Part shown: in pieces, positions 1-64,000 of the stretch
How the letters are laid out: every line of letters begins with the position of its first letter
How positions within the stretch are numbered: position 1 is the first letter of the stretch
Source: Terriglobia bacterium
GTDB taxonomy: Bacteria > Acidobacteriota > Terriglobia > Terriglobales > Acidobacteriaceae
Reading direction: 5' to 3'
Length of the DNA stretch: 64,000 nt
Assembly (NCBI GenBank): GCA_020072815.1
Contig: JAIQGE010000011.1
Location: forward strand, 1 to 64,000
Translations under genes and position numbers: made by a program
The notes under the pieces: generated by a model
The model's database searches: none
What the model saw: the letters and a program-made list of their open reading frames with translations, nothing else
Told to the model about the DNA's origin: nothing

Positions 1-276
1 GTAGATCCTTGTGCCATCATTGTCGAAATCGACGGATTCGACCAGGCGGTCCCCTGCTTTGTTGCCCGAGACCAGCTTCATTTTTTGCGCCCCCTCGGGC
101 CACGTGACGACCAGCATGTCGTTGCGTCCCTTCAGCAAACCGACGAAAAGACCATCGCAAGGAACGTGAAGCACGCTCGTCGAAGGATATTCTCGCGCCT
201 CGAATACCAGATCGTCCCCGATAAAACCTGGCACTACGCCATATTCAATCGTACTGATCAGACTTATTCCTTTCAT
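1..276 (-). CDS. Unidentified protein, cut by the left edge of the window
   Basis: The minus strand is open from the window edge up to a TAA at 487-489. The residues read like a folded protein (for example VHWDEPSS, IEYGVVPGF, FDNDGTRIY). The first ATG is at 276 and an in-frame GTG lies at 327, but protein-like sequence continues upstream of both to about position 400, with no ribosome binding site. The 5' end may therefore lie in another frame because of a frameshift, or the gene may be decayed. I do not recognise the family; the fragment could belong to a large secreted protein whose remainder lies outside the window. It overlaps a small plus-strand frame at 339-605, and only one of the two is likely to be real where they overlap. 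Confidence 0.4.
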   Translation of the reverse strand, partial: MKGISLISTIEYGVVPGFIGDDLVFEAREYPSTSVLHVPCDGLFVGLLKGRNDMLVVTWPEGAQKMKLVSGNKAGDRLVESVDFDNDGTRIY

Positions 277-338
277 AGCCTTGGCGGGCTCAATCGCGAC
301 AATCTCCCTCCCACCGAACGAGAACACGGCACCACAAC

Positions 339-605
339 TTGACGGCTCATCCCAATGGACCCGGATCGCCGGGACATGATTTTCTCTGGTCGCTGGCCGT
401 GAATGCTTATGCTCCGCCGTCTCCTGGTGGTGCGAGGACCCTGGCAGCGCGCCGTTCCCGACTGTCCCCTTCCACGCTCGCCGCTCTTAAATCGCTGGAG
501 GCGCTGCAGAAAGACGCAATCACGAAGAACAAAACTCTTCTGCAAAAAACCAAGCCGCCGGCCAAGACCAAGACAAAAGCACCGGCTAAACCCAAAGACA
601 AATAG
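339..605 (+). CDS. Small Lys/Ala/Pro-rich hypothetical protein
   Basis: An 88-residue frame with a TTG start and a possible in-frame GTG at 399. The C-terminal third is strongly basic and low-complexity (KTKAPAKPKDK), a composition common in small nucleic-acid-associated or unstructured proteins. A strong hairpin lies 58 bases after the stop, which fits a real 3' end. Against it, the N-terminal half overlaps minus-strand sequence that also looks coding, and no ribosome binding site was seen. No function is assigned. Confidence 0.3.
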   Translation: MTAHPNGPGSPGHDFLWSLAVNAYAPPSPGGARTLAARRSRLSPSTLAALKSLEALQKDAITKNKTLLQKTKPPAKTKTKAPAKPKDK

Positions 606-662
606 ACAGCCAGACCGTAGCCAGCAACGCCGGCTATAACAAAAACTCTCCTCCAAAACAAA

Positions 663-690
663 GCCGCCGGGTTTCTCCGGCGGCTTCTTT
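663..690. terminator. Hairpin terminator between the 339-605 frame and clpC
   Basis: Perfect 8-bp stem GCCGCCGG/CCGGCGGC with a 6-base loop (671-676), followed on the plus strand by TTCTTT and flanked on the other side by an A-rich run. It lies just beyond the clpC stop on the minus strand, so it probably works in both directions. Confidence 0.7.
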
Positions 691-706
691 GTGGTTAGAG
701 ATTTGC

Positions 707-3163
707 TTAGTTGTTGTACAGGATCACGCCTTCGGTTTTTTCCTGGCCGTCGCCCACTTGGCGATAGAACAGGCTGTCGCCTTCCAGGTAGACCTCAATG
801 AACGCCGGACGCGTGGTGATGGTGCCCTGGATCAGCGCCTCAGACAGCGGGTCTTCAATGTACCGCTGCAAGGCCCGGCGCAGAGGACGCGCGCCATAGC
901 TGCGGTCACTGAGCGTCTTGTCCAGGATCCATTTCTTGGCCTCTTCGTTCACGGTGATGGTGATGTGCCGCTGCGCCAGGTTTCCATTGAGCTGCTGTAC
1001 CAGCAGTTCCAGGATCTGGATCAGGTCGCCATCCGCCAGGGCGTTGAAGATGATGACTTCATCCAGACGATTCAGGAACTCCGGATTGAAGGTCTTCTTC
1101 ACTTCCTGTTTGACCAGGTCTTCAACTTTCTCATTGACCATCTCTTCTTTGTCCATGGAGAAGCCAAGACCTTTGCGCTTCATCAAATGGCGCGCGCCGA
1201 TGTTCGAGGTCATCACGATGATGATGTTCTTGAAGTCCACCGTGTTGCCCAGTCCATCGGTGAGCTGGCCGTCTTCCAGCACTTGCAGCAGGATGTTGAA
1301 CACGTCCGGGTGCGCTTTCTCGATTTCATCCAGCAGGACCACGGAGTAGGGCGAGCGCTTCACGCGTTCGGTCAACTGGCCGCCTTCTTCGTAGCCCACG
1401 TATCCCGGAGGCGAACCGATCAGCTTGCTGACCGAGTGCTTCTCCATGAATTCCGACATATCGAAGCGGATCAGCGACTTCTCGCTGCCGAACAGGAACT
1501 GCGCCAGGGTGCGCGCGACTTCCGTCTTGCCCACGCCCGTGGGTCCCAGGAACAGGAACGAGCCAATCGGGCGGTTGGGCGACTTCAAGCCGGCGCGCGA
1601 GCGGCGGATGGAGCGGGCCAGGGCGCTGATGGCCTTGTCCTGCGAGATCACGCGCTTGTGCAGCTCTTCTTCCACGCGCAGCAGCTTTTGCGTTTCTTCT
1701 TCCTTGATGGAGGTCACGGGCACGCCGGTCCAGCGGCTCACCACTTCCTCAATGTCCTCGCGGTTGACAACGCCCGTGGCCGACTCATCCAGGTGATATT
1801 TTTCGCGCAGGGCGCGCAGGTTCTCGCGCTCTTTGCGCTCCTCGTCCGAGTAGAAGCGCGCCTTTTCGAACTCGTGGTTCGCAATGGCGTTCTCCATCCG
1901 GTGGACGATGAACTTGATCCGCTTCTGCACTTCCGTGAGCTCTTCCGGCAGCGAAGTCTGGCGCAGCTTCACGCGCGCCCCGGCTTCGTCCATCAGGTCA
2001 ATGGCTTTGTCCGGCAGGAAGCGGTCCGGGATGTAGCGGTTGGAGTGATACACGGCGAACTCAATGGCGTCGTCGGTGTAGGTGACCGCATGGAACTTCT
2101 CATAACGTTCCTTGATCCCGTAAATGATCTTGACGGCCTCGGCCTCGTTCGGAGGCGGAACTTTCACCGCCTGGAAGCGACGTTCCAGCGACCGGTCTTT
2201 TTCAATGGACTTGCGGTATTCGCCCGGCGTGGTGGCGCCGATGCACTGAATTTCGCCGCGCGAAAGCGCCGGCTTAAGGATGTTGGCCGCGTCCAGCGAG
2301 CCTTCGGCCGATCCGGCCCCCACCAGAGTATGCAGCTCATCAATAAAGATGATGCTGTTCTGGTTCTCCATCAGTTCTTTCATGATGGTCTTGAGCCGCT
2401 CTTCGAATTGTCCGCGGTATTTGGTTCCGGCCACGATCAGCGAGAGATCGAGCCCGAGAATTCTCTTGTCCGCCAGGAAGGACGGTACTTCGCCATCGGC
2501 GATGCGCTGGGCCAGGCCTTCAACGATCGCCGTCTTGCCTACGCCCGGTTCGCCGATCAGCACGGGATTGTTCTTGGTGCGCCGGCACAGGATTTGGACC
2601 ACACGCTCCACTTCGCCCTCACGGCCGACGAGCGGGTCCAACTGGCTGTCCATGGCGGCCTGCGTCAGGTCGCGGGAAAATTCCGCCAGCAAAGATGATT
2701 CGCGCGATTGTCCGCGCTGGGGCTGGGCTTTTTCCTGGGTGCTGCGCGCCAGTTCCTCGCGGATGGCGCTCAAGCGGAGTCCACGCTCGTGCAGGATCTC
2801 GGCGGCAAAGCACTTTTCTTCCCGCAGCAATCCCAGCAGCAGGTGTTCCGTGCCGATATGCTTGTGGCTGAGGCGCTCCGCCTCTTCCGCCGCATAGGCC
2901 AGGACCCGCTTGCACTCGTTGCTCAAAGGAAGATCAACGGACGTGGAGACCTTCTCCCGGATCGTGGTATGCCCTTCAATCTGCTTGCGGATTGATTCCA
3001 CCGATGCGTGGGAGCGCAGAAAACGGTTCGTCAGAGCTTTATCTTCGCGCAGCAGACCCAGCAGCAGGTGTTCCGTCTCAATGTACGGAGAACCGAACTG
3101 GCTGGCCTCATACCGGGCAAAAAATATGACGCGCCGGGCTTTTTCTGTGTACCGCTCGAACAT
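707..3163 (-). CDS. clpC: ATP-dependent Clp protease ATP-binding subunit ClpC
   Basis: An 818-residue AAA+ unfoldase that feeds substrates to the ClpP peptidase. Two Clp-N repeats occupy about residues 1-140, the first AAA domain has Walker A GEPGVGKT (204-211) and Walker B IIFIDE (about 271), a UVR-type helical segment lies near 420-450, and the second AAA domain has GPTGVGKT (540-547). A KGLGF tripeptide loop in the second AAA domain matches the ClpP-docking position. Length and order are those of ClpC rather than ClpA or ClpB. The start is an ATG preceded by GGTGAGGG. No CIRCE or CtsR box was seen in the 228 bases upstream. lolD lies upstream on the same strand. Confidence 0.97.
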
Positions 3164-3391
3164 GTTCCCTCACCCCAGATGCCCCCGGTCACCTCTGCCT
3201 GAAGCATCTCTCTCTTCCCCCGGTACGAACCCCCGTACTCCCAGGAAGAAGCTTTCCGTCCGGACCTTGTCCCCCGTCACGGGGAGTATTGCAGGCCGGA
3301 CAAACTTTCCTTGTCTGCCACTCTTTCTGCTCGGCAGACTAAACCTTAAATCTCGTCCTCTCGCCCTATCTTAATTCTTTAGCAGCGTTCT

Positions 3392-4093
3392 TCAAGCAGA
3401 ACCGGGCGACACCTCCTCGACCCGGCCCTGATGCATCTTTAGTACACGGTCGCACCGGTGGGCGAACTCGAGGTTGTGGGTGACGATGAGGGAAGTGAGC
3501 CTGTACTCGCGATGCAACCGTTGCAGCAGACCGAAGACCAACTCGGCCGTGCGATTGTCCAGATCACCCGTGGGCTCATCGGCCATCAAAAGCTTGGGTC
3601 CCGTTACCAGGGCCCTGGCCAAAGCCACCCGTTGCTGCTCGCCTCCGGAGAGTTCCCCGGCTCGATGATGGCTGCGGCTTTCCAGTCCGACTTCGCGCAT
3701 CCATCCACCGGCGGTTTCCATCGCCTTACGGTACCCGGTGCCTCTCATTAGAAGCGGCATAGCAACATTCTCCTGCGCCGTAAATTCCGGCAACAGGTAG
3801 TGAAACTGCCAAACAAAACCGAGCTCGCGGTTGCGAAAATCTGCCGCCGCATCTTCGCTCAGCTTCGTCACTGGAATCTGGGCGCAGTATACGTCACCGG
3901 CAGAAGCACGATCAAGAGTCCCTAAGATATGCAAAAGGCTACTCTTACCCGCGCCGGATTCGCCCACGATGGCAAGCATTTCCCCCTTCCTCACCTGGAA
4001 GGACAAGTTTTCAAAGAGCACCAAATCCGTCTGTCCGGACTTGTAAACCTTCTTAAGTCCATCAACGCGAACCATTTCGGGCTGATGTTCCAT
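3392..4093 (-). CDS. lolD: LolD-type lipoprotein-releasing ABC transporter ATPase
   Basis: Cytoplasmic ATPase expected to energise release of lipoproteins from the inner membrane with LolC/E. It shows Walker A GESGAGKS, signature LSGGEQQR, Walker B LLMADEPTGD and the family block FHYLLPEFTAQENVAMP. I chose the ATG at 4093 because AGGCGG sits 8 bases upstream; a TTG at 4123 would add ten residues. The permease gene is the next upstream gene on the strand, separated by about 230 bases containing a perfect inverted repeat, so lolD may have its own promoter. MacB-type export ATPases are close relatives, but the neighbouring LolC-like permease favours Lol. Confidence 0.88.
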   Translation of the reverse strand: MEHQPEMVRVDGLKKVYKSGQTDLVLFENLSFQVRKGEMLAIVGESGAGKSSLLHILGTLDRASAGDVYCAQIPVTKLSEDAAADFRNRELGFVWQFHYLLPEFTAQENVAMPLLMRGTGYRKAMETAGGWMREVGLESRSHHRAGELSGGEQQRVALARALVTGPKLLMADEPTGDLDNRTAELVFGLLQRLHREYRLTSLIVTHNLEFAHRCDRVLKMHQGRVEEVSPGSA

Positions 4094-4139
4094 TAGATGC
4101 ACCGCCTTGCCTGATTGGTGCAATCGGTAGCTAACTGTT

Positions 4140-4172
4140 GCACTTTCATTGCCGTTCGGCCAATGAAAGTGC
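4140..4172 (-). promoter_or_regulatory. Perfect 12-bp inverted repeat in the lolD leader
   Basis: GCACTTTCATTG (4140-4151) and CAATGAAAGTGC (4161-4172) flank a 9-base spacer. It lies about 47 bases upstream of the lolD ATG, just downstream of a minus-strand TATACA/TACTAT block that could be a -10 element. There is no T-tract, so it looks more like an operator or leader hairpin than a terminator. The regulator is not identifiable. Confidence 0.5.
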
Positions 4173-4327
4173 GTGTATAGTATGAACCCTGAGTGTGGGT
4201 GCTAGACTCCATTATTTCCTGTACAAGTATCCTCAAGATTTCATTAATTTCCCTAATTCTTGATAAGACTGCGGAACGCGAATACGCAAGTCTGCGTTCT
4301 TGTGTGCCTGGCGCGCAATAGGGTTGA

Positions 4328-5608
4328 TTACTCATAGCGTAATGCTTCCGCGGGCAAAACGCGCGCCGCTGACCAGGAGGGATATAGTGTGGCAACAAAG
4401 GACACCAGCAGCGCCACCGCCGCCACCAGCAGCCCGTGCGTCCATTGCGGCGCAAACGGCACATGGTTAATGGAATAGACTTCCGGGTTGAGGGGAATAA
4501 ACCGGTATTTGGCCCCCGCCAACGACACGGCATACCCCACGATCAGCCCCAGCGCCGTCCCAATCAGTCCAATCAGCACGCCTTGCACAATGAAGATGCC
4601 TCGCACCTGCTGGCGCCGCGCCCCCATAGACATTAAAACCGCGATGTCCTTGGTTTTTTCCATCACCATCATGATCAGCGAGATCAGAATGTTCAGGGCT
4701 GCGACAAAAACGATCAGTCCGATGACCAGAAATGTCACAATCCCCTCCAACCGCAGGGCGCGAAACAGCGCGCGGTTTTGCTCCATCCAGTTAGTGGCCA
4801 TAAAACGCGGGCCGGCAACGCTTTGTAGTTCTTCGCCCACTGAGGCCGCTTTATACAGGTCGTCAATCTTGAACTCAATGACAGATATCACATCGCCCAG
4901 ACCCCACAGCCGTTGCGCGTCCGCCAGACGAATGAATCCCCACGTATTGTCATAGTTGTAGAAGCCGGAACTGAAGATCCCCACCACTTTGAACTTCTGA
5001 TACTTGGGCACCGTGCCAAATGGCGTGAGCTCGCCTTCCGGACTGATGACCTGAATGATGGAGCCCACGGTGGCCCCAATGGTCTCAGCCAAATCTTTAC
5101 CTAGCACGATGGGCGGGAGTTCTTTGGGGACGATGCTGCAATTATTGTCATCTTTTGGACAAGGCGGCGGACCTGGGGCAGGATTGAGCGGCTCGGCTGA
5201 GCCGATTTTTACCGATTTCAGTAGCTCGCTCACCCGATTTTCATATTCCGGGATTACACCCTTTAGAATCATCCCCGACGCATGCGCCCCGCGGCTGGCC
5301 AGAACTTCTTCGTATAGCGCGGGCGACGCCGCCACCACATGCGGCTGCTTCTCCATTTTGGCCATAACTTGCTGCCAATCCGTGATGCCGGGAGAAGACT
5401 TGGCTCCTTGCAGGCCGACATGCGCGGTGGAGCCGAGCAACTGGTTTTGCATGTCACGCTGGAAGCCGCCGTTGATGGAGAGCGCAACGATCAGGCTGGC
5501 CACGCCCGCCGCCACGCCCACGATGGAAATCGCCGTGATCACGCCGATCACCGCCTGACGGCGCTTGGCCCGCAGGTAACGCGCGGCGACAAACACTTCA
5601 AATTTCAT
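4328..5608 (-). CDS. lolC: LolC/LolE-family lipoprotein-releasing permease (FtsX-like)
   Basis: A 426-residue inner-membrane protein. The N-terminus has the family pattern VAARYLRAKRRQ followed by a membrane helix, then a periplasmic MacB-PCD-like domain (about 45-260), then three membrane helices of the FtsX domain with the coupling sequence TKDIAVLMSMGA. This is the permease expected to partner LolD. Its start overlaps the upstream methyltransferase-like gene by four bases, which implies translational coupling. Only one LolC/E-type gene is present here, so the complex may be a homodimer or use a partner elsewhere. Confidence 0.9.
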   Translation of the reverse strand: MKFEVFVAARYLRAKRRQAVIGVITAISIVGVAAGVASLIVALSINGGFQRDMQNQLLGSTAHVGLQGAKSSPGITDWQQVMAKMEKQPHVVAASPALYEEVLASRGAHASGMILKGVIPEYENRVSELLKSVKIGSAEPLNPAPGPPPCPKDDNNCSIVPKELPPIVLGKDLAETIGATVGSIIQVISPEGELTPFGTVPKYQKFKVVGIFSSGFYNYDNTWGFIRLADAQRLWGLGDVISVIEFKIDDLYKAASVGEELQSVAGPRFMATNWMEQNRALFRALRLEGIVTFLVIGLIVFVAALNILISLIMMVMEKTKDIAVLMSMGARRQQVRGIFIVQGVLIGLIGTALGLIVGYAVSLAGAKYRFIPLNPEVYSINHVPFAPQWTHGLLVAAVALLVSFVATLYPSWSAARVLPAEALRYE

Positions 5609-6228
5609 GCGCCAGCCCCGTTGCCCTGCGGCGTATTTCGCCGGTGGAAGCCCGGCAGTGCGAACAGTGGCACGCGCGTCTGGTACTCGCGATAGCGCGC
5701 ACCGAACCTGGCCAGCAGCTCGCGTTCTTCCATGGCAATCATCGCGGGAAAAGTAATCGCCAGGCTGATCGCCAGCAAAACAAAGTTGACGGTTAGCCCG
5801 CTGCCGAGCGTCCAGGCAGCGAAGTTGGACAGATGGGCGAGGTAAATCGGATGGCGCATGGAGGCGTGCAGCCCGGTGGTGACCAGTTCCTGCTCGTGCT
5901 CTTGCGGGCGCAATTCGGCCTCGCCGGACAGCTTGTGTCCGCCGAACTCAGAAAAAATCCGTGCGTAGGTGCGCACTCCGATCACAAAGAGAAGAAGCGC
6001 GGGAAGCCACATCCATGGAGTGGAATAGAGTCGCAGCCCATGCCAGGGCCAGGTGATCCAGCCTTCGGCGGCGACAATGGCCGCCCAGATGGGCAGCAGC
6101 GCCAGGTAAGGAGACCGTTTCATCTTCCGCCAGCGCGCGGCCAAGGGATGGATGGCGAACCAGAACAGCGGAATGCTGCTGTACACAACTCCCACCAACC
6201 AGGGGATGAGAAGCAGCTTGGCCTCCAT
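5605..6228 (-). CDS. Isoprenylcysteine carboxyl methyltransferase-like membrane protein
   Basis: A 207-residue integral membrane protein of the ICMT/PEMT fold. The C-terminal SAM-binding region is visible as SMRHPIYLAHL followed by EERELLARFGARYREY, both diagnostic of this superfamily, with about five membrane helices. Bacterial members are often phospholipid or small-molecule methyltransferases, and the substrate cannot be read from the sequence. It is the first gene of a probable unit with lolC (four-base overlap). Confidence 0.85.
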   Translation of the reverse strand: MEAKLLLIPWLVGVVYSSIPLFWFAIHPLAARWRKMKRSPYLALLPIWAAIVAAEGWITWPWHGLRLYSTPWMWLPALLLFVIGVRTYARIFSEFGGHKLSGEAELRPQEHEQELVTTGLHASMRHPIYLAHLSNFAAWTLGSGLTVNFVLLAISLAITFPAMIAMEERELLARFGARYREYQTRVPLFALPGFHRRNTPQGNGAGA

Positions 6229-6369
6229 GAGAGTGATTGTAACAGTCCGTTTGTGTCAATCTCCAATTCCCGCGTTGCGGCAAAGCCATGTGCGAATACA
6301 AATCGCGTAACGAGTGAGAAAGAGTCGAAGAGCCCATGGTCCAGCGCCGGAGGCGCGGTCACAGGTTAG

Positions 6370-6408
6370 CCCACCGTGAGGCGAGCGCAGCGAAGCCGGA
6401 ACGGTGGG
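6370..6408. repeat. REP-like hairpin in a GC-rich intergenic element
   Basis: CCCACCGT (6370-6377) pairs with ACGGTGGG (6401-6408) around GAGCGCAGCGAAG-type sequence. Adjacent stretches, including CCCCGGAGGGG near 6431, are further short palindromes. The whole 6330-6455 stretch is non-coding palindromic DNA between the methyltransferase-like gene and the HAD gene, which are divergent. Confidence 0.55.
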
Positions 6409-6485
6409 GACGGTGCGCAAAATCCACGAGCCCCGGAGGGGCGACACTAGCTAGCGCTGGTATTTAGAATAAATTCCGACCGTTC

Positions 6486-7298
6486 ATGCTTTCTAAAGCC
6501 AAGGCAAAAAAGCAAAAATCAATTCACAAGCAGCCCCTCATCCGCTGCGTGATCTTCGACCTGGATGACACGCTCTACGACTGCCTGGGGCAGCGCGTGC
6601 GTCCGGCGCACCGCTACGCCGCGCGAGCCATGGTTAAGGCCGGAGTCTTCAAAGCGCAAACCAAGGCCACCGTGGACGCCGTGTACCGCGCGCGCCTCCA
6701 GGCCTTTCATCACGACCCCATGCTGAAACACATTGATGCGGAAGTCTGCCGCAAGTTCGGCGCCGCCGATCCAGAGGCCGTCAGCAAGGCGGCGCGCGAC
6801 GCCTACTTTAACTGTCCCGTCGGCAAGCTGACTCTTTTCCGGGGAACTCTGCCTCTCCTTCGCATGTTGCACGCTCGCGGGGTGCGCGTCTTCGTAGTCA
6901 GCTTCGGCGAGCCCAAGACGCAGAAGGCAAAAGTGAAGGCCCTGGGACTTGACGGCCATCCCGCCATTGACAAGATTTTTTACGCCGACCGCGACAAGCT
7001 CATGACCAAAGAGGCGGCGTTCCAAATCATCCAGCAGGAGCTGGACCTGCCGGCGAAACAGGTGCTGATCGTCGGCGACCGCGCCAGCAGCGAAATCCGC
7101 GCCGGCAACGAACTCGGTATGCACACCGTACGCATCCGCCGCGGCGAGTTTGCGGCGCAGGATGAGCAAGGGCCGGACGAGCAACCGGACTACGTGGTGC
7201 GAAACATTTCAGAGGTAAGAAAGCTGCCGTTTGTGTGGGCTGACCGCGACAAAGTCCACCACGGAGGCACGGAGACACGGAGGAAATCAGGCAAGTAA
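6486..7298 (+). CDS. HAD-superfamily hydrolase
   Basis: A 270-residue haloacid-dehalogenase-like phosphatase. Motif I is FDLDDTLYD (catalytic aspartates near residues 25-27), motif II is the VVSFG region, motif III is the lysine-containing KTQKAKVKALG region, and motif IV is LIVGDRASSEIRAG. It likely removes phosphate from a small metabolite; the substrate is unknown. Oddity: the last codons (HHGGTETRR) are encoded by a chromosomal CACGGAG-type repeat at 7257-7286, so the native C-terminus was probably replaced when the repeat arrived. Confidence 0.85.
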   Translation: MLSKAKAKKQKSIHKQPLIRCVIFDLDDTLYDCLGQRVRPAHRYAARAMVKAGVFKAQTKATVDAVYRARLQAFHHDPMLKHIDAEVCRKFGAADPEAVSKAARDAYFNCPVGKLTLFRGTLPLLRMLHARGVRVFVVSFGEPKTQKAKVKALGLDGHPAIDKIFYADRDKLMTKEAAFQIIQQELDLPAKQVLIVGDRASSEIRAGNELGMHTVRIRRGEFAAQDEQGPDEQPDYVVRNISEVRKLPFVWADRDKVHHGGTETRRKSGK

Positions 7299-7418
7299 CA
7301 AATTAGGAGCACAAACAGTTTTCTTTTTTCCCTGCAGGTGTCAATCTAAAACTAGCAGATCGAGTGAACCCAACCCTCCCCCGCTTTTCTCCGTGCCTCC
7401 GTGTCTCCGTGGTGAGAT
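7257..7418. repeat. Inverted pair of CACGGAG repeats flanking about 100 bp
   Basis: The left arm (7257-7286) has CACCACGGAGGCACGGAGAC and the right arm (7385-7414) is its near reverse complement. The right arm and its continuation, 7388-7418, recur almost identically at 38660-38692 before fabF's 3' end. The left arm is read as the C-terminus of the HAD hydrolase; the right arm ends just before the propeller gene's stop at 7422. Confidence 0.7.
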
Positions 7419-7421
7419 GTC

Positions 7422-9638
7422 TCACCGCACCACGGTCTTGGCCGTCGCCACGTTGTCATAGCGGTCATAGACCCGCACCACGACGACATGCTCAGTCGAA
7501 GATGACGCCGCACTTTTTCCGGCAGGCTTCTTTGGTTCAGGCTGAGAATCCGCGGGCAACGCAATCCTGAAATCGTAGTTTTCGGTCTTGGCGTCAGAAA
7601 TCTGGCCCACCGGCTCCAGATACTGCCAGTCGCCGGCATCCACCGAGTATTCGGCGCGTTTGATGGGAGAGAAATCGTCGATGGCGTGGAAGGTCACATG
7701 CAGCCCCGCGGCCTCGGCGCGGCCTGAGAGTCCTTCGATGCGCGGAGCGGTGTTGTCCACCTCAAAGCGCAGGCTCAGCTTTTCGTCGCTGAGGGCTTCG
7801 TCCGGCGTGTGTGACGGCGCATCGCTGGCCACCACCTTGAGCATGTAGCCGCCGTCGGGGAGCAGCCCGGAATCAAAGGAATAGAACTTGTCGATGATGC
7901 CGGACTTCAGCAACTTCCAATCGCGTTCGTTGTCGCCGCGATAGTAGACGGAAAAAACCAGGTTGTCGTCATTGTCGTCGTGAGCGCCCCAACGCGCGGC
8001 CACGTAGGAGCGGTCCCGGCTGGCCTGCACGGGAACTTCCATTTTGGGCATGGGCATCTGTGGCTGCGAGCCCAAATTGATGGTCACCACGTCCGGCTGG
8101 ACCATGTGCGGCTGCGCCACAATGCGCGCTCCCGTCTGCACCGCGATCTCTTCCACCACCGGCGCCACGTTCTTGGGAAGATAGTTGACGCTGACTTCGT
8201 CAATCTCCGTGGACGGGCTGGCCGGCTTGAGCACGGCGCGCCATTGCACGAAGCGCGCCGCGGGAACTTCCAGGCGCGCGTCTTTGCCCAGGTCAATTCG
8301 CGTCCAGGCGCTCCAGTTGTGGTCGGGATTGTCCACGTTGCCGCTGCGGGCAAACAGCTCAAAGCTGCCGCGCCCGCGGACCTCCGCGCGTCCCCAGCGG
8401 GAAAAGATTTTTGCGTCCTGGACGTCGCTTTCAAACGAGCCTTCACTCTCCGTCTGGCTGCTCAGCAAAAAGATCTTCCCCAGGTTGCTGCTGGAGCAAT
8501 ACAGGGCGCCGTTGGCGGCGTGCGCGAACCCCGTCACTTGGTTGGCGCTGGCCTTGATGAGATCAGTGAACTGGCCGTTCTTCTCGATGGAAAAAATTCT
8601 TCCTTTGTTTCCGGTGCCGGCGATCAAGCGCCCGGCAGAATCAAAGTCCAGCGCGTAGACAATGTCTTCCTTGGACGACCAAAGCTTTTTGGGCGAGCCG
8701 TCCGGCGCGATCATGAAAATGTCGGAACCGCTCAGATTCAAATTGCCGACAAACGGCATGGCCGTGGGCGGAGGAGCGCCCGGCGCCATCAGCATCTGAG
8801 GTTGTAACGGCATAACGCCCGCCGGCGGCCCAGCGCGCCGTTCGCCCGTGCCTGCGGCATAGATATTTCCCACCGCATCCACCGCCAGCGCGGTGATCTC
8901 CTTGCGCGGGGCAGCATAGAGCGCGAATCCCTCGCCCGCGGGTGTGATGCGGTAGATCAGCGCGTTGCCGTCCGAACCTGCGATCAAGTTGCCTTTGGGG
9001 TCAAAGGCCAGCGCGCGGATGTGCGCTTCATCAGACTTGAAGAACACCGCGCCTTGCCCGCTTTTTTCCCCTCGCCCGCTGGTCTCTACGCGAAAGATTT
9101 CACCGTTCTCGCCCGTCGCCACGTAGAGCCGTCCTTGGCCGTCCAGGGCCAAGGCCCATATGTATTTGGTCTTGGGGTCGAAGAACTCGGCTGAAGTCCA
9201 TTCAGAGGCTGCCGCCTGCGCTGGTTTGGCCGCCGCGCGGGTGATTTTGTACACCTTGCCGTCGGGCGCGGTGGCGGCATAGATGGCGCCGTCGCCGGCC
9301 AGGGCCAGGGCCTGGACCTGCAATTCCTTGGCTTCAAAGATCACGGCAGCTTTGCCGTCGGGCGTGATGCGATAGACGCGGGCCTGAGCTCCCGTGGCCG
9401 CGTACACCGCGCCGTCTTTGTCCGCGACGATGTTCCAAATGTAGGTGGAAGGGCTGGTATAAATCGTTTTGAACGCCGGGGCCAGCTCCAGGTAGCCGTC
9501 GCTGCGGATGGCCACGCTGCGCGAGGTGCCGCGTTCAAAATCTTCGTAACCGGTTTCTTTCCACTGGCGCGTGCCTTGGGACCACGCCGAACCGGCGCAC
9601 AAAAGGACAAAGAGAGCAGAGCAGACTGGTTTCATCAC
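7422..9638 (-). CDS. Secreted beta-propeller protein with C-terminal Ig-like region
   Basis: A 738-residue exported protein with a signal peptide (MMKPVCSALFVLLCAGSAWS). Residues about 60-390 contain regularly spaced strands such as AVYAATGAQARVYRI and AIYAATAPDGKVYKI, typical of SMP-30/NHL-like propellers. The C-terminal third has beta-sandwich strands (RAEYSVDAGDWQYLEPVG) resembling an Ig-like fold. No catalytic residues are recognisable; a binding or scaffolding role outside the cytoplasm is inferred. It lies 54 bases downstream of the S55 protein gene on the same strand and may be co-transcribed with it. Confidence 0.8.
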   Translation of the reverse strand: MMKPVCSALFVLLCAGSAWSQGTRQWKETGYEDFERGTSRSVAIRSDGYLELAPAFKTIYTSPSTYIWNIVADKDGAVYAATGAQARVYRITPDGKAAVIFEAKELQVQALALAGDGAIYAATAPDGKVYKITRAAAKPAQAAASEWTSAEFFDPKTKYIWALALDGQGRLYVATGENGEIFRVETSGRGEKSGQGAVFFKSDEAHIRALAFDPKGNLIAGSDGNALIYRITPAGEGFALYAAPRKEITALAVDAVGNIYAAGTGERRAGPPAGVMPLQPQMLMAPGAPPPTAMPFVGNLNLSGSDIFMIAPDGSPKKLWSSKEDIVYALDFDSAGRLIAGTGNKGRIFSIEKNGQFTDLIKASANQVTGFAHAANGALYCSSSNLGKIFLLSSQTESEGSFESDVQDAKIFSRWGRAEVRGRGSFELFARSGNVDNPDHNWSAWTRIDLGKDARLEVPAARFVQWRAVLKPASPSTEIDEVSVNYLPKNVAPVVEEIAVQTGARIVAQPHMVQPDVVTINLGSQPQMPMPKMEVPVQASRDRSYVAARWGAHDDNDDNLVFSVYYRGDNERDWKLLKSGIIDKFYSFDSGLLPDGGYMLKVVASDAPSHTPDEALSDEKLSLRFEVDNTAPRIEGLSGRAEAAGLHVTFHAIDDFSPIKRAEYSVDAGDWQYLEPVGQISDAKTENYDFRIALPADSQPEPKKPAGKSAASSSTEHVVVVRVYDRYDNVATAKTVVR

Positions 9639-9692
9639 GGTTCCAAGATTAACAGCTCAGCGCTATTGGATGGCGCCGCGGACCAAGAACGG

Positions 9693-11513
9693 CTATTTGA
9701 TAGTCAGGGTGATTACCTGGGCGCCGCTTACCACGTAACCCACCGGCGTAGAAGACTCACGCACCGCGGATTCGGCGAACACCATCATCTCCTGCGTGGC
9801 CCGCATCCCGTCCATCACGTTCATCACGGAAAGCGGCATGGCCGGCATCACTTTGTCTTCCACCGTGGCTTGCGGGCTGGCTTCCAGCAAAGAAACGTAG
9901 AGCCGGTCATTGCGATGCTCGTTGTTGAGCTGTTCGATGGTGGAGTTCAAGTCCAAACGCTTGGCGAATGCCGGGAAGGCCCGGCGTGAGCGTTCCAGAG
10001 TGTCAGCGTCGCTCACCAGGATGCGCAGCGTGCCTTTGGGCAACGAAGCCGGCAGGTGCACCGGAATGCGGCGGACAATGCGCTCGCCGCGGTAAGGACG
10101 CAGCACAGCTTCAATGGTGATTTCGTCTCCAGCCCGCGCTTCAGTCAGATCAGTGCGGGCAATTTCCAGCACGGCGGAACGGCGGTCATGCTCCAGGCTA
10201 AAATCCAATGACACGCCGCCGACTTTCGGCGCCTGGAACGGGTTGTCATAGATCCGTCCAAAGCGCTCGCCCAGGGCCATGGCCACGGCGAAGGCCGTCG
10301 GCATGTTGTCTGCGGGAGAAAACAAGTTGGCCAGGCGAACGTCCGGATACCCGGTCACATGGATGCTTCCGTTCATGCGATAAGTGGTTTCTTCGCTGTA
10401 CTGGTTCATGCCCATTAGCGAGTTATAAACCGTGGCCATCATCATGAGCGGTGTCAGCCGCGCACTGTTGAGCACTTCATAGTGGAATTCCTTGGCGCCG
10501 CTATCGCCGTGGATGGTGAGGGTGATGGGGATCATCTGCGCGTCGCGATGAAAGCGCCCCAGGATTCCTGTCCGGCGGTCTTGCACAAACGCGCCTACCG
10601 GCTCGGTGGTATTGATGATCTTGAACGAACCCAGCGGCGTGGCCAGGGTAGTGATCACGCTGGCTTTGGTCATGGGCATTTCCACCATGCCATATTGCGT
10701 AATGGGATGGCCGCAGGCCAGGAGATGCTCGGCGTCCATGTAAGTGACGGTGCAGGTGGCCGATACGTCCATGTCGCCTTTGACCAGGACCGCGCTCACG
10801 GCGGAACCGGCTTCCATGGGTTCCGGCTGCTTTTCATTGCTGGCCGAACCCGCGCCCATCACTGGGACCACTCCCGCCGCGGCGAACTGGGGCGCAAACA
10901 GCTTGATGGTGGCTTCGTCGAACCCGTTGAACACGATCGGCGCGCCAATCGGCTGGAGGATTTGCGCGTAGCTCTGCAAGTCGTATCCGCCGCTGCCGCC
11001 CGCGGAGACGGCGCTCGGGCTGCCGGCCTTCTTCGTGTTGTCCGGCCGCGGGGCTGAACCTGCGGGTGGAATGCTCCGGTCAAATTCGTTGATCTCCAGC
11101 ATCTGCTGGATGGGCGTAACCCCGGCGATAGGCTCCTTGCTGAAGGTCCCCATCCGGTAGGCGATGGCCCCCAGCAGCTTGCCATCAATGTAAACCGGGC
11201 TGCCGCTCATCCCCGAAACTACTCCGGTGTATTCGGGTTTCTCTCCATGCAGGCGCACCAGCACCACGTCATTCTTGGGGCCGTTCATGTTGCGGAGCAG
11301 ACCCAAAACCTCCACGTCCATGGCCTCCGGGCGCACGCCTTCAAACACCGTGTACGCCACGCCTTTCATGCCGGGACGGACTTCATCCACGGTCATGAAC
11401 TTGATTTGGCTGGTTGGAATCTTGCCGGCGGCGCTGGCGTTGGGGGCGGTTTGGGGCGATGCCAGGCCGGAAAAGACGAAGAGAGCGACGAGTAACACAA
11501 CAGCTTTTTTCAT
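9693..11513 (-). CDS. SpoIVB-type (family S55) secreted serine protease-like protein
   Basis: A 606-residue exported protein. A signal peptide covers about residues 1-20. The S55 core follows: MTVDEVRPGMKGVAYTVF, then YTGVVSGMSGSPVYIDG with the candidate nucleophile Ser104, and a later ACGHPI block. The remaining C-terminal 300 residues are a beta-rich extension seen in non-sporulating relatives. Family knowledge indicates a PDZ-regulated serine protease, but the substrate here is unknown. It shares a divergent promoter region with the VWA gene at 11659 and precedes the propeller gene. Confidence 0.85.
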   Translation of the reverse strand: MKKAVVLLVALFVFSGLASPQTAPNASAAGKIPTSQIKFMTVDEVRPGMKGVAYTVFEGVRPEAMDVEVLGLLRNMNGPKNDVVLVRLHGEKPEYTGVVSGMSGSPVYIDGKLLGAIAYRMGTFSKEPIAGVTPIQQMLEINEFDRSIPPAGSAPRPDNTKKAGSPSAVSAGGSGGYDLQSYAQILQPIGAPIVFNGFDEATIKLFAPQFAAAGVVPVMGAGSASNEKQPEPMEAGSAVSAVLVKGDMDVSATCTVTYMDAEHLLACGHPITQYGMVEMPMTKASVITTLATPLGSFKIINTTEPVGAFVQDRRTGILGRFHRDAQMIPITLTIHGDSGAKEFHYEVLNSARLTPLMMMATVYNSLMGMNQYSEETTYRMNGSIHVTGYPDVRLANLFSPADNMPTAFAVAMALGERFGRIYDNPFQAPKVGGVSLDFSLEHDRRSAVLEIARTDLTEARAGDEITIEAVLRPYRGERIVRRIPVHLPASLPKGTLRILVSDADTLERSRRAFPAFAKRLDLNSTIEQLNNEHRNDRLYVSLLEASPQATVEDKVMPAMPLSVMNVMDGMRATQEMMVFAESAVRESSTPVGYVVSGAQVITLTIK

Positions 11514-11598
11514 ACGCCTTTTTTCTTACAACTTGACGGCTACACTCATTCCCGCGGACCCCAGTACAGACACTTCTCTGAGCTCGCAAAAAGGGCTT

Positions 11599-11627
11599 CT
11601 GACAAGTTGCGTTCGTGCATCTATACT
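11599..11627 (+). promoter_or_regulatory. Sigma-70-type promoter for the VWA gene
   Basis: CTGACA (11599-11604), a 17-base spacer and TATACT (11622-11627), placed 31 bases before the ATG at 11659. Confidence 0.6.
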
Positions 11628-11658
11628 AATGTACAAATCCTAAAAAAGGCACCTGGAA

Positions 11659-12897
11659 ATGCACCCGATATCTGCCATTAAAACGCTTAGTTCCCTCAAG
11701 ACCGTCCCCCGCTGGGCAGCCTTGCTCGTCATCACGATCGCTCTTTGCCTGGCCTTGCCTGCGGCGCTTGTTGCGCAGAGCCAGCCGTCGCAATCGCCCA
11801 GCCCCACCCCGTCCCCCACCCCGGCGAAACAAACCGGCAGCGGAGAGGCCGGAGGTCCGCAGGGCGATATTGGCCCCATCGCCATTCCCAAGAAAAAAGA
11901 CGAGCCGCCCAAGAAAGAGGAAGCTCCCAAGGGCCCCAAGAAGATTGAGGGGATGCCCGAATTTACCCTGCGGGCCAGTGCCGCTCTGGTGACCCTGGAT
12001 GTGGGCGTGCTGACCAAAGACGGCATATTCGTCCCGGGACTCAAGCAGCAGAATTTCCGCGTGCTGGAAGACGGCGTACCGCAGACCATCACCAGCTTTG
12101 GCCAGACCCAGGCGCCCATCACCGCGGTGATGCTGGTGGAGTTCTCCAAGAACTTCTACGCTTTTGCCGCCGACTCCATCTACGCGTCCGCGACCTTCGC
12201 CCAAACCATGAAGAAAGAAGACTGGATTGCGCTGATTACCTACGATATTCGCCCGCACATCCTGGCCGACTTTACCCAGGACAAGCGCGACATCTACGAA
12301 GGGCTGCGCAGCCTGCAGTTCGCCATGTCGGCGGAGAGCAATCTTTTCGACGCGCTCTATGACACCATTGACCGGCTGGAAGGCGTGGAAGGCCGCAAAT
12401 ATATCATTCTGATTTCCAGCGGACGCGACACCTTCAGCAAAAGGACCCTGGACCAGATGCTCAAGAAGATCCAAGGGACCAAAGACATTGCCATCTATAC
12501 CGTCAGCACCGGCCAGGCCCTGCGCAATTATGCTGAGACCCATGGGCTCATGAGCTACCTGTGCGGCATCACCACCTTCAACTGCAACATGGAGTTTCTC
12601 CAGGCTGATAATCAGCTCAAAAGCTTCGCCAAGATGACCGGTGGCCGGTACTACCAGCCTCTATTTTCCGCCCAGTTTAGGGAAGCCTTCGGTGATATGG
12701 CAGAAGCCATCCGCAACCAGTACGCCATCGCCTATCACCCGAGCAACTCAGCGCAAGATGGGGCCTTCCGGAAAATCAAAGTCGAACTGGTGGGCCCGGA
12801 CGGCAGTCCGCTGAAAATGCGCGACCAAAAAGGCAAAGACGTGAAGTACCAGGTGATCGCGCGCGACGGCTATAAAGCCAAGAGGGAAGTGGAGTAA
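11659..12897 (+). CDS. Secreted VWA-domain protein of the Acidobacterial type
   Basis: A 412-residue exported protein. A signal peptide ends near LVAQS, followed by a Pro/Ser/Lys-rich linker to about residue 95. Then comes the beta-strand lead-in typical of this family (LVTLDVGVLTKDG...FRVLEDGVPQ) and a von Willebrand factor A fold (about 145-390). The metal-site DxSxS motif is not conserved: the first strand reads VEFSKN. The C-terminus has YAIAYHPSN, the recurrent end block of the family. Such proteins are multiplied in Acidobacteriota; function is unknown, probably protein binding at the cell surface. Confidence 0.85.
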   Translation: MHPISAIKTLSSLKTVPRWAALLVITIALCLALPAALVAQSQPSQSPSPTPSPTPAKQTGSGEAGGPQGDIGPIAIPKKKDEPPKKEEAPKGPKKIEGMPEFTLRASAALVTLDVGVLTKDGIFVPGLKQQNFRVLEDGVPQTITSFGQTQAPITAVMLVEFSKNFYAFAADSIYASATFAQTMKKEDWIALITYDIRPHILADFTQDKRDIYEGLRSLQFAMSAESNLFDALYDTIDRLEGVEGRKYIILISSGRDTFSKRTLDQMLKKIQGTKDIAIYTVSTGQALRNYAETHGLMSYLCGITTFNCNMEFLQADNQLKSFAKMTGGRYYQPLFSAQFREAFGDMAEAIRNQYAIAYHPSNSAQDGAFRKIKVELVGPDGSPLKMRDQKGKDVKYQVIARDGYKAKREVE

Positions 12898-12902
12898 GGC
12901 AG

Positions 12903-13045
12903 ATTGGTAATTGGGTAATTTGGTAATTGAAAAACGGACCGCGTTGTCCTCGGCGGTCTTGATGGCTCCTGGCGCCCCGCTTGTGAAGATCAAGTTGGGG
13001 AGCGCTCAATTACCAACTTACCAATTTATTCATTTACCCAATTTC
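12903..13045. repeat. TTGGTAATT inverted repeat between convergent genes
   Basis: A left arm of short tandem words (TTGGTAATTGGGTAATTTGG, from about 12904) is mirrored by TACCAACTTACCAATTTATT and following bases at about 13012-13045. It fills the space between the VWA gene and the ZIP gene, which converge, and could terminate both. Similar AT-rich tandem words (GGCAATTAGCAACT) occur at 30820-30842, 36098-36127 and 56678-56753. Confidence 0.55.
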
Positions 13046-13046
13046 A

Positions 13047-13772
13047 TTAGTGGAAGAAATGCTGAAGTAGCAAGAACATTCCTACCCCCGCAAAGACCGC
13101 CAGCGCCACCAGGGTGCCGGGTTCGCGGTTGACTTCCGGAATCAGGTCAGAAGCCGCCACGTAAAGCGTTACTCCGGCGGAGAGGGGCAGCCCGGCGCGG
13201 AGTGATCGGGTAAAGACGGTGACCGTCAACACCCCAAGGAAAGTCGCAACACCCAGCATCGCCGACGCCAGCCACGCCACTCGCTTGCTGTGACCGCCGG
13301 CCAGCATGATGGAAGACGCGGTAAATCCCTCGGGAATCTTGTGCAGCAGCACCGCCAGGGAGATGACCCAGCCCAGCCAGCTTGACACGAGAAATCCTGA
13401 GGCGATGGCGATACCGTCAAAGAAAGTGTGGATCACCAGCCCGAAAATCACCGAGTACACGCGGTGGCCGTCAGAGAATTCTTCCTTGTGGGTCTCTTCG
13501 CCAAAATGGAAGTGCGCGGTGACGGTGTGCTCGAAAAAGTGGACGATGAAATAGCCCGCCAGCAGCAGCAGCGGCGCGCTGGGTCCGGAGACGCGAATGC
13601 TCTCCGGCAACATCTCCAGCAGCGACGTGCTCAGCATGAAGCCCGCGCCCACCGCGATGAAATATCGCAGATACCGCTGGTCCCAGTCTTTCTGGACAAT
13701 CACCGCCCCGCCAAAGGCGTTGGCGGCGGCGGCCAGCAGTCCCAGCAAGATGCTTGTCGTAATGGAGCCCAT
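13047..13772 (-). CDS. ZIP-family metal transporter
   Basis: A 241-residue integral membrane protein with seven to eight predicted helices. The two metal-site helices carry HTFFDGIAIASGF and LLHKIPEGF, the signature of ZIP zinc/iron permeases, and a His-rich loop (THKEEFSDGH, HFHFGEETH) lies between helices 3 and 4. The start is the ATG at 13772; the frame continues upstream for 52 Arg-rich residues, but these overlap ychF out of frame and are not membrane-protein-like. It lies directly downstream of ychF (32-base gap). Confidence 0.88.
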   Translation of the reverse strand: MGSITTSILLGLLAAAANAFGGAVIVQKDWDQRYLRYFIAVGAGFMLSTSLLEMLPESIRVSGPSAPLLLLAGYFIVHFFEHTVTAHFHFGEETHKEEFSDGHRVYSVIFGLVIHTFFDGIAIASGFLVSSWLGWVISLAVLLHKIPEGFTASSIMLAGGHSKRVAWLASAMLGVATFLGVLTVTVFTRSLRAGLPLSAGVTLYVAASDLIPEVNREPGTLVALAVFAGVGMFLLLQHFFH

Positions 13773-13804
13773 GAAAAGTTGTTTGCCCGATTCGCCCCTG
13801 AGAA

Positions 13805-14890
13805 TTACCCGCTGTGGCGGATGTGCATGACGTCTCCGTCCTGCACGATGTATTCCTTGCCTTCCAGACGCAACAAACCTTTGGCGCGCGCGTTGGCTTC
13901 TGACCCGGACTCCAGCAGCTTGTCCCAATGAATGGTTTCGGCGCGGATGAAATGCTTCTCTAAATCAGAGTGGATGGCCCCGGCTGCGGCCTGCGCGCGG
14001 GAATTCTTCGGCACCGTCCAGGCGCGGCATTCGTCTTCGCCGATAGTGAAAAAGGAAATCACGCCCAGCAGTTCGTACGTCTTGCGGATCAGGCGGGTGA
14101 GGCCGCTCTCCTTCAGGCCATAACTGGCCAGGAATTCCTGCGATTCTTCGTCGCTCATCTCCGCTAGGTCGGCCTCTACGCGCCCGCAGATGGCGGTGGC
14201 GCCGGCGTTCTTGCGCGCCGCGATTTCCGCCAGCTTGTATTTCTCCACGGCCTGTTCCAGGTCGGCGCCCAGGTTGGGCGACTCATTGATGTTGAGCACG
14301 TACAGGATGGGCTTCTGGCTCAGGAACATGAAGCCGCGGATGCGTTTCTCATCGTCTGCCGCGAGTTCCATTTCGCGCAGCGGCAGCTCTTTCTCCAGAT
14401 GTTCCTTGCAGCGCTTGATGAGATCAAACTCGCGCTCCAACTCCGGGTTCTTCATCTTTTTCAGGTCTTTTTCCAAACGCTCCTGGCGTTTTTCCACCTG
14501 GCCCAGGTCGCTGACGATCAGGTCGAAGTCCACGCTCTTGGCGTCGCGTAACGGATCAATCTCGCCGACGTGGGCGATGGCTGGATTGTCAAAGGCGCGC
14601 AGCACGTGGGCCAGCGCGTCTACTGTCCGGAGGTTGGTGAGGAAGGCGGTTTCCTTCAGCGCTTCCTGGCCAATGGCCGCCACGTCCACGTATTCCACGG
14701 TGGCGTGCGTCAGCTTCTTGGGGTTGTACTGCGCCGCCAAGCGGTCCAGACGGTCGTCTGGAACCTTGGCGATCCCCAGGTGAGCTTCCCGCGGGTTGGC
14801 GAAGCTTCGGCCTGAAATATCAGCCTTGGTCAGGATTTTGAACAGAGAGGTCTTGCCCACCTGGGGCAGCCCGATGATGCCTGTCTTCAT
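13805..14890 (-). CDS. ychF: Redox-regulated ribosome-associated ATPase YchF
   Basis: A 361-residue Obg-family P-loop protein. The G1 loop is GLPQVGKTS near residue 8, the G4 position has NINESP instead of NKxD (which explains the ATP preference of the family), a coiled-coil insertion (about 125-170) is rich in EKDLKKMK, and a C-terminal TGS domain has the AAAGAIHSDLEKHFIRAE block. Length is normal. Two 94-base direct repeats lie upstream. Confidence 0.95.
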   Translation of the reverse strand: MKTGIIGLPQVGKTSLFKILTKADISGRSFANPREAHLGIAKVPDDRLDRLAAQYNPKKLTHATVEYVDVAAIGQEALKETAFLTNLRTVDALAHVLRAFDNPAIAHVGEIDPLRDAKSVDFDLIVSDLGQVEKRQERLEKDLKKMKNPELEREFDLIKRCKEHLEKELPLREMELAADDEKRIRGFMFLSQKPILYVLNINESPNLGADLEQAVEKYKLAEIAARKNAGATAICGRVEADLAEMSDEESQEFLASYGLKESGLTRLIRKTYELLGVISFFTIGEDECRAWTVPKNSRAQAAAGAIHSDLEKHFIRAETIHWDKLLESGSEANARAKGLLRLEGKEYIVQDGDVMHIRHSG

Positions 14891-14899
14891 TTTGTCCTG

Positions 14900-15109
14900 T
14901 CGCTGCGCTCCAAACCGCCAGCGGTTCTCATCGTTGTTAGCTCTATCCAGCGCCTGATGCAGCGGGCTCGGCGCGTGGTCGGCCTCGCCCTTAAATATCT
15001 AGGAATGGTGCCCTCTCGCTGCGCTCCAAACCGCCAGCGGGTGCCGTACTTGTAAGCTCCATCCCGCGCCTGATGCAGCGGGCTCGGTGCGTGGTCGGCC
15101 TCGCCCTTA
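14900..15109. repeat. Two direct repeats of about 94 bp upstream of ychF
   Basis: Unit 1 is at 14900-14993 and unit 2 at 15016-15109, 116 bases apart. Both begin TCGCTGCGCTCCAAACCGCC and end with GTGGTCGGCCTCGCCCTTA; the middle is more diverged. The rest of the 14891-15268 gap holds no gene that I can support, only a short GGCAATGAGCCGTTAGCG-type stretch from 15122. Confidence 0.75.
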
Positions 15110-15268
15110 TTTTAAAGGCCAATTGGCAATGAGCCGTTAGCGATCAGCTTCTGGGTACGATCCAAAATTGTAACAGGAGAAGAAGGCTAACCTGTGATAG
15201 GGCAAGGGAAAGCGGAGTTTGATAGAGGTCGAAACGTACAAGGTCAGCAGGTAGAGCTGGCAGTGGAT

Positions 15269-15745
15269 TTACTTGAATCTTCGCGCCGTGAGAACTACTA
15301 CCGCCAATCCTAAGAAGAACACGCCGCCTTCGCTCCGGGTGGACCAGACATGAAGCCGGTTGAACTCCACGCGTCGCGGGTCGGATGGAGAGATGTTGTC
15401 AATCACGCCCATATCTTTTCTCAGCGCGGCCATGCGCGGGGTGATCACGAAAAGCGAGATCAACGTCAGCGCCAGCATCAACACGGCCAGGATGTGAACG
15501 CCGGAAACGGCGCGGAACGGCGCGTGCTGCATCCGGTTGTGAAGCAGCGAGCAAAGCAGGAAGACCAGCCCGCAGGCGATTCCCATCCAGTGCAGGCGGT
15601 TCAGGCTGGGATTCACCACGTTCCCGGCGAGCTCGCGCGAGGGAAGAACGGAAAAGACCGTGGGCGCCAGGACGAAAGAGAAGAAGATGATCCCGCCGAT
15701 CCAGGTAATCAGCGCCAGCAGCATCAAGGTCCGTAGCCAGCTCAT
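15269..15745 (-). CDS. DUF4149-domain membrane protein
   Basis: A 158-residue protein with four membrane helices. The first helix (LITWIGGIIFFSFVLAP) and the following conserved loop with LNRLHWMG are characteristic of DUF4149. No enzymatic role is known. It overlaps the upstream moxR gene by four bases and is probably translated from the same message. Confidence 0.75.
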   Translation of the reverse strand: MSWLRTLMLLALITWIGGIIFFSFVLAPTVFSVLPSRELAGNVVNPSLNRLHWMGIACGLVFLLCSLLHNRMQHAPFRAVSGVHILAVLMLALTLISLFVITPRMAALRKDMGVIDNISPSDPRRVEFNRLHVWSTRSEGGVFFLGLAVVVLTARRFK

Positions 15746-16704
15746 ACCGGCACGTGGACGCTCTGCACAATGTCCTTGATGATGATCTCGGACTGCTCGG
15801 ACTTTCGCAGCGTGGAAGAGTAGCGGGCGTTGACCACCACGCGATGGGAGAATACCGGCACAGCCAGCGATTTGAAGTCCGCCGGCGTGGCGAATTTGCG
15901 TCCATCCAAATAGGCCATGGCCTGGGCGGCGCGAAACAACATGAGCGCGCCGCGGGGCGAAACGCCCAGCGCCAAAGATTCCGATTCGCGCGTGCGCTTC
16001 ACGATTTGCAGCGCGTAGTCCACCAGAGAATCGTCCACTTTGACATGGGTGGCCTCGTTCTGCATGGATATCACGTCCTCACCGCTGGCCACCGGCTTCA
16101 CGTCGTCCAGGCGCGCGGCGCCGACTTCAGAACGCAGGATCTCGCGCTCACTGGAAGCTTCCGGATAACCCATGCGCACGCGAAGCAGGAAGCGGTCCAG
16201 TTGCGACTCAGGAAGCGGATACGTGCCGTGGTGTTCCACCGGGTTCTGCGTCGCCACCACGATGAAGGGCTGCGGCAGCGGATGAGAGTGGCCGTCCATG
16301 GTGACCTGGCCTTCGTTCATGGCTTCCAGCAACGCCGACTGCGTCTTGGGCGTGGTGCGGTTGATCTCATCGGCCAGCAGGATGTTGGTGAACACCGGGC
16401 CGGGCTTGAATTCAAATTGCTGCTCCACCGCGGAATAGATCGATATGCCCAGAACGTCAGAGGGCAGCATGTCAGAGGTGAACTGGAGGCGCTGGAAGGT
16501 GCAGTCCAGGGCCCGCGCCAGCGCGTGCGCCAGCGTGGTTTTGCCTACACCGGGCACACCTTCAATCAGCAGGTGTCCGCGCGCCAGCAGCGCGACCAGC
16601 GCCAGGCGGACGACTTCGTCATTGCCGCGGATGATGCTGCGCAGAGACTGCTCAATCGCTGTGGCGCGAGTGCCGGGAGAGGTCTGAATCTGAGTTGGAG
16701 CCAT
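15742..16704 (-). CDS. MoxR-family AAA ATPase
   Basis: A 320-residue AAA+ chaperone-like ATPase. Walker A is GVPGVGKTT, Walker B is ILLADEINR, sensor 1 lies in VVATQNPVE, and the C-terminal lid helix bundle contains SPRGALMLFRAAQA. MoxR proteins usually act with VWA-domain partners in maturing exported or metal-containing complexes. I prefer the ATG at 16704; an ATG at 16773 would add 23 residues, and neither has a strong ribosome binding site. Here its only close partner is the DUF4149 gene; the usual DUF58 gene is absent. Confidence 0.88.
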   Translation of the reverse strand: MAPTQIQTSPGTRATAIEQSLRSIIRGNDEVVRLALVALLARGHLLIEGVPGVGKTTLAHALARALDCTFQRLQFTSDMLPSDVLGISIYSAVEQQFEFKPGPVFTNILLADEINRTTPKTQSALLEAMNEGQVTMDGHSHPLPQPFIVVATQNPVEHHGTYPLPESQLDRFLLRVRMGYPEASSEREILRSEVGAARLDDVKPVASGEDVISMQNEATHVKVDDSLVDYALQIVKRTRESESLALGVSPRGALMLFRAAQAMAYLDGRKFATPADFKSLAVPVFSHRVVVNARYSSTLRKSEQSEIIIKDIVQSVHVPV

Positions 16705-16773
16705 GGGCTTGGATTCTATTGTATAGCCGCTGGCAACCCCTGGGGGCTCAACGGTCTTCGTGAACGGTATCAT

Positions 16774-17499
16774 TTCTTTGAACGCTGCTGCTTACTATGC
16801 TTGCACAGGTTCGTTCTTCTCAAGTTACTCAAGGCGTTGCGTCCGGTTCCGAAAGTAACCAGAAGCTGGCTTTTGGCTATTGGCGATTGGCCTTAGGCAA
16901 GAGTTGCGCAAGCAAGATCAAGATCGCATCTCGGCGCGCCGGATGTTTGTCGAACTGACGCTTCTATTTCCGCGGCGAAACCTGGTTCAGATTCCTCGGC
17001 GCTCTCTGCGCTGAAAGCTCTTTTTTGCAAGAGATTCCCCGCTGCCTAGGCGACCAGTCGAGACCGTGCCTCGCTGGGATGCTCCATTCTGCATAGGGGA
17101 CCCACCGCGTGCCTTACCAGAATTTTACATGGCTGGAACGAACTTCTTGTGTACTTAAGAAACAACAGCTTACCGTCGCTTGGAATGATCGCCGGAGCCC
17201 CATCTGATAGTTAAAGTAAATATTATCAATAACTTAAGACATTTCTAAACATTAGAAATTTTAATCCAAATCTAATATTTATCTAATGTAGGGCCATTTA
17301 AGCTGCCAGCGGCTTAACTTTCGCTGAGCGATGCTTGCAAGGTTTTTTGTGAGTTTCGTTGAGCCTAACGCGATGTTCTTCCGGCCTTTTCTCCGCTAAG
17401 CGAGCCGACAAGCGGAATCCGCAGGGCTATTCACGCCTTAGCCAGGAAGAATCCCTTCGGAAATTTCCAGACCAAAAACGAACCGATAGGAGCGCAGCT
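16774..17499. other. Long intergenic region upstream of the multicopper oxidase
   Basis: About 725 bases with no supported gene. It contains a GGCTATTGGCGATTGGCC-type repeat near 16872-16894 and an AT-rich block (17205-17290), distinctly poorer in GC than the surroundings, which probably holds the promoter and operator of the downstream oxidase. Confidence 0.6.
17241..17259 (+). promoter_or_regulatory. Operator-like palindrome upstream of the multicopper oxidase
   Basis: ATTTCTAA-ACA-TTAGAAAT is a perfect 8+3+8 palindrome inside the AT-rich block, followed by the related words ATCTAATATTTATCTAATG. It lies about 240 bases before the oxidase start. Confidence 0.45.
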
Positions 17500-19767
17500 A
17501 TGAGTATTTTTTATCTTCCCAAAGACGCGTCCAAGGCGCGACTGAGGGAAGCGGAGAACGCAAAGAGGAATCGGGCCGAAATCCTGAAGGCCTACTCGCA
17601 AGGCAAGGTCACCCGTAGAGAACTCGTAAAGTGGGGCCTCTTCACAACCGCAGGGGCTATTGCTCCCATTCATGGACTCAGTCCTTTCGTCAGCAAAGCC
17701 GACGGACAGGTGGTCACCCCCCTCACACCAGGAGGACTTAATCCGGGCAGCGGCATTCCCACTGGTTTTGCACCGAGCCCGACGTTCGGCGTTCAACCGT
17801 TCAGCACGCCGATGCCGCGGTTTGACCTGATTCCCCGCGGAAATAATCCACTGGGTGGAGACCTTACGCCGGTTCCCACCGCGCAGGCCAACCAGACCCA
17901 GCAGCCCGTTCCAGCGGTTCTGGGCGGCGGCACAGGCCCCATTGAAGGCCGTCCGCCGGGAGACATTTGGGCGCACCAGCAGTTCAATCTGTTCCCGCCC
18001 AAGGTTTCCGTCGAGATGTCCCAGGCGCAGGCCCAGACCAACACCGTTTACAACCCTGGTGTGGCTTCCCAGTTCAACTCAGGGATTGACCCCACGCAGC
18101 CCTTGCCGTGTAAGTTCCATCCCGGCTTTCCGACGCAAGACCCCAATTCGGTTTGGACCTTCAATGGAACCATTCCGCCCAAGTTGGTTGTTGCCCGTTA
18201 CATGGAGCCGCTCCTGTTCCGCCATCACAACCAGTTGCCGGCTGACGTGACGCAGAACAACGGTTTCGGTCGAAACACCATCTCCACCCACGAGCACAAC
18301 GGCCACCACGGCGCGGAGAATGACGGCTTTACCGGCGCGTTCTTCTTCCCAGGTCAGTTCTACGACTATCACTGGCCTGTAGTGCTGGCTGGTCTCCGCT
18401 CCGTCAACACTGACGCTACCGACATCCGCGCTTCGAGCCCGGACGGCAGCGGCGGCCTCACCAAGATTCCTGGTGACTGGCACGAAACCATGTCCACGCA
18501 CTGGTTCCACGATCACATGTTCAGCTTCACTTCGCAGAACGTGTACAAGGGCAACGCTGCCATGTTCAACATCTACAGCGGCCTGGATCGTGGCAACGAG
18601 TCCATCAATGATGGCGTCAACCTGCGTCTGCCCTCGGGCACGGCGAAGGACTGGGGCAACCTGGAATATGACGTCAACCTAATGTTCAACGAGAAGGCCT
18701 TCGATGCCAACGGCCAGCTTGAAATGGACATCTTCCAGTTTGACGGATTCCTGGGCGACTTGATGTGCGTGAACCTCACGTACAAGCCGTTCTTTGAAGT
18801 GGAGCGCCGCAAGTACCGCTTCCGCATCTTGAACGCCAGCGTTTCCCGCTTCTTCAAGTATGGGCTGTCTGACGGTTCCACGATGATCCAGATCGGGAAC
18901 GACGGCAACCTTCTGCCTCAACCGGTGGTGCAAGCCCTCTCGGACGAGCAGGGCATTGCCGAGCGCTACGACTGGGTCATTGACTTCTCCCGCTACAAAG
19001 TTGGAGACAAAGTCTGGATGGTCAACGTGTGCGAACACAAGGACGGCAAGAAACCCAACCAGGACCTGACTCTGGCCCAGGCGCTTTCTGGCCAGTCCAG
19101 CGATCCTTGCGTTGGCAAGTTCCTGGAGTTCCGCATCGTGCGCAACCCGTCCCAGCCTGACCATAGCCAGGTGCCGGCGGTCCTCATTCCCAACCCGGAT
19201 CTGTCCAACATTCCGGTTTCGCGGACGCGGACGTTCCTGTTCGGCAGTGGCGCTTCACAACCCCTGCCCCCGGGCGACCCCGCGGCCTACTTCACCGGCG
19301 CTGGCGGACAGACTGGCCCATGGGGTGTGGCGACCGACAACGGCCCGATGCTGAACGCCAGCTTCGGTCGCGTCTCGGCAGCCCCGAGCTACGGCAGCCG
19401 CGAGGTGTGGACCCTGGTCAACGGTGGCGGTGGCTGGGATCACCCGATCCACATCCACTTTGAAGAAGGCCAGATCCTGGCCCGCAACGGTAGCGCTTCC
19501 AACGTTCCGGCGTGGGAAAAGGGCCGCAAAGACGTGTATCGCCTGCGTCCGGGCGGCAGCGTGACCTTGACCATGCAGTTCCGTGATTGGGGCGGCATGT
19601 TCATGGAGCACTGCCACAACACCGTGCATGAAGACAATGCCATGCTGGTTCGTTGGGAAATCGACAACGGAGGCGCGCCATTCCTGCGGCCGCTGCCGAC
19701 GCCGATCCCGACCCCGCAAGGCGTCAGCTTCGTTCCACCGGACGACATCGCTCCCACCGCCTTCTAA
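17500..19767 (+). CDS. Exported multicopper oxidase
   Basis: A 755-residue oxidase. A Tat-like signal (TRRELVKWGLFTTAG near residue 37) precedes the mature protein. All four copper-ligand blocks are present: THEHNGHHG, HWFHDH, HPIHIH and EHCHNTVHEDNAML, so the type 1 and trinuclear centres should be intact. The first block differs from the usual HWHG of laccases. The start is the ATG at 17500, with GGAG 8 bases upstream; open frame continues 47 codons further but is not signal-like. Substrate (metal ion, phenol or bilin) cannot be decided. A stable hairpin follows the stop. Confidence 0.9.
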   Translation: MSIFYLPKDASKARLREAENAKRNRAEILKAYSQGKVTRRELVKWGLFTTAGAIAPIHGLSPFVSKADGQVVTPLTPGGLNPGSGIPTGFAPSPTFGVQPFSTPMPRFDLIPRGNNPLGGDLTPVPTAQANQTQQPVPAVLGGGTGPIEGRPPGDIWAHQQFNLFPPKVSVEMSQAQAQTNTVYNPGVASQFNSGIDPTQPLPCKFHPGFPTQDPNSVWTFNGTIPPKLVVARYMEPLLFRHHNQLPADVTQNNGFGRNTISTHEHNGHHGAENDGFTGAFFFPGQFYDYHWPVVLAGLRSVNTDATDIRASSPDGSGGLTKIPGDWHETMSTHWFHDHMFSFTSQNVYKGNAAMFNIYSGLDRGNESINDGVNLRLPSGTAKDWGNLEYDVNLMFNEKAFDANGQLEMDIFQFDGFLGDLMCVNLTYKPFFEVERRKYRFRILNASVSRFFKYGLSDGSTMIQIGNDGNLLPQPVVQALSDEQGIAERYDWVIDFSRYKVGDKVWMVNVCEHKDGKKPNQDLTLAQALSGQSSDPCVGKFLEFRIVRNPSQPDHSQVPAVLIPNPDLSNIPVSRTRTFLFGSGASQPLPPGDPAAYFTGAGGQTGPWGVATDNGPMLNASFGRVSAAPSYGSREVWTLVNGGGGWDHPIHIHFEEGQILARNGSASNVPAWEKGRKDVYRLRPGGSVTLTMQFRDWGGMFMEHCHNTVHEDNAMLVRWEIDNGGAPFLRPLPTPIPTPQGVSFVPPDDIAPTAF

Positions 19768-19791
19768 CCGGAAGGCTGTGGCTTAACAACT

Positions 19792-19852
19792 GGCCGGCGA
19801 GCCGCCCGCCCCAACGCGCTCAAATGCGCAGTGGGCAGGTGGTTCGCCGGTC
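19792..19852 (+). terminator. Long hairpin after the multicopper oxidase
   Basis: The arms 19792-19811 and 19833-19852 form a 20-bp stem with three G-U pairs and one mismatch as RNA. The run CCAAAATTTTGG follows, but there is no pure T-tract, so factor-independent termination is plausible rather than certain. A second imperfect hairpin (GGAGAGAATCTTC/GAAGATTTCTCTCC) spans about 19891-19920. Confidence 0.5.
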
Positions 19853-20052
19853 CAAAATTTTGGCTGCGCTCCGACTCATTTTCGTGGAGAGAATCTTCGC
19901 GAGAAGATTTCTCTCCCAGTCGGGCGCTTATTTTTTTGTGATGGACCAAACCGCGCTGAGTGCGCGCAGAATGGCTGTTTCCCGGTTGCTTGGCCCCTGC
20001 GGGATGGAGCCGGCCTTCAGAGAGTGCGTGAGAACTACCAATTTGATGAACC

Positions 20053-20248
20053 GTCATCCTGAGGGCCGTTTTGCGAGCAAGCGTTTTCTTCAGCTTGCGA
20101 GTCCGGGGTCCCCGATCGCGCCGCTTTTGCGCGATTGGGGTGGAAGTAGGCCCGAGGGACCTTGCGTTTTTCTAGCACAGCACAAGGTCCTTCGGGCCTA
20201 CTCGCATGCTGGTAAAAGCGCATGCTCGCTCATGGCCCTCAGGATGAC
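20053..20248. repeat. Long GTCATCCTGAGG...CCTCAGGATGAC inverted repeat
   Basis: Terminal arms GTCATCCTGAGGGC and GCCCTCAGGATGAC bound about 195 bases. Inside are nested pairs (GCGAGCAAGCG/GCATGCTCGC and TAGGCCCGAGGGACCTTGCG/CAAGGTCCTTCGGGCCTA). A related copy is at 42452-42616. It is intergenic, between the oxidase hairpins and the pyrG stop; no coding content was seen in 19768-20264. Confidence 0.7.
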
Positions 20249-20264
20249 GAATCAAAATAATTTC

Positions 20265-21971
<1,707 letters not shown>

Positions 21972-22110
21972 TTATGTAGGTCGTGCTGAGTGAAACAGAC
22001 GGAACCCGGCCTTATGCAGGCGGGCGCGAAACTGAATTTTGAGGGTGCTGCTCCCCGGCTCGAAAGTGGATTTCTCCAGTGGCCGTGAAACCAATTGGGG
22101 TGCACGAGTA

Positions 22111-22116
22111 ATTATA
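22111..22116 (-). promoter_or_regulatory. Probable -10 element of pyrG
   Basis: On the minus strand this reads TATAAT, preceded directly by TG. No good -35 was found (best is a CTTTCC-like hexamer 16 bases upstream). It implies an untranslated leader of about 155 bases. Confidence 0.4.
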
Positions 22117-22224
22117 CAAGAAGAGGGCTGTGGAAAGGAGGGTACATTATTGACTTTTTCAATCCAATCTCCAGCGGAGGACGCAACTTGATCAAACTGA
22201 GGACCGCATCAATCGAACAAAACG

Positions 22225-22602
22225 TCAGCGAATTTTCCGAATTTTGTCTTGGCCCTTCAGGTCCAGGTTGAGCCTGATTTCCGGCTGCGGCAACTTCTTG
22301 CGGACCAGCAATCTGGGGCGGCGCCAATCCCAAATCAGCAAAATAATTGCGCCAACATAGCCGGCAATCAGCAACCCGAAGAAGACGCCAGCCATGAAAG
22401 GCAGCGGCCGCAGCCAGCCCGCCAGGAAACCGAACGTGGTAGAGGACAGCACCAGAGGCAGAATCAGCCACGATGCCCGGGACCGTGTGCGCTCCAGCCG
22501 GGCCTTGCAATTCGGGCAGGCCAGCTTCGACCACGCAGACCAGTCATAGGTGACAGGGGTGCTTACCTGATGATCGCATCGTGGGCATCTGCTGAAAGCC
22601 AT
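22225..22602 (-). CDS. Small membrane protein with N-terminal zinc ribbon
   Basis: A 125-residue protein. Residues 6-9 and 29-32 form two CxxC pairs (CPRC and CPNC), a treble-clef or zinc-ribbon arrangement. Two membrane helices follow (about 45-62 and 68-90) and the C-terminal tail is basic. No family name can be given. It lies between pyrG and a divergent exported protein. Confidence 0.65.
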   Translation of the reverse strand: MAFSRCPRCDHQVSTPVTYDWSAWSKLACPNCKARLERTRSRASWLILPLVLSSTTFGFLAGWLRPLPFMAGVFFGLLIAGYVGAIILLIWDWRRPRLLVRKKLPQPEIRLNLDLKGQDKIRKIR

Positions 22603-22770
22603 GGAAACCTCGCGTACTCAATTCAAGTCTGCGCCGCCTGGAGCCCTGGGTCAAGGCTGATAACGGAGCGATCATTTGACGTTCTTCGCGGATCGCCTAA
22701 TTGCAAGCAAGAAATCACTGCGAAGTCGTTCTCTAACCTATACAATGACAAATCGTCAAGAATACATCGC

Positions 22771-23412
22771 ATGAAGACTGGTCCGAAGGTGCTCATTGGA
22801 GCTGTTCTTTTCGTGGTCGCACTGGTTGTATTCGATATCGCCTGGGACGCATCTGCAGTGGCGCGCGGGCGCCTCCATGCGCGGCTCGACATCGCGCACG
22901 GACACCATAAGATTCTCGGCTATGGCCTGCCGCCTCCTGAACGAACCGAGTATGCCCGTCTGCTGAAACAGCGTTATGCAATTGAGTTTGAGGCTATCGC
23001 AGATTGCATCGTCTCGAAGTCCCTGGTTGCCTATGCCGACGCGTACGATCAGGTGGTTATAGAAGCCACAAAGCGGAAGTTTGGCCGCGATGTTTTTTGG
23101 GAAACCTGGGAAGATGCGCAACGAACCTGGGTGCACGATACCGTCACTCACCGGGCCATCAAGAGCGTCGACTACTTGTTCCATTTTCCGCCGGCCAAAG
23201 CGCGAAATGTGGAGTGCTTTCAGGCTCTTCCTTCTGGATCGTCTATGCAGCAGATCGTCGAACATTGTGGCCGTCCGGACGCAGATATCGGCAGGGAGCT
23301 TTATGTGTTCGTCTATCACCTGGACAATGGCTCGGATGCCACCATTACTACGCCCTATCTAAGGCGCCCCGTTCAAATCATTTATAGCTCTTCTCTTTCA
23401 CCTCATTACTAA
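22771..23412 (+). CDS. Membrane-anchored or exported hypothetical protein
   Basis: A 213-residue protein with an N-terminal hydrophobic segment (VLIGAVLFVVALVVFDIAW) acting as signal or anchor, then a soluble, mostly helical part with five Trp residues and no known motif. The chosen ATG at 22771 starts right before the hydrophobic segment; upstream in-frame sequence is shadow of the zinc-ribbon gene. The C-terminal part has a short block (SMQQIVEHCGRPD) reminiscent of SmpA/BamE-like loops, but this is weak. Confidence 0.6.
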   Translation: MKTGPKVLIGAVLFVVALVVFDIAWDASAVARGRLHARLDIAHGHHKILGYGLPPPERTEYARLLKQRYAIEFEAIADCIVSKSLVAYADAYDQVVIEATKRKFGRDVFWETWEDAQRTWVHDTVTHRAIKSVDYLFHFPPAKARNVECFQALPSGSSMQQIVEHCGRPDADIGRELYVFVYHLDNGSDATITTPYLRRPVQIIYSSSLSPHY

Positions 23413-23653
23413 GAGACGCAAGCAATTCAGCAATTTTCCCCGCAAGATTTCCTCCCTCGGCGTTCTTACTTCAGCCACCACCACCAGGCCCCAAGCTGTT
23501 TCAGAAGGTAAGGAACTGTGATTCCTGACTTAGTGCGCTGCGGCGGCGTTCGTGGTTGTTCCGAATGCCGTGTCGTTCCCCGTCCGCCACGCGACTTTTA
23601 TCACGCAAACCAAGCAAGCCATATCTACTTCCCAAAAACGAAAGGCATTCTCT

Positions 23654-25645
23654 ATGAGAACGTCAACCAACTTGTCACGCAATTACATCTTTTCATCGCT
23701 GAGAGAGCCGCTGATCGTCGCCCTCTCTTTCGCGCTGGCAACTTTGTTCGTCGCCGCGCTTACCGCTCATGCACAGGAACCAGCGCCAGCGCCGGCAGCA
23801 CTCGGCTGGGTCGTCATCCCGGTGGACGAATACCAGCATCTTCGCGCCCGGGCGTTTCCCGCTGAGCGCGAACCTGAGCCGCCTCCGGTGGAAGCCACGC
23901 TCACTCGCGTGGACTATGACCTGCGCATCGTCGGCGACCTGGCTACCGGCCGCGCCAGCCTCACCGTGGACGTGATCAAAGACGGCTGGGTGCGTGTGGC
24001 CATTCCCAGCGGCCTGCTGGTGCGCGAAGCCCGGCTTGACGGCAAACTGGTCTCGCTGGTCCCCGGCCCGGCGGGCAAAAGCGGTAGCCAGCTATCCGCC
24101 ATGCTGTCTCACACCGGACGCGCCCTTCTGTTGCTGGACATCGCGCTGCCGGTGAATGCTTCCGCCGGCGAGGAGAGCATCTCGCTGCCTTCCACAACTT
24201 CCGGCGTCACGCGCGCTTCCATTCAGCTTCCCCGCCAGGGCGTGGACGTGAAGCTGAGTGGCGGCCTGCTGGCGGAAAAACAAGAAACCGGCGCGGAGAG
24301 CAAGTGGCTGGCGTACGCGCGCGGCGGCGAACCGCTCACCCTCACATGGCGCCGCAAAATGGACGACCATCGCCAGACCCAGCCGCTGCGTCTGCGCGGA
24401 TCGTTGACTGAATTGCTCGGGCTGGGCGAAGACGCAACGTCGGTCTACGCCGAAGTCAGCCTGGAGATTCTGCAAGGCGCCGCTAAAGAAGTTCGCATAC
24501 AGCTTCCCGACAAAGTCACCGTCAACCAGGTCACCGGGGCCATGGTCGCCGACTGGGAAATCAAGTCCGGCGAACTTGCCGTCACATTCCTCGAGCCGGT
24601 CGAACAAAGCGCGCGCTTTGTCATCACCGGAGAAACGCGCACGCCGCGCGAAGGCAAGATCGAAGTCCCGCTGATGCGCCTGCTCAACGCGGAGCGCGAT
24701 TCCGGCGGCATTGCCGTGGAAGTCCTGGGCGCGGGCGAGATCAAAGACCAGAAGTTGCAAGGGTTGGAGAACGTGGACGCCTCCGACCTGGGCGAGATGG
24801 TGGCCGGCCGCCAGTCGCCGTCCCTGGTGGCGTTCCGCTTCCGCTCCGGCGACGCCAAGTCCGCGCGCTCGCTCACCGTGAACGTGGCCCGCTACGAACA
24901 GCAGGCTGTGATGATGGCCAACATTGAAGAGGCGCGTTATCAGGTGCTGCTGAGCAATGAAGGCAAGACCCTGGTGCAGGCGCGGTACGCCGTCCGCAAC
25001 AACCAGCGGAATTTCCTGAAGCTCACACTGCCCGCGGGCGCAACGATTTGGAGCGCGTCGCTTGCCGGAAGGCCAGTCCGTCCCGGGCAAGCGCCGGACG
25101 GCGGCCTGCTCCTGCCACTCGAAAAATCCCGCGCCGGCGACGACGCTCCGGTCTTCGCGGTGGAAGTGCTGTATCTAGTCCGCGAAAGCAAGTGGACGGA
25201 CCGCGGCAAGGTCCGCATGGCGCTGCCTGCGCTGGATCTCCCTATTTCGCGCACCGGCCTGGTGCTCTATCACTCGCCGCAGTTTCATGTGACGTCAGAG
25301 CCGGGTCCGTTCCGCGTGGAGCCGTACACCAGACCGATGTCGGTGGCGTTCCAGCCGGTGGGCGTCGGCAGCGGAATTGATCTGCATTACAAGGAATACG
25401 GTTCTGAGTTCGGAAAAACGAAAGGCGAGATTAACGACAAGCCCGTATCCGCCCCCGCCAGGGCTCTGCTCGACGACTACCGCGCCAAATTTGCCGGCGG
25501 CAAAGAAGCCAAAGTCTTGCCGGTGCATGTCTCGTTTCCGGCTTTTGGCTCGTCAGTGTTTCTGGTTTCCGAACTGACGGCGGAGAACCAGGCCCCAGCC
25601 ATTGAACTCAGCTATCAGCGCGACAAGAAGGACGGTGGAAGATGA
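23654..25645 (+). CDS. Exported beta-rich protein, first of a tandem paralogous pair
   Basis: A 663-residue exported protein with a signal peptide of about 42 residues ending in LTAHAQ. The mature protein is almost entirely beta-strand with no cysteine-rich or catalytic motif. It matches the next gene's product over nearly its full length: VIPVDEYQHL against LTLGEYDRL, FLKLTLPAGATIWSA against FLKVDLPAGATILSA, ALPALDLPIS against ALPSMDVPIS, and VLPVHVSFPAFGSSVF against VLPVQVDVPRAGNSYL. The ATG at 23654 is chosen for the signal peptide. Its stop overlaps the next start by four bases. A structural or adhesive envelope role is inferred only from export and fold type. Confidence 0.75.
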   Translation: MRTSTNLSRNYIFSSLREPLIVALSFALATLFVAALTAHAQEPAPAPAALGWVVIPVDEYQHLRARAFPAEREPEPPPVEATLTRVDYDLRIVGDLATGRASLTVDVIKDGWVRVAIPSGLLVREARLDGKLVSLVPGPAGKSGSQLSAMLSHTGRALLLLDIALPVNASAGEESISLPSTTSGVTRASIQLPRQGVDVKLSGGLLAEKQETGAESKWLAYARGGEPLTLTWRRKMDDHRQTQPLRLRGSLTELLGLGEDATSVYAEVSLEILQGAAKEVRIQLPDKVTVNQVTGAMVADWEIKSGELAVTFLEPVEQSARFVITGETRTPREGKIEVPLMRLLNAERDSGGIAVEVLGAGEIKDQKLQGLENVDASDLGEMVAGRQSPSLVAFRFRSGDAKSARSLTVNVARYEQQAVMMANIEEARYQVLLSNEGKTLVQARYAVRNNQRNFLKLTLPAGATIWSASLAGRPVRPGQAPDGGLLLPLEKSRAGDDAPVFAVEVLYLVRESKWTDRGKVRMALPALDLPISRTGLVLYHSPQFHVTSEPGPFRVEPYTRPMSVAFQPVGVGSGIDLHYKEYGSEFGKTKGEINDKPVSAPARALLDDYRAKFAGGKEAKVLPVHVSFPAFGSSVFLVSELTAENQAPAIELSYQRDKKDGGR

Positions 25646-28110
25646 ACTTCACAAAGACACTCAACAACGCCATGAACACTCTCAAGCAATTCATAGTTTT
25701 CACCATGATCTTCTCTGTGGTCGCTTCAACGCTCTTCGCTTCAACGACGGCTTCGGCTGCGGAGAAGGCTCCGGCGCCCGCTCTGCCGCTGCCCGCCACC
25801 GGCAACGTCACGCTTACGCTGGGAGAGTATGACCGCCTGGTGGACCTGGCGAACAAGGCTGCGCGCAAACATGACGTGCCGCCCGTTTCGTACACGCTCA
25901 AGCGCGCTGATCTAAAGCTGCACGTGGCCGAGGGATCTGTTCTGGGCTCGGTGCAACTCGATGGAGAGATCTTCGGCAAAGGGTCAGCCAAAGTCCCGCT
26001 CACCAGCGGCATGACCATCCTGAATGCGAAGCAGGAAGGCCCCAACGGGAAAGAAGGAAAGACGCTGCCGCTTCTCCAGGAAGGCTCCACGGCAATGGCA
26101 ATCCTGAGTGGCCCGGCGGAATTTTCCGTCGCACTCGATGCCGGCATGCCAATGACCATTGAAGCCGGACGCGCGCAATTCAGCTTGCCGGTTCCCGCGG
26201 CGGGCAGCGTGCGGCTGTCGCTGGTCATCCCCGGCGACCACACCAACGTGCGCATCAGCCCCGGCCTGATCACCAACCGCACTTCCGCCAACGGCCAGAC
26301 CACGGTGGAAGCCGCGCTGGTCCCGGGACAGCCGGCCAGCATCTGGTGGCAGACGCGCGAACTCGCCGCGCCGGTGGTGCCCAAGGAAGTCCGCTTCCTT
26401 TCTGACGTGAAGACGCTGGTCACCGTCACCGAATCTGACCTGCGCCTGGCCGCCCTGGCCGACGTGACTGTGGTGCAAGGTGATCCCACTGAATTCAAGA
26501 TCACCGTGCCCACCGACTACGAAATCACTGACGTCAGCGGCGCCACCGTGGAAGGCAGCGAGATCACGGGCGACGAACTCATCGTCAAGCTCAACGCCAG
26601 CGCGCCGCGCTCCCACCAGTTCCTCATCACCATGGAGAAGCCGCTGGCCGGCGTCGCCAAATTGGAAACTCCATTTCTGAATTTCAAAGATACGCAGCGT
26701 GAAACCGGCGAGGTCCTGGTGGAAGGCACCGGAGCTATGGAGCTGACGTCCACCGAAGGCGGGAGCCTGAAGCGCATGGACGTGAAAGAAGCCAACCCGT
26801 ATCTGCGATCGCTGGCGCGCTATCCGATGCACGCAGCGTTCCGCTTCCATCGCCAGCCCAATGAAGTTCCCAAGCTGGCGCTGGCGTGGGTCCGCTTCCC
26901 GGACAGCTCGGTGCTGGCCGCGGTGGCCGAGCGCGCCGTGGTCACCACGCTGGTCACCACGGAAGGCCGTTCGCTCACCGAAGTCAAGCTCACGGTGAAG
27001 AACCAGGCACAGCCGTTCCTGAAAGTTGACTTGCCCGCGGGGGCGACGATTCTTTCCGCCGAAGTGGCCGGCGAGAAAGTGAAACCGGTGCAGGGAACGG
27101 ACGGCAATCGCGTGCCCCTGTTGCGCGCCGGCTTCCGTCCCACGGGCGCTTACGAAGTCACGTTTGTGTTCATGCACTCGGGCGCGCCGTTCGCCAAAAA
27201 AGGCGGATCAGAACTGGCGCTGCCCAGCATGGACGTCCCCATCAGCCTGCTGCAGTGGGAAGTGTTTCTGCCGGAGCAGTACAAGGTGAAGGACTTTAGC
27301 GGCGACGCCATCGCCATGAACCTGCTGCAACGAGGGAGCGTAGTCAGCGTGGAGACCAAGTCTGGAACTGGCAGTTTCGGAACGCCCACGTCCGCGTTTG
27401 CCGGCATCCAGGAAAATGAAGGTCTCGACAACCTGGCCGTCTTTGTTCCCGGCGTCGTTCCCGGCGTCGAGGAAGCACGGCCTGACGGCGGAGCGAGTGC
27501 AGCGGGTTACCTGACCGGCGTGGTTACCGACCAGCAAGGAGCGGTCATTTCCGGAGCGCAAGTGAAAGTGATAAACCAGGACACCGGCGTGGTCTACACC
27601 GCCACCACGGACAGCTCGGGCTCCTGGAGGATCGCCAGCGTCCGCTCCGGCAGAGTCAAAGTTGAAATCTCGGCGCGCTATTTCAAGACGGCCACGTACG
27701 CCGCGTTGGATTACAACGCCAGTCGCGGCGGCTCGATGGGCGTGACCAAGCTCGTCGTCGGCGCAACCACCACCACGGTGGAAGTCACCGCGGAAGCGCC
27801 GATGATTGACACGTCGCAGTCGCAAGTCACCCAAACGTTCAGCGGAAACGCCTTGACCACCTATGCCGGAGTGAACTCAAGTGGTTCGGGCGGCCGCAGC
27901 AGCGACAAGAAAAAAGACCGCGACGCCAGGAAACAACTGGTGGAGCAACAGAACCAGGCGTCGGCCAACGTCTTCAACCTGCAAAAGAAAGTATCCGGCG
28001 TGCTGCCGGTGCAGGTGGACGTTCCGCGGGCGGGCAATTCGTATCTCTTTGCCCGCGCCCTGGTGCTGGATGAGGAGACCAAGCTGACGTTTAACTACAG
28101 GACGAAATAA
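25642..28110 (+). CDS. Exported beta-rich protein with inserted carboxypeptidase-regulatory/TonB-plug-like segment
   Basis: An 822-residue exported protein (signal peptide ending near TASA), paralogous to the preceding gene's product. Residues about 615-750 have no counterpart there. This segment reads as a CarboxypepD_reg beta-sandwich (YLTGVVTDQQGAVISGAQV, TDSSGSWRI) followed by VEVTAEAPMIDTSQSQVTQ, the sequence type that leads into the plug of Oar-like TonB-dependent receptors. No TonB box or barrel follows; after a Lys/Gln-rich linker the shared C-terminal block (VLPVQVDVPRAG) resumes. Translational coupling with the first gene suggests the two products act together at the envelope. Confidence 0.8.
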   Translation: MNFTKTLNNAMNTLKQFIVFTMIFSVVASTLFASTTASAAEKAPAPALPLPATGNVTLTLGEYDRLVDLANKAARKHDVPPVSYTLKRADLKLHVAEGSVLGSVQLDGEIFGKGSAKVPLTSGMTILNAKQEGPNGKEGKTLPLLQEGSTAMAILSGPAEFSVALDAGMPMTIEAGRAQFSLPVPAAGSVRLSLVIPGDHTNVRISPGLITNRTSANGQTTVEAALVPGQPASIWWQTRELAAPVVPKEVRFLSDVKTLVTVTESDLRLAALADVTVVQGDPTEFKITVPTDYEITDVSGATVEGSEITGDELIVKLNASAPRSHQFLITMEKPLAGVAKLETPFLNFKDTQRETGEVLVEGTGAMELTSTEGGSLKRMDVKEANPYLRSLARYPMHAAFRFHRQPNEVPKLALAWVRFPDSSVLAAVAERAVVTTLVTTEGRSLTEVKLTVKNQAQPFLKVDLPAGATILSAEVAGEKVKPVQGTDGNRVPLLRAGFRPTGAYEVTFVFMHSGAPFAKKGGSELALPSMDVPISLLQWEVFLPEQYKVKDFSGDAIAMNLLQRGSVVSVETKSGTGSFGTPTSAFAGIQENEGLDNLAVFVPGVVPGVEEARPDGGASAAGYLTGVVTDQQGAVISGAQVKVINQDTGVVYTATTDSSGSWRIASVRSGRVKVEISARYFKTATYAALDYNASRGGSMGVTKLVVGATTTTVEVTAEAPMIDTSQSQVTQTFSGNALTTYAGVNSSGSGGRSSDKKKDRDARKQLVEQQNQASANVFNLQKKVSGVLPVQVDVPRAGNSYLFARALVLDEETKLTFNYRTK

Positions 28111-28116
28111 GAATCA

Positions 28117-28184
28117 GCCGCGAATTTACGCGAATCAACACGAATGGGATTCTCCGATTCGCGTTTTTCGCGTTCATTCGCGGC
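28117..28184. repeat. CGCGAAT inverted repeat
   Basis: GCCGCGAATTTACGCGAAT is mirrored by TTCGCGTTCATTCGCGGC with about 28 bases between. It follows the stop of the paralogous pair and precedes the convergent M48 gene, so it may serve as a bidirectional terminator. A second copy is at 30905-30971. Confidence 0.65.
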
Positions 28185-28199
28185 CAGATTTGTTCGCGG

Positions 28200-29567
28200 T
28201 CACTTCACATACTTCGGCTGCTCGCCTTTGCTCCACGGATCGTAGCCGTGGGCAAACCGTACGCGGTCGGGGATGGCGGGGTGGTCGTAGTACCAGAAGA
28301 CCACGAGCTTGCTGGGGTAAGGATACGAGTAGCTCAATTCGCCCAGCACCTGGAAGGCGTGTGCGGCGGCTTCCTGGGAGTTGGCGTTGATGCCGTGCGT
28401 GACTTCCAGTCCGTAGACATCGGCGTTGTGTTCGATCTGCCGGCCGATCGTACTGCCGATCGGTTGTGCGATGAAGCCGAGAATTCCGAAGATCAAAAAG
28501 ATCATGGGCACGGCTGCCCAGTCGCCCAGTTCGCGGATTTGCCAGCGCTGGCCGTAGCGGCGCAGGAACCATCCCGAGACCCGGTACAAGACGAACAAGC
28601 CCAGCAGCAACCCCAATTCCCCGGCAACCAGTCCGATCACCACGTGGTTGAGCACGTAGTGCCCCATCTCATGGCCAAAGACAAACAGCGTTTCCGGCGT
28701 GCTGGCCTTCTGGATGGTGTTGTCCCACACCACCACGCGCTTGGACGGTCCGAAACCGGTGACGTAGGCGTTCAAGGTGGTGACTTTTTCGCTGGCCTTC
28801 ATCAGGAACATGCGGTCGCGGGGAATGCTCAGGCCGCCGCGCGCGGTCACCCGTTCCAACTGCTGCACCAGTTCGGGATTGGTCTTTTCCAGCGGTTCAA
28901 ACTTGTTGAACATGGGGTCAATCACAACGGGCGTGATGATGAAAAGGAGTACGGAGAAGGGGATGGAGAGCAGCCAGATCTGGAGCCACCAGTACCGGGG
29001 ACTCTTGCGGATGCGCTTGATCAAGGCCCATAGTGCTACGGTGCCGATTACCAAAGAAATGACCTCGCCCTTGAGGACGTCCGCGAACCACGATCCCCAG
29101 CCCTGAACGCTTAGTCCGTATTGCAGGCTGATGCTGTGCTGGTAGGCGTCCAGCGGCCAGCCTACAACGCTGATGGTGAGCAGCAACAGCGGGACAAAGA
29201 CCATGGCTTGAAGAAAACTGTAGCCAGCGGCTTTCTCCGCCCAGTCGCGATACCGCGCGCCGATTCCCAGATACAGAATCCCCAGCAGCACCACGAACGA
29301 CCAGACGAGATCAATGATCCTCAGTTTCCCGCGCAGATCGTAAAGCGCCTTGGCTTTGGCCAGCTTGTCGGGAGTCAGAGTGTACTCGGTGGTTGGCTTC
29401 GCAGGAGCAGGCGCGGCCTGCGGTGCAGACGCCGTGGGCGCAGGTGTTGCGGACGAACCCGCGGGTGCGGAAGCTGCCGGCGAAGCAGCGGGCGTTTGCG
29501 CAGCGGCAACGTTGGCCAGCAGCACAGAGCAGAGCAAGAACAGAACGAGGGAAGAAAAGGTTCGCAT
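28200..29567 (-). CDS. M48-family (Ste24/CAAX-like) membrane metalloprotease
   Basis: A 455-residue integral membrane zinc protease. A signal peptide (MRTFSSLVLFLLCSVLLA) is followed by an Ala/Pro-rich stretch and several membrane helices. The catalytic HEMGHY is followed about 75 residues later by EHNADVYGLE, which supplies the third ligand. The N-terminal transmembrane portion matches the longer CAAX-protease-type layout rather than HtpX. The ATG at 29567 opens the signal peptide; 14 upstream codons are unlikely to be translated. Likely role: envelope protein quality control or processing. Confidence 0.87.
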   Translation of the reverse strand: MRTFSSLVLFLLCSVLLANVAAAQTPAASPAASAPAGSSATPAPTASAPQAAPAPAKPTTEYTLTPDKLAKAKALYDLRGKLRIIDLVWSFVVLLGILYLGIGARYRDWAEKAAGYSFLQAMVFVPLLLLTISVVGWPLDAYQHSISLQYGLSVQGWGSWFADVLKGEVISLVIGTVALWALIKRIRKSPRYWWLQIWLLSIPFSVLLFIITPVVIDPMFNKFEPLEKTNPELVQQLERVTARGGLSIPRDRMFLMKASEKVTTLNAYVTGFGPSKRVVVWDNTIQKASTPETLFVFGHEMGHYVLNHVVIGLVAGELGLLLGLFVLYRVSGWFLRRYGQRWQIRELGDWAAVPMIFLIFGILGFIAQPIGSTIGRQIEHNADVYGLEVTHGINANSQEAAAHAFQVLGELSYSYPYPSKLVVFWYYDHPAIPDRVRFAHGYDPWSKGEQPKYVK

Positions 29568-29754
29568 GGCAGAAGGGCCTCTCCAAAGCCGAATGTTGGA
29601 ACCGGGCAAGATAGCAGAAAACGACTGAGGGCGAGAATGTTTTTCGCAAGTCGCCTGGGCTCCTCGCGCTTATGGACCTCAAGTTCCCGCGAGTTAGAAT
29701 TGATCCAGCAAAAGCAGTTTTTCCGCATCTAAGTAAGTTGGAGGAGTGCTTCTC

Positions 29755-30816
29755 ATGAGGCGGCTCGTTCAAATCCCGGCTCCGTTAATCCTGGTCTTCT
29801 TACTTTTACTTACGTGTCTTTCTCTTTTCGCCCAGCAGAACCCCAAACACCTGGTTCTCAAGGACGGCTCTTACCAGTCGGTAACCAAGTGGGAAGTCCA
29901 GGGCAACCGTGTTCGCTACTACAGCGCCGACCGCTACGTCTGGGAAGAGTTGCCCAACGACCTTGTAGACTGGCCGGCCACGGAGAAGTACAACGCGGAA
30001 CGCGAGGCGCTGCGCGCGGAAGAAGTGAAATCCATCGCCAAGTTGAATGAAAAAGAAGCCGTGGAGAACCCCATGGTTGCCCCCGGGCTGCGCCTGCCCG
30101 ACGGCGGCGTGTTCATCCTGGACCGCTACCAGAGCCAGCCGCAGCTGGTGGAATTGACGCAAAACAGCGGCGAACTCAACAAGCAAACCGGCCACAGCAT
30201 TCTGCGCGTGGCCATCAACCCGCTGGCAAAATCCTCCAAGCAGACCATTGAGCTCCCGGGCGAGCACGCGCGCACACAAGCCCACGTCCAGGAACCGGAG
30301 ATCTGGATCAACGTGGAAACGGCCGGCGTTTCGCAGCCAGTGCCATGGGAAGACGACAACAAACCGGCAACGAAGCCCGACCGCGGAGGAAAGAAACAGA
30401 AAGAGTCATCGCAGGCGCATGGGAAGTCCAAGGCCAGTGATCAAGACCAGCCAGCCGAGCCGCCGCAGCGCTATCGCATCGCGCGCATGGAACAGAAGAA
30501 GGAAAAGCGCATTGTGGGCCAGCTGAACGTCGCCCTCTACGGAAAGATGAGCCAGAAACAGAACTGGGTGAAGACCACGAACACGCCCGCCGGCAGCGGC
30601 TGGATCAAGGTGACTCCGCTGGAGCCGCTTACGCCCGGCGAATACGCCGTGGTGGAAGTCCTGGACCAGGAAAAGAACGAAATCAATGTTTATGTCTGGG
30701 ACTTTGGCGTGAATCCCACGGCCCCCGCCAACATCAACGCCTGGACGGCGCGCAAGCCGGACGTCGGCCCCGATGGCAAAGAGAAGCCGCCGGAGTTGGA
30801 GAAGAGGGAGAAGTGA
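29755..30816 (+). CDS. Exported hypothetical protein
   Basis: A 353-residue protein with a signal peptide (LILVFLLLLTCLSLFAQ). An N-terminal block (LKDGSYQSVTKWEVQGNRVR) resembles a short SH3-like segment found in other secreted acidobacterial proteins. A charged linker (about 205-245) is rich in Lys/Gln/Ser. The start at 29755 has GGAGGAG 8 bases upstream. The function is unknown. Confidence 0.7.
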   Translation: MRRLVQIPAPLILVFLLLLTCLSLFAQQNPKHLVLKDGSYQSVTKWEVQGNRVRYYSADRYVWEELPNDLVDWPATEKYNAEREALRAEEVKSIAKLNEKEAVENPMVAPGLRLPDGGVFILDRYQSQPQLVELTQNSGELNKQTGHSILRVAINPLAKSSKQTIELPGEHARTQAHVQEPEIWINVETAGVSQPVPWEDDNKPATKPDRGGKKQKESSQAHGKSKASDQDQPAEPPQRYRIARMEQKKEKRIVGQLNVALYGKMSQKQNWVKTTNTPAGSGWIKVTPLEPLTPGEYAVVEVLDQEKNEINVYVWDFGVNPTAPANINAWTARKPDVGPDGKEKPPELEKREK

Positions 30817-30854
30817 AGCACTTAGCACTTAGCAATTAGCCAAGACTGCTTCTT

Positions 30855-31046
30855 CTGCAATCCCGAGCGGAGCGAGGGATCCCTATCGACAGAATGAAGG
30901 CTTTGCCGCGAATACACGCGAATGAACACGAATAGAAGAGTCGCATTCGCGATTCCGCGTTCGTTCGCGGCTGGTTTTTTGATTGGGAGTCTTTGTGATG
31001 AGAGGGATCCCTCCCCTTCGGCCAGCTCAGGGTCGGGATTTCAGAA
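30855..31046. repeat. Nested composite palindrome between genes
   Basis: Outer arms: TCCCGAGCGGAGCGAGGGAT (from about 30861) against AGGGATCCCTCCCCTTCGG and GGTCGGGA (31003-31038). Inner arms: CCGCGAATACACGCGAAT (from 30906) against GCGTTCGTTCGCGG (ending 30970), the same family as 28117-28184. One repeat family appears to have inserted within another. Confidence 0.65.
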
Positions 31047-31052
31047 AAAAGC

Positions 31053-32111
31053 TTACTTCAGTATTCCCTGCTGGGCCACCGCGATGTTGTCGCGGCTGGA
31101 GTTCTTCACCATGTACATCATCTCGTCGGCCTGGCGGATGATCTCGTGCGAACTCTTGGCATCTTCGGGATAGGTCGCCAATCCCATGCTGCAGCGGATC
31201 TGCAAATTGAGGGCGTCTTCTGCCAGGAAGACGGTCTTGCGCATCATGTCCTGGATGCGTTTGGCCACCACCAGGGCGGACTGCTTGTCCGTTTGCGGAA
31301 GCAGGATGACGAATTCGTCGCCACCGTAGCGGAAGGCGTAGTCAATCAGGCGGAGTTGCGATTTGATCTTGAAACCGATTTCCTGGAGTAGCTTGCTGCC
31401 CACCAGGTGACCGTAAGTGTCGTTGACGTGCTTGAAGTGGTCCAGGTCGAGGAAGATCACGCTGAACTCGTAGCCGAAGCGCGCCGAGCGGTAAACTTCC
31501 GACTCCAGCGTCTTATAAAGATGACGCGCGTTGTAGAGGCCGGTGCAATCGTCGGTGATGGTGAGTTCCTGGATCTTTTCCACGGCGCGCGCGTTATCAA
31601 TGGCGATGGCGGCGTAGTCGCAGAGAGCGTGCAGGAAGAACATTTCCTGCTCGCCAAAGCTTTCCATGGCGCAGTTGATGAGCTGGATCACGCCCAGCAC
31701 GCGGTGCTTGGACTGCAACGGCACGCAGATGATGGACCGGGTCTTCCACTTGGTCATTTCGTCCACGCGTTTGGCAAAGCGGGGATCGTTGTAAACGTCA
31801 GGGACGATCAGCGACTCTCCGTAGCGGGCCACCCAGCCGGCAATGCCTTCACCCATGCGCATGCGCACGGTCTTAAGAGTTTCCGCGGCGTCGCCCACGG
31901 CGATGGCGAAGTACAGTTCGTCCTTTTGTTCGTCCACCATGAGCAGGGACCAGGTGTCCGGGCGGAAGAACTCCGCCATCTTGTCCATGATGGTCTGGAG
32001 GATCGAATCCAGATTAAGAGACGAGGTTAGGGCCTTCGCAACATCATTGAAGATGGCGACTTCCTGCAGTTGCCGCTTGCTTCTACGTTCAGGTCCTGCA
32101 TCCTCGGTCAT
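31053..32111 (-). CDS. GAF-domain diguanylate cyclase
   Basis: A 352-residue cytoplasmic sensor enzyme predicted to make cyclic di-GMP. The N-terminal GAF domain (about 20-180) includes GEGIAGWVARYGESLIVPDV. The GGDEF domain follows, with LDHFKHVNDTYGH and the active site RYGGDEF. The inhibitory I-site RLID sits exactly five residues before GGDEF, so product inhibition should be intact. No membrane segment is present. The frame extends to an ATG at 32222, but the extra 37 residues are not domain-like; neither start has a clear ribosome binding site. It is divergent from rodZ. Confidence 0.88.
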   Translation of the reverse strand: MTEDAGPERRSKRQLQEVAIFNDVAKALTSSLNLDSILQTIMDKMAEFFRPDTWSLLMVDEQKDELYFAIAVGDAAETLKTVRMRMGEGIAGWVARYGESLIVPDVYNDPRFAKRVDEMTKWKTRSIICVPLQSKHRVLGVIQLINCAMESFGEQEMFFLHALCDYAAIAIDNARAVEKIQELTITDDCTGLYNARHLYKTLESEVYRSARFGYEFSVIFLDLDHFKHVNDTYGHLVGSKLLQEIGFKIKSQLRLIDYAFRYGGDEFVILLPQTDKQSALVVAKRIQDMMRKTVFLAEDALNLQIRCSMGLATYPEDAKSSHEIIRQADEMMYMVKNSSRDNIAVAQQGILK

Positions 32112-32279
32112 GTAACGGGTATTTCCTTGTGTGCTCACGGAGAAAGTCTCGGTCTTTGGCGTATTATCGCCCGATTTAATGAAATCGGCAACCTCACAAT
32201 CGTCCGGAAATCCGCGGGTCATAGCACTTCAGTACCTTGGAAGTCCTTGTCCAATGGGCAGTTACGGGGCGGTTTTGAT

Positions 32280-32309
32280 TTGACATGGGAGGTGGACTCT
32301 CCCTATCAT
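32280..32309 (+). promoter_or_regulatory. Sigma-70-type promoter for rodZ
   Basis: TTGACA (32280-32285), an 18-base spacer and TATCAT (32304-32309), 44 bases before the ATG at 32354. Confidence 0.6.
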
Positions 32310-32353
32310 GAGCCACTTACGGGCTTAATTTAAAAGGACATAAGGCTTCCCCC

Positions 32354-33292
32354 ATGGGTTCATTTGGAGACCGGCTGCGTCGTGAGCGGGAGATGCGAGG
32401 CATCACCCTGGACGAGATTGCCGAATCCACAAAAATCTCCCGCAAGAACCTGGAATCCCTGGAAAAAGAGGATTTTGACTCCCTGCCCGGTGGCATTTTT
32501 AATAAAGGCTTTGTGCGCGCCTATGCGCGTTACCTGGGAATTGACGAAGAACAGGCAGTCGCCGACTACGCCGCCAACAGCCACGAAGCGCCTCCGCCGG
32601 AAGACCAGTTTCCGTTGGAAATCCACGAACAGCCCGACCGCAAGCTCAATCCTCGGGTTCCCCGCTGGCCTCTGATCGGAGCTGTGGCCGCGATCATTGT
32701 GATCGGCATTGGCTATACGCTTTGGGCCAAGAAGAGCCACCAGCGAGAGACTACGGGCACGGTCAGCGCAGCGGAACCAGCAAGCGCGACTACCGGCGGA
32801 CCGTCCAAAGGCGGATCGTCCAAAGGAAGTTACAAGGCGCCATCCACCACGTCGCAGCCCAGCGAGCCGGCTGCTTTGTCATCGGCTAGTGCGGCTCCTG
32901 TTGCAGACAATGTGCCCGTGCCTACGCCCGCTCCGGTGAAGCAGAATCCGGTTCGGGAAATGGCTGCAGCCGTGGTCCCGGCCAAGACAGCGGAACCGTC
33001 TGCCAGCCCGGCTGCACGGGTCAAGCCGCAGCCGCCAGAGCGAACCTTTTTCATTGTCATCAAGGCCAAGGAAGACGCCTGGATTTCCGTGGTCGCTGAC
33101 GGACGCCAGGTGGCCCACGGCACGCTGCGGGCTGACAAACAGAAATTTGTGAAAGCCGGGCGGAAGATCATCGTCACCACGGGGAACGCCGGCGGGTTGG
33201 AACTCAGCTACAACGGGAAGCCGCTGGGGGTGATCGGCAATGAAAGTGAAGCCCGTACGCTTACCTTTACTCCTACGGGCCTGGCCGAATAG
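32354..33292 (+). CDS. RodZ-like helix-turn-helix membrane protein
   Basis: A 312-residue protein with a HTH_25 domain (residues 1-75: FGDRLRREREMRGITLDEIA, then NKGFVRAYARYLGID), one membrane helix (about 101-120), an Ala/Ser/Pro linker and a C-terminal DUF4115 beta domain (about 230-312). This is the RodZ layout: the cytoplasmic domain links MreB filaments to the cell-wall elongation machinery. mreB is not in the window. Some acidobacterial homologues are annotated only as helix-turn-helix proteins, so RodZ function is inferred. Confidence 0.82.
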   Translation: MGSFGDRLRREREMRGITLDEIAESTKISRKNLESLEKEDFDSLPGGIFNKGFVRAYARYLGIDEEQAVADYAANSHEAPPPEDQFPLEIHEQPDRKLNPRVPRWPLIGAVAAIIVIGIGYTLWAKKSHQRETTGTVSAAEPASATTGGPSKGGSSKGSYKAPSTTSQPSEPAALSSASAAPVADNVPVPTPAPVKQNPVREMAAAVVPAKTAEPSASPAARVKPQPPERTFFIVIKAKEDAWISVVADGRQVAHGTLRADKQKFVKAGRKIIVTTGNAGGLELSYNGKPLGVIGNESEARTLTFTPTGLAE

Positions 33293-33492
33293 CTGGAGTA
33301 GCGTGCCCAGCGCGCCGCGACTACAATGAATTAGAGTCCATTTCAAGCCCCAAAAACCGCCATTCAGGCGTGTTTCGCGCAGGGGCAACACCGAAGCATT
33401 GTCCCTGGGCCGGTCCTTAATTTAGTCTTTTCGATGGTATCCATGAGGTTGGTTCCGACGGCGGCAAGCATATTTTTCAGGAGGAAGTACAA

Positions 33493-34671
33493 GTGGCTTC
33501 ACGGGAACGTTTTTTGTTTACATCGGAGTCGGTCACAGAAGGCCATCCGGACAAGATTGCAGACCAGATTTCTGACGCTATTCTGGACGCGTGTCTGACG
33601 GAAGATCCGCATAGCCGCGTGGCCTGCGAAACCCTCACCGCCACCGGGCTGGTGGTGATCGCCGGCGAAATTACCACCAACACGTATGTTGATTTCCAGA
33701 AGATCGTCCGCGGCGTGGTCCAGTCCATTGGCTATGACAACGCGCTGTACGGATTTGATTCCAACACCTGCGCGGTGATCTCCAGCATCAACAAGCAATC
33801 CGGCGACATCGCCATGGGCGTGGACACCGGCGGCGCCGGCGACCAGGGCATGATGTTCGGCTATGCCACCAACGAGAACGAAGACTACATGCCTACGCCC
33901 ATTGATCTGGCCCACAAGCTGACGATGCGGCTCTCAGAAGTCCGCAAGAACGGCATGCTCCCGTACCTGCGGCCGGACGGCAAATCGCAAGTCACCGTGG
34001 AATACGATTCCAACCACAAACCCAGACGCGTGGACGCCGTCGTGATCTCCACCCAGCACGCTGACTCCATTGACAACGAGACGCTGCGCGCAGACATCAT
34101 GAAGCACGTGATCCAGGCTGCGATTCCCGCCAAGTTCCTGGATGCTGACACCAAATATCACATCAATCCCACCGGCCGGTTCGTCATCGGCGGTCCCATG
34201 GGCGATACCGGCTTGACCGGACGCAAGATCATTGTGGACACCTACGGCGGCATGGGACGTCACGGCGGCGGCGCGTTCAGCGGCAAAGATCCGACCAAGG
34301 TGGACCGTTCGGCGTGCTACATGGCCCGCTACATCGCCAAAAACATTGTGGCCGCGGGTCTGGCGGACCGCTGCGAAGTCCAGTTGGCGTACGCCATCGG
34401 CGTGGCCGAGCCGGTCAGCGTCCTGGTGGATACCTTCGGCACGGGCAAGCTGGCGGAGGACACGCTGGAGCAGCTGGTGCGCGACAACTTCCACCTGACG
34501 CCCAAAGGCATTATCGAATCGCTGAAGCTGCGGCGTCCTATATATAAGAAGACCGCGGCCTACGGACACTTTGGCCGCAAGGACCCCGACTTTACCTGGG
34601 AAGCCACCGACAAAGCCGCCAAGCTGAAAGAGCAGGCGCAGGGCGCTTCCAAGGTGGGCGTGGCAAAGTAA
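33493..34671 (+). CDS. metK: S-adenosylmethionine synthetase
   Basis: A 392-residue enzyme forming SAM from methionine and ATP. Family blocks are intact: [14 protein letters not shown] near the N-terminus, [12 protein letters not shown] in the middle and [17 protein letters not shown] for the phosphate-binding loop. The start is GTG at 33493 with AGGAGG 8 bases upstream. Together with the following ahcY it covers two steps of the activated-methyl cycle. I searched the 200-base leader for a SAM riboswitch by eye and could not recognise one. Confidence 0.97.
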
Positions 34672-34681
34672 GTGAAGCCCG

Positions 34682-34737
34682 GCGTAGAGACGCGGCACTG
34701 CCGCGTCTGGAGCCGTAGCAGTGCTACGGCTCTACGC
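34682..34737. repeat. Three-stem palindromic element between metK and ahcY
   Basis: The outer stem GCGTAGA/TCTACGC (34682-34688/34731-34737) encloses two perfect hairpins: AGACGCGGC/GCCGCGTCT and GAGCCGTAGC/GCTACGGCTC. As RNA it would fold like a three-way junction. There is no T-tract. It does not match the SAH riboswitch core as I know it. Confidence 0.65.
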
Positions 34738-34769
34738 TAAGGCACAACTCGCCCCTTAACGAAAACTGA

Positions 34770-36092
<1,323 letters not shown>

Positions 36093-36140
36093 ATCAGTAA
36101 TTGGCAATTAGCAACTGGCAACTAGCCAAACAAAAACAAG

Positions 36141-36168
36141 CGGCGGCTGAAAGAAGGCCGCCGTTTTT
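36141..36168 (+). terminator. Rho-independent terminator after ahcY
   Basis: Stem CGGCGGC (36141-36147)/GCCGCCG (36157-36163) followed by TTTTT. The bases before it are GGCAATTAGCAACT-type repeat words. Confidence 0.85.
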
Positions 36169-36222
36169 GCTTTGTGTAGCAAAGGCCGCGCCATTATGAT
36201 CTGCCCTTAGTTAAGAGGACAT

Positions 36223-36759
36223 ATGGCTACGAATCTGCCTTCCCCGGAAGCGCCGCCGATTGTTCGCTCCGGATCAAACCTGTTCTTTGCGCTGCCCTTG
36301 CCCGGTCAACCGGTGTACTTGCCGCCAGTTTGTGTCAAATGCGGAGCCCCGGCCAGCGGCAAGCCCATTGACAAGACCTACTACTGGCATCATCCCGCCC
36401 TTTACCTGGCCATCCTGGCGGGTGTGCTGATTTATGTGATTATCGCGATGATCGTGCGCAAGTCTGTGCGGGTGGCAGTGCCGCTGTGTGCTGAACATCA
36501 GGGGAAGCGCAGCCTGTGGGTCACCTTGTCCTGGGTGCTGCCGCTGGTGGGCGTGGCCGACGCCTTTGTGCTGCCACGGTTTGGCGTGGAACCAGCGTGG
36601 GGAATCCTGGGGGCAATCGTTCTCGGTTTCGTCGGCCTCGTCATCTGGGCGGTAGTGAGTAATCCCATCCGGCCGCGTTCCATTGACGCGTTTCGCGCCG
36701 AGTTTTCCGGCTTCTGCGAGCCATTTTTGGAACAGTTTCCCATCGCCAGCCGGTACTAG
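36223..36759 (+). CDS. Zinc-ribbon-like membrane protein
   Basis: A 178-residue protein. After a Pro-rich N-terminus, CVKCGAP gives one CxxC pair near residue 38; a second Cys/His pair (LCAEHQ) follows the first membrane helix. Four hydrophobic segments are seen in two pairs. The family is unnamed to me. A GAGGACAT box precedes the ATG. Confidence 0.65.
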   Translation: MATNLPSPEAPPIVRSGSNLFFALPLPGQPVYLPPVCVKCGAPASGKPIDKTYYWHHPALYLAILAGVLIYVIIAMIVRKSVRVAVPLCAEHQGKRSLWVTLSWVLPLVGVADAFVLPRFGVEPAWGILGAIVLGFVGLVIWAVVSNPIRPRSIDAFRAEFSGFCEPFLEQFPIASRY

Positions 36760-36907
36760 GCAGTTTGATCACGGAATCCTGTGATGGCGAACACACCTGG
36801 AGCCGGCAAAAGCGCGTAGTCTAAATACGTAAGCGAACTTTCTCATGCGTGGAGCGTTTGAGTTTTCTCCGCAAGAAATTCCGGCTTACGCTGTCCATAA
36901 GATACCT

Positions 36908-37948
36908 ATGATGCTGGCCAGAGCCATCTTGTCCACCGCGCTGCTTTGCGTGCCCGGGGGAATCGCCCAAGCGCAGGGCCCGCCGCAGTCGCCACAGCAG
37001 CAGCCGCAGCCACAGCAGCCTGTCTTTCGCGCGCAAACCAACCTTGTTCTGGTGCCGGCGCTGGTGAAAAATCAGAATGACGAGATCGTCTATGGGCTGC
37101 AAGCCAAAGACTTCATCATTGAAGACGACGGCGTGGAACAGACAGTCAACATGGACGAAGCCGCTGACGTTGTGCCGGTCTCACTGGTGGTCGCGATCCA
37201 ACTAGGCCGCTCCGCCAAAGCCGAACTTCGCCGCATTCGCGCCCTGGGTACTATGCTCGGTCCCATCCTGAGCCAGGGGCGCAACCGGGCGGCCATCGTC
37301 ACTTTTGACAGCGAGGTGGTGCTCGCGCGCGGTTTTACCACGGATGGCGAACTTGTCGCCTCCGACCTGCAGAAACTCCGGGCCGGCAACAAAGGCGCCG
37401 CCATTCTTAACGCTGTCCGCTATTCCGTGAGCTTGTTGAAGAATGAACCGAAGGAACGCCAACGCGTCCTGCTGCTCATCAGTGAGACCCGCGACCACAG
37501 CAAGATAGCCAACTTGGATGACGCGGTGCAGGCCATCGGCGATAGCAACACCGTGGTCTACTCACTGGCCTTTGCTCCCTGGCTCTCCAGCACGCTCGAT
37601 GCTCTGCGCGGCAACTACGACGACAGCGACGTGGCTGGCACGGCGGGGGGAGTCCGGCGGGGCCCGCTGCTCGCGATGGCTGCCCAGACCATCCGCACGA
37701 ACACGCCCAAAACCATTGCTGCCATGACCGGCGGAGAATATGAATTGTTCAAGTCAGAGAGAGGCTTTGAAGCGCGCATGACCGACTTTACCAACCATCT
37801 GCACAACCGCTACCTCTTGAGCTTCCAGCCTAAGTCGCCGCATCCAGGCTTGCATGAGGTCCGTGTGCGCCTGCGGTCAGGGAACGACATTGTCATTCTG
37901 GCCCGCACCAGGTATTGGGCCACTGCACGGGAGAGCGCGCCGGAATAG
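36908..37948 (+). CDS. Secreted VWA-domain protein of the Acidobacterial type
   Basis: A 346-residue exported protein related to the gene at 11659. The signal peptide starts at MMLARAILSTALL; a Gln/Pro-rich linker follows, then LVLVPALVKNQND...FIIEDDGVEQ and a VWA fold. The metal site is lost: the first strand reads VVAIQLGRS in place of DxSxS. The C-terminal YLLSFQPKSPHPGLHEV block is the usual end of the family. An ATG at 36845 lies in frame, but its extra 21 residues precede the signal peptide. Confidence 0.83.
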   Translation: MMLARAILSTALLCVPGGIAQAQGPPQSPQQQPQPQQPVFRAQTNLVLVPALVKNQNDEIVYGLQAKDFIIEDDGVEQTVNMDEAADVVPVSLVVAIQLGRSAKAELRRIRALGTMLGPILSQGRNRAAIVTFDSEVVLARGFTTDGELVASDLQKLRAGNKGAAILNAVRYSVSLLKNEPKERQRVLLLISETRDHSKIANLDDAVQAIGDSNTVVYSLAFAPWLSSTLDALRGNYDDSDVAGTAGGVRRGPLLAMAAQTIRTNTPKTIAAMTGGEYELFKSERGFEARMTDFTNHLHNRYLLSFQPKSPHPGLHEVRVRLRSGNDIVILARTRYWATARESAPE

Positions 37949-37995
37949 CCTCAAAAATGCCAGCGTCCCAAGCCGGTTGGTAAACTTGTTTCGTT

Positions 37996-38622
37996 ATGCC
38001 TGAGAAACCGCAACTGCAGTGGTTTGCTCCTGACCAGAATTCGTGGCGCGTCCGGCTGCTCGATGTCCGTCCAGTGACGCAGACCATGATCTCCACGTCC
38101 TCTGACCCGCAGTGTGCCGCGAATGCCTTGTCTTTTGCGCGCGATGACGGGCGCAGCTTCATTGGAGCGCCTTCCATTGCGCCGCGCACGGTGCAGACCA
38201 TCCTGCGGTACCGCAGACCTGCCCCGTTGTCCGATGGCGCGCTTTTCCGCCCGGCGATGATGGAACACAAATGGGCGCTCTTCTATCTGCAACGGCGAAT
38301 CCTCTGCGTGCGCAGCTGGCAGCGCAAGGTTTTTGTGATTGCCGAAACCATGGATGCCGGAGAGTTTCTGGATGTGGTCCGGTTGCAGGGCGCCTTTGAC
38401 GAGGAGCAAGAGTCCGAGGATTATACGGTGCGTTTTTTTGATTTCCTGATGCGCAGCCACGCGCTCGGCCTTGAATGGCCCGCGCCGCTTCCCCAGGGCG
38501 AAGAGCAGGATGCCTGGCGCGCCGCGATGTGGTGCTTTAGCTGCTTCGGCAACATGGTGACTTGCGCGACGCCGGATGCGATTCCGGCAGGTATTCCCGA
38601 TGAAATGCTGCGAAGCAGCTAG
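37996..38622 (+). CDS. Hypothetical cytoplasmic protein
   Basis: A 208-residue soluble protein, rich in aromatic residues, with no signal peptide or membrane helix. There are two cysteines in WCFSCFGN near the C-terminus. No motif was recognised. Codon use and length resemble its neighbours. It ends just before a CACGGAG repeat (38660-38692) that separates it from the convergent fabF. Confidence 0.6.
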   Translation: MPEKPQLQWFAPDQNSWRVRLLDVRPVTQTMISTSSDPQCAANALSFARDDGRSFIGAPSIAPRTVQTILRYRRPAPLSDGALFRPAMMEHKWALFYLQRRILCVRSWQRKVFVIAETMDAGEFLDVVRLQGAFDEEQESEDYTVRFFDFLMRSHALGLEWPAPLPQGEEQDAWRAAMWCFSCFGNMVTCATPDAIPAGIPDEMLRSS

Positions 38623-38659
38623 AATTCTTCCTGCGTATCGCGCCCTTCCCGTCTGTTCT

Positions 38660-38692
38660 TTCTCCGTGCCTCCGTGTCTCCGTGGTGAGATG
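38660..38692. repeat. CACGGAG repeat copy before the fabF stop
   Basis: A 33-base stretch with CTCCGTGCCTCCGTGTCTCC that is identical to 7388-7420 apart from its ends. Both copies lie immediately 3' of a minus-strand gene. Confidence 0.7.
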
Positions 38693-38707
38693 TGATTTTT
38701 CGGTCGC

Positions 38708-39958
38708 TTACTCCATCCGTCGCAGCACCAGCGCCGAGTTCTTCGACCCAAACGCAATGCAGTTGCACACCGCGTGTTCGATCTCCGCTGTGCGGCCGGC
38801 CTCGGGAATGTAATCCAGGTCGCATTCGGGATCGGGCTTTTCCAGGTTGATGGTAGGCGGAAACAGCTTGTGTTTCATCGCCACCAGGGTCGCGGCGATG
38901 CCGGCGGCTCCGCAAGCGCCTTGCGGGTGGCCGATCTGCGATTTCAGCGCGGACATTGGCACTTTGTAAGCGTGGTCGCCCAGCGCCAGCTTGAGCGCGG
39001 CGGTTTCAATGCGGTCGTTGAGCTGGGTCGAGGTGCCGTGCAAGTTTACGTACTGTATCTGCGCCGGACCCACGCCGGCCTCCTTCATGGCCAGGCCGAT
39101 GGCGCGGGCCGGCTCTTCTCCGCCTTCCACCAGCCGCACGCGATGGAACGCTTCACAGGTTGACCCGTAGCCGGCAATCTCGGCGTAGATATGCGCGCCG
39201 CGGGCGCGGGCGTGGTCGTAATCTTCCAGCACAAACATCCACGAGCCTTCCGCCAGCACAAAGCCGTCGCGATCAGCATTGAACGGCCGCGAACCGCGCT
39301 CGGGTTCGTCATTCCATTTCTCGGTCATGATGCGCATCAGGGTGAAGGCCTTCACGATGCCCCAGGCCAGCGGCGAATCCACGCCGCCCACCAGCATCAC
39401 CGGCTGCGTACCCAGTTGGATCTGGCGCGTGGCGTAGGCGATGGCGTCAGTGGACGAAGTACAGCCGCTGGTGACCACGTGGCTCAGCCCGCGGAAGCCG
39501 AAGCGCATGCTGACCTCGCTGGACATGGTGCCCATGGTCCCGCTGGGAATGGTGAAGATGCTTACCTGCTTGATTTTGCCCTGGTAATAAAGATGATATT
39601 GGTGGTCGGTAAAGTCGTTGGCGCCGCCGCCGGTGCCCAGCGCTACGCCGATCTCGCGCTTTTCATCCAGCGAGAGCTTGGCGGGATCAATGCCGGCATC
39701 GCTCAGTGCTTCCGTGGACGCCGCGATTGCCAGCGGGACGCTGCGGGAAACGTGCTTCATCTCCTTGGCGTCCAGCCAATCCAGTTCGTTGAAGTCCTGC
39801 ACTTCTCCGGCAATCCGCACCGGTAGATCAGAGGCGTCAAAGCGGGTAATCTTCTTGACTCCGCTCTTGCCCGCCAGAATTGCCTGGCAGAAGGCTTGTT
39901 TACCGATTCCATTCGGGCTGACCACGCCCATTCCTGTAATGACCGCCCGTTTCAGCAT
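38708..39958 (-). CDS. fabF: Beta-ketoacyl-ACP synthase (FabF type)
   Basis: A 416-residue condensing enzyme of fatty-acid or polyketide synthesis. It starts KRAVITGMGVVSPNGIG. The Cys-His-His triad is visible in VTSGCTSSTDA (Cys), LHGTSTQLND (His) and KSQIGHPQGACG (His). The ATG at 39958 is the right start; frame continues 68 codons upstream but there it is antisense to a hemW fragment. Acyl carrier and other fab genes are not adjacent, so it may serve a secondary metabolite pathway rather than bulk synthesis. Confidence 0.92.
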   Translation of the reverse strand: MLKRAVITGMGVVSPNGIGKQAFCQAILAGKSGVKKITRFDASDLPVRIAGEVQDFNELDWLDAKEMKHVSRSVPLAIAASTEALSDAGIDPAKLSLDEKREIGVALGTGGGANDFTDHQYHLYYQGKIKQVSIFTIPSGTMGTMSSEVSMRFGFRGLSHVVTSGCTSSTDAIAYATRQIQLGTQPVMLVGGVDSPLAWGIVKAFTLMRIMTEKWNDEPERGSRPFNADRDGFVLAEGSWMFVLEDYDHARARGAHIYAEIAGYGSTCEAFHRVRLVEGGEEPARAIGLAMKEAGVGPAQIQYVNLHGTSTQLNDRIETAALKLALGDHAYKVPMSALKSQIGHPQGACGAAGIAATLVAMKHKLFPPTINLEKPDPECDLDYIPEAGRTAEIEHAVCNCIAFGSKNSALVLRRME

Positions 39959-40033
39959 AGATACTGATTCTATAATTGATGCAGGACTTGCGCGCTTTGC
40001 TGGACGCTCAATCACCGCCCTTAACAAATCTTT

Positions 40034-40143
40034 ATGCCTTCGGGTATCTACATCTCGGTACCGTTTTGCCGCTCCAAGTGCACCTACTGCAACTTTGCGT
40101 CCGGCGTATTCTCCGCGGTGCAGATGGGCGCCTAAGTTGAGCG
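40034..40143 (+). pseudogene. Truncated copy of the hemW 5' end
   Basis: ATG at 40034 opens 33 codons ending at TAA 40133-40135, encoding a near copy of the HemW N-terminus (IYISVPFCRSKCTYCNFASG). Similarity to hemW at 41221-41320 runs for about 98 bases with some eight differences, mostly at third codon positions; the reading frame is broken where hemW has GCATAC and this copy GCCTAA. Similarity stops at about 40143. It lies in the position expected for hemW divergent from fabF, with the membrane-protein gene beyond it. Confidence 0.85.
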
Positions 40144-40166
40144 GGCAATCAGAGAAAAGCAATAAG

Positions 40167-41102
40167 CTATTGCTGCTGCAGATCTAAATCCTCTGGCGTT
40201 TGCACCAACACGATCCCGTCCAAAAGTTCTTTCCTGAGGGTAACGATTCGAGGGGGGTGCTTCCCATTCTTATCTTGACTTATTTTGTACGTCATTACTA
40301 ACAATTCGTGCTCGTTTTGGTAAAGGATGCTTACATTTCCGGTTATCGTAGACTCGGCTGTACTGCAAGTACATATGATGGCCTCCATGTTTCTCCACAG
40401 CCTTGCTCCGTCTTTGTTGAGGTAAAGCTGCGCAAATACGGGATATGCTCCTCCCTGCGCGTCCGGTACAAAACGGTAAACGGGATCCACGATCCGTGCA
40501 CCGAAGATGAGCAGGGATACCAACACAATAGCCAAGAATAAAGCGATCGTAATGCGCCTGCCTTTCGCGGCCTGACGATTCGTCCTATCTATGGCGCTCA
40601 TTTGCTTGGTTGCTTGACTTAACGCGAAGATACCAAGGCATGCGGGAAAAAGAAGTTCACGAACCACGTACTTGATCATGTTCCGCGAGAAGACATCGTT
40701 TCGTTCCACCAAGAATGAAAGGACGAATAAATCCAAGGCAATGCCCACGGCGATACCCATTACCATGAGGGCTGCGAAGCGGAATTGCTGATACTTTTTG
40801 GGTAGTCCCCATACATATCCGTACAATATAGGAGCCAGTGCTGGGGACGCTGATGTAAGGAACAGAGCGAATGCCCAAGCGCCTGTGAGAATAAACTTTG
40901 GCCGCAGGGTGCTGAAATCACTGATTCCGAGCGATCTTAGGTACTGATTCGATATCAGCAACCCTAGGGCATACAGTCCGATCGCGAGCGCAGCTATGAC
41001 TTTAGCTGTTCTTTCGAACGTTTCAAAAGACAACGGTTGCGCTTCAGGGTCTTTGTTGGGCGAGTCAAGTTTCCCACTCATGCTAGGAGTCGACACCAAC
41101 AT
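40167..41102 (-). CDS. Membrane protein of unknown function between hemW copies
   Basis: A 311-residue protein with about five hydrophobic helices: near residues 34-50, 72-92, 110-130, 145-160 and 185-205. A C-terminal soluble part of about 100 residues has two cysteines (ICTCST) and no catalytic motif. By eye its DNA is lower in GC and uses codons unlike its neighbours (ATA, TTA and AGA-type words), consistent with transfer. It is bounded by the hemW fragment and by intact hemW. Its start may instead be the ATG at 41078. Confidence 0.7.
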   Translation of the reverse strand: MLVSTPSMSGKLDSPNKDPEAQPLSFETFERTAKVIAALAIGLYALGLLISNQYLRSLGISDFSTLRPKFILTGAWAFALFLTSASPALAPILYGYVWGLPKKYQQFRFAALMVMGIAVGIALDLFVLSFLVERNDVFSRNMIKYVVRELLFPACLGIFALSQATKQMSAIDRTNRQAAKGRRITIALFLAIVLVSLLIFGARIVDPVYRFVPDAQGGAYPVFAQLYLNKDGARLWRNMEAIICTCSTAESTITGNVSILYQNEHELLVMTYKISQDKNGKHPPRIVTLRKELLDGIVLVQTPEDLDLQQQ

Positions 41103-41208
41103 ATCATACCGCTATTGGGCGCAGGCGAGAAGCACGCACGTGATCGTTCACCTATTTATAATTGTGGTTCGAGGAACCCAAACAGATTTCTCTTAGCCTA
41201 ACCAGAAA

Positions 41209-42420
41209 ATGGCTCTTAGCATCTACATCTCGGTGCCGTTTTGCCGCTCCAAGTGCACGTACTGCAACTTTGCCTCCGGAGTGTTCTCCGCGGCGCAGAT
41301 GGGCGCATACGTTGAGCGGCTGAGCGCTGACATGCGCGCCAAGCGTGCCGTGGCCGAGGAAAGCGGAGCAGAGATTCCTGAGCCGGTGGACACCATCTAC
41401 CTTGGCGGCGGGACGCCCAGCCTGCTTCCGCCGGACGAGTTGAAGAAGCTGTTCTTCAATTTGCGGCAAGAGTACAAAGTCCTGCCCAAAGTCGAGATCA
41501 CGGTGGAGTGCGCGCCCGGCACCATCACGGACCAGATCATCCACACGCTGACGACGCGCGGCGTGAATCGCGTGAGCCTGGGCGTGCAATCGTTTGTGGA
41601 CCAGGAAGCAGCGTCGGTGGCGCGTCTGCACACGCGGGCCACGGTCCTCGACGACATCGAGCGCCTGCGCAAAGCCGGGATCAGCAACATCAACGTTGAC
41701 CTGATCGCCGGACTGCCTCACCAGACGCGCGAGAGCTGGGAATACTCGCTGGACCAGGCGATTTCGAGCGGCGTCCCGCATGTGAGCGTGTACATGCTGG
41801 AAGTGGATGAAGATTCGCGGCTGGGACGCGAGCTGATGGCCGGCGGAACCAGGTACCACGCGCACCACGTTCCCGACGACGACCTGACGGCCGAATTCTA
41901 TGAGACCGCTTGCCGCAAGCTGGAAACGGCGGGTGTCCAGCAGTATGAAATTTCCAACTTCGCTCGCGCAGGCTTTGAGTCGCTCCACAACCTGAAGTAT
42001 TGGACGCGCCAGCCATATCTCGGCTTCGGCGTGGACGCGCACTCCATGCTGCCGGCGTCGGAGAAGCTTCGCGCGCAAGGCACGGATTGCGTGCGGTTCG
42101 CGACCAGCGATTCCTACGATCAATTCCTGGCTGGCCCGCAGATCGCGGCGTCGCCGGTTTCGGTGGAGCAGGCGCTGGAGGAGAGTTTCTTTCTAGGGTT
42201 GCGGCTGAATCGCGGCATCAGCGTGTCCGAGCTGCACCAAAGGTTTGGGAAACGAATGGACGCGCAGTCGCTGGTCATCGAGGGGCTTGTTTTGGCCGGT
42301 CTTCTCTCGGACGACGGCAACAAGATACGGTTGACGCCGCGCGGGCGCTTGCTGTCGAATGAAGTGTTTGAGAAGTTCATCGTAGAGCGGCAAACGGCGA
42401 TTTCTCCGCCGGATAGATGA
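41209..42420 (+). CDS. hemW: Radical SAM heme chaperone HemW
   Basis: A 403-residue radical SAM protein. The cluster motif CRSKCTYC (Cys12, Cys16, Cys19) is followed by YLGGGTPSLL, SLGVQSF and NVDLIAGLP, the standard HemW/HemN-like order, plus the C-terminal HemN domain. HemW has one CxxxCxxC and lacks the extra residues of true coproporphyrinogen oxidase HemN, so heme delivery is the better call. Close to its 5' end is the origin of the repeated fragment at 40034. Confidence 0.9.
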   Translation: MALSIYISVPFCRSKCTYCNFASGVFSAAQMGAYVERLSADMRAKRAVAEESGAEIPEPVDTIYLGGGTPSLLPPDELKKLFFNLRQEYKVLPKVEITVECAPGTITDQIIHTLTTRGVNRVSLGVQSFVDQEAASVARLHTRATVLDDIERLRKAGISNINVDLIAGLPHQTRESWEYSLDQAISSGVPHVSVYMLEVDEDSRLGRELMAGGTRYHAHHVPDDDLTAEFYETACRKLETAGVQQYEISNFARAGFESLHNLKYWTRQPYLGFGVDAHSMLPASEKLRAQGTDCVRFATSDSYDQFLAGPQIAASPVSVEQALEESFFLGLRLNRGISVSELHQRFGKRMDAQSLVIEGLVLAGLLSDDGNKIRLTPRGRLLSNEVFEKFIVERQTAISPPDR

Positions 42421-42451
42421 GGTCGTAGCAAAAGGCGTGTTCTTTAAGATC

Positions 42452-42616
42452 GTCATCCCGACGGACGTAAAGCGAGCACGCGCTTTCGCCAGCGTGCGAG
42501 TAGGCCGGAGGGACCTCGTGTTCAGTTAGGCTCATGTAACTTCATAAGCGCAAGGTCCCTCGCCCCTATTCGAGCGCTGATGAGAGCGCGCTCTCATAGA
42601 CGGGGCTCGGAATGAC
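42452..42616. repeat. Long GTCATCC...GGAATGAC inverted repeat
   Basis: Same family as 20053-20248. Arms GTCATCCCGACGG and CGGGGCTCGGAATGAC; internal halves include AGTAGGCCGGAGGGACCTCG and AAGGTCCCTCGCCCCTATTC. Located between hemW and the threonine aldolase gene. Confidence 0.65.
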
Positions 42617-42660
42617 GTTGCTATGTAAGTATGGAATCCGCGAAACAATACAGAGAACCC

Positions 42661-43749
42661 ATGCCATCCAAACTCACCCAACCCGCACCCGCTGCTGCCG
42701 AAACCCGGCAAACAAGATCTGCCATTGATCTGCGCAGTGACACCGTCACTCAGCCGACGCCCGAGATGCGGCGCGCCATGGCGGAAGCCGAAGTCGGCGA
42801 CGACGTTTACGGCGAAGATCCCACAATGAACCGCTTGCAGGATCGCGCGGCGCAGGTCTTTCAGAAAGAAGCCGCGATCTTTGTGCCCTCCGGCACCATG
42901 GGAAACCAGATCGCCGTGAAGGTGCACACGCATCACGGGCAGGAAATTATCTGCGAAGAGCGCGCGCACTTCATCAACATGGAGTCGGCCACGGTGGCGG
43001 CGTTTTCGGGATGCCAGCCGCGTCCTATCTACGGCGAAAACGGCGCGCTGACCTGGGACCAGATCAAGAAAAAGATCGCGCCCCCAGCTTACTATCGCTC
43101 ACAGACCGGGCTGATCTGGCTGGAGAATTCGCTCAGCCTGGCCGGCGGCACCGTGTTTCCCCAGGCCCAGGCGGACGAGATATGTGACCGCGCGCACGAA
43201 ATGGGCTTGCCCGTGCACCTGGATGGCGCGCGCATTTTCAACGCCGCCACCGCCGTGGGCAAATCCGTGGCGGAGATCACCGGCAAGTTTGATTCGGTGA
43301 TGTTCTGCTTGTCCAAAGGCCTGTGCGCGCCCGTGGGTTCGATGCTGGTGGGCAGCAAGGCGTTCATTGACAAAGCTCGCGTGTATCGCAAGGCGCTGGG
43401 CGGAGGCATGCGGCAGTCGGGCGTGCTGGCCGCGGCGGGGATCATCGCGCTGGAGAAGATGCCGGCCCGACTGAAAGAAGACCACGACAACGCCCGCGTG
43501 CTGGCCGATGGCCTGGCGCAAATCGCGGGTATCAAGATTGATCCCAAGAAATCGCCAACCAACATTCTGGTTTTCGACATCACCGGCACGGGCATGGATA
43601 CCGCTGAATTCAGCCGCCGGTTGGCGGAAAAGAACGTCCTGGCGGCGGGGATTGATCTGGAGCAGATGCGCTTTGTGACGCATAACGACATCACCCGCGA
43701 GGATTGTTTGAAGACGCTGGAAGTAGTGCGGGCCGTCTGCAGGAAATGA
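42661..43749 (+). CDS. ltaE: Low-specificity L-threonine aldolase
   Basis: A 362-residue PLP enzyme cleaving threonine to glycine and acetaldehyde. It begins with the family block IDLRSDTVTQPTPEM, then GDDVYGEDPT, HLDGARIFNA and the PLP lysine in CLSKGLCAPVGS. An ATG at 42631 would add ten residues before MPSK. The next gene, also acting on threonine, starts 53 bases after its stop, which suggests a threonine-degrading unit. Confidence 0.9.
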   Translation: MPSKLTQPAPAAAETRQTRSAIDLRSDTVTQPTPEMRRAMAEAEVGDDVYGEDPTMNRLQDRAAQVFQKEAAIFVPSGTMGNQIAVKVHTHHGQEIICEERAHFINMESATVAAFSGCQPRPIYGENGALTWDQIKKKIAPPAYYRSQTGLIWLENSLSLAGGTVFPQAQADEICDRAHEMGLPVHLDGARIFNAATAVGKSVAEITGKFDSVMFCLSKGLCAPVGSMLVGSKAFIDKARVYRKALGGGMRQSGVLAAAGIIALEKMPARLKEDHDNARVLADGLAQIAGIKIDPKKSPTNILVFDITGTGMDTAEFSRRLAEKNVLAAGIDLEQMRFVTHNDITREDCLKTLEVVRAVCRK

Positions 43750-43802
43750 GTGGAGACGGTTTGATAAACTCTTGTAAGCCAGACAGCCACAAGGACCGAA
43801 CC

Positions 43803-44786
43803 ATGCCCCCACAAGTTTCAACTGCCCCGGAAGTTTCACTGCGCGAGTTTCAGGAAGCCCGCAAGATCGTTTCTTCCTTCGCTTACCACACGCCGCTGCT
43901 GACGTCGCGCATTCTGAGCGAACGCACAGGCTTCGACGTCCGGCTCAAGGCGGAGATGTTTCAGAAGGGCGGATCGTACAAGGTCCGCGGGCCGCTGAAC
44001 AAGTTCCGCCATCTGACAGAAGAGCAGCGCAAACGCGGCGTGATCTGCTCTTCCGCCGGGAACCACGCGCAGGGCGTGGCCCTGGCGGCAGGCGTGTACA
44101 AGATGAAAGCCGTGGTAGTGATGGCCAGCAACGCCACGCAGTCGAAAGTGGACGCCACGCGGGCCTACGGCGCCGAGGTCGTCCAGCACGGATTGATCTG
44201 GGACGAAGCCAACGAGAAGTCCAAGCAGCTTTGTGAAGAACGCGGCCTGACCTACATCCATCCTTTTGACGACATGCAACTCATCACCGGCCAGGGAACG
44301 CTTGGCCTGGAAGTCTATGAGGACTTTCCGCAGGTGGACGTCGCGGTGGTGCCCATCGGCGGCGGAGGGTTGATCTCCGGCGTTTCCATGGCGCTGAAGG
44401 CACTGAATCCCAAGATCAAGATCATCGGTGTGGAATCGTCGGACGGGCCGGGCATGAAAAAGAGCATCGAAGCCGGGCACGTGGTCACGCTGGACAAGAT
44501 TGACTGCATCATTGACGGGCTGCGGGTGAAGCGCGTGGGCGAACACACTTTCTCGGTGGTGCAGCGCTTTGTGGACGACATTGTCACCTTGCCCGACCGC
44601 GAAATATTTGACGCGATGATCTGGATCATGTCGCACTGCAAGCTGGTGGTGGAAGGCGCCGCCGCCGCGCCGGTGGCCGCGCTTCTCCACGGTCTGATCA
44701 AGGCCCCGGCCGGGTCGAAGGTGGTCTGCGTGCTCAGCGGCGGCAATGTGAACCTGGACCAACTCAAAGGGCTGAAGTGGAACTGA
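43803..44786 (+). CDS. Threonine/serine dehydratase (PLP fold type II)
   Basis: A 327-residue enzyme deaminating threonine to 2-oxobutyrate. The PLP lysine lies in KGGSYKVRGP, the phosphate loop is GGGGLISG, and SSAGNHAQGVALA is the family asparagine block. The ACT regulatory domain of biosynthetic IlvA is absent, so it resembles the catabolic TdcB form. The ATG at 43803 is preceded by little Shine-Dalgarno sequence. Serine racemase-like activity is possible in this family. Confidence 0.88.
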   Translation: MPPQVSTAPEVSLREFQEARKIVSSFAYHTPLLTSRILSERTGFDVRLKAEMFQKGGSYKVRGPLNKFRHLTEEQRKRGVICSSAGNHAQGVALAAGVYKMKAVVVMASNATQSKVDATRAYGAEVVQHGLIWDEANEKSKQLCEERGLTYIHPFDDMQLITGQGTLGLEVYEDFPQVDVAVVPIGGGGLISGVSMALKALNPKIKIIGVESSDGPGMKKSIEAGHVVTLDKIDCIIDGLRVKRVGEHTFSVVQRFVDDIVTLPDREIFDAMIWIMSHCKLVVEGAAAAPVAALLHGLIKAPAGSKVVCVLSGGNVNLDQLKGLKWN

Positions 44787-44817
44787 TCGTCAAGCAGTTC
44801 GCTGGGAAGCGTGCGGC

Positions 44818-45204
44818 TTAGGCTTTTCCTTCCGGCGCCTTTCCTTCGGGACCAAAGATTGAGAGCAGGTGCCCGTCGGGATCGCGAAAGTGTGACGCCC
44901 ACTCCGCAGGCGTGACCTGCCGCGGCTCGCCCAGGAACGTGACTCCCTGGTCGGCCAGCTCTTTCTGCGCGCCGCGCACGTTGTCCACCTGGAACACAAC
45001 TTCCGTGGCGCCGGCCACGTGGGGCGCCATGCGGGTATGTCCGGGGCTCAACCCCAGGCGGACAGGGCCCGCGCTCAGCAGAGCGATCTGCGGTTCGTGC
45101 ATCTGAATCTTGAGTCCAAGTTTCTTGCTATAGAACTGCACGGCCTGGTCCAGGTCGCGCACGCCCAGCATGACGGCGTTGATCCCGGAGATTTGAACGG
45201 CCAT
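44818..45204 (-). CDS. VOC (glyoxalase/bleomycin-resistance fold) family protein
   Basis: A 128-residue protein of two beta-alpha-beta-beta-beta repeats: AVMLGVRDLDQAVQFYSKKL opens the first and VVFQVDNVRGAQKEL the second; FRDPDGHLLSIFGP closes it. These folds bind a metal and act on small molecules such as methylglyoxal, antibiotics or aromatics; which one is unknown. The C-terminal tail has the small repeat EGKAPEGKA. It is transcribed divergently from a MarR regulator, whose likely sites overlap its promoter. Confidence 0.85.
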   Translation of the reverse strand: MAVQISGINAVMLGVRDLDQAVQFYSKKLGLKIQMHEPQIALLSAGPVRLGLSPGHTRMAPHVAGATEVVFQVDNVRGAQKELADQGVTFLGEPRQVTPAEWASHFRDPDGHLLSIFGPEGKAPEGKA

Positions 45205-45234
45205 AAGGCCTCCCTTCGCGATGAGCGAAACTAG

Positions 45235-45247
45235 TTAGCAATGCTAA
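45235..45247. promoter_or_regulatory. Operator 1: TTAGC-N3-GCTAA
   Basis: Perfect 13-base palindrome TTAGCAATGCTAA directly downstream of the -10 of the VOC gene promoter, at the expected transcription start. It is repeated at 45285-45297. Confidence 0.75.
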
Positions 45248-45276
45248 GTAATATCCGGAGCTTTGACCTTTGTCAA
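45248..45276 (-). promoter_or_regulatory. Sigma-70-type promoter of the VOC gene
   Basis: On the minus strand: TTGACA (45276-45271), a 17-base spacer and TATTAC (45253-45248), about 44 bases before the VOC ATG. Operator 1 lies immediately after it, so binding there would block initiation. Confidence 0.7.
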
Positions 45277-45284
45277 GAAAATAG

Positions 45285-45297
45285 TTAGCCTAGCTAA
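45285..45297. promoter_or_regulatory. Operator 2: TTAGC-N3-GCTAA
   Basis: TTAGCCTAGCTAA ends two bases before the marR ATG at 45300. Its centre is 50 bases from operator 1, about five helical turns. Binding here would block marR translation start or its promoter (TTGACC at 45263-45268 is a possible -35). Confidence 0.75.
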
Positions 45298-45299
45298 TC

Positions 45300-45749
45300 A
45301 TGCCTCCCAAGACAAAGCCGAAGGCTACCGAAGATCTGGCGGACCGGCTGCACAGCACGGCTATCCACTTATTGCGCCTGGTGCGGGTGCAGGACGCGGC
45401 TGCGGGCATCGGCCCGGCGCAGCTCTCGGCGCTGTCGGTGATCGTCTTTGGTGGGCCGGTCTCCCTGCAGGACCTGGCGCGGGCGGAGATGGTGCGCCCG
45501 CCGACGATGAGCCGCGTGGTAGACGCCCTGGAGGCCGCCGGGCTGGCTCGCCGGAAAGTGAACTCCGCTGATCGCCGCGCGGTGCTGATTGAGGCCACGG
45601 AGAAGGGAGCGGCGTTGCTGCACCAGGGCCGGCGCCGCCGCGTAAAGTTTCTGGCCCGGCATCTCTCTCGTCTGACCTCCAGCGAACTCCAAGACATTGA
45701 TCGCGCCGTGGCGTCGGTGCAAAAGGCCTTGCGCGGCCAACGCGGCTAG
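45300..45749 (+). CDS. MarR-family transcriptional regulator
   Basis: A 149-residue winged-helix dimer. The recognition helix and wing read PPTMSRVVDALEAAGLARRK followed by DRRAVLIEATEKG, the classic MarR pattern. It likely represses itself and the divergent VOC gene through the paired TTAGC-N3-GCTAA sites and is released by a small ligand, probably a substrate of the VOC protein. Confidence 0.9.
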   Translation: MPPKTKPKATEDLADRLHSTAIHLLRLVRVQDAAAGIGPAQLSALSVIVFGGPVSLQDLARAEMVRPPTMSRVVDALEAAGLARRKVNSADRRAVLIEATEKGAALLHQGRRRRVKFLARHLSRLTSSELQDIDRAVASVQKALRGQRG

Positions 45750-45781
45750 TATTGAATAACTGTGCGCAAGAGGAGCAAGCC

Positions 45782-46852
45782 ATGGCAAATGACGCCGGTC
45801 CAGGGCCCCAATTGCTACCAGACATCTGGAAGTACATTTACTACCCTCCGGAAGGAAAAGACTATTCCTACTTTGCCCACGCAGCGAAATATCCCTTTTT
45901 GGCCGCGAGCGTTCCTGAAGCCCAGCGCTACCTGGTGAAGGCCGCGTGGGCCGCTGACGCCGCCATGCTCGCCTACGGACGCTGCGGGGAAGCGCCGATG
46001 CCTCCGGACAAGTTCAATGCATATTTCACACAGGCTGGTTTCTCAAAGCCTGAGTTGATTGGCGACTGGACGCCGGATGCTAAAGGGACGCAAGGATACT
46101 TTGCGACAAGCTCCAACAGCCAGTTTGCGGTCCTCTCGTTTCGTGGCACGGAGCGCAAAGATCCTACGGATCTCCTGGCAGACTTGAACGCTCTGCAAAG
46201 CGACGAACCCGAGCACGCTGCTCCTGCTGCTGCCCCGCAAGGTCCCGCCGCCTCCATCGTGGACCGCGTGGTCCAGGGCACCAAGGATTTTCTTTTTCAT
46301 ACCAGCCGCGTCCACGCCGGCTTTCAACGAGCTTTGGACCAGGTTTGGACGAAGGTGGATAAGCTACTCAACGAATTCCGCAGCAGTCACCCGCAGGCGG
46401 AGATTGTTTTCACCGGACACAGTCTGGGCGCCGCTCTGGCCACGCTGGCCGTCAACCGCTTCCAGGGAGCTGGAGCTTCGCTCTACACCATTGGCAGCCC
46501 GCGCGTCGGCAACAAAACGTTCTGTGACAGTGTGCATCGGCAGACCGGCGGGAGGGTCTTCCGTTTTGTAAACCATCATGACCTGGTTACGCACGTACCG
46601 ATCAAAGCGCCGATGTATCAGCACGTCGAAGAGCAAGGCTACGTGATTGATCCCAGCGGAGAACTTTCCCTGGGAAACGAGGATGCCTCCAGCGATTTGA
46701 AGACTTTGAGCGAGTTTGGAGTAGAGATGCTGAGTAAGGGCAAGCTTTTTGACCTGAACAGCCAGGCGCCGCCGCAACTGGTGGACCATTCGCCGGGGCG
46801 CTACTGCATGCTCCTGCGCTATCACCTGGAACATCACGTGGCGCCGGTCTGA
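45782..46852 (+). CDS. Class 3 lipase-like alpha/beta hydrolase
   Basis: A 356-residue hydrolase. FAVLSFRGTE precedes the nucleophile elbow TGHSLGAALA (Ser214), and IGSPRVGNKTF gives the block before the catalytic Asp; the His is near HHDLVTHVP. There is no signal peptide, so it is probably intracellular. The ATG at 45782 has AGAGGAG upstream; ten extra codons exist in frame. Confidence 0.85.
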   Translation: MANDAGPGPQLLPDIWKYIYYPPEGKDYSYFAHAAKYPFLAASVPEAQRYLVKAAWAADAAMLAYGRCGEAPMPPDKFNAYFTQAGFSKPELIGDWTPDAKGTQGYFATSSNSQFAVLSFRGTERKDPTDLLADLNALQSDEPEHAAPAAAPQGPAASIVDRVVQGTKDFLFHTSRVHAGFQRALDQVWTKVDKLLNEFRSSHPQAEIVFTGHSLGAALATLAVNRFQGAGASLYTIGSPRVGNKTFCDSVHRQTGGRVFRFVNHHDLVTHVPIKAPMYQHVEEQGYVIDPSGELSLGNEDASSDLKTLSEFGVEMLSKGKLFDLNSQAPPQLVDHSPGRYCMLLRYHLEHHVAPV

Positions 46853-46911
46853 AAGAGTTCGTCGCCTGTTCCGCGTTATGCTTGAAATCGCGATTGATTG
46901 GCAGAAGGCCC

Positions 46912-47094
46912 ATGCGTAAAGGGAAAAAGAAAAAATCAAAGAAGTTCACGGCGGCCACCGCGGTCAAGTCCATGTCACGCGCGGCCATCGGCATGGTTCC
47001 AGCGGTCAAGCGCAAGGAAAGCAGGAAGCGCGTCGAGAAACCCAAGCACAAGCCAACACTGAAGAAACTGCTGTCGGAATCTGACGCCGGCTGA
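46912..47094 (+). CDS. Small very basic protein
   Basis: 60 residues, about one third Lys/Arg (MRKGKKKKSKKFTA). The ATG has AGAAGG six bases upstream; an alternative start lies ten codons earlier. The composition suggests nucleic-acid binding. No family recognised. Confidence 0.55.
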   Translation: MRKGKKKKSKKFTAATAVKSMSRAAIGMVPAVKRKESRKRVEKPKHKPTLKKLLSESDAG

Positions 47095-47121
47095 TTGTGG
47101 GCGCGGTCTGAACAAGGCCTT

Positions 47122-47412
47122 TCAAGGCCACTTGGTCACTACCATCGCAATCAGCGCCAGCCCCAGGCCCACACAGAAGGCGGGACTGGCCACGGCAAAC
47201 ACTACCATCGCCGCCAGCACGATCAGCAGCGCGAAACGGGCGTGATGCAGGGTGTAGTCGGTGACGAGGAGTATCAGCGCGCTCACGGGAATCAACAGCA
47301 GGCAAAGCCCGGCCTGGGTCCATGTGAAATGCTCCATGCGGGCGAAGCGCACCACGCCGGCGAAGACCAGCACAACTCCCAGCGCGGCCAGCAAAAAGGC
47401 CCCTCGTACCAT
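47122..47412 (-). CDS. Small membrane protein
   Basis: 96 residues with three hydrophobic segments (AFLLAALGVVLVFAGVVRF, then LCLLLIPVSALILLV, then the C-terminal VFAVASPAFCVGLGLALI). The start at the ATG 47412 gives a standard membrane topology; 34 Arg-rich upstream codons are probably untranslated. Function unknown. Confidence 0.5.
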   Translation of the reverse strand: MVRGAFLLAALGVVLVFAGVVRFARMEHFTWTQAGLCLLLIPVSALILLVTDYTLHHARFALLIVLAAMVVFAVASPAFCVGLGLALIAMVVTKWP

Positions 47413-47549
47413 CCGGCGTCTCCTCGCAAAGTACCGTTGAGGAATTTCATCACATTCGCGGCGGGAAAACGAATCGCAACAGTCCAGTCGCAATAAGAGA
47501 AGCTGCTGAGGCACTGGCCACGCGCGGCAAGATGCGGTAAAAGATTTCC

Positions 47550-48107
47550 ATGACCCACCAGCAACTGGTTTGCCTGGCTGAACGGTGGCTGCGCCGCCGC
47601 TATCGCTGCGGCATTGTGCTTTCTGAGCAGTGCTGCGCCAGCGGAGAGACGCCCGACGTGATCGGCTGGAAGAGCAAATGCCGTTCGGTTTTAGTGGAGT
47701 GCAAAATCACCCGCGCCGATTTTCTCGCCGACCGCGAGAAGCCTTTTCGCCGCGACCCCACGCAAGGCATGGGCGCTGAACGGTTGTACTGCGCGCCGCA
47801 GGGCCTCATCGCGAAAGCCGAACTGCCCAAAGGCTGGGGACTGCTGGAGTGCAAGGGCCGCGAAGTCACGCTGGCCGTCAGGCCCAGCCGCGTCAGCCAG
47901 CGCGCCGACGCCGGCATGATGTGGGAGATGAATCTTCTGCTGGCCAGCCTGCGCCGCGTGGAAGTCCGCATTGAACCCCAGACCATCACTGACTTTCTCA
48001 AATGGAAAAACCGTCTGGCGGAATACAACGGCGGACGTCTGCCGGAAGGCGTTGTGTCCGCGGACGCCGAGCCCAACGTGCATCTGGAGCAGCCGGCAAT
48101 CGCCTAA
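47550..48107 (+). CDS. PD-(D/E)XK nuclease-fold protein
   Basis: A 185-residue protein. The segment PDVIGWKSKCRSVLVECK places an Asp 15 residues before ExK, the catalytic spacing of the restriction-endonuclease-like fold, and a conserved basic helix (ITRADFLADREKPFR) follows. Genes of this look occur alone in many genomes and in phages; none is assigned a substrate. There is no neighbouring methylase or helicase. Confidence 0.6.
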   Translation: MTHQQLVCLAERWLRRRYRCGIVLSEQCCASGETPDVIGWKSKCRSVLVECKITRADFLADREKPFRRDPTQGMGAERLYCAPQGLIAKAELPKGWGLLECKGREVTLAVRPSRVSQRADAGMMWEMNLLLASLRRVEVRIEPQTITDFLKWKNRLAEYNGGRLPEGVVSADAEPNVHLEQPAIA

Positions 48108-48305
48108 GAACAATTCCGTCAGATGGCATGCATTGCGCTGCGACAGAGCTTCTTCGCAGCACAGTTGCCCGCAGGCTCCAGGTTGGAGTAGGCTTGTGGG
48201 CCGTCAGTTGGGCAAACTCTCAAGGAAGGCCGCGGAGCCGGACCGCTGGGCTGATCGTCGCCAGCCGTTGCCGCTCCGGCATCCGGCATCCCTCAGGAGG
48301 ACGTA

Positions 48306-48869
48306 ATGGTCGCACTCTCAGCGCTGTGGATCCCCATTTTGCTGTCCGCCGTCATCGTGTTTGTTGCCAGCTCCGTCATCCATATGGCGTTCTCGTTCTG
48401 GCACGCCGGCGACTACCCGGCTCTGCCCAACGAAGAAAAAGCCATGGACGCGCTGCGTCCGCTGGCCATCCCTCCGGGCGACTACATGATGCCCCGGTGC
48501 AAGACTACGCAGGAGATGAAAACCCCGGCGTTTGCCGAAAAGCTGAAGAAAGGCCCGGTGATGGTGCTCACCGTGCTCCCCAACGGCGAGTGGGCCATGG
48601 GGCAGATGCTGGTCATGTGGTTTATCTACTCGGTGGTAGTCAGCTTCTTCGCCGCGTACATCACCGGACACGCGCTGCATGCCGGCTCGCACTATCTGGA
48701 AGTGTTCCGCTTCGTCGGGGCGACGGCGTTCATGGGATATTCGCTGGCGCTGTGGCAGATGTCCATCTGGTACCGCCGCTCATGGACCACCACCATCAAG
48801 GCGACCATTGACGGCCTGGTCTACGCGTGCCTGACGGCGGGAACGTTCGGCTGGTTGTGGCCGAAATAG
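48306..48869 (+). CDS. Four-helix membrane protein
   Basis: 187 residues. The first helix ([21 protein letters not shown]) is followed by a conserved-looking soluble loop (about 30-95) with PPGDYMMP and then three helices. GGAGGA lies six bases before the ATG. Family not recognised. Confidence 0.65.
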
Positions 48870-49161
48870 AAGCAGACGGACTCACCGCAGAGGACGCAAA
48901 GGGAAATTGGGGAGAGCTGCGGCCGCGGACGAACCATGGAGCGCAGGCGCCCCCGCCTGCGGCCCGCTCCCCCTATTTGCGGTAATCCCAAGAACACGAG
49001 AGAAACAGGCTGTCTGCAGCCGCCCGATGTTCCCAAGAACCAGCGTCCTCAGAGGAAAGCATTCCCGAGGAAGAGCTATCGGAAGAAGACGAGCAAGCTC
49101 CGACCAACGCCACAGCCGAGGGCGGCTGCGCTCCATAGTGCCATTAATATTGATGATGTTT
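48870..49161. other. Intergenic stretch with GC hairpins
   Basis: No supported gene. It contains CTCACCGCAGAGGACGCAAA, a repeat-like phrase, then the hairpin GCAGGCGCCCCCGCCTGC near 48943-48960. Confidence 0.45.
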
Positions 49162-49896
49162 CTAAAGAAGCTCGAATCTGTTGGTTTTGTCTTTAGCACT
49201 CTTGTTCGTCCGCCGGAAAAAATAGTAGTCGGCCGTGTAGGGCACGAGCGTTTGTTTACCCACATCGGCGGCAGCGGAGCAGCCGGTAGCGGGAGCGGAT
49301 CCTCCGTTGGTATTTAAGCGTTGGATGAAAGTGGTGTTGGTCAGGACATTGCCGCCAGCGGGCCCCTTTTCCGACCCGATTGATTGCAGCAATAGACAGC
49401 CTATCGCACCCGCATTCGGGCAACTCGGGTCGGAGCCGGCAGGGACCGAGCGGAGCATTTGTCCCCACACCTTGCTGCTATCCAGGGAACTCTGCCAGGT
49501 CGCACTGCCGAAGGGCAGGGGCTTGGGAGCGAACTGGTTGGGCCTTGCATCGGGACTGAGATAGTGGGTGATGATCTGGGTATCGTGTACCGGAGCAGCA
49601 GCAAAAAGAGTGGCTTCGGGGCGACTGCCGGTGACGGTCCAGGAAGCGCCGGTCCCTGTGGGCAGGCAAACATAGCCCTGTGTGCCCACGGCATGGCCCA
49701 CCAGGAAGACAGAGTTTCCGGCCGGGGGCGCAATCACCGCAGGAGGGGTGGTTGACGCGTCTTTCCGTGCCTCCGCCAGGATCACCAGGCTGAATGCCCA
49801 AGCGAGAATCACAAGCGTGGCCGACAGCAGAACCCAGATTTGCCCGGGCGTTCCGGGATGCTGATCAAGTTTGTAGCTCATTGACTTGTTCTCCAT
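49162..49896 (-). CDS. DUF3455-domain protein with N-terminal membrane anchor
   Basis: A 244-residue exported protein. One hydrophobic segment (about 20-40) acts as signal or anchor. The rest is the DUF3455 fold: ASWTVTGSRPEATLF, HYLSPDA, ATWQSSLDSSKVWGQ, and the end block TADYYFF. Its role is unknown. It begins a minus-strand group of three secreted protein genes (to 52477). Confidence 0.75.
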   Translation of the reverse strand: MENKSMSYKLDQHPGTPGQIWVLLSATLVILAWAFSLVILAEARKDASTTPPAVIAPPAGNSVFLVGHAVGTQGYVCLPTGTGASWTVTGSRPEATLFAAAPVHDTQIITHYLSPDARPNQFAPKPLPFGSATWQSSLDSSKVWGQMLRSVPAGSDPSCPNAGAIGCLLLQSIGSEKGPAGGNVLTNTTFIQRLNTNGGSAPATGCSAAADVGKQTLVPYTADYYFFRRTNKSAKDKTNRFELL

Positions 49897-50014
49897 TGCG
49901 AGGCAAGCAATTGCGTGCCCGCCTCGCCGATCAATCGTGTAGCGGTTAGAGTTGTTACAGAACTCGGACCGAAATCACCTGAAGGTGAGCCGGCCGACGA
50001 TTGGTTGTGGCCAC

Positions 50015-51790
50015 CTAGTACGTAGCCACCATCGCCAAGGCGCCAACATCCGTGGGAGACGGGGACCCACGGACCTCGCTCAGGGCCCCGGTGAGCTGAT
50101 CGATAGTGAACACCCTCACTCCTTGCGTGCCGTCAAGTCCGACGTAAGCAAACTGCGCTCCCGGCTCCACCATTACCGAAACCGGAGAAATTGAAGCGGG
50201 AAATGGACTGCCTTGGAGTTCGATCAAAGCTCCAATGTCCTCGTCTATCGAAAATCCCGTGACGCTGTTGCCACCGGCGCTGTTGGCGCCATTGGTTACA
50301 TAAAGGAACCGGCCCGACGCATCTACAGCAGCGGAAGTTGGATTCTCACCGGCGGTAAATGGCGCGACTCCGATCTGCGTCAGGGCGCCATTCACCGGGT
50401 CAATGCTGTATCCAAAAACCGAGGTTGACGGACCCAGGGAAGAGCTTGAAATCACCGCATACAAGAAGCGGCCTGACGGGTCGACTGCCAGCGCCTTGGG
50501 AATGAATCCGGTGCTGGCGGGATCGCCCGGAACCGCTGAGAGTGTGCCATCCGCCGCAATCGAAAAAGCTGGAATGCTCGCAGCCGCGCCTACGTGAAGC
50601 GCTTGATAGAAGAATCTTCCGTCCGGTGAAGTGTTTGCCGATAAGAGGTTCGTGTTGGCCAAATTTGCCGGAGGCAGCGCGGTGAGTGATCCATTGGCGC
50701 CAATGCTGAACGTGGTGATCTCTCTTGCATTCGCATCGGTCATGAAGAGAAAGTCAGCGGTTGGGTGGGCGACGACGGAAACCGGGCTCGAAGTGACCGA
50801 TGTGGAAAAAGGCCCATCTGGCAGCGGGGTCAGCTCTCCCGCCGCCCCAATCTGGAACCCCCAGACCACACCTAGAACGGAGTCGGCGGCGTAAAGGAAT
50901 TTCTGGTCTCGGGTGACGGCCAGCGAAAGGATCGTGCCGACTGCGGTGAATTTGGAACCGGTTGCCGGAGTGAGCCTCCCGCTTGTGGAATCGATTGAAA
51001 AGCCCTCAATGCCAGAGAGTCCTGCCGTGTACAGGAATTTAGGGACGCGGCGCACAACACTAACGGTGGCCTCGCCGGAAACGCCGTTCAACTTGACTAC
51101 GATCCTCACGTCGCCGGGTCCGCGTGTGTACCCCTGGCCGATGCGTTGCGGAGTCGTGTTGACTTGAAGCACGGCCGGATCAGTGGTGCTCCAGGCGACC
51201 AATGGCGTGAGAATGTGCGTTGTGCCATCCGCAAAAGTTCCGATTGCACCGAACTGCTGGTTCGTGCCGAGCTCCAGAATCCCGCCGGAAGGCACCACGG
51301 CAATCGACTGCAGGGGCGTTGCTGTCACATGCACCAGGAAAGACGCGGTGACTGTTTCTCCCGCCATACCGAAGGTTGCTGAAATAGTGACGTCGCCTGC
51401 CCCAACCGCACTCTCCAGGCCGCTCAATTGAGTAATCGTCGCAACCGAATTCGCATTCGAAGCCCATACGGAAAGTCCAGTAACGTCGCGGGTAGTTGCG
51501 TCATTAAAGGTGGCGGTGGCTTTGAATTGTTGAGTCGCGCCAACTGATTGAAGGGAGACCGCGGGCGCAATTTCCAGCGCGGTTGGAAAATGTGTATTTG
51601 CAGGAGGCGTTGTTACTGCTTGCTTCCCGGCGCCGCCGCAAGCGGCAAGCGATAGAACAAGACACGCGAAAGTGGCGCACAAAATAGATTTCCGCAGCAT
51701 TCCTGGGCGCGGAAGGCTTGCTGTAGGTGCAAGATAGGCCAAACTGGCTGGCACAGGACGGGTGATCCGTGAGAGATATTTTCGTTGCAT
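50015..51790 (-). CDS. Lipoprotein with Big2 (Ig-like) domains and a beta-propeller
   Basis: A 591-residue predicted lipoprotein. A lipobox (LSLAACGG) ends the signal sequence; two Big2-type Ig domains follow (LQSVGATQQFKATATF and LELGTNQQFGAIGTF), then about 330 residues of a lactonase-like seven-blade propeller (FLYTAGLSGIEGFSIDSTSG, FLYAADS, FLYVTNGAN). The start at 51790 has AGGAAG upstream, but this places the lipobox near residue 50; a start at 51700 would give a normal lipoprotein signal yet lacks a ribosome binding site. Probably exposed at the cell surface and binding sugars or cell wall. Confidence 0.8.
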   Translation of the reverse strand: MQRKYLSRITRPVPASLAYLAPTASLPRPGMLRKSILCATFACLVLSLAACGGAGKQAVTTPPANTHFPTALEIAPAVSLQSVGATQQFKATATFNDATTRDVTGLSVWASNANSVATITQLSGLESAVGAGDVTISATFGMAGETVTASFLVHVTATPLQSIAVVPSGGILELGTNQQFGAIGTFADGTTHILTPLVAWSTTDPAVLQVNTTPQRIGQGYTRGPGDVRIVVKLNGVSGEATVSVVRRVPKFLYTAGLSGIEGFSIDSTSGRLTPATGSKFTAVGTILSLAVTRDQKFLYAADSVLGVVWGFQIGAAGELTPLPDGPFSTSVTSSPVSVVAHPTADFLFMTDANAREITTFSIGANGSLTALPPANLANTNLLSANTSPDGRFFYQALHVGAAASIPAFSIAADGTLSAVPGDPASTGFIPKALAVDPSGRFLYAVISSSSLGPSTSVFGYSIDPVNGALTQIGVAPFTAGENPTSAAVDASGRFLYVTNGANSAGGNSVTGFSIDEDIGALIELQGSPFPASISPVSVMVEPGAQFAYVGLDGTQGVRVFTIDQLTGALSEVRGSPSPTDVGALAMVATY

Positions 51791-51901
51791 TTGAATTCTT
51801 CCTTTTCGATTTGCGGGACGGCTTGTTTGACCCACCCTAACGTCGAAAGACATGACGCTAGGATGGGCTCTTGGAATAACTGGCGAAACCAGGCATCCGG
51901 G

Positions 51902-52477
51902 TTAGTTGCTGTTTCCTTCTTGCACCTTGGGGATTCCGGCGGCGAACCACACTCCGCCTACATTGCGGATGAGCAATACCGGGTTGTCGCAGGGAGCCGT
52001 TGGGGCCGGAGTTAGGAAATCGTCAATGGTAAAGTCCCCGTCGGTTTGAAGGGCCACGCCGGTGAGGGTTGAGTTGTGGGCGGTGGCAGTGCCGGCCGGT
52101 CCGCAGAAAAGCGTGGCGTGGACGCTCTGCCCCGCGTTGGTCCCGATGCCATTGCCCGATGCCAGAAGCAGGCCGCGTCCGACAACCTTGATGTGCCCGT
52201 CAAAGCCGACTTCGGCTTCGAGGCCTGCGATCCTCCAGGGCGCGCCCGGCGGGACGCCCCGCACCACGTTGAGGTTGACTGTCCCGTTGGCGGCGACGCC
52301 GTTAACAGGTATGACGCCGATACCACCCTTGAACTTCAATGCTGAAGTGGTGTCAGTGTTGCTTTGCGCCGACACAATGCCGGTGACCGCAAATGCGATC
52401 AGTGCTACCAGCAATCCACGGACGATGCCCTGAGCGGCTCTGCCTCCCAGGAAGTTCTTACTGCAATTGTTGTTCAC
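51902..52477 (-). CDS. Secreted hypothetical protein
   Basis: A 191-residue exported protein (signal helix GLLVALIAFAVTGIVSA). The mature part is beta-rich with two conserved-looking cysteines (LFCGP, APCDNP). No family recognised. It is the promoter-proximal gene of the minus-strand group and is divergent from the winged-helix/TPR gene. Confidence 0.65.
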   Translation of the reverse strand: MNNNCSKNFLGGRAAQGIVRGLLVALIAFAVTGIVSAQSNTDTTSALKFKGGIGVIPVNGVAANGTVNLNVVRGVPPGAPWRIAGLEAEVGFDGHIKVVGRGLLLASGNGIGTNAGQSVHATLFCGPAGTATAHNSTLTGVALQTDGDFTIDDFLTPAPTAPCDNPVLLIRNVGGVWFAAGIPKVQEGNSN

Positions 52478-52678
52478 TTTCTTTCTCCTATTCTTTGAGC
52501 TTCAAGGCCTGCGGCCCCGCGGCGTCTCTTGCGGCGTGCCACCGCTTCCGCTAGAATCTCGCTGAAACGCCGCTAGACCGCCGGCCCCACATTCAACCTA
52601 GGCGATATCGCCCAAGATCGTCCTTAGCGGCTCATGAAGAATTTCTAGGTAAATTCCAAAGAAGTTCCAAAGGTAGTC

Positions 52679-55021
52679 ATGCCCCCGGAAACAAAGGCTT
52701 TCTACGAGTTCGGGACGTTCCGCTGCGACCCCCGGGAACACCTTCTCCTGTGCGGGGGCAAGCCGGTTTCGCTGTCGCCGAAGTCGTTTGAGATCCTGGT
52801 CGCCCTGATTCAGAGCAAGGGCCGCCTGCTGACGAAGGAAGAACTCATGCAGCAGGTGTGGCCGGACAGCTTTGTGGAAGAGGGCAACCTGACGGTCAAT
52901 ATCTCCGCACTGCGCCGGGTGCTGGGCGAAACCCCAGGCGGGCAGCAATACATCGAGACTGTACCCAAGCGGGGATATCGTTTCGTTGCGCCAGTCACCG
53001 AGAGCCTGGACGACGGCGAACCCGTCCCGCCGGTGCGGACTTCTGGTGTTCCGCCGGGAGAAGCGTTGCCCGGAGTTGCACCTGCGCCTGCATCGCCGTT
53101 TCTCTCTCGTCGTTGGCCACTGGCAGTGGCCGGACTGTTGGTCGCGATCCTGGTCTCTGCGGTCCTGATCTTCGGCCGTCCCCGTAAGTTGAATGACAAA
53201 GACGTGGTCGTGCTGGCCGATTTCTCCAACACCACGGGCGATCCGGTCTTCGATGACGCATTGCGACAGGGACTTTCCGCGCAACTGGAGCAGTCGCCGT
53301 TCTTGAACCTGCTGTCCGATGAGCGCATCGCGCAGACGCTGTCTCTCATGGCCCAACCCAAGGACTCCCGGTTGACCCACGAACGGGCCCGCGAAGTTTG
53401 CCAGCGCACAGCAAGCGTTGCAGTTCTGAATGGCGCGATTGCACAAGTTGGCACGCAGTACCTTCTGACCCTAAAGGCAATCAACTGCGCAAACGGCGAA
53501 TCGCTGGGGAGCGTGCAAGAGCAGGCCGTTGATAAGGACCATGTTCTTGACGCATTGGGAAAGGTGGCTTCGAAGATCCGCAAACAGTTGGGCGAATCGC
53601 TGGCTTCAGTGCAGAAGTATGACGCTCCAGCGGAAAATGTGACAACAGCATCACTTGAAGCCCTTAAGGCCTACAGCCTCGGCCGTCAGACCATGGTGGT
53701 TAAGAGCGATTATCCTGCCTCCATCCCGCTTTTCCAGAGGGCGATCAACCTGGACCCGAACTTTGCCATGGCCTACGCCAGGATGGCAACGAGCTATGCC
53801 AGCCTTAACGAGACCCCTCGAGCGATTGAGGCCATGCGAGCAGCCTATGCACTGCGAAAACGGGTCAGCGAGCGGGAAGAGTTCTACATCGCCGAACATT
53901 ACGAGATTTTCGTTACAGGAAATCTGGAAGCAGCACGCAGGGTTGATGAATTGTCGGCGCAGACCTATCCGCGCGACACCTCGTTCACGAATCTAGGCCT
54001 CATCTATAGTGAGCTCGGCGATTATGACAAAGCTCTTGTTGCGTTCGAAGATGCTCTGAAATTCAATGCTGAGACCGGGTACAGGTACGCAAATCTCATG
54101 GGCGGGTACCTGCAACTCAACCGCCTGGATGAAGCCAAGGCTGCGGCGCAGGAGGCTCAGCGCCGTCATCTTGATTATCCTGAGATTCACCTCAATCTCT
54201 ATTGGGTCGCTTTTCTTCAGCATGACCCTGCAACCATGGAGCAGGAGGCGTTGGGCATGATGGGAAAGCCGGGACACGAAGACCAGATGCTCAATTATGA
54301 AGCAGACACAGCCCTCTTTGGCGGACAGCTTGCCAAAGCGCGGATACTGACGCGGCGTGCCGTGGAGGCCGCCCAGAAGGTGGATGAAAAAGAGGCGCCC
54401 GCGCTCTACCAGGCGGATGCGGCGGTCCGCGAAGCCCTGGTGGGCAATGCGGATTTGGCGAAACAACAGGCACGGGCCGCGCTCGCGCTTTCCAATGACA
54501 GGGATACGGAGGCCTTATCGGCAATTGCGCTGGGGCTGGCGGGTGATTCCGCGCAGGCTTCCCGGCTGGCCGACGATCTGGCAAAACGCTTTCCGCAAGA
54601 CACGATTGTACAGTCCAATTATTTGCCGACGATCCATGCCGCAGAATTTCTTCGGGGCAACGATTATGGCAAGGCCATCGAGGTCCTGGTGGCGGCAGCG
54701 CCCCATGAACTTGGCGGCAATAATCAGAGCTTGAATTTTGTTCTCTACCCGGTCTACCTGCGAGGCAAGGCGTATCTGGCTGGAAAGCAAGGCACCGCCG
54801 CTGCTGTTGAGTTTCAGAAAATTCTCGATCATCCCGGCGTCGTCCGGAGTGAGCCCATCGGCGCACTGGCTCGCCTGGAACTTGGCCGGGCCTTCGCTTT
54901 GTCGGGTAACATGACCAAGGCAAGCGCTGCTTACCAGGAATTTCTCAGCCTCTGGAAAGATGCCGACTCGGACATCCCGGTCTTCAAGCAAGCCAAAGCG
55001 GAATACTCTAAGCTCCTGTGA
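52679..55021 (+). CDS. Winged-helix transcriptional regulator with membrane helix and TPR repeats
   Basis: A 780-residue CadC/ToxR-like one-component regulator. Residues 1-105 form an OmpR/PhoB-type winged helix (PKSFEILVALIQSKGRLLTK, VWPDSFVEEGNLTVNISALR, GYRFVAPV). One membrane helix follows (about 143-162), then a conserved FlgO-like or adenylate-type beta part (VLADFSNTTGDPVFDDALRQ) and TPR-like repeats to the end. This architecture is abundant in Acidobacteriota. Targets are unknown, but the secreted genes on either side are candidates. Confidence 0.88.
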   Translation: MPPETKAFYEFGTFRCDPREHLLLCGGKPVSLSPKSFEILVALIQSKGRLLTKEELMQQVWPDSFVEEGNLTVNISALRRVLGETPGGQQYIETVPKRGYRFVAPVTESLDDGEPVPPVRTSGVPPGEALPGVAPAPASPFLSRRWPLAVAGLLVAILVSAVLIFGRPRKLNDKDVVVLADFSNTTGDPVFDDALRQGLSAQLEQSPFLNLLSDERIAQTLSLMAQPKDSRLTHERAREVCQRTASVAVLNGAIAQVGTQYLLTLKAINCANGESLGSVQEQAVDKDHVLDALGKVASKIRKQLGESLASVQKYDAPAENVTTASLEALKAYSLGRQTMVVKSDYPASIPLFQRAINLDPNFAMAYARMATSYASLNETPRAIEAMRAAYALRKRVSEREEFYIAEHYEIFVTGNLEAARRVDELSAQTYPRDTSFTNLGLIYSELGDYDKALVAFEDALKFNAETGYRYANLMGGYLQLNRLDEAKAAAQEAQRRHLDYPEIHLNLYWVAFLQHDPATMEQEALGMMGKPGHEDQMLNYEADTALFGGQLAKARILTRRAVEAAQKVDEKEAPALYQADAAVREALVGNADLAKQQARAALALSNDRDTEALSAIALGLAGDSAQASRLADDLAKRFPQDTIVQSNYLPTIHAAEFLRGNDYGKAIEVLVAAAPHELGGNNQSLNFVLYPVYLRGKAYLAGKQGTAAAVEFQKILDHPGVVRSEPIGALARLELGRAFALSGNMTKASAAYQEFLSLWKDADSDIPVFKQAKAEYSKLL

Positions 55022-55221
55022 CCCGGCTAACAGCGAGCTTTGCCTGTCTTGATCCTGCCTGACACAACTGGCGAGGATTATCTGCTCCCCGCGGTGATCG
55101 GAAGGGCCAAAAGCAGATTGTCCAAGAAAACAAATCCTCGCGGCGTATACCCTCCCTGCCAGCGCGGCATCCCACATACGCACATAGACGCATTCCAGAC
55201 TGGATTCAGGAGCACCCCCCT

Positions 55222-55986
55222 ATGAAGATCACGAGAATATTGCCATTCGTAGCTTTGGCTTTGGTCATTGCCACGTCAACGTTCGCGGTCGCTGCCGACC
55301 GGCCCGCGGCCCTGAGAATCACGCAAGGCCCTTCGATAGAGAGCGTTGGCGACGACTGGGCGGTCATCGCCTGGACCACCAACACCGGCGGCAGCAGCGT
55401 GGTCCGCTATGGCACCGACCCGAGGAACCTGAACCAGACTGCACAGTCACCGTATTCTGACAACGACAAGACTGCGGCGCAAAACCATAGCGTGCGACTC
55501 AAAGGCCTCACGCCTGGCTCCACGTACTATTTCACGGCATTTTCCGGCCAAGGTGAAGGCACGGGGACACAGGCCAGCAGTCCGGTGGGCCAGTTCGCGA
55601 CCAGAGGCGGGCCCCAAAATGGACGAGGCGAGGGCAGAGGCGAGGGAAGAGGTGAGGGAAGACATGAAGGAAGAGGCGAGGCAGTAAGGATCACGGATGG
55701 GCCTCGAGTGGAAGGCACCGGCTCCACCTGGGCAGTGATCGCCTGGACCACGAATACCGGCGGCAGTTCCATTGTGCGCTTCGGTACTGCCCCGGACCGT
55801 CTGGGCGGGCTGGCGCAGTCGCCCTATGCGGACAACGACAGGACCAAGGAGCAGAACCACCGCGTCCGCGTCGCAAATCTAAGACCGCATACCAGGTACT
55901 TCTTCATCGTTGATTCCGGCCAGGGCGAAGGGACAGGAACTGAGACGAGGAGCGCAGTCGGCGAGTTCAGGACCAGAGGGCGCTGA
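55222..55986 (+). CDS. Secreted protein with two fibronectin type III-like repeats
   Basis: A 254-residue exported protein (signal peptide ending TFAVAA). Two near-identical units, about residues 30-125 and 155-254, share WAVIAWTTNTGGSS and SGQGEGTGT, the strand pattern of purple-acid-phosphatase N-terminal/FN3 domains. The linker (about 133-152) is a perfect run of Gly-Arg-Gly-Glu repeats encoded by 12-base repeats at 55620-55680. No enzymatic domain follows, so it is likely a binding module. Confidence 0.8.
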   Translation: MKITRILPFVALALVIATSTFAVAADRPAALRITQGPSIESVGDDWAVIAWTTNTGGSSVVRYGTDPRNLNQTAQSPYSDNDKTAAQNHSVRLKGLTPGSTYYFTAFSGQGEGTGTQASSPVGQFATRGGPQNGRGEGRGEGRGEGRHEGRGEAVRITDGPRVEGTGSTWAVIAWTTNTGGSSIVRFGTAPDRLGGLAQSPYADNDRTKEQNHRVRVANLRPHTRYFFIVDSGQGEGTGTETRSAVGEFRTRGR

Positions 55987-56535
55987 GCCGCGCGCAGGCG
56001 AAATCCTGAGCGAAGCGTCAGGCGCGGAGTGGAGGGATCCCCAGAAACTGGCGTGAACGCCGGTGGCGAGGCCGGCTCGCGCGCCGAGCCGCCTGCTTCA
56101 ATTGCAGAATACACTCCGCAAGCTGGAGGATGTTGAGCTGGGTGGAGCGGAGCAACAAGAAAAAAGGTTGGCGGAAGCGTGTGAGGGTCGAACTTGAGCC
56201 GGTATGCGGGCGTCTGAGCCCGCAGGCGAAATCCTGAGCGTAGCGAAGGCTCTGCTTTTGCATGTGATACCAGCGAAGCTAACTCTCGCCGGTTTTGAAG
56301 TTGAGGCGCTTTCGCGGCGTCTGAGCCGCGAGCCGAAATCCTGAGCGAAGCGCCGTGAGGCGCGGCGTCGAAGGAACCCGAGGATATTGGCGGAAGCGTG
56401 TGAGAGTCGAACTCACCAGAGCCAGCAGAGCTAACTCTCGCCGGTTTTGAAGTTGAGGCGCTTTCGCGGCGTCTGAGCCGCGAGCCGAAATCCTGAGCGC
56501 AGCGCCCTGAGGCGCGGAGTCGAAGGAACCCGAGA
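55987..56535. repeat. REP-like units with tRNA-Sec 3'-half copies
   Basis: REP-like units with a CGAAATCCTGAGCG core begin at about 55999, 56227, 56334 and 56486, each followed by a GGCGCGG palindrome. From 56301, two exact 152-base units (56301-56452 and 56453-56604) each consist of about 87 bases of REP-like sequence and a 65-base copy of the 3' half of tRNA-Sec. An older, split copy lies at 56169-56195 and 56270-56300. No gene is seen here. Confidence 0.8.
56388..56452 (-). pseudogene. Detached 3' half of tRNA-Sec
   Basis: 65 bases identical, with one difference, to 56540-56604: from the CCA end through the T-arm and long variable arm to the anticodon loop. The 5' half is replaced by REP-like sequence, so it cannot make a tRNA. 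Confidence 0.85.
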
Positions 56536-56539
56536 ATGT

Positions 56540-56636
56540 TGGCGGAAGCGTGTGAGAGTCGAACTCACCAGAGCCAGCAAAGCTAACTCTCGCCGGTTTT
56601 GAAGACCGGAAGGGTCACCGGACCCCATGCGCTTCC
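56540..56636 (-). tRNA. selC: tRNA-Sec (anticodon TCA)
   Basis: 97 bases with encoded CCA. The order GGAAGCG (5' acceptor), D-arm GGGTCCGGTGACCC, anticodon stem-loop CCGGT-CTTCAAA-ACCGG with TCA, a 9-bp variable arm (AGAGTTAGC/GCTGGCTCT), T-arm GTGAG-TTCGACT-CTCAC and CGCTTCC-G-CCA matches bacterial selenocysteine tRNA, including the long variable arm. It implies that the organism decodes UGA as selenocysteine; selA, selB and selenoprotein genes are not in this window. Confidence 0.95.
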
Positions 56637-56737
56637 GCGTGGTTTCGCGTTTTTAAGTTTACACGACGGAAAAAGCAAGCAATTAGCAAATGGCAATTAG
56701 CAACTAGCCAGACGCGGTTTTGCCTAATTGCCAACTG

Positions 56738-57373
56738 CTATTTGCTGATTGCTGGAGTGATCCGCAATATGTCGTGCTTTACTTCCACCACGCGTCCGGG
56801 GAACTGCGCCGCGATGCGCTGCTTGAGTTGATCCACGGTCGGCGAGCCGTTCTCGCCGTTCAGTCCGCGAGCATCGTCCATCAGAATCACGTGTTCCTTG
56901 ATGCGATGGCTGAGAATTGTCTCCAGTTCGGTGGTCAGGCGCTGTTTGTCGCCCTGCAGGCCGGCCCAGCCGTAGTAGCCGGCGTCCAGCCAGAAGAGGG
57001 CAGGCTGGTTGAGAGTCTGGAGCAGCTCAGGAATCTTCTTCTGGCTGTCTCCTTCGAGGATGTGGATGTGCGGCCAGCGCGCGAACTTTTTTTGCGCCTG
57101 CTGCGCCAGCTGCGAATCAAATTCCACAGAATGGATTTCCTGGAAGCGGTTCTTCATGGCGGCCACCATCTCGCCGTAGTACGTCCCGGTTTCCACCAGC
57201 ACGTGCAGCCCGTAGCGCTGAGCGTACTCCAGCACCGCGCGCTGCTTGACCAGATGCGGAGAGCGCACCGGTTCTCCGCGCAGCTTCCAGTACCAGTAGT
57301 CCGGGTAATGCCCGGCGGCCTTGTAAAGACCGTAAAACGGCGTGCGTTGCAGCAATTTGCGAAATGCTTTCAT
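56738..57373 (-). CDS. Rossmann-fold methyltransferase-like protein
   Basis: A 211-residue protein. LVETGTYYGEMV is a SAM-binding glycine loop variant, IHSVEFD the acidic strand 2 end, and ILEGDSQKKIPEL and ALFWLDAGY follow in class I order. The N-terminal 50 residues are helical. Substrate unknown; such proteins often sit in cell-surface sugar loci. Its last codons (PAISK) lie in a GCAATTAGC-type repeat. Confidence 0.7.
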   Translation of the reverse strand: MKAFRKLLQRTPFYGLYKAAGHYPDYWYWKLRGEPVRSPHLVKQRAVLEYAQRYGLHVLVETGTYYGEMVAAMKNRFQEIHSVEFDSQLAQQAQKKFARWPHIHILEGDSQKKIPELLQTLNQPALFWLDAGYYGWAGLQGDKQRLTTELETILSHRIKEHVILMDDARGLNGENGSPTVDQLKQRIAAQFPGRVVEVKHDILRITPAISK

Positions 57374-57551
57374 CGTGTTAGATCCGCGCGCGCAAAATCG
57401 GCGCGCAACAACTTGTCATCCCGTCCTGGATGTTTCAGCACATGTCAACGCACGTCGCGAACTGAACGAATCCAGACCGCGCTGCGGCGCATCGAAACGC
57501 AAGTAGATCACTTGTTACACTGAGATTGCAGCATAAGGTGGAGAGAAAACC

Positions 57552-58454
57552 GTGTCAAACCAGAAGAGACGATTTTCATTTGCGCAGATGGATGTTTTTA
57601 CCTCGGTGGCCCTGGAAGGCAACCAGCTTGCCGTGTTCGCCGACGGCCGCGGGCTGAGCGATTCGGAAATGCAGGCCATTGCGAAGGAAACGAATTTATC
57701 AGAGACCACGTTCATCCTGCCGCGCGACGCCGCCACTGAACGCGAGCGCGGCGTGCGCGTGCGCGTCTTTACCGTGACGGAAGAGCTTCCGTTCGCCGGA
57801 CATCCGACACTGGGCACGGCAATGGCGCTCTTCAACGCGCGCGGCGCGGGTGAAGCCGCCGACGAGATAGCTTTGGACCTTAACGTCGGCAGAATTCCGG
57901 TGCGCTTTTCCACCCGCGACGGTCTACCATTCGGGACCATGACGCAGCGCCCGCCTGAGTTCGGGCAGAAGCATGATCGCGAAACCGTGGCCCGGGCCTG
58001 CGGTCTTAGCGTCGCTGACATCGCCGACGACCTGCCTATCCAGTCCGTCACCACCGGCAATCCGTTCGCGATGGTGCCGGTGAAGTCCCTGGCGGTGTTG
58101 CAGAGGCTGGCGCCGGCGTGGAGCGCGATGAACGACTATCTGCAGAAGACTGACGTCAAGTTTTTTTATTTTGTTTCCCGTGAAACCCTCAACCCCGAAG
58201 CCAAATTGCAAGCGCGCATGATTTTTTACAACGGCGAAGATCCCGCCACGGGCTCGGCAGCTGGGCCGTGTGCCGCATGGGCGGTGAAGTACGGCGTGGT
58301 GCGTCCGGAGGAGCAGGCGCTTATGGAGCAGGGCGTGGAGATGAAGCGGCGCAGCCGGATTTACATCAGCGCCGGCAAGGAAGGTGACAAAGTTGTTAAC
58401 GTCCGCGTCGGCGGTCACGCGGTGGAAGTGGTCCGCGGAGAAATGTTCTTATGA
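57552..58454 (+). CDS. PhzF-family isomerase
   Basis: A 300-residue protein of the phenazine biosynthesis PhzF/diaminopimelate-epimerase-like fold. FAQMDVFTSVALEGNQLAVF opens it; the catalytic Glu is in TNLSETTF; FTVTEELPFAGHPTLG and DPATGSAAG are family blocks. No phenazine genes are nearby, so the substrate is unknown. The start is GTG at 57552 after GGTGGAGAG. Confidence 0.9.
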   Translation: MSNQKRRFSFAQMDVFTSVALEGNQLAVFADGRGLSDSEMQAIAKETNLSETTFILPRDAATERERGVRVRVFTVTEELPFAGHPTLGTAMALFNARGAGEAADEIALDLNVGRIPVRFSTRDGLPFGTMTQRPPEFGQKHDRETVARACGLSVADIADDLPIQSVTTGNPFAMVPVKSLAVLQRLAPAWSAMNDYLQKTDVKFFYFVSRETLNPEAKLQARMIFYNGEDPATGSAAGPCAAWAVKYGVVRPEEQALMEQGVEMKRRSRIYISAGKEGDKVVNVRVGGHAVEVVRGEMFL

Positions 58455-58692
58455 TCGCCAGCGCGCCGTAGTAGGTTTTGCGCGGTCTTCAGTTGCTGCG
58501 TGTGCGGAAACGGCGCGCGGAAAAAATTTCTACTGTTGGCGTTCAGGGTACTTTACACGGCCTCATCGCGCGCCTATGATGCCAAGAGTTTTTGCGAACA
58601 AGAAATTGTTCTGTCGTCCAGCCAAGACAAATAATCATCCGTAGCGGCCTGCGCCAAAGTCCTATGGAACCAAGCGAGCAGTGGGGAGAATC

Positions 58693-59106
58693 ATGCGGCC
58701 AAAGAAGACTATTCTGTGTGTTGACGACAACGAACAATCACTTTCCATCCGAAAGCTCATGCTGGAGACGCGCGGTTACCGCGTGGTGGCCTGCACCAAC
58801 AGCGCGCATGCACTGGAAGTTTTCCGCCGCGGCGGCGTGGACCTGGTCCTGAGCGACCTCTTGATGCCCGGGCTGGACGGCGCAACGCTGGTGGCCAGGA
58901 TCAAAGACTCCTCGCCGGAAACCCCGGCCATACTTTTTTCCGGCAAGATCAAGGCTTACGAGAAAGAAACCCGGGCGGACCTGTTCCTCCCCAAGGGAAT
59001 GTACGCGCCCATGGAGCTGCTGGAGCGCATTCGTTTGTTGCTGGTGAAGAAGCGCGGGCCGAAGCGGACGGTGGAGGTTGCGCCGCAAAGGATTCCAGCC
59101 GCTTAG
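58693..59106 (+). CDS. Single-domain response regulator
   Basis: A 137-residue CheY-like receiver with no output domain. The acidic pair is VDDNE, the phospho-acceptor Asp is in LVLSDLLMPG, the switch Ser in LFSGK and the Lys in FLPKG. A C-terminal basic tail follows. No histidine kinase is adjacent. The ATG at 58693 has GGGGAG upstream. Confidence 0.88.
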   Translation: MRPKKTILCVDDNEQSLSIRKLMLETRGYRVVACTNSAHALEVFRRGGVDLVLSDLLMPGLDGATLVARIKDSSPETPAILFSGKIKAYEKETRADLFLPKGMYAPMELLERIRLLLVKKRGPKRTVEVAPQRIPAA

Positions 59107-59187
59107 CCGCGTCGCGGACAATGTCGCGCTTTGCCGCTCTTTGACCGGAGCCCGGAAACTCGCCGCTCTGGTAAGATCAAAGAGTCC

Positions 59188-59889
59188 GTGGCGCCTATCA
59201 TCCAAGCTGAGAACGTATTCAAAGTCTACCGCATCGGCAAGGTGGACGTACCTGCCTTGCGCGGCGTGAGCCTTGCCGTGGAGAAAGGCGAGTTCGTCAG
59301 CATTGTAGGCCCTTCCGGGAGCGGAAAATCCACGCTGTTCTATATTCTGGGCGGACTCACCCGCGCCTCCCAGGGTCGCGTGGTGATTGACGGCGAAGAT
59401 TTTTCCCAGCTCTCTGACGCGCAGCGGACGGCGTTGCGCAAGCGCAAGATCGGTTTTGTGTTTCAAAAGTTCAATCTGTTGCCCACGCTCAGCGCGCGCG
59501 ACAACATACAGATTGCGCGCGAAATTTCCGGCCGCAACGGCAAGGACCCGGAATTTTTTGCCAAGGTGACGGAGATGCTGGGCGTCGCCGGCAGGCTCGA
59601 TCATCGTCCTTCGGAGTTGTCCGGCGGCGAACAGCAGCGCGTAGCACTGGCCCGCGCGCTCATCAATCGCCCGGCGATTGTTCTGGCGGACGAGCCGACC
59701 GGCAACCTGGATTCGGAAAATTCCGCCATCGTCCTGAACATGCTGCGTGAAGCCAACCAGAAGTTTGGCCAGACTGTGCTGATGATCACCCACAATCCGG
59801 AAGCCGCTGAAGTGGGCGATCGCATCATCCACATGCGCGACGGCCACATCGTCACGCCTGACCAAGATCCGCAATGGTCCAGGCATTAG
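59188..59889 (+). CDS. MacB/LolD-type ABC transporter ATPase
   Basis: A 233-residue ATPase. Walker [10 protein letters not shown], signature LSGGEQQR, Walker [11 protein letters not shown] and the [14 protein letters not shown]-like block (seen as [15 protein letters not shown]) put it in the MacB/LolD/FtsE group. I chose GTG at 59188 because homologues begin about here; the frame is open to a TTG at 59131. No permease gene is adjacent. Confidence 0.87.
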
Positions 59890-59999
59890 GGTTTTAGTAG
59901 GCTAATTTCCACTTTTGGCCCAGTACCGCGCGTCCCGTCTGCCTGGCGAGAACCTATTAAAATGTTAGTATTTCGTGACCAGCTTTCATCCGAATCCAA

Positions 60000-60770
60000 A
60001 TGAAACTGTTTCGCAATGTTCCGAACTTGTGGATGTATCGTTTTCCCCGCAGGCGCAGGCTCCGGGCTGTGCCAGCATTTACAGCATTGTGTGGCCTTGG
60101 CATGTTCCTGGCAGCGAGCGCTCCAATAGGTTTCTTCGGGTCTGCTGCGCGCGCACAGCAGACTAGTCCGGCGCCGCCTGTAGTGGTTCAGCCGGGTGCG
60201 CCCGGTAAGCCGAGCAAGAGGCTGCCTCCGTCCACAACGGCAAAGCTGCCGCCGCGGTCGCCAGCCGAAGTGGAGTTCATGCAAGGCATGATCATGCATC
60301 ATTCGCAAGCGGTGGAGATGACGGCGCTGATTTCGTCGCATTCGGAGAACAAGGACCTGCGTTTGCTGGGGGCGCGCATCAGTAGCTCGCAGTCAGACGA
60401 GATCAAGTTTATGCGGCGCTGGTTGGTAGCCCGGGGAGAAACAGTTGCGATGACGAGGGCGATGCCGGAAATGCACGACATGCACATGCCGCACCATGCG
60501 ATGGCCCTGATGCCCGGCATGCTCACACCGGAACAGATGGAAGCGCTACGGAAGGCGAAGGACGCAGAGTTCGACCAATTGTTCTTGACAGGAATGATTC
60601 AGCACCACCAAGGAGCCTTGACCATGGTGAAGGATTTGTTCGACACCGCAGGCGCGGGGCAGGATGCCGAGCTCTTCAACTTCGCGACCGATGTGGACAC
60701 TGGTCAACGAGCCGAGATCAGGATTATGCAGGCGATGTTAGAGAAAAAAACTCCAGAGGAGAAACAATGA
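60000..60770 (+). CDS. Exported DUF305 protein
   Basis: A 256-residue protein with a signal sequence (FLAASAPIGFFGSAARAQ) after an Arg-rich start. Two repeats carry the family motif: FMQGMIMHHSQAVEM and FLTGMIQHHQGALTM, plus a Met/His-rich loop (PEMHDMHMPHHAM) suited to copper binding. DUF305 proteins are implicated in copper handling. Its stop overlaps the next ATG by four bases. Confidence 0.88.
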   Translation: MKLFRNVPNLWMYRFPRRRRLRAVPAFTALCGLGMFLAASAPIGFFGSAARAQQTSPAPPVVVQPGAPGKPSKRLPPSTTAKLPPRSPAEVEFMQGMIMHHSQAVEMTALISSHSENKDLRLLGARISSSQSDEIKFMRRWLVARGETVAMTRAMPEMHDMHMPHHAMALMPGMLTPEQMEALRKAKDAEFDQLFLTGMIQHHQGALTMVKDLFDTAGAGQDAELFNFATDVDTGQRAEIRIMQAMLEKKTPEEKQ

Positions 60771-62782
60771 ACCGAATGCCCAGGATTGCTTTTTGCGTGA
60801 TGATCGCCGCGATTTGTTTATTGTTCGGCATGAGCCGGCTGCAGGCCCAGGAGCAGAAGCCTTCCTCCCCGCCGCCGGCGGCTGAGGGACAGAATCCAGA
60901 TGCTGCCGAGGCCGCTCCTGTGCTGCCGCCGGGCATGACGGGGTCTGACGTAAACGATCCGCGCGCGAAGCTCGCGCCCGGCCTCTATGACGCAGGCGAA
61001 GCATCCATGGGCATGAAGCATCTTAAGCTGGTCAGGAAGCCAGACGCATTTCAACTCGGGACCGGCGACCCTGATGATCCCAAGGTGCAGAAGACGCTGG
61101 GTCAGCTTGGCATGAGCAACACCGCGAAGGTCCCGAAGCGGATGCAGATGTTGCGCGCCCAGCTGGCTTTCGCGAACTCTGATTTGGCCTTCCAGGGCAA
61201 CCACCTGTTTCAAGGCAATTTTTATGGCGTGAACATCTATGACATTTCCAAGCCGGCCGGAGCAACGCTACTCACTTCACTGGTGTGTCCTGGCGGGCAG
61301 GGAGATGTATCGGTTTATAAGAACCTGTTGTTCATGTCGGTAGAAATGCCAAATGGACGCCTGGATTGCGGAACGGCAGGCTTTCCGCCAGACCCGCCTC
61401 CTCCGCCGTCCGCATCCACTGAAGACGAAAAAGAAAACAAGCGCCCCGTGCCCTCAGCGCAAAAGGACCGTTTCCGCGGAGTAAGAATCTTCGACATTTC
61501 TGACATCAGCAATCCGAAGCAGGTCGCGGCGGTGCAGACCTGCGGCGGGTCCCACACACATACCCTGGTCGTTGATCCGCACGACAAAGACAATGTCTAT
61601 ATCTACGTGTCGGGCACCTCGTTTGTGCGTCAGCCGGAGGAACTGGCCGGATGCTCCGGTGAACAGCCGGACAAAGACCCGAACACGGCGCTGTTCCGAA
61701 TCGAAGTGATCAAGGTTCCGGTGGCCGCGCCGCAGAACGCCAAAGTGGTGTCCAGCCCGCGGGTCTTTATGGACGCCCGGACGGGAGTGATCAACGCGCT
61801 GAGCAGCGGTGGCACGCATGGCCCAAAGGGCCCGGAGAAGCCGAAGGACACGGACCAGTGCCACGACATCACGGTGTATTCGGCGGTGGGGTTGGCGGCG
61901 GGCGCCTGCTCGGGAAATGGAATTTTGCTCGACATTAAGGACCCTGTAAATCCCAAGCGTGTGGATGCCGTAAACGATCCTAACTATTCCTACTGGCATT
62001 CAGCTTCGTTCTCGAACGATGGAACCAAGGTGGTGTTTACCGACGAATGGGGCGGCGGCTTGGGGCCGCGGTGCCGTGCCAACGACCCCAACAAGTGGGG
62101 CGCGGACGCCCTCTTTACCGTGAAGGACGGCAAGCTGAGTTTTCAGAGCTATTACAAGATGCCGGCTGCGCAGGGTGATACGGAGAACTGCGTGGCGCAC
62201 AACGGCTCGCTGGTTCCCGTCCCAGGCCGCGACATTGAAGCGCAGGCCTGGTACCAGGGCGGCATCTCCATCGTGGACTTTACGGACGCAGCACACCCCA
62301 TGGAAATTGCCTACTTTGACCGCGGGCCGATCGATGCGAAGGCGCTGGTGCTGGGCGGCGAGTGGTCAGCCTATTGGTACAACGGCCACATTTACGCTTC
62401 GGAGATTGCGCGCGGACTGGACGTTTTTGAACTGACGCCAACCAAGTTCTTGACCCAGAACGAAATTGACGCGGCCAAGACCGTCCGGGTCAGTGAGTTG
62501 AATGTGCAGAACCAGCAAAAGATCGAGTGGCCGGCAAAATTGGTCGTCGCCAAGGCCTACGTGGACCAATTGTCCCGGTCGCAGGCCCTGCCGCCAGAGA
62601 AGATCGCAGCTCTGCACAAAGCAATTCAAAGCGCAGAGAGTTCGCACATGAGCAAGGCTGCGCTGGCGAAGTTAAAGAGCATGGCGCCGTCGTTGACAAA
62701 AGACGCCGGTACAGCGAAAAGCCAGGCAGATTCGACACGGCTGCGTGCTTTGGCTGAGATTCTGGAGCATCCATCAACCTAA
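60767..62782 (+). CDS. Exported LVIVD-repeat protein
   Basis: A 671-residue exported protein (signal peptide to about LQAQ). Strands such as FYGVNIYDISKPAGATLL, GVRIFDISDISNPKQVAAV, NGILLDIKDPVNPKRVDAV and GGISIVDFTDAAHPMEIAYF match LVIVD repeats, which form a beta-propeller. A Pro/Glu-rich insertion lies near 210-225 and the C-terminal 120 residues are helical. Translationally coupled to the DUF305 gene, so probably part of the same periplasmic metal-related function. Confidence 0.85.
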   Translation: MNRMPRIAFCVMIAAICLLFGMSRLQAQEQKPSSPPPAAEGQNPDAAEAAPVLPPGMTGSDVNDPRAKLAPGLYDAGEASMGMKHLKLVRKPDAFQLGTGDPDDPKVQKTLGQLGMSNTAKVPKRMQMLRAQLAFANSDLAFQGNHLFQGNFYGVNIYDISKPAGATLLTSLVCPGGQGDVSVYKNLLFMSVEMPNGRLDCGTAGFPPDPPPPPSASTEDEKENKRPVPSAQKDRFRGVRIFDISDISNPKQVAAVQTCGGSHTHTLVVDPHDKDNVYIYVSGTSFVRQPEELAGCSGEQPDKDPNTALFRIEVIKVPVAAPQNAKVVSSPRVFMDARTGVINALSSGGTHGPKGPEKPKDTDQCHDITVYSAVGLAAGACSGNGILLDIKDPVNPKRVDAVNDPNYSYWHSASFSNDGTKVVFTDEWGGGLGPRCRANDPNKWGADALFTVKDGKLSFQSYYKMPAAQGDTENCVAHNGSLVPVPGRDIEAQAWYQGGISIVDFTDAAHPMEIAYFDRGPIDAKALVLGGEWSAYWYNGHIYASEIARGLDVFELTPTKFLTQNEIDAAKTVRVSELNVQNQQKIEWPAKLVVAKAYVDQLSRSQALPPEKIAALHKAIQSAESSHMSKAALAKLKSMAPSLTKDAGTAKSQADSTRLRALAEILEHPST

Positions 62783-62793
62783 GTTGAGCTGTT

Positions 62794-62816
62794 CCGGCGG
62801 CGTATAGGGCCGCCGG
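62794..62816 (+). terminator. Hairpin after the LVIVD gene
   Basis: CCGGCGGC (62794-62801)/GCCGCCGG (62809-62816) at the start of a REP-like unit; the following sequence, CGAAATCC and CCTGAGC, links it to the array near tRNA-Sec. No T-tract, so termination is inferred from the stem alone. Confidence 0.45.
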
Positions 62817-62967
62817 GCGAAATCCAAACCCTGAGCTTGCCGAAGAGGACGCGCTAGATCCCGCCGCGAGACCCTTGTGGCCGCCGAGCGGCGTGCCTTA
62901 GGCGCAGAAGAAATTGTTCATCGGAGACAAGATCTCAAGCGGTTTGTCGCGAAAGCGACAAAAAGGA

Positions 62968-62998
62968 TGGAGGCGCGGGTCGGAATCGAACCGGCGGC
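62968..62998 (-). pseudogene. tRNA 3'-end fragment, possible attachment site remnant
   Basis: Read on the minus strand, GGTTCGATTCCGACC with a T-loop-like TTCGATT leads to GCGCCT-CCA at 62968. Upstream sequence does not form an anticodon arm or D-arm. A short TTTGTCGC-GAAA-GCGACAAA hairpin lies just beyond (62943-62962). Such detached tRNA 3' ends are typical of integrated elements. No other gene is seen in 62783-63151, only TAGCACAAATTAGCACAA, a short direct repeat near 63075. Confidence 0.55.
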
Positions 62999-63151
62999 GG
63001 CCTTTTAGAATCTGTAAGTTGCTGATTATTAACTGTCCTAGATGGCCAACATGTCCACGATGTCCGGATTCCTAGCACAAATTAGCACAATTCTCGGCAA
63101 CGGTTATGACACGGTTGTAGGGCACAAGGTGATGCCCTATCCTTTTGACCC

Positions 63152-63508
63152 ATGAAAGAACCTTTTGCGACGGTTCGTGTCGATCTAATGCGCAAAGCGC
63201 TCACGGCTTTCTATGCGTCCGCACAGAAACAGAAGTACAAACGTGGGTGGTCAACCAAGGCGGGCGAAGCGGCACGCGGCGCGGTGAGCGGGGAATACTG
63301 GCTAACACAATTTGCTTATGAGAAGCGATGCCACGCATTCCGCAACATGATGAAAAACGGCGTGCCAAAACTGCTCCAGAGATGGGTTCTACCCGATGGA
63401 ACGCTCGATGACGTTCTCATTGCGGCTGTGGCAATTGCTCCATTGCGAGGCGACGGAAAATTTCGCATAAAGGAGTTTCTTTCAGCCGTTGCAAAAACCC
63501 CCAATTAG
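63152..63508 (+). CDS. Small hypothetical protein near the element boundary
   Basis: 118 residues, basic and helical, with KQKYKRGWSTKAGEAARG and a C-terminal KFRIKEFLSAV. No motif recognised. Codon use has more AT-ending codons than most of the window. It could be an element-borne accessory protein. Confidence 0.5.
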   Translation: MKEPFATVRVDLMRKALTAFYASAQKQKYKRGWSTKAGEAARGAVSGEYWLTQFAYEKRCHAFRNMMKNGVPKLLQRWVLPDGTLDDVLIAAVAIAPLRGDGKFRIKEFLSAVAKTPN

Positions 63509-63755
63509 TAGAGTGTGGCAAATTTGACACATTTCTGAGAATTAATGTTTGTGTAAAGAAATGAGCTACGGAGGGCTATTTAGAAAGCACTGCCAACATT
63601 CAGCCCCCGCCCCCACCTATCCACGCATTCGCTTGCTACACAATGCCCGCGCCATCACGTTTGCGGCCCATCTAGCGAGCCGCGCAAAAGTCACGCTGGA
63701 GTACCAGCGGCGTTTTTTTCCACCTCTTCCCGCCCCGTATTAAACTTGATTGCGA
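63509..63755. other. Intergenic, no supported gene
   Basis: An open frame of 64 codons (63549-63743) is present but its composition is not protein-like and it has no ribosome binding site. Confidence 0.4.
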
Positions 63756-64000
63756 GTGGATATTGCGAACCAAAAGAAAGCCGTGATCCACCTCGCCTTC
63801 GAGGTGTATCACTTCCGTTGCTACCGCCGCTTATACGGCAACAGCCGGTTGACCCCGGTCGCCCGACAAGCAGTTATCTACTCTCTTCTCCTGCACGAGC
63901 GCGTGCTGCTTGGCTTTTTCAGCGAGCCGTTGCCCACCCGGAAAACAGACGATTGTTGGATGGGAGATTTCATAACAGACAACAACATTCGGAAAAAGCT
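63756..64000 (+). CDS. Unidentified protein cut by the right edge
   Basis: GTG at 63756 (or TTG at 63750) opens a frame still running at the window end; a TGA at 63747-63749 bounds it upstream. The 81 visible residues (for example VYHFRCYRRLYG, LLLHERVLLGFFSEP) look like a real helical protein. The pattern of a His followed by Arg and then Phe-Phe loosely recalls HEPN-like helical proteins of defence and toxin families, but this is weak and needs the full sequence. Confidence 0.55.
   Translation, partial: MDIANQKKAVIHLAFEVYHFRCYRRLYGNSRLTPVARQAVIYSLLLHERVLLGFFSEPLPTRKTDDCWMGDFITDNNIRKK

Follow-up and report, generated by a model that had tools for sequence, protein, structure and literature searches.

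A pair of exported acidobacterial paralogues, one with the N-terminal module of an Oar-type transporter: a candidate TonB client that has no receptor barrel

INTRODUCTION

The TonB box is the handle by which the TonB motor normally grips outer-membrane import channels, and the Ton motor acts on outer-membrane receptors and on the bacteriocins and substrates that pass through them. What, then, might such a box be doing in an exported protein that has no receptor barrel? The question is raised by two overlapping genes, here A and B, in the window, by which we mean the whole 64 000-nucleotide stretch of acidobacterial DNA that was analysed. Oar has an N-terminal extension (NTE) of the PF13620 type and a TonB box that matters for secretion of PopC (PMC6434023), and in SusC the NTE stands immediately ahead of the TonB box VDEVVV (PMC7782687). 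Mutation has shown that the box is needed for the function of both proteins through TonB (PMC6434023, PMC7782687).

RESULTS

The gene pair

Gene A (23654..25645, + strand; ATG at 23654, stop ending at 25645) encodes an exported protein of 663 aa, with a signal peptide, a tandem beta-sandwich core (residues ~80-555), a variable linker (~560-600) and a C-terminal block (~615-660). Gene B (25642..28110, + strand; ATG at 25642, stop ending at 28110) encodes its exported paralogue of 822 aa, which has an Oar-type module in the linker. The genes overlap by 4 bases in a stop/start ATGA (25642..25645, + strand), and a Sec-type signal sequence can be read directly at the start of both proteins. BLASTP aligns A and B with 29% identity over 558 aa (E 1e-52). 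Profile-profile comparison of an A alignment of 35 rows with a B alignment of 37 rows gave probability 100 over 633 columns and E 8e-151, a value somewhat flattered because each alignment included the other protein as its last row. Since this alignment covers both sides of the B insert, the C-terminal block with its LPV(H/Q)V motif (in B at 27988..28107, + strand; SGVLPVQVDVPRAGNSYLFARALVLDEETKLTFNYRTK) is common to the two proteins. The first-pass annotation, which had two exported proteins of 663 and 822 residues overlapping by four bases and matching along their length, thus holds in each of these points, C-terminal block included. It knew of no described system with this layout, and indeed the A/B core has no match among curated Pfam and NCBIfam models; the pair is an unnamed Acidobacteriota family.

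Distribution and neighbourhood

A profile search found relatives of A in 27 of 396 Acidobacteriota genomes. A scan of a genome collection with B as query yielded 48 loci, almost all of which carry the label of an Acidobacteriota MAG (Terriglobia, gp1, gp2, gp4, Bryobacterales and Vicinamibacteria); five of the scan matches were left out as pair loci, and the 43 named loci were analysed. The exact 4-base overlap is present in 39 of the 41 named loci that have both genes (33 ATGA, 6 GTGA), as expected of the coupled, co-encoded pair that had been proposed. It had also been proposed to look for neighbours that are always co-encoded, and none is conserved among the 43 loci. The largest neighbour cluster is found in nine of the 43 and is limited to one clade, so we rejected the assignment of function through conserved neighbours. 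Neither tonB nor exbBD was seen in linkage with the pair, and no sigma or anti-sigma gene was found beside it in the window. Because the exact overlap is kept in changing surroundings, A and B form a unit that stands alone and is probably translationally coupled.

Some observations were made along the way. One contig labelled Betaproteobacteria (L093) bears a typical acidobacterial A-B pair and probably comes from a mislabelled or contaminated MAG. A distant genome has three family genes in tandem (L077:2847-9176), with a box-like motif (EVITVTADSPIIDISSSTV) only in the middle gene. Elsewhere in the window, the minus strand at 9693-11513 encodes a 606-aa protein with a weak match (1.4e-7) to SpoIVB-type peptidase S55, in what is apparently a Gram-negative genome.

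Predicted structure

AlphaFold single-chain models of A (pLDDT 81.3) and B (pLDDT 75.7) are tandem beta sandwiches, with a small C-terminal hairpin in B; at pTM 0.42 and 0.33, from alignments of 35 and 37 rows, respectively, their domain arrangement is not trustworthy. The fold of the N-terminal domain of M1 aminopeptidases and of ribophorin I is present in the models (Z 13-15). Residues 74-236 of A match LTA4H with Z 13.8 and rmsd 3.3 over 159 residues, its first domain matches the N-terminal domains of M1 aminopeptidases with Z 13-14 and rmsd ~3 over ~155 residues, and yeast Ost1 (ribophorin I) matches A across several domains with Z 15.0 over 308 residues and rmsd 23.5. The same families lead a Foldseek search with B. 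The likeness is one of fold only, at ~10% identity; OST is eukaryotic, and no peptidase Pfam match at E ≤ 1, and so no sign of the catalytic M1 domain, was seen in A or B.

The inserted sandwich of B (residues 622-704) is predicted to fold by itself (pLDDT ~90), and the stretches flanking it (564-617 and 709-757) have pLDDT <50 and are predicted to be disordered. The first-pass annotation placed the insert inside the shared fold. It does lie ahead of the common C-terminal block; in the model, it sits in the hypervariable linker that joins the beta core to the C-terminal hairpin, and not in a folded domain.

The Oar-type module of B

The linker of B between beta core and C-terminal block has ~200 residues and contains a CarboxypepD_reg sandwich, corresponding to the NTE of Oar-type receptors, together with its Oar sequel. 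The sandwich (27505..27753, + strand; residues 622-704) matches PF13620 at residues 624-691 (3.7e-15), internally and not at the N-terminus. It is followed by a TonB-box-like motif, TTTTVEVTAEAPM (27769..27807, + strand; residues 710-722), in a predicted disordered region, and then by the start of a plug (IDTSQSQVTQTFSGNALTTYAGV; 27808..27876, + strand) that is truncated and gives way to low-complexity linker. Residues 614-744 are 45-55% identical to the N-termini of Oar-like receptors from the same genus. The carboxypeptidase-regulatory sandwich and plug-leading sequence noted at first pass are therefore a real Oar-type N-terminal module. There is no match to a complete plug domain in B (PF07715; fragments only) and none to the 22-stranded barrel (PF00593, TonB_dep_Rec), which agrees with the earlier statement that B has no barrel.

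We compared the B sandwiches with those of sampled Oars in a tree of 105 columns, where with modest support the former make up nearly one clade (two label changes). The sandwich of the window's B is 53% identical to an Oar; its identity to other B proteins, measured differently, has a median of 35%. From these identities B proteins seemed to have taken the sandwich from resident Oars more than once, against which the near-single clade speaks. A single origin remains compatible with the tree and the module looks old and kept; because the B sandwiches are nearly one clade, we prefer a single old capture of the NTE, and we read NTE and box as having come together in it and been kept under selection for the box.

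Retention and specificity of the box

A TonB-box scoring matrix was built from 19 acidobacterial Oar boxes, and whole linkers were scanned with it for the best site in each. The motif in the window's B (TTTVEVTAEAP, within TTTTVEVTAEAPM), identified by its sequence alone, scores 33.2, and none of 500 shuffles scores as high. A score with P ≤ 0.01 was reached by 34 of 43 B linkers (37 with P ≤ 0.05) and by one of 38 A linkers (three with P ≤ 0.05), counts that are not independent, the linkers being from related species. The median for B linkers, 16.4, compares with 11.0 at the 99th percentile of 150-aa background windows and is reached by only 3 of 676 predicted proteins in 800 kb of the window's own genome. 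Median identity is 21% in the linker against 66% in the core and C-terminus, and the box columns (ETVEV) reach 2.8-4.0 bits, a figure aligned on the best site per linker, so that scan and column values alike are partly selected.

B proteins that have no sandwich keep box-like motifs, METVQVMAES in L108 (P 0.05), TQTVTVEAS in L109 (P 0.09) and AETLEVTRAA in L122 (P 0.006), these cases being few in number, each of them weak, and possibly the result of no more than two events. Both sandwich and box are lost from the B of L112, and the B linker of L102 has no convincing box match. The box of the window's B is accessible by prediction (pLDDT <50) and next to the well-folded sandwich. Judging from these alignments and scores, the constrained part of the B insert is the TonB-box motif.

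In the window's own genome, an NTE query gave 30 matches; when shorter frames among them were inspected, NTE and box without a barrel were seen only in B and in a protein of 270 aa. A plug query gave 17 matches, comprising 15 in frames >1000 aa, one in B and one in an anti-sigma/DUF4349 locus. The inserted segment does not recur at random positions in many unrelated genes; the 270-aa protein (on contig C4) has the module without a barrel, and the anti-sigma linker of the DUF4349 locus (on contig C17) has plug and box pieces. The NTE/box module is thus rare outside receptors and not private to B. The C4 protein (C4:65932-66741; L203:9933-10742) has a cysteine-rich N-terminus, one likely membrane helix and CarboxypepD_reg followed by ETRVEIEVSAEAPA, and is another barrel-less carrier of NTE and TonB box.

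Plug and post-plug pieces

The first-pass annotation did not list a plug-body fragment, NEGLDNLAVFVPGV, ahead of the B sandwich (27379..27465, + strand; AGIQENEGLDNLAVFVPGV region), N-terminal of it and so permuted relative to the order in Oar. Against the plug of the query, the genus-type Oar, it has 83% identity across 29 aa (E 7e-9), and its score of 109 compares with a shuffled mean of 44, with none of 100 shuffles as high. The variable linker of A (25322..25450, + strand) has EYGSEFGKTKGEIN, which weakly resembles the Oar post-plug sequence YGPEYGRNAGSVVN; as an Oar piece it was rejected, not being significant alone (17 of 100 shuffles as high). In the orthologous A linker of L090 the corresponding YGPEYGKNKG is equalled by one of 100 shuffles.

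A profile of 32 Oar N-termini gave 46 matches at E<0.001 in 81 linkers, and none at that threshold in shuffled or reversed linkers. Most of the matches are the NTE/box module, and the others derive from different plug regions and from the residues just after the plug. In L089, a relative of the window, B has the same plug-body piece and A has the next section of the plug (GFSVNGLRGRNNDQQIDG); the B of L090 runs through profile position 191, and the B of L112 has a post-plug piece only. That post-plug piece (L112 B; genome G350) finds its closest resemblance, across the 40 genomes searched, in Oars of its own genus. Only part of the lineages have plug pieces, which vary from clade to clade and may be later arrivals than the NTE. 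A significant A piece is present in four genomes (L089, L117, L110 and L127), where it lies downstream of the B piece in Oar coordinates and does not overlap it. Being confined to a small number of related lineages, this pattern of a plug split over A and B is suggestive only.

Distant relatives and sigma-factor context

Among the distant family members are some longer ones, encoded by single genes, that have C-terminal hydrophobic helices and directly follow a gene for a large anti-sigma-like protein. An ECF sigma gene lies ahead of the latter in L084, L078 and L081. The linker of the anti-sigma-like protein contains TonB_C in L084 (7e-18) and L086 (1.8e-11), and in L081 the NTE and nearly the whole plug (Oar-profile positions 3-217, E 4e-22); its VWA-like C-terminal part is weakly supported (VWA_3, 0.003 in L081). 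These loci (L084:1671-8155, L086:2090-7802, L081:773-7500 and L078:6105-12999) look like a TonB-linked sigma circuit. That TonB-related modules recur beside the A/B family raises our confidence in TonB as the partner that matters, and the window's pair is without those neighbours.

The own-genome C17 locus (~91-93.3 kb; L202:9056-11332) has frames for an ECF sigma factor, a zf-HC2 anti-sigma factor and DUF4349. The stretch between the anti-sigma and DUF4349 parts, across which the reading frame is broken, contains two box-like motifs and a post-plug piece of Oar type (KKFGTEYGRNAGS, E 8e-6). The same genome has 27 TonB_C domains over the curated cut-off, seemingly many TonB-like proteins.

DISCUSSION

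We propose that B is a barrel-less TonB client and that A and B form a TonB-pulled envelope complex, a reading to which we give a probability of about one half. A and B, co-translated, exported and homologous multi-beta-sandwich proteins, would act as one envelope complex, with the disordered tail of B displaying two elements of an Oar-type transporter, its NTE sandwich and its TonB box. The C-terminal domain of TonB would pair with the exposed box, and ExbBD and the proton gradient would drive TonB to pull on B; the pull might either remodel the A-B assembly or move or release something that it holds. TonB is our first-choice partner because the constrained part of the insert is a TonB-box motif, of the kind needed through TonB in Oar and SusC. 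Contact with an Oar channel, as suggested by the first-pass annotation, is possible, and the conserved element points first to TonB.

The plug pieces suggest a different use of the tails, by which those of A and B together would mimic an Oar plug and dock in or thread through an Oar-type barrel, A-B being cargo, adaptor or lid. Linkers of both proteins do contain pieces of plug or post-plug sequence in addition to NTE and box, with the A piece downstream of the B piece and clear of it in the four genomes named above; the 83% identity of the window's piece to a genus-type plug and the closeness of the G350 piece to own-genus Oars fit as well, and Myxococcus Oar does secrete a protein (PMC6434023). 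Most B proteins, however, have little plug past the box and most A linkers have none, and the fragments are short, permuted and predicted to be disordered, so that we find such docking unlikely. The sigma-factor context would instead have box and plug mimic sense, or compete for, the engagement of TonB within an envelope-stress or sigma-factor circuit. The distant members that follow an anti-sigma-like gene with TonB_C (L084, L086) or NTE and plug (L081) in its linker argue for this, as does the post-plug piece in the own-genome zf-HC2 anti-sigma/DUF4349 locus. Yet the window's pair has no linked sigma or anti-sigma gene, the 43 named loci have no conserved neighbour, and a cytoplasmic domain is absent from A and B; a signalling role seems to us quite improbable.

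It might also be that pieces of the numerous Oar genes simply recombine into permissive linkers and drift there without a role. Linkers that are hypervariable and of low complexity, fragments that are short, permuted and clade-specific, and the pieces in other own-genome linkers (C17, C4) are what such drift would leave. It fits poorly with a box retained from Terriglobia to Vicinamibacteria and also in the forms that lack the sandwich, and with an NTE tree close to a single old origin. Moreover, non-receptor proteins with the sandwich at C1:792-794 kb of the own genome are absent from the box scores of at least 9.1, so the sandwich alone does not bring a box. We consider neutral capture a rather poor bet.

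The proposal of a TonB client can be extended, doubtfully, to a native, two-protein, non-receptor envelope machine powered by TonB, in which the N-terminal module of a TonB-dependent transporter was moved onto a paralogous pair whose tails go on gaining Oar plug pieces, as a split pseudo-plug presented to TonB and/or to Oar barrels. As part of this same doubtful extension, sigma-factor regulators of the phylum would also keep gaining plug pieces from resident Oars. The more limited proposal, that B is a barrel-less client, already suggests a so far undescribed TonB-powered envelope device. If it is true, a conserved native protein that has the NTE and TonB box of a receptor yet lacks the barrel would represent a Ton client of a new kind, one that would bear on the role of the NTE by itself and on the many TonB_C proteins of this acidobacterium. 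In turn, the plug pieces that recur in hypervariable linkers might be a natural record of the plug segments that make contacts.

Comparison with known systems

A partial, narrow-term search of the literature, weak evidence in itself, found no barrel-less TonB-box or orphan-plug proteins. Oar-type TonB-dependent transporters (Myxococcus xanthus Oar and acidobacterial Oar-like receptors) have in common with B an NTE (PF13620) followed by a TonB box. They have the module at the N-terminus and a 22-strand barrel, whereas B, an unrelated beta-sandwich protein, has it internally and close to the C-terminus, with no barrel and with a plug that is absent or fragmentary. Group-B colicins and TonB-dependent pyocins are also non-receptor proteins with a TonB box in a disordered region (ETLTV in colicin M; PMC11658791). 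They serve as exported weapons, have toxic domains and carry the box at the N-terminus, unlike B, which is native and conserved, has a partner and shows no sign of a toxic domain. FusB and ferredoxin in Pectobacterium provide a precedent for a TonB-like protein acting directly on a non-receptor (PMC7593965), there a foreign substrate without an NTE/TonB-box module. Neither the colicins (PMC11658791) nor the ferredoxin of the FusB system (PMC7593965) are native, conserved and NTE-bearing, as B is.

Follow-up and report, generated by a model that had tools for sequence, protein, structure and literature searches.

The tandem array that follows the intact selenocysteine tRNA gene (selC) in the window, by which we mean the whole stretch of 64,000 nucleotides analysed here, is probably the footprint of a gene-restoring mini-element. 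We give this reading, which comes from comparison of sequences, a probability of about 0.6. The element, which we call H, is an ORF-less double hairpin of ~60–85 bp (5' GAGRTCCTTCG ... 3' CTCAA) that also occurs dispersed at numerous further tRNA, rRNA and protein genes.

The intact tRNA-Sec gene, the two 152-bp units beside it and a third, split copy, all reported in a first-pass annotation, were confirmed by ARAGORN, Rfam and TRF (Table 1). TRF described the array at 56270-56604 as 2.2 copies of a 152-bp period with a 95% match, no indels and a score of 621. Each unit consists of the 65-nt tRNA-Sec 3' half, an 11-nt spacer and a 76-nt H, and the H1 core (56453-56497) fits the pattern of the dispersed copies. 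The first-pass annotation had called the unit length exactly constant, which holds for these two units and not for the third; 17 nt of unrelated sequence separates the 31-nt tRNA-Sec piece from H3. The detached half at 56388-56452 is identical to the tRNA-Sec gene at 64 of 65 positions (98%). The two complete 65-nt copies are thus 1 base apart and the accompanying spacers and elements differ at ~5 of 87 positions, so that the units are not an exact assembly echo. Because the units differ from one another and similar arrays are present in more than 10 other assemblies, including that of the isolate Occallatibacter savannae AB23, whose array has three units, an assembly artefact is unlikely. Nor is the array a chance arrangement, since a like one recurs at selC in three further genomes of the genus and at many other tRNA genes. 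G004, G005 and G007 have a T-loop-type insertion at tRNA-Sec, with the same 25-nt displaced end beyond H, and their tRNA-Sec is identical to that of the window. The window gene scores 73.9 bits with Rfam RF01852 (gathering threshold 47). On our reading it stays functional and the detached halves are remnants. The suggestion that these halves might give rise to tRNA-derived RNAs or act as integrase decoys found no support, and the detached half scored only 21.3 bits as tRNA-Sec, below the gathering threshold. Separately, we noted an imperfect inverted repeat of AGCAATTAGCAAATGGCAATTAG upstream of selC (window 56678-56746), with a similar one upstream of selC in G008 (L005), and a further tandem array at 14896-15109 of the window (period 116, 1.8 copies, 88% match).

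Table 1. Features of the selC region, in positions of the window.
Feature	Position	Strand	Remarks
Intact tRNA-Sec (selC)	56540-56636	minus	Anticodon TCA; ARAGORN, Rfam RF01852
tRNA-Sec 3' half, the duplicated part	56540-56604	minus	65 nt, anticodon loop CTTCAAA to CCA
Spacer ahead of H1	56529-56539	minus	11 nt
Double-hairpin element H1	56453-56528	minus	76 nt; TTCCTTCGACT...CGCTCAGGATTTCG-hairpin 2-GCCTCAA
Detached tRNA-Sec 3' half	56388-56452	minus	65 nt; CTT start directly after CTCAA of H1
Spacer of second unit	56377-56387	minus	
Double-hairpin element H2	56301-56376	minus	Second unit
Truncated piece of third tRNA-Sec 3' half	56270-56300	minus	31 nt, tRNA positions 33-63, 97% identical
Element H3	56194-56252	minus	Other subtype (GCGGGC/GCCCGC, ...GGCTCAA)
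Displaced tRNA-Sec 3' end	56169-56193	minus	25 nt, T-loop to CCA (GTTCGACCCTCACACGCTTCCGCCA)
T-run after displaced tRNA-Sec 3' end	56158-56165		
Degenerate H-like sequence	55968-56045	minus	No CTCAA end; at stop codon of ORF 55222-55986

With a strict pattern that fixes part of the sequence by construction and makes no demand on the flanks, we found 16 copies of H in the source genome and further copies in 11 relatives. In total, 144 distinct copies were collected, almost all of them from Acidobacteriales, and a scan of named genomes yielded 85 stretches with H, again nearly all from Acidobacteriales and including the isolate Occallatibacter savannae. Among 297 genomes drawn from the phylum the strict pattern was present in four, all in the same family. 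Many of the genomes are MAGs. We found no description of H in the open-access literature. All copies have CTCAGGATTTC ahead of hairpin 2 and GAGR ahead of hairpin 1, and the inserts, at ~60–150 bp, are too short for an ORF. Because the single-strand folding energy of H1 is unexceptional (z -0.57), we base the structural claim on covariation: in hairpin 2, 97% of cells are paired and 37 cells have changed on both sides, a result equalled by none of 500 shuffles, and all slid controls scored far lower in the same test. A viral origin of H was considered and rejected; one viral contig had a copy (L278), which lies in a phage-like region and has a weak duplication.

The joint between H and its target is tightly defined on one side. 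The 3' end CTCAA is joined to STT, with S at +1 in 57, T at +2 in 44 and T at +3 in 63 of 64 independent sites (background 24% for the last), and the left flank shows no conservation beyond the element's own GAG. The host gene keeps an intact end 5' of H, separated from it by a spacer of 0–53 nt, and the displaced end lies 3' of H. We also asked whether the spacer derives from the right flank by duplication and divergence and rejected this, as the overall signal was slight and p ≤ 0.05 was reached in just 2 of 38 loci. tRNA genes, which by our own estimate make up ~0.1% of such a genome, account for 22 of the 64 independent sites. In 20 of 25 tRNA cases the duplicated stretch begins at T-loop G53, exactly 24 nt from the 3' end, and it usually extends 0–2 nt, and at most 6 nt, past CCA; the other tRNA joints are in the anticodon loop, or are antisense and reach the tRNA 5' end. 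The targets comprise ~15 tRNA species, 5S rRNA and at least 10 protein genes, where translations placed H at the starts or stops of infA, rplP, dnaJ, mutM, mnmG, a sucB-like E2 and others. Sites in the source genome include tRNA-Pro (26-nt duplication), tRNA-Leu (54 nt) and tRNA-Ser, at which 25 nt of the 5' half is duplicated and the element is antisense. A detectable duplication is missing at 23 of 59 copies (~40%); in the first scan unrelated stretches mostly scored ≤10, and controls above this were due to adjacent copies within arrays. At L069 (G048 C351, ~833-880) a 23S rRNA gene is interrupted by H alone, at A|GTT between CCAAGA and GTTCATATCG, without any duplication; either the insertion is a clean one or the MAG contig is chimeric.

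Several further sites deserve mention. In several genomes H sits where a 5S rRNA gene has its 3' end (L066, L144, L245), and at L066 the two copies have terminators that are alike in shape and unlike in stem sequence. In the source genome, the stop codon of the E2 acyltransferase gene, the same gene that is end-replaced in G005, is immediately followed by an H-like element (C6 134570, L286). At L156 (G192 C13, ~99006-99059 plus 1.35 kb) a 1.35-kb unit sits between the duplicated flank and H; by eye it encodes an apparent RelE/HigB-type toxin and a helix-turn-helix antitoxin and is reminiscent of a gene cassette.

Comparison of the intact and displaced ends suggests where each came from. Across ten protein loci we counted 51 synonymous and 7 nonsynonymous differences between the two ends (pN/pS 0.04), against an expectation of ~23% synonymous changes without constraint (p=1e-25). 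Because the differences are almost only synonymous, both ends must have been under coding constraint before they met, and a dead local copy would not be expected to drift in this way. Wherever we made the comparison with relatives, the native end proved to be the displaced one. For the E2 gene of G005, the displaced C-terminus encodes VAVREYLENFNEDIG, which is typical of the genus and present in four relatives, whereas the intact gene has VAIREYLEGFNEDIG, encoded by unusual codons. In mutM the native 5' flank sits beyond H; in tRNA-Gln (L264) the acceptor stem of the displaced end differs from that of the intact gene; and at tRNA-Leu the site is empty in the relative G002, whose flank matches the flank beyond H in the source genome (G000). 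The synonymous excess, together with the native displaced ends, indicates that H arrives together with a replacement gene end, by which the host gene is preserved as it is by islands. At the tRNA-Leu locus of G000 (C12 261127-261350, L173) the gene and the displaced half share a variable arm unlike that of the genus, and here local duplication would fit better than import. G001 and G004 have detached halves with similar variable arms.

We considered whether H could be an ordinary intergenic hairpin repeat that needs no dedicated mobile unit. Natural transformation would import a donor gene end together with its H, homologous recombination inside the gene would act on one side and an illegitimate joint would form at the H end. 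This would explain the foreign ends, the presence of H at both gene starts and stops and the preference for conserved genes with sequence in common between species (tRNA, 5S, infA, rplP). However, illegitimate joints should scatter, and the T at +3 in 63/64 sites and the G53 start in 20/25 cases show that they are fixed; we therefore consider this explanation unlikely. We think it distinctly improbable that H instead transposes with a long target-site duplication, copying 20–75 bp of the host gene end, which is later altered by drift or recombination. Such a process would account for duplications that reach H or pass the gene end (L270, L233, L245), for the unusual allele shared by both tRNA-Leu copies of G000 and for spacers and right flanks that are slightly more alike than expected. 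It fails to predict the 51:7 synonymous excess, the genus-typical displaced ends or the fact that nearly all tRNA duplications stop within 0–6 nt of the gene end, and L069 is clean, with no duplication at all.

Joints in the T-loop or anticodon loop are typical of integrase targets in tRNA genes. A restored gene accompanied by a displaced fragment is also a hallmark of such targets (Islander, PMC4383910), and H could on these grounds be the attP arm of a non-autonomous integrative element, inserted site-specifically by a tyrosine integrase. We regard this as very improbable, as no tyrosine recombinase (PF00589) gene adjoins H in the genomes mapped, G011 has 7 strict copies of H against 2 tyrosine-recombinase genes genome-wide, and the sites include many tRNA species and protein genes, at 5' ends too. 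The alternative raised in the first-pass annotation, repeated integration at selC, was of the right kind, given the restored gene and the displaced old end; in detail it fails, there being no island and no adjacent integrase, an insert of ~90 bp and no specificity for selC. A selC island was likewise rejected in the source genome, where the nearest tyrosine recombinase (C11, 70997) lies on the opposite side of selC from the array. Apparent true selC islands are found in relatives, at G012 C8 60465-90365 (~30 kb) and G008 C30 17941-24057 (~6 kb); both carry displaced tRNA-Sec 3' ends, and H is not their end. A tyrosine recombinase-like sequence lies beside the tRNA-Sec fragment in G008.

Two other routes of mobilisation were examined and set aside. 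Y1 genes are present in all four H-bearing genomes tested, and none of their 20 PF01797 (Y1_Tnp) loci is flanked by H, which speaks against mobilisation by a RAYT in cis. An IS91-type Y2 transposase is missing from 10 of 14 genomes and from most of those that bear H, among them G011, G015 and G324.

Plain tandem duplication at selC, which the first-pass annotation took as the simplest reading, agrees with the 95% identity of the 152-bp units, their lack of indels and the tandem arrays of similar units at other genes, but as the origin of the unit it is contradicted and merits scarcely any credence, since the array terminates in a gene end and not in H, single-copy insertions have the same joint, that joint recurs at many tRNA, rRNA and protein genes, and dispersed H and foreign ends are left unexplained; for the last doubling, from one unit to two, it is still the best account.

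Returning to a gene-restoring mini-element, we propose that a replacement gene end and H would enter as one unit, joining at STT, and that this unit would spread between strains via recombination inside conserved gene ends. The putative enzyme would act in trans, a Y1/HUH single-strand transposase being the first suspect. Counting against this reading are the copies that show no duplication, the variable length of the spacer, the unusual allele shared by both tRNA-Leu copies of G000, the many MAGs, and the results that neither tyrosine recombinases nor Y1 genes adjoin H and that most H-bearing genomes lack a Y2 transposase. In the window array the outermost element, H3, is of the T-loop type and the two inner elements are of the anticodon-loop type, and we read H3 as an older insertion. 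The likely order of events at selC, judged from this layout, begins with H joining the T-loop of tRNA-Sec, which would give H3 and the 25-nt displaced end. A further H would then have joined the anticodon loop, displacing the 65-nt half, after which part of the middle tRNA-Sec copy may have been lost and the 152-bp unit doubled once.

More tentatively, and at somewhat less than even odds, H might represent a new class of mobile element in bacteria: a double hairpin of ~60–85 bp without an ORF, moved in trans with a neighbouring gene end, that enters single-stranded loops in tRNA, rRNA and essential protein genes and supplies a working end. H could on this reading occupy essential genes at little cost, because the replacement end works. 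Mobile DNA that restores the gene it enters is known in the form of integrase-bearing islands of kilobase size and of endonuclease ORFs in fungal mitochondria. With H the same outcome recurs on a scale of ~100 bp and with no gene, at starts as well as stops of essential genes. Confirmation of this would show a route for small repeats into essential genes, account for a class of tRNA gene fragments in Acidobacteria, suggest an origin for the decades-old tyrT repeats of E. coli and provide a codon-marked record of gene-end exchange between species.

H shares individual features with several known systems. The joint of H, S|TT, resembles the G|TT of integron cassettes, whose attC sites have RYYYAAC and GTTRRRY boxes that pair. 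The right end of IS608 has the cleavage site TCAA and the guide GAAT (PMC5934647). H may resemble such IS200/IS605 ends in having TCAA directly after a hairpin and GATT before it, three of four guide letters being those of IS608, although both motifs are inside our search pattern and their invariance is by construction. IS200/IS605 elements have a left-side TTAC target and a transposase gene, whereas H has a right-side STT preference and no transposase gene; when target duplication was checked against this family, L069 was clean and most other H sites had a gene-end duplication. We treat the possible likeness (single-stranded loop targets, TCAA end, GATT) as a lead only. REP/BIME sequences with RAYT (TnpA-REP) are, like H, short, paired and dispersed hairpins that are mobilised in trans if at all. 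The first-pass label "REP-like" is therefore fair for the hairpins and goes no further: the GTAG foot motif that defines REPs (PMC8266576) is absent from H copies, no RAYT gene among the loci examined is flanked by H, and gene-end duplication is no feature of REPs.

In tRNA-gene islands the target is split and then restored by the element and the displaced fragment marks the far end (PMC4383910), much as with H. In contrast to these islands, H is ~100 bp long, has no integrase, is confined to no single target gene or family and also occurs at gene starts. Fungal mitochondrial mobile ORFs (Allomyces atp6; Glomus atp6, atp9, cox2 and nad3) bring an inserted end that replaces the native one with mostly synonymous differences, and the native end of these hybrid genes is displaced downstream and resembles close relatives (PMC3630166). 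Those elements carry homing endonuclease ORFs, whereas H has no ORF and its main targets are tRNA genes. Finally, the 178-bp repeats (rttR/tpr) at tyrTV of E. coli are, like H, tandem hairpin-rich units that each end in the 3' end of the upstream tRNA, the unit end in NC_000913 being AATCCTTCCCCCACCACCA, with the joint in the T-loop. They occupy one locus, whereas H is dispersed, and an Rfam scan of the window gave no RtT match at E values up to 1. We know of no dispersed element and no replaced protein-gene ends associated with tyrTV. None of the tyrTV repeats, the fungal hybrid genes and the tRNA-gene islands matches H in size, absence of an ORF and range of targets, and its closest analogues are the E. 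coli tyrTV repeats and the fungal mitochondrial hybrid genes.
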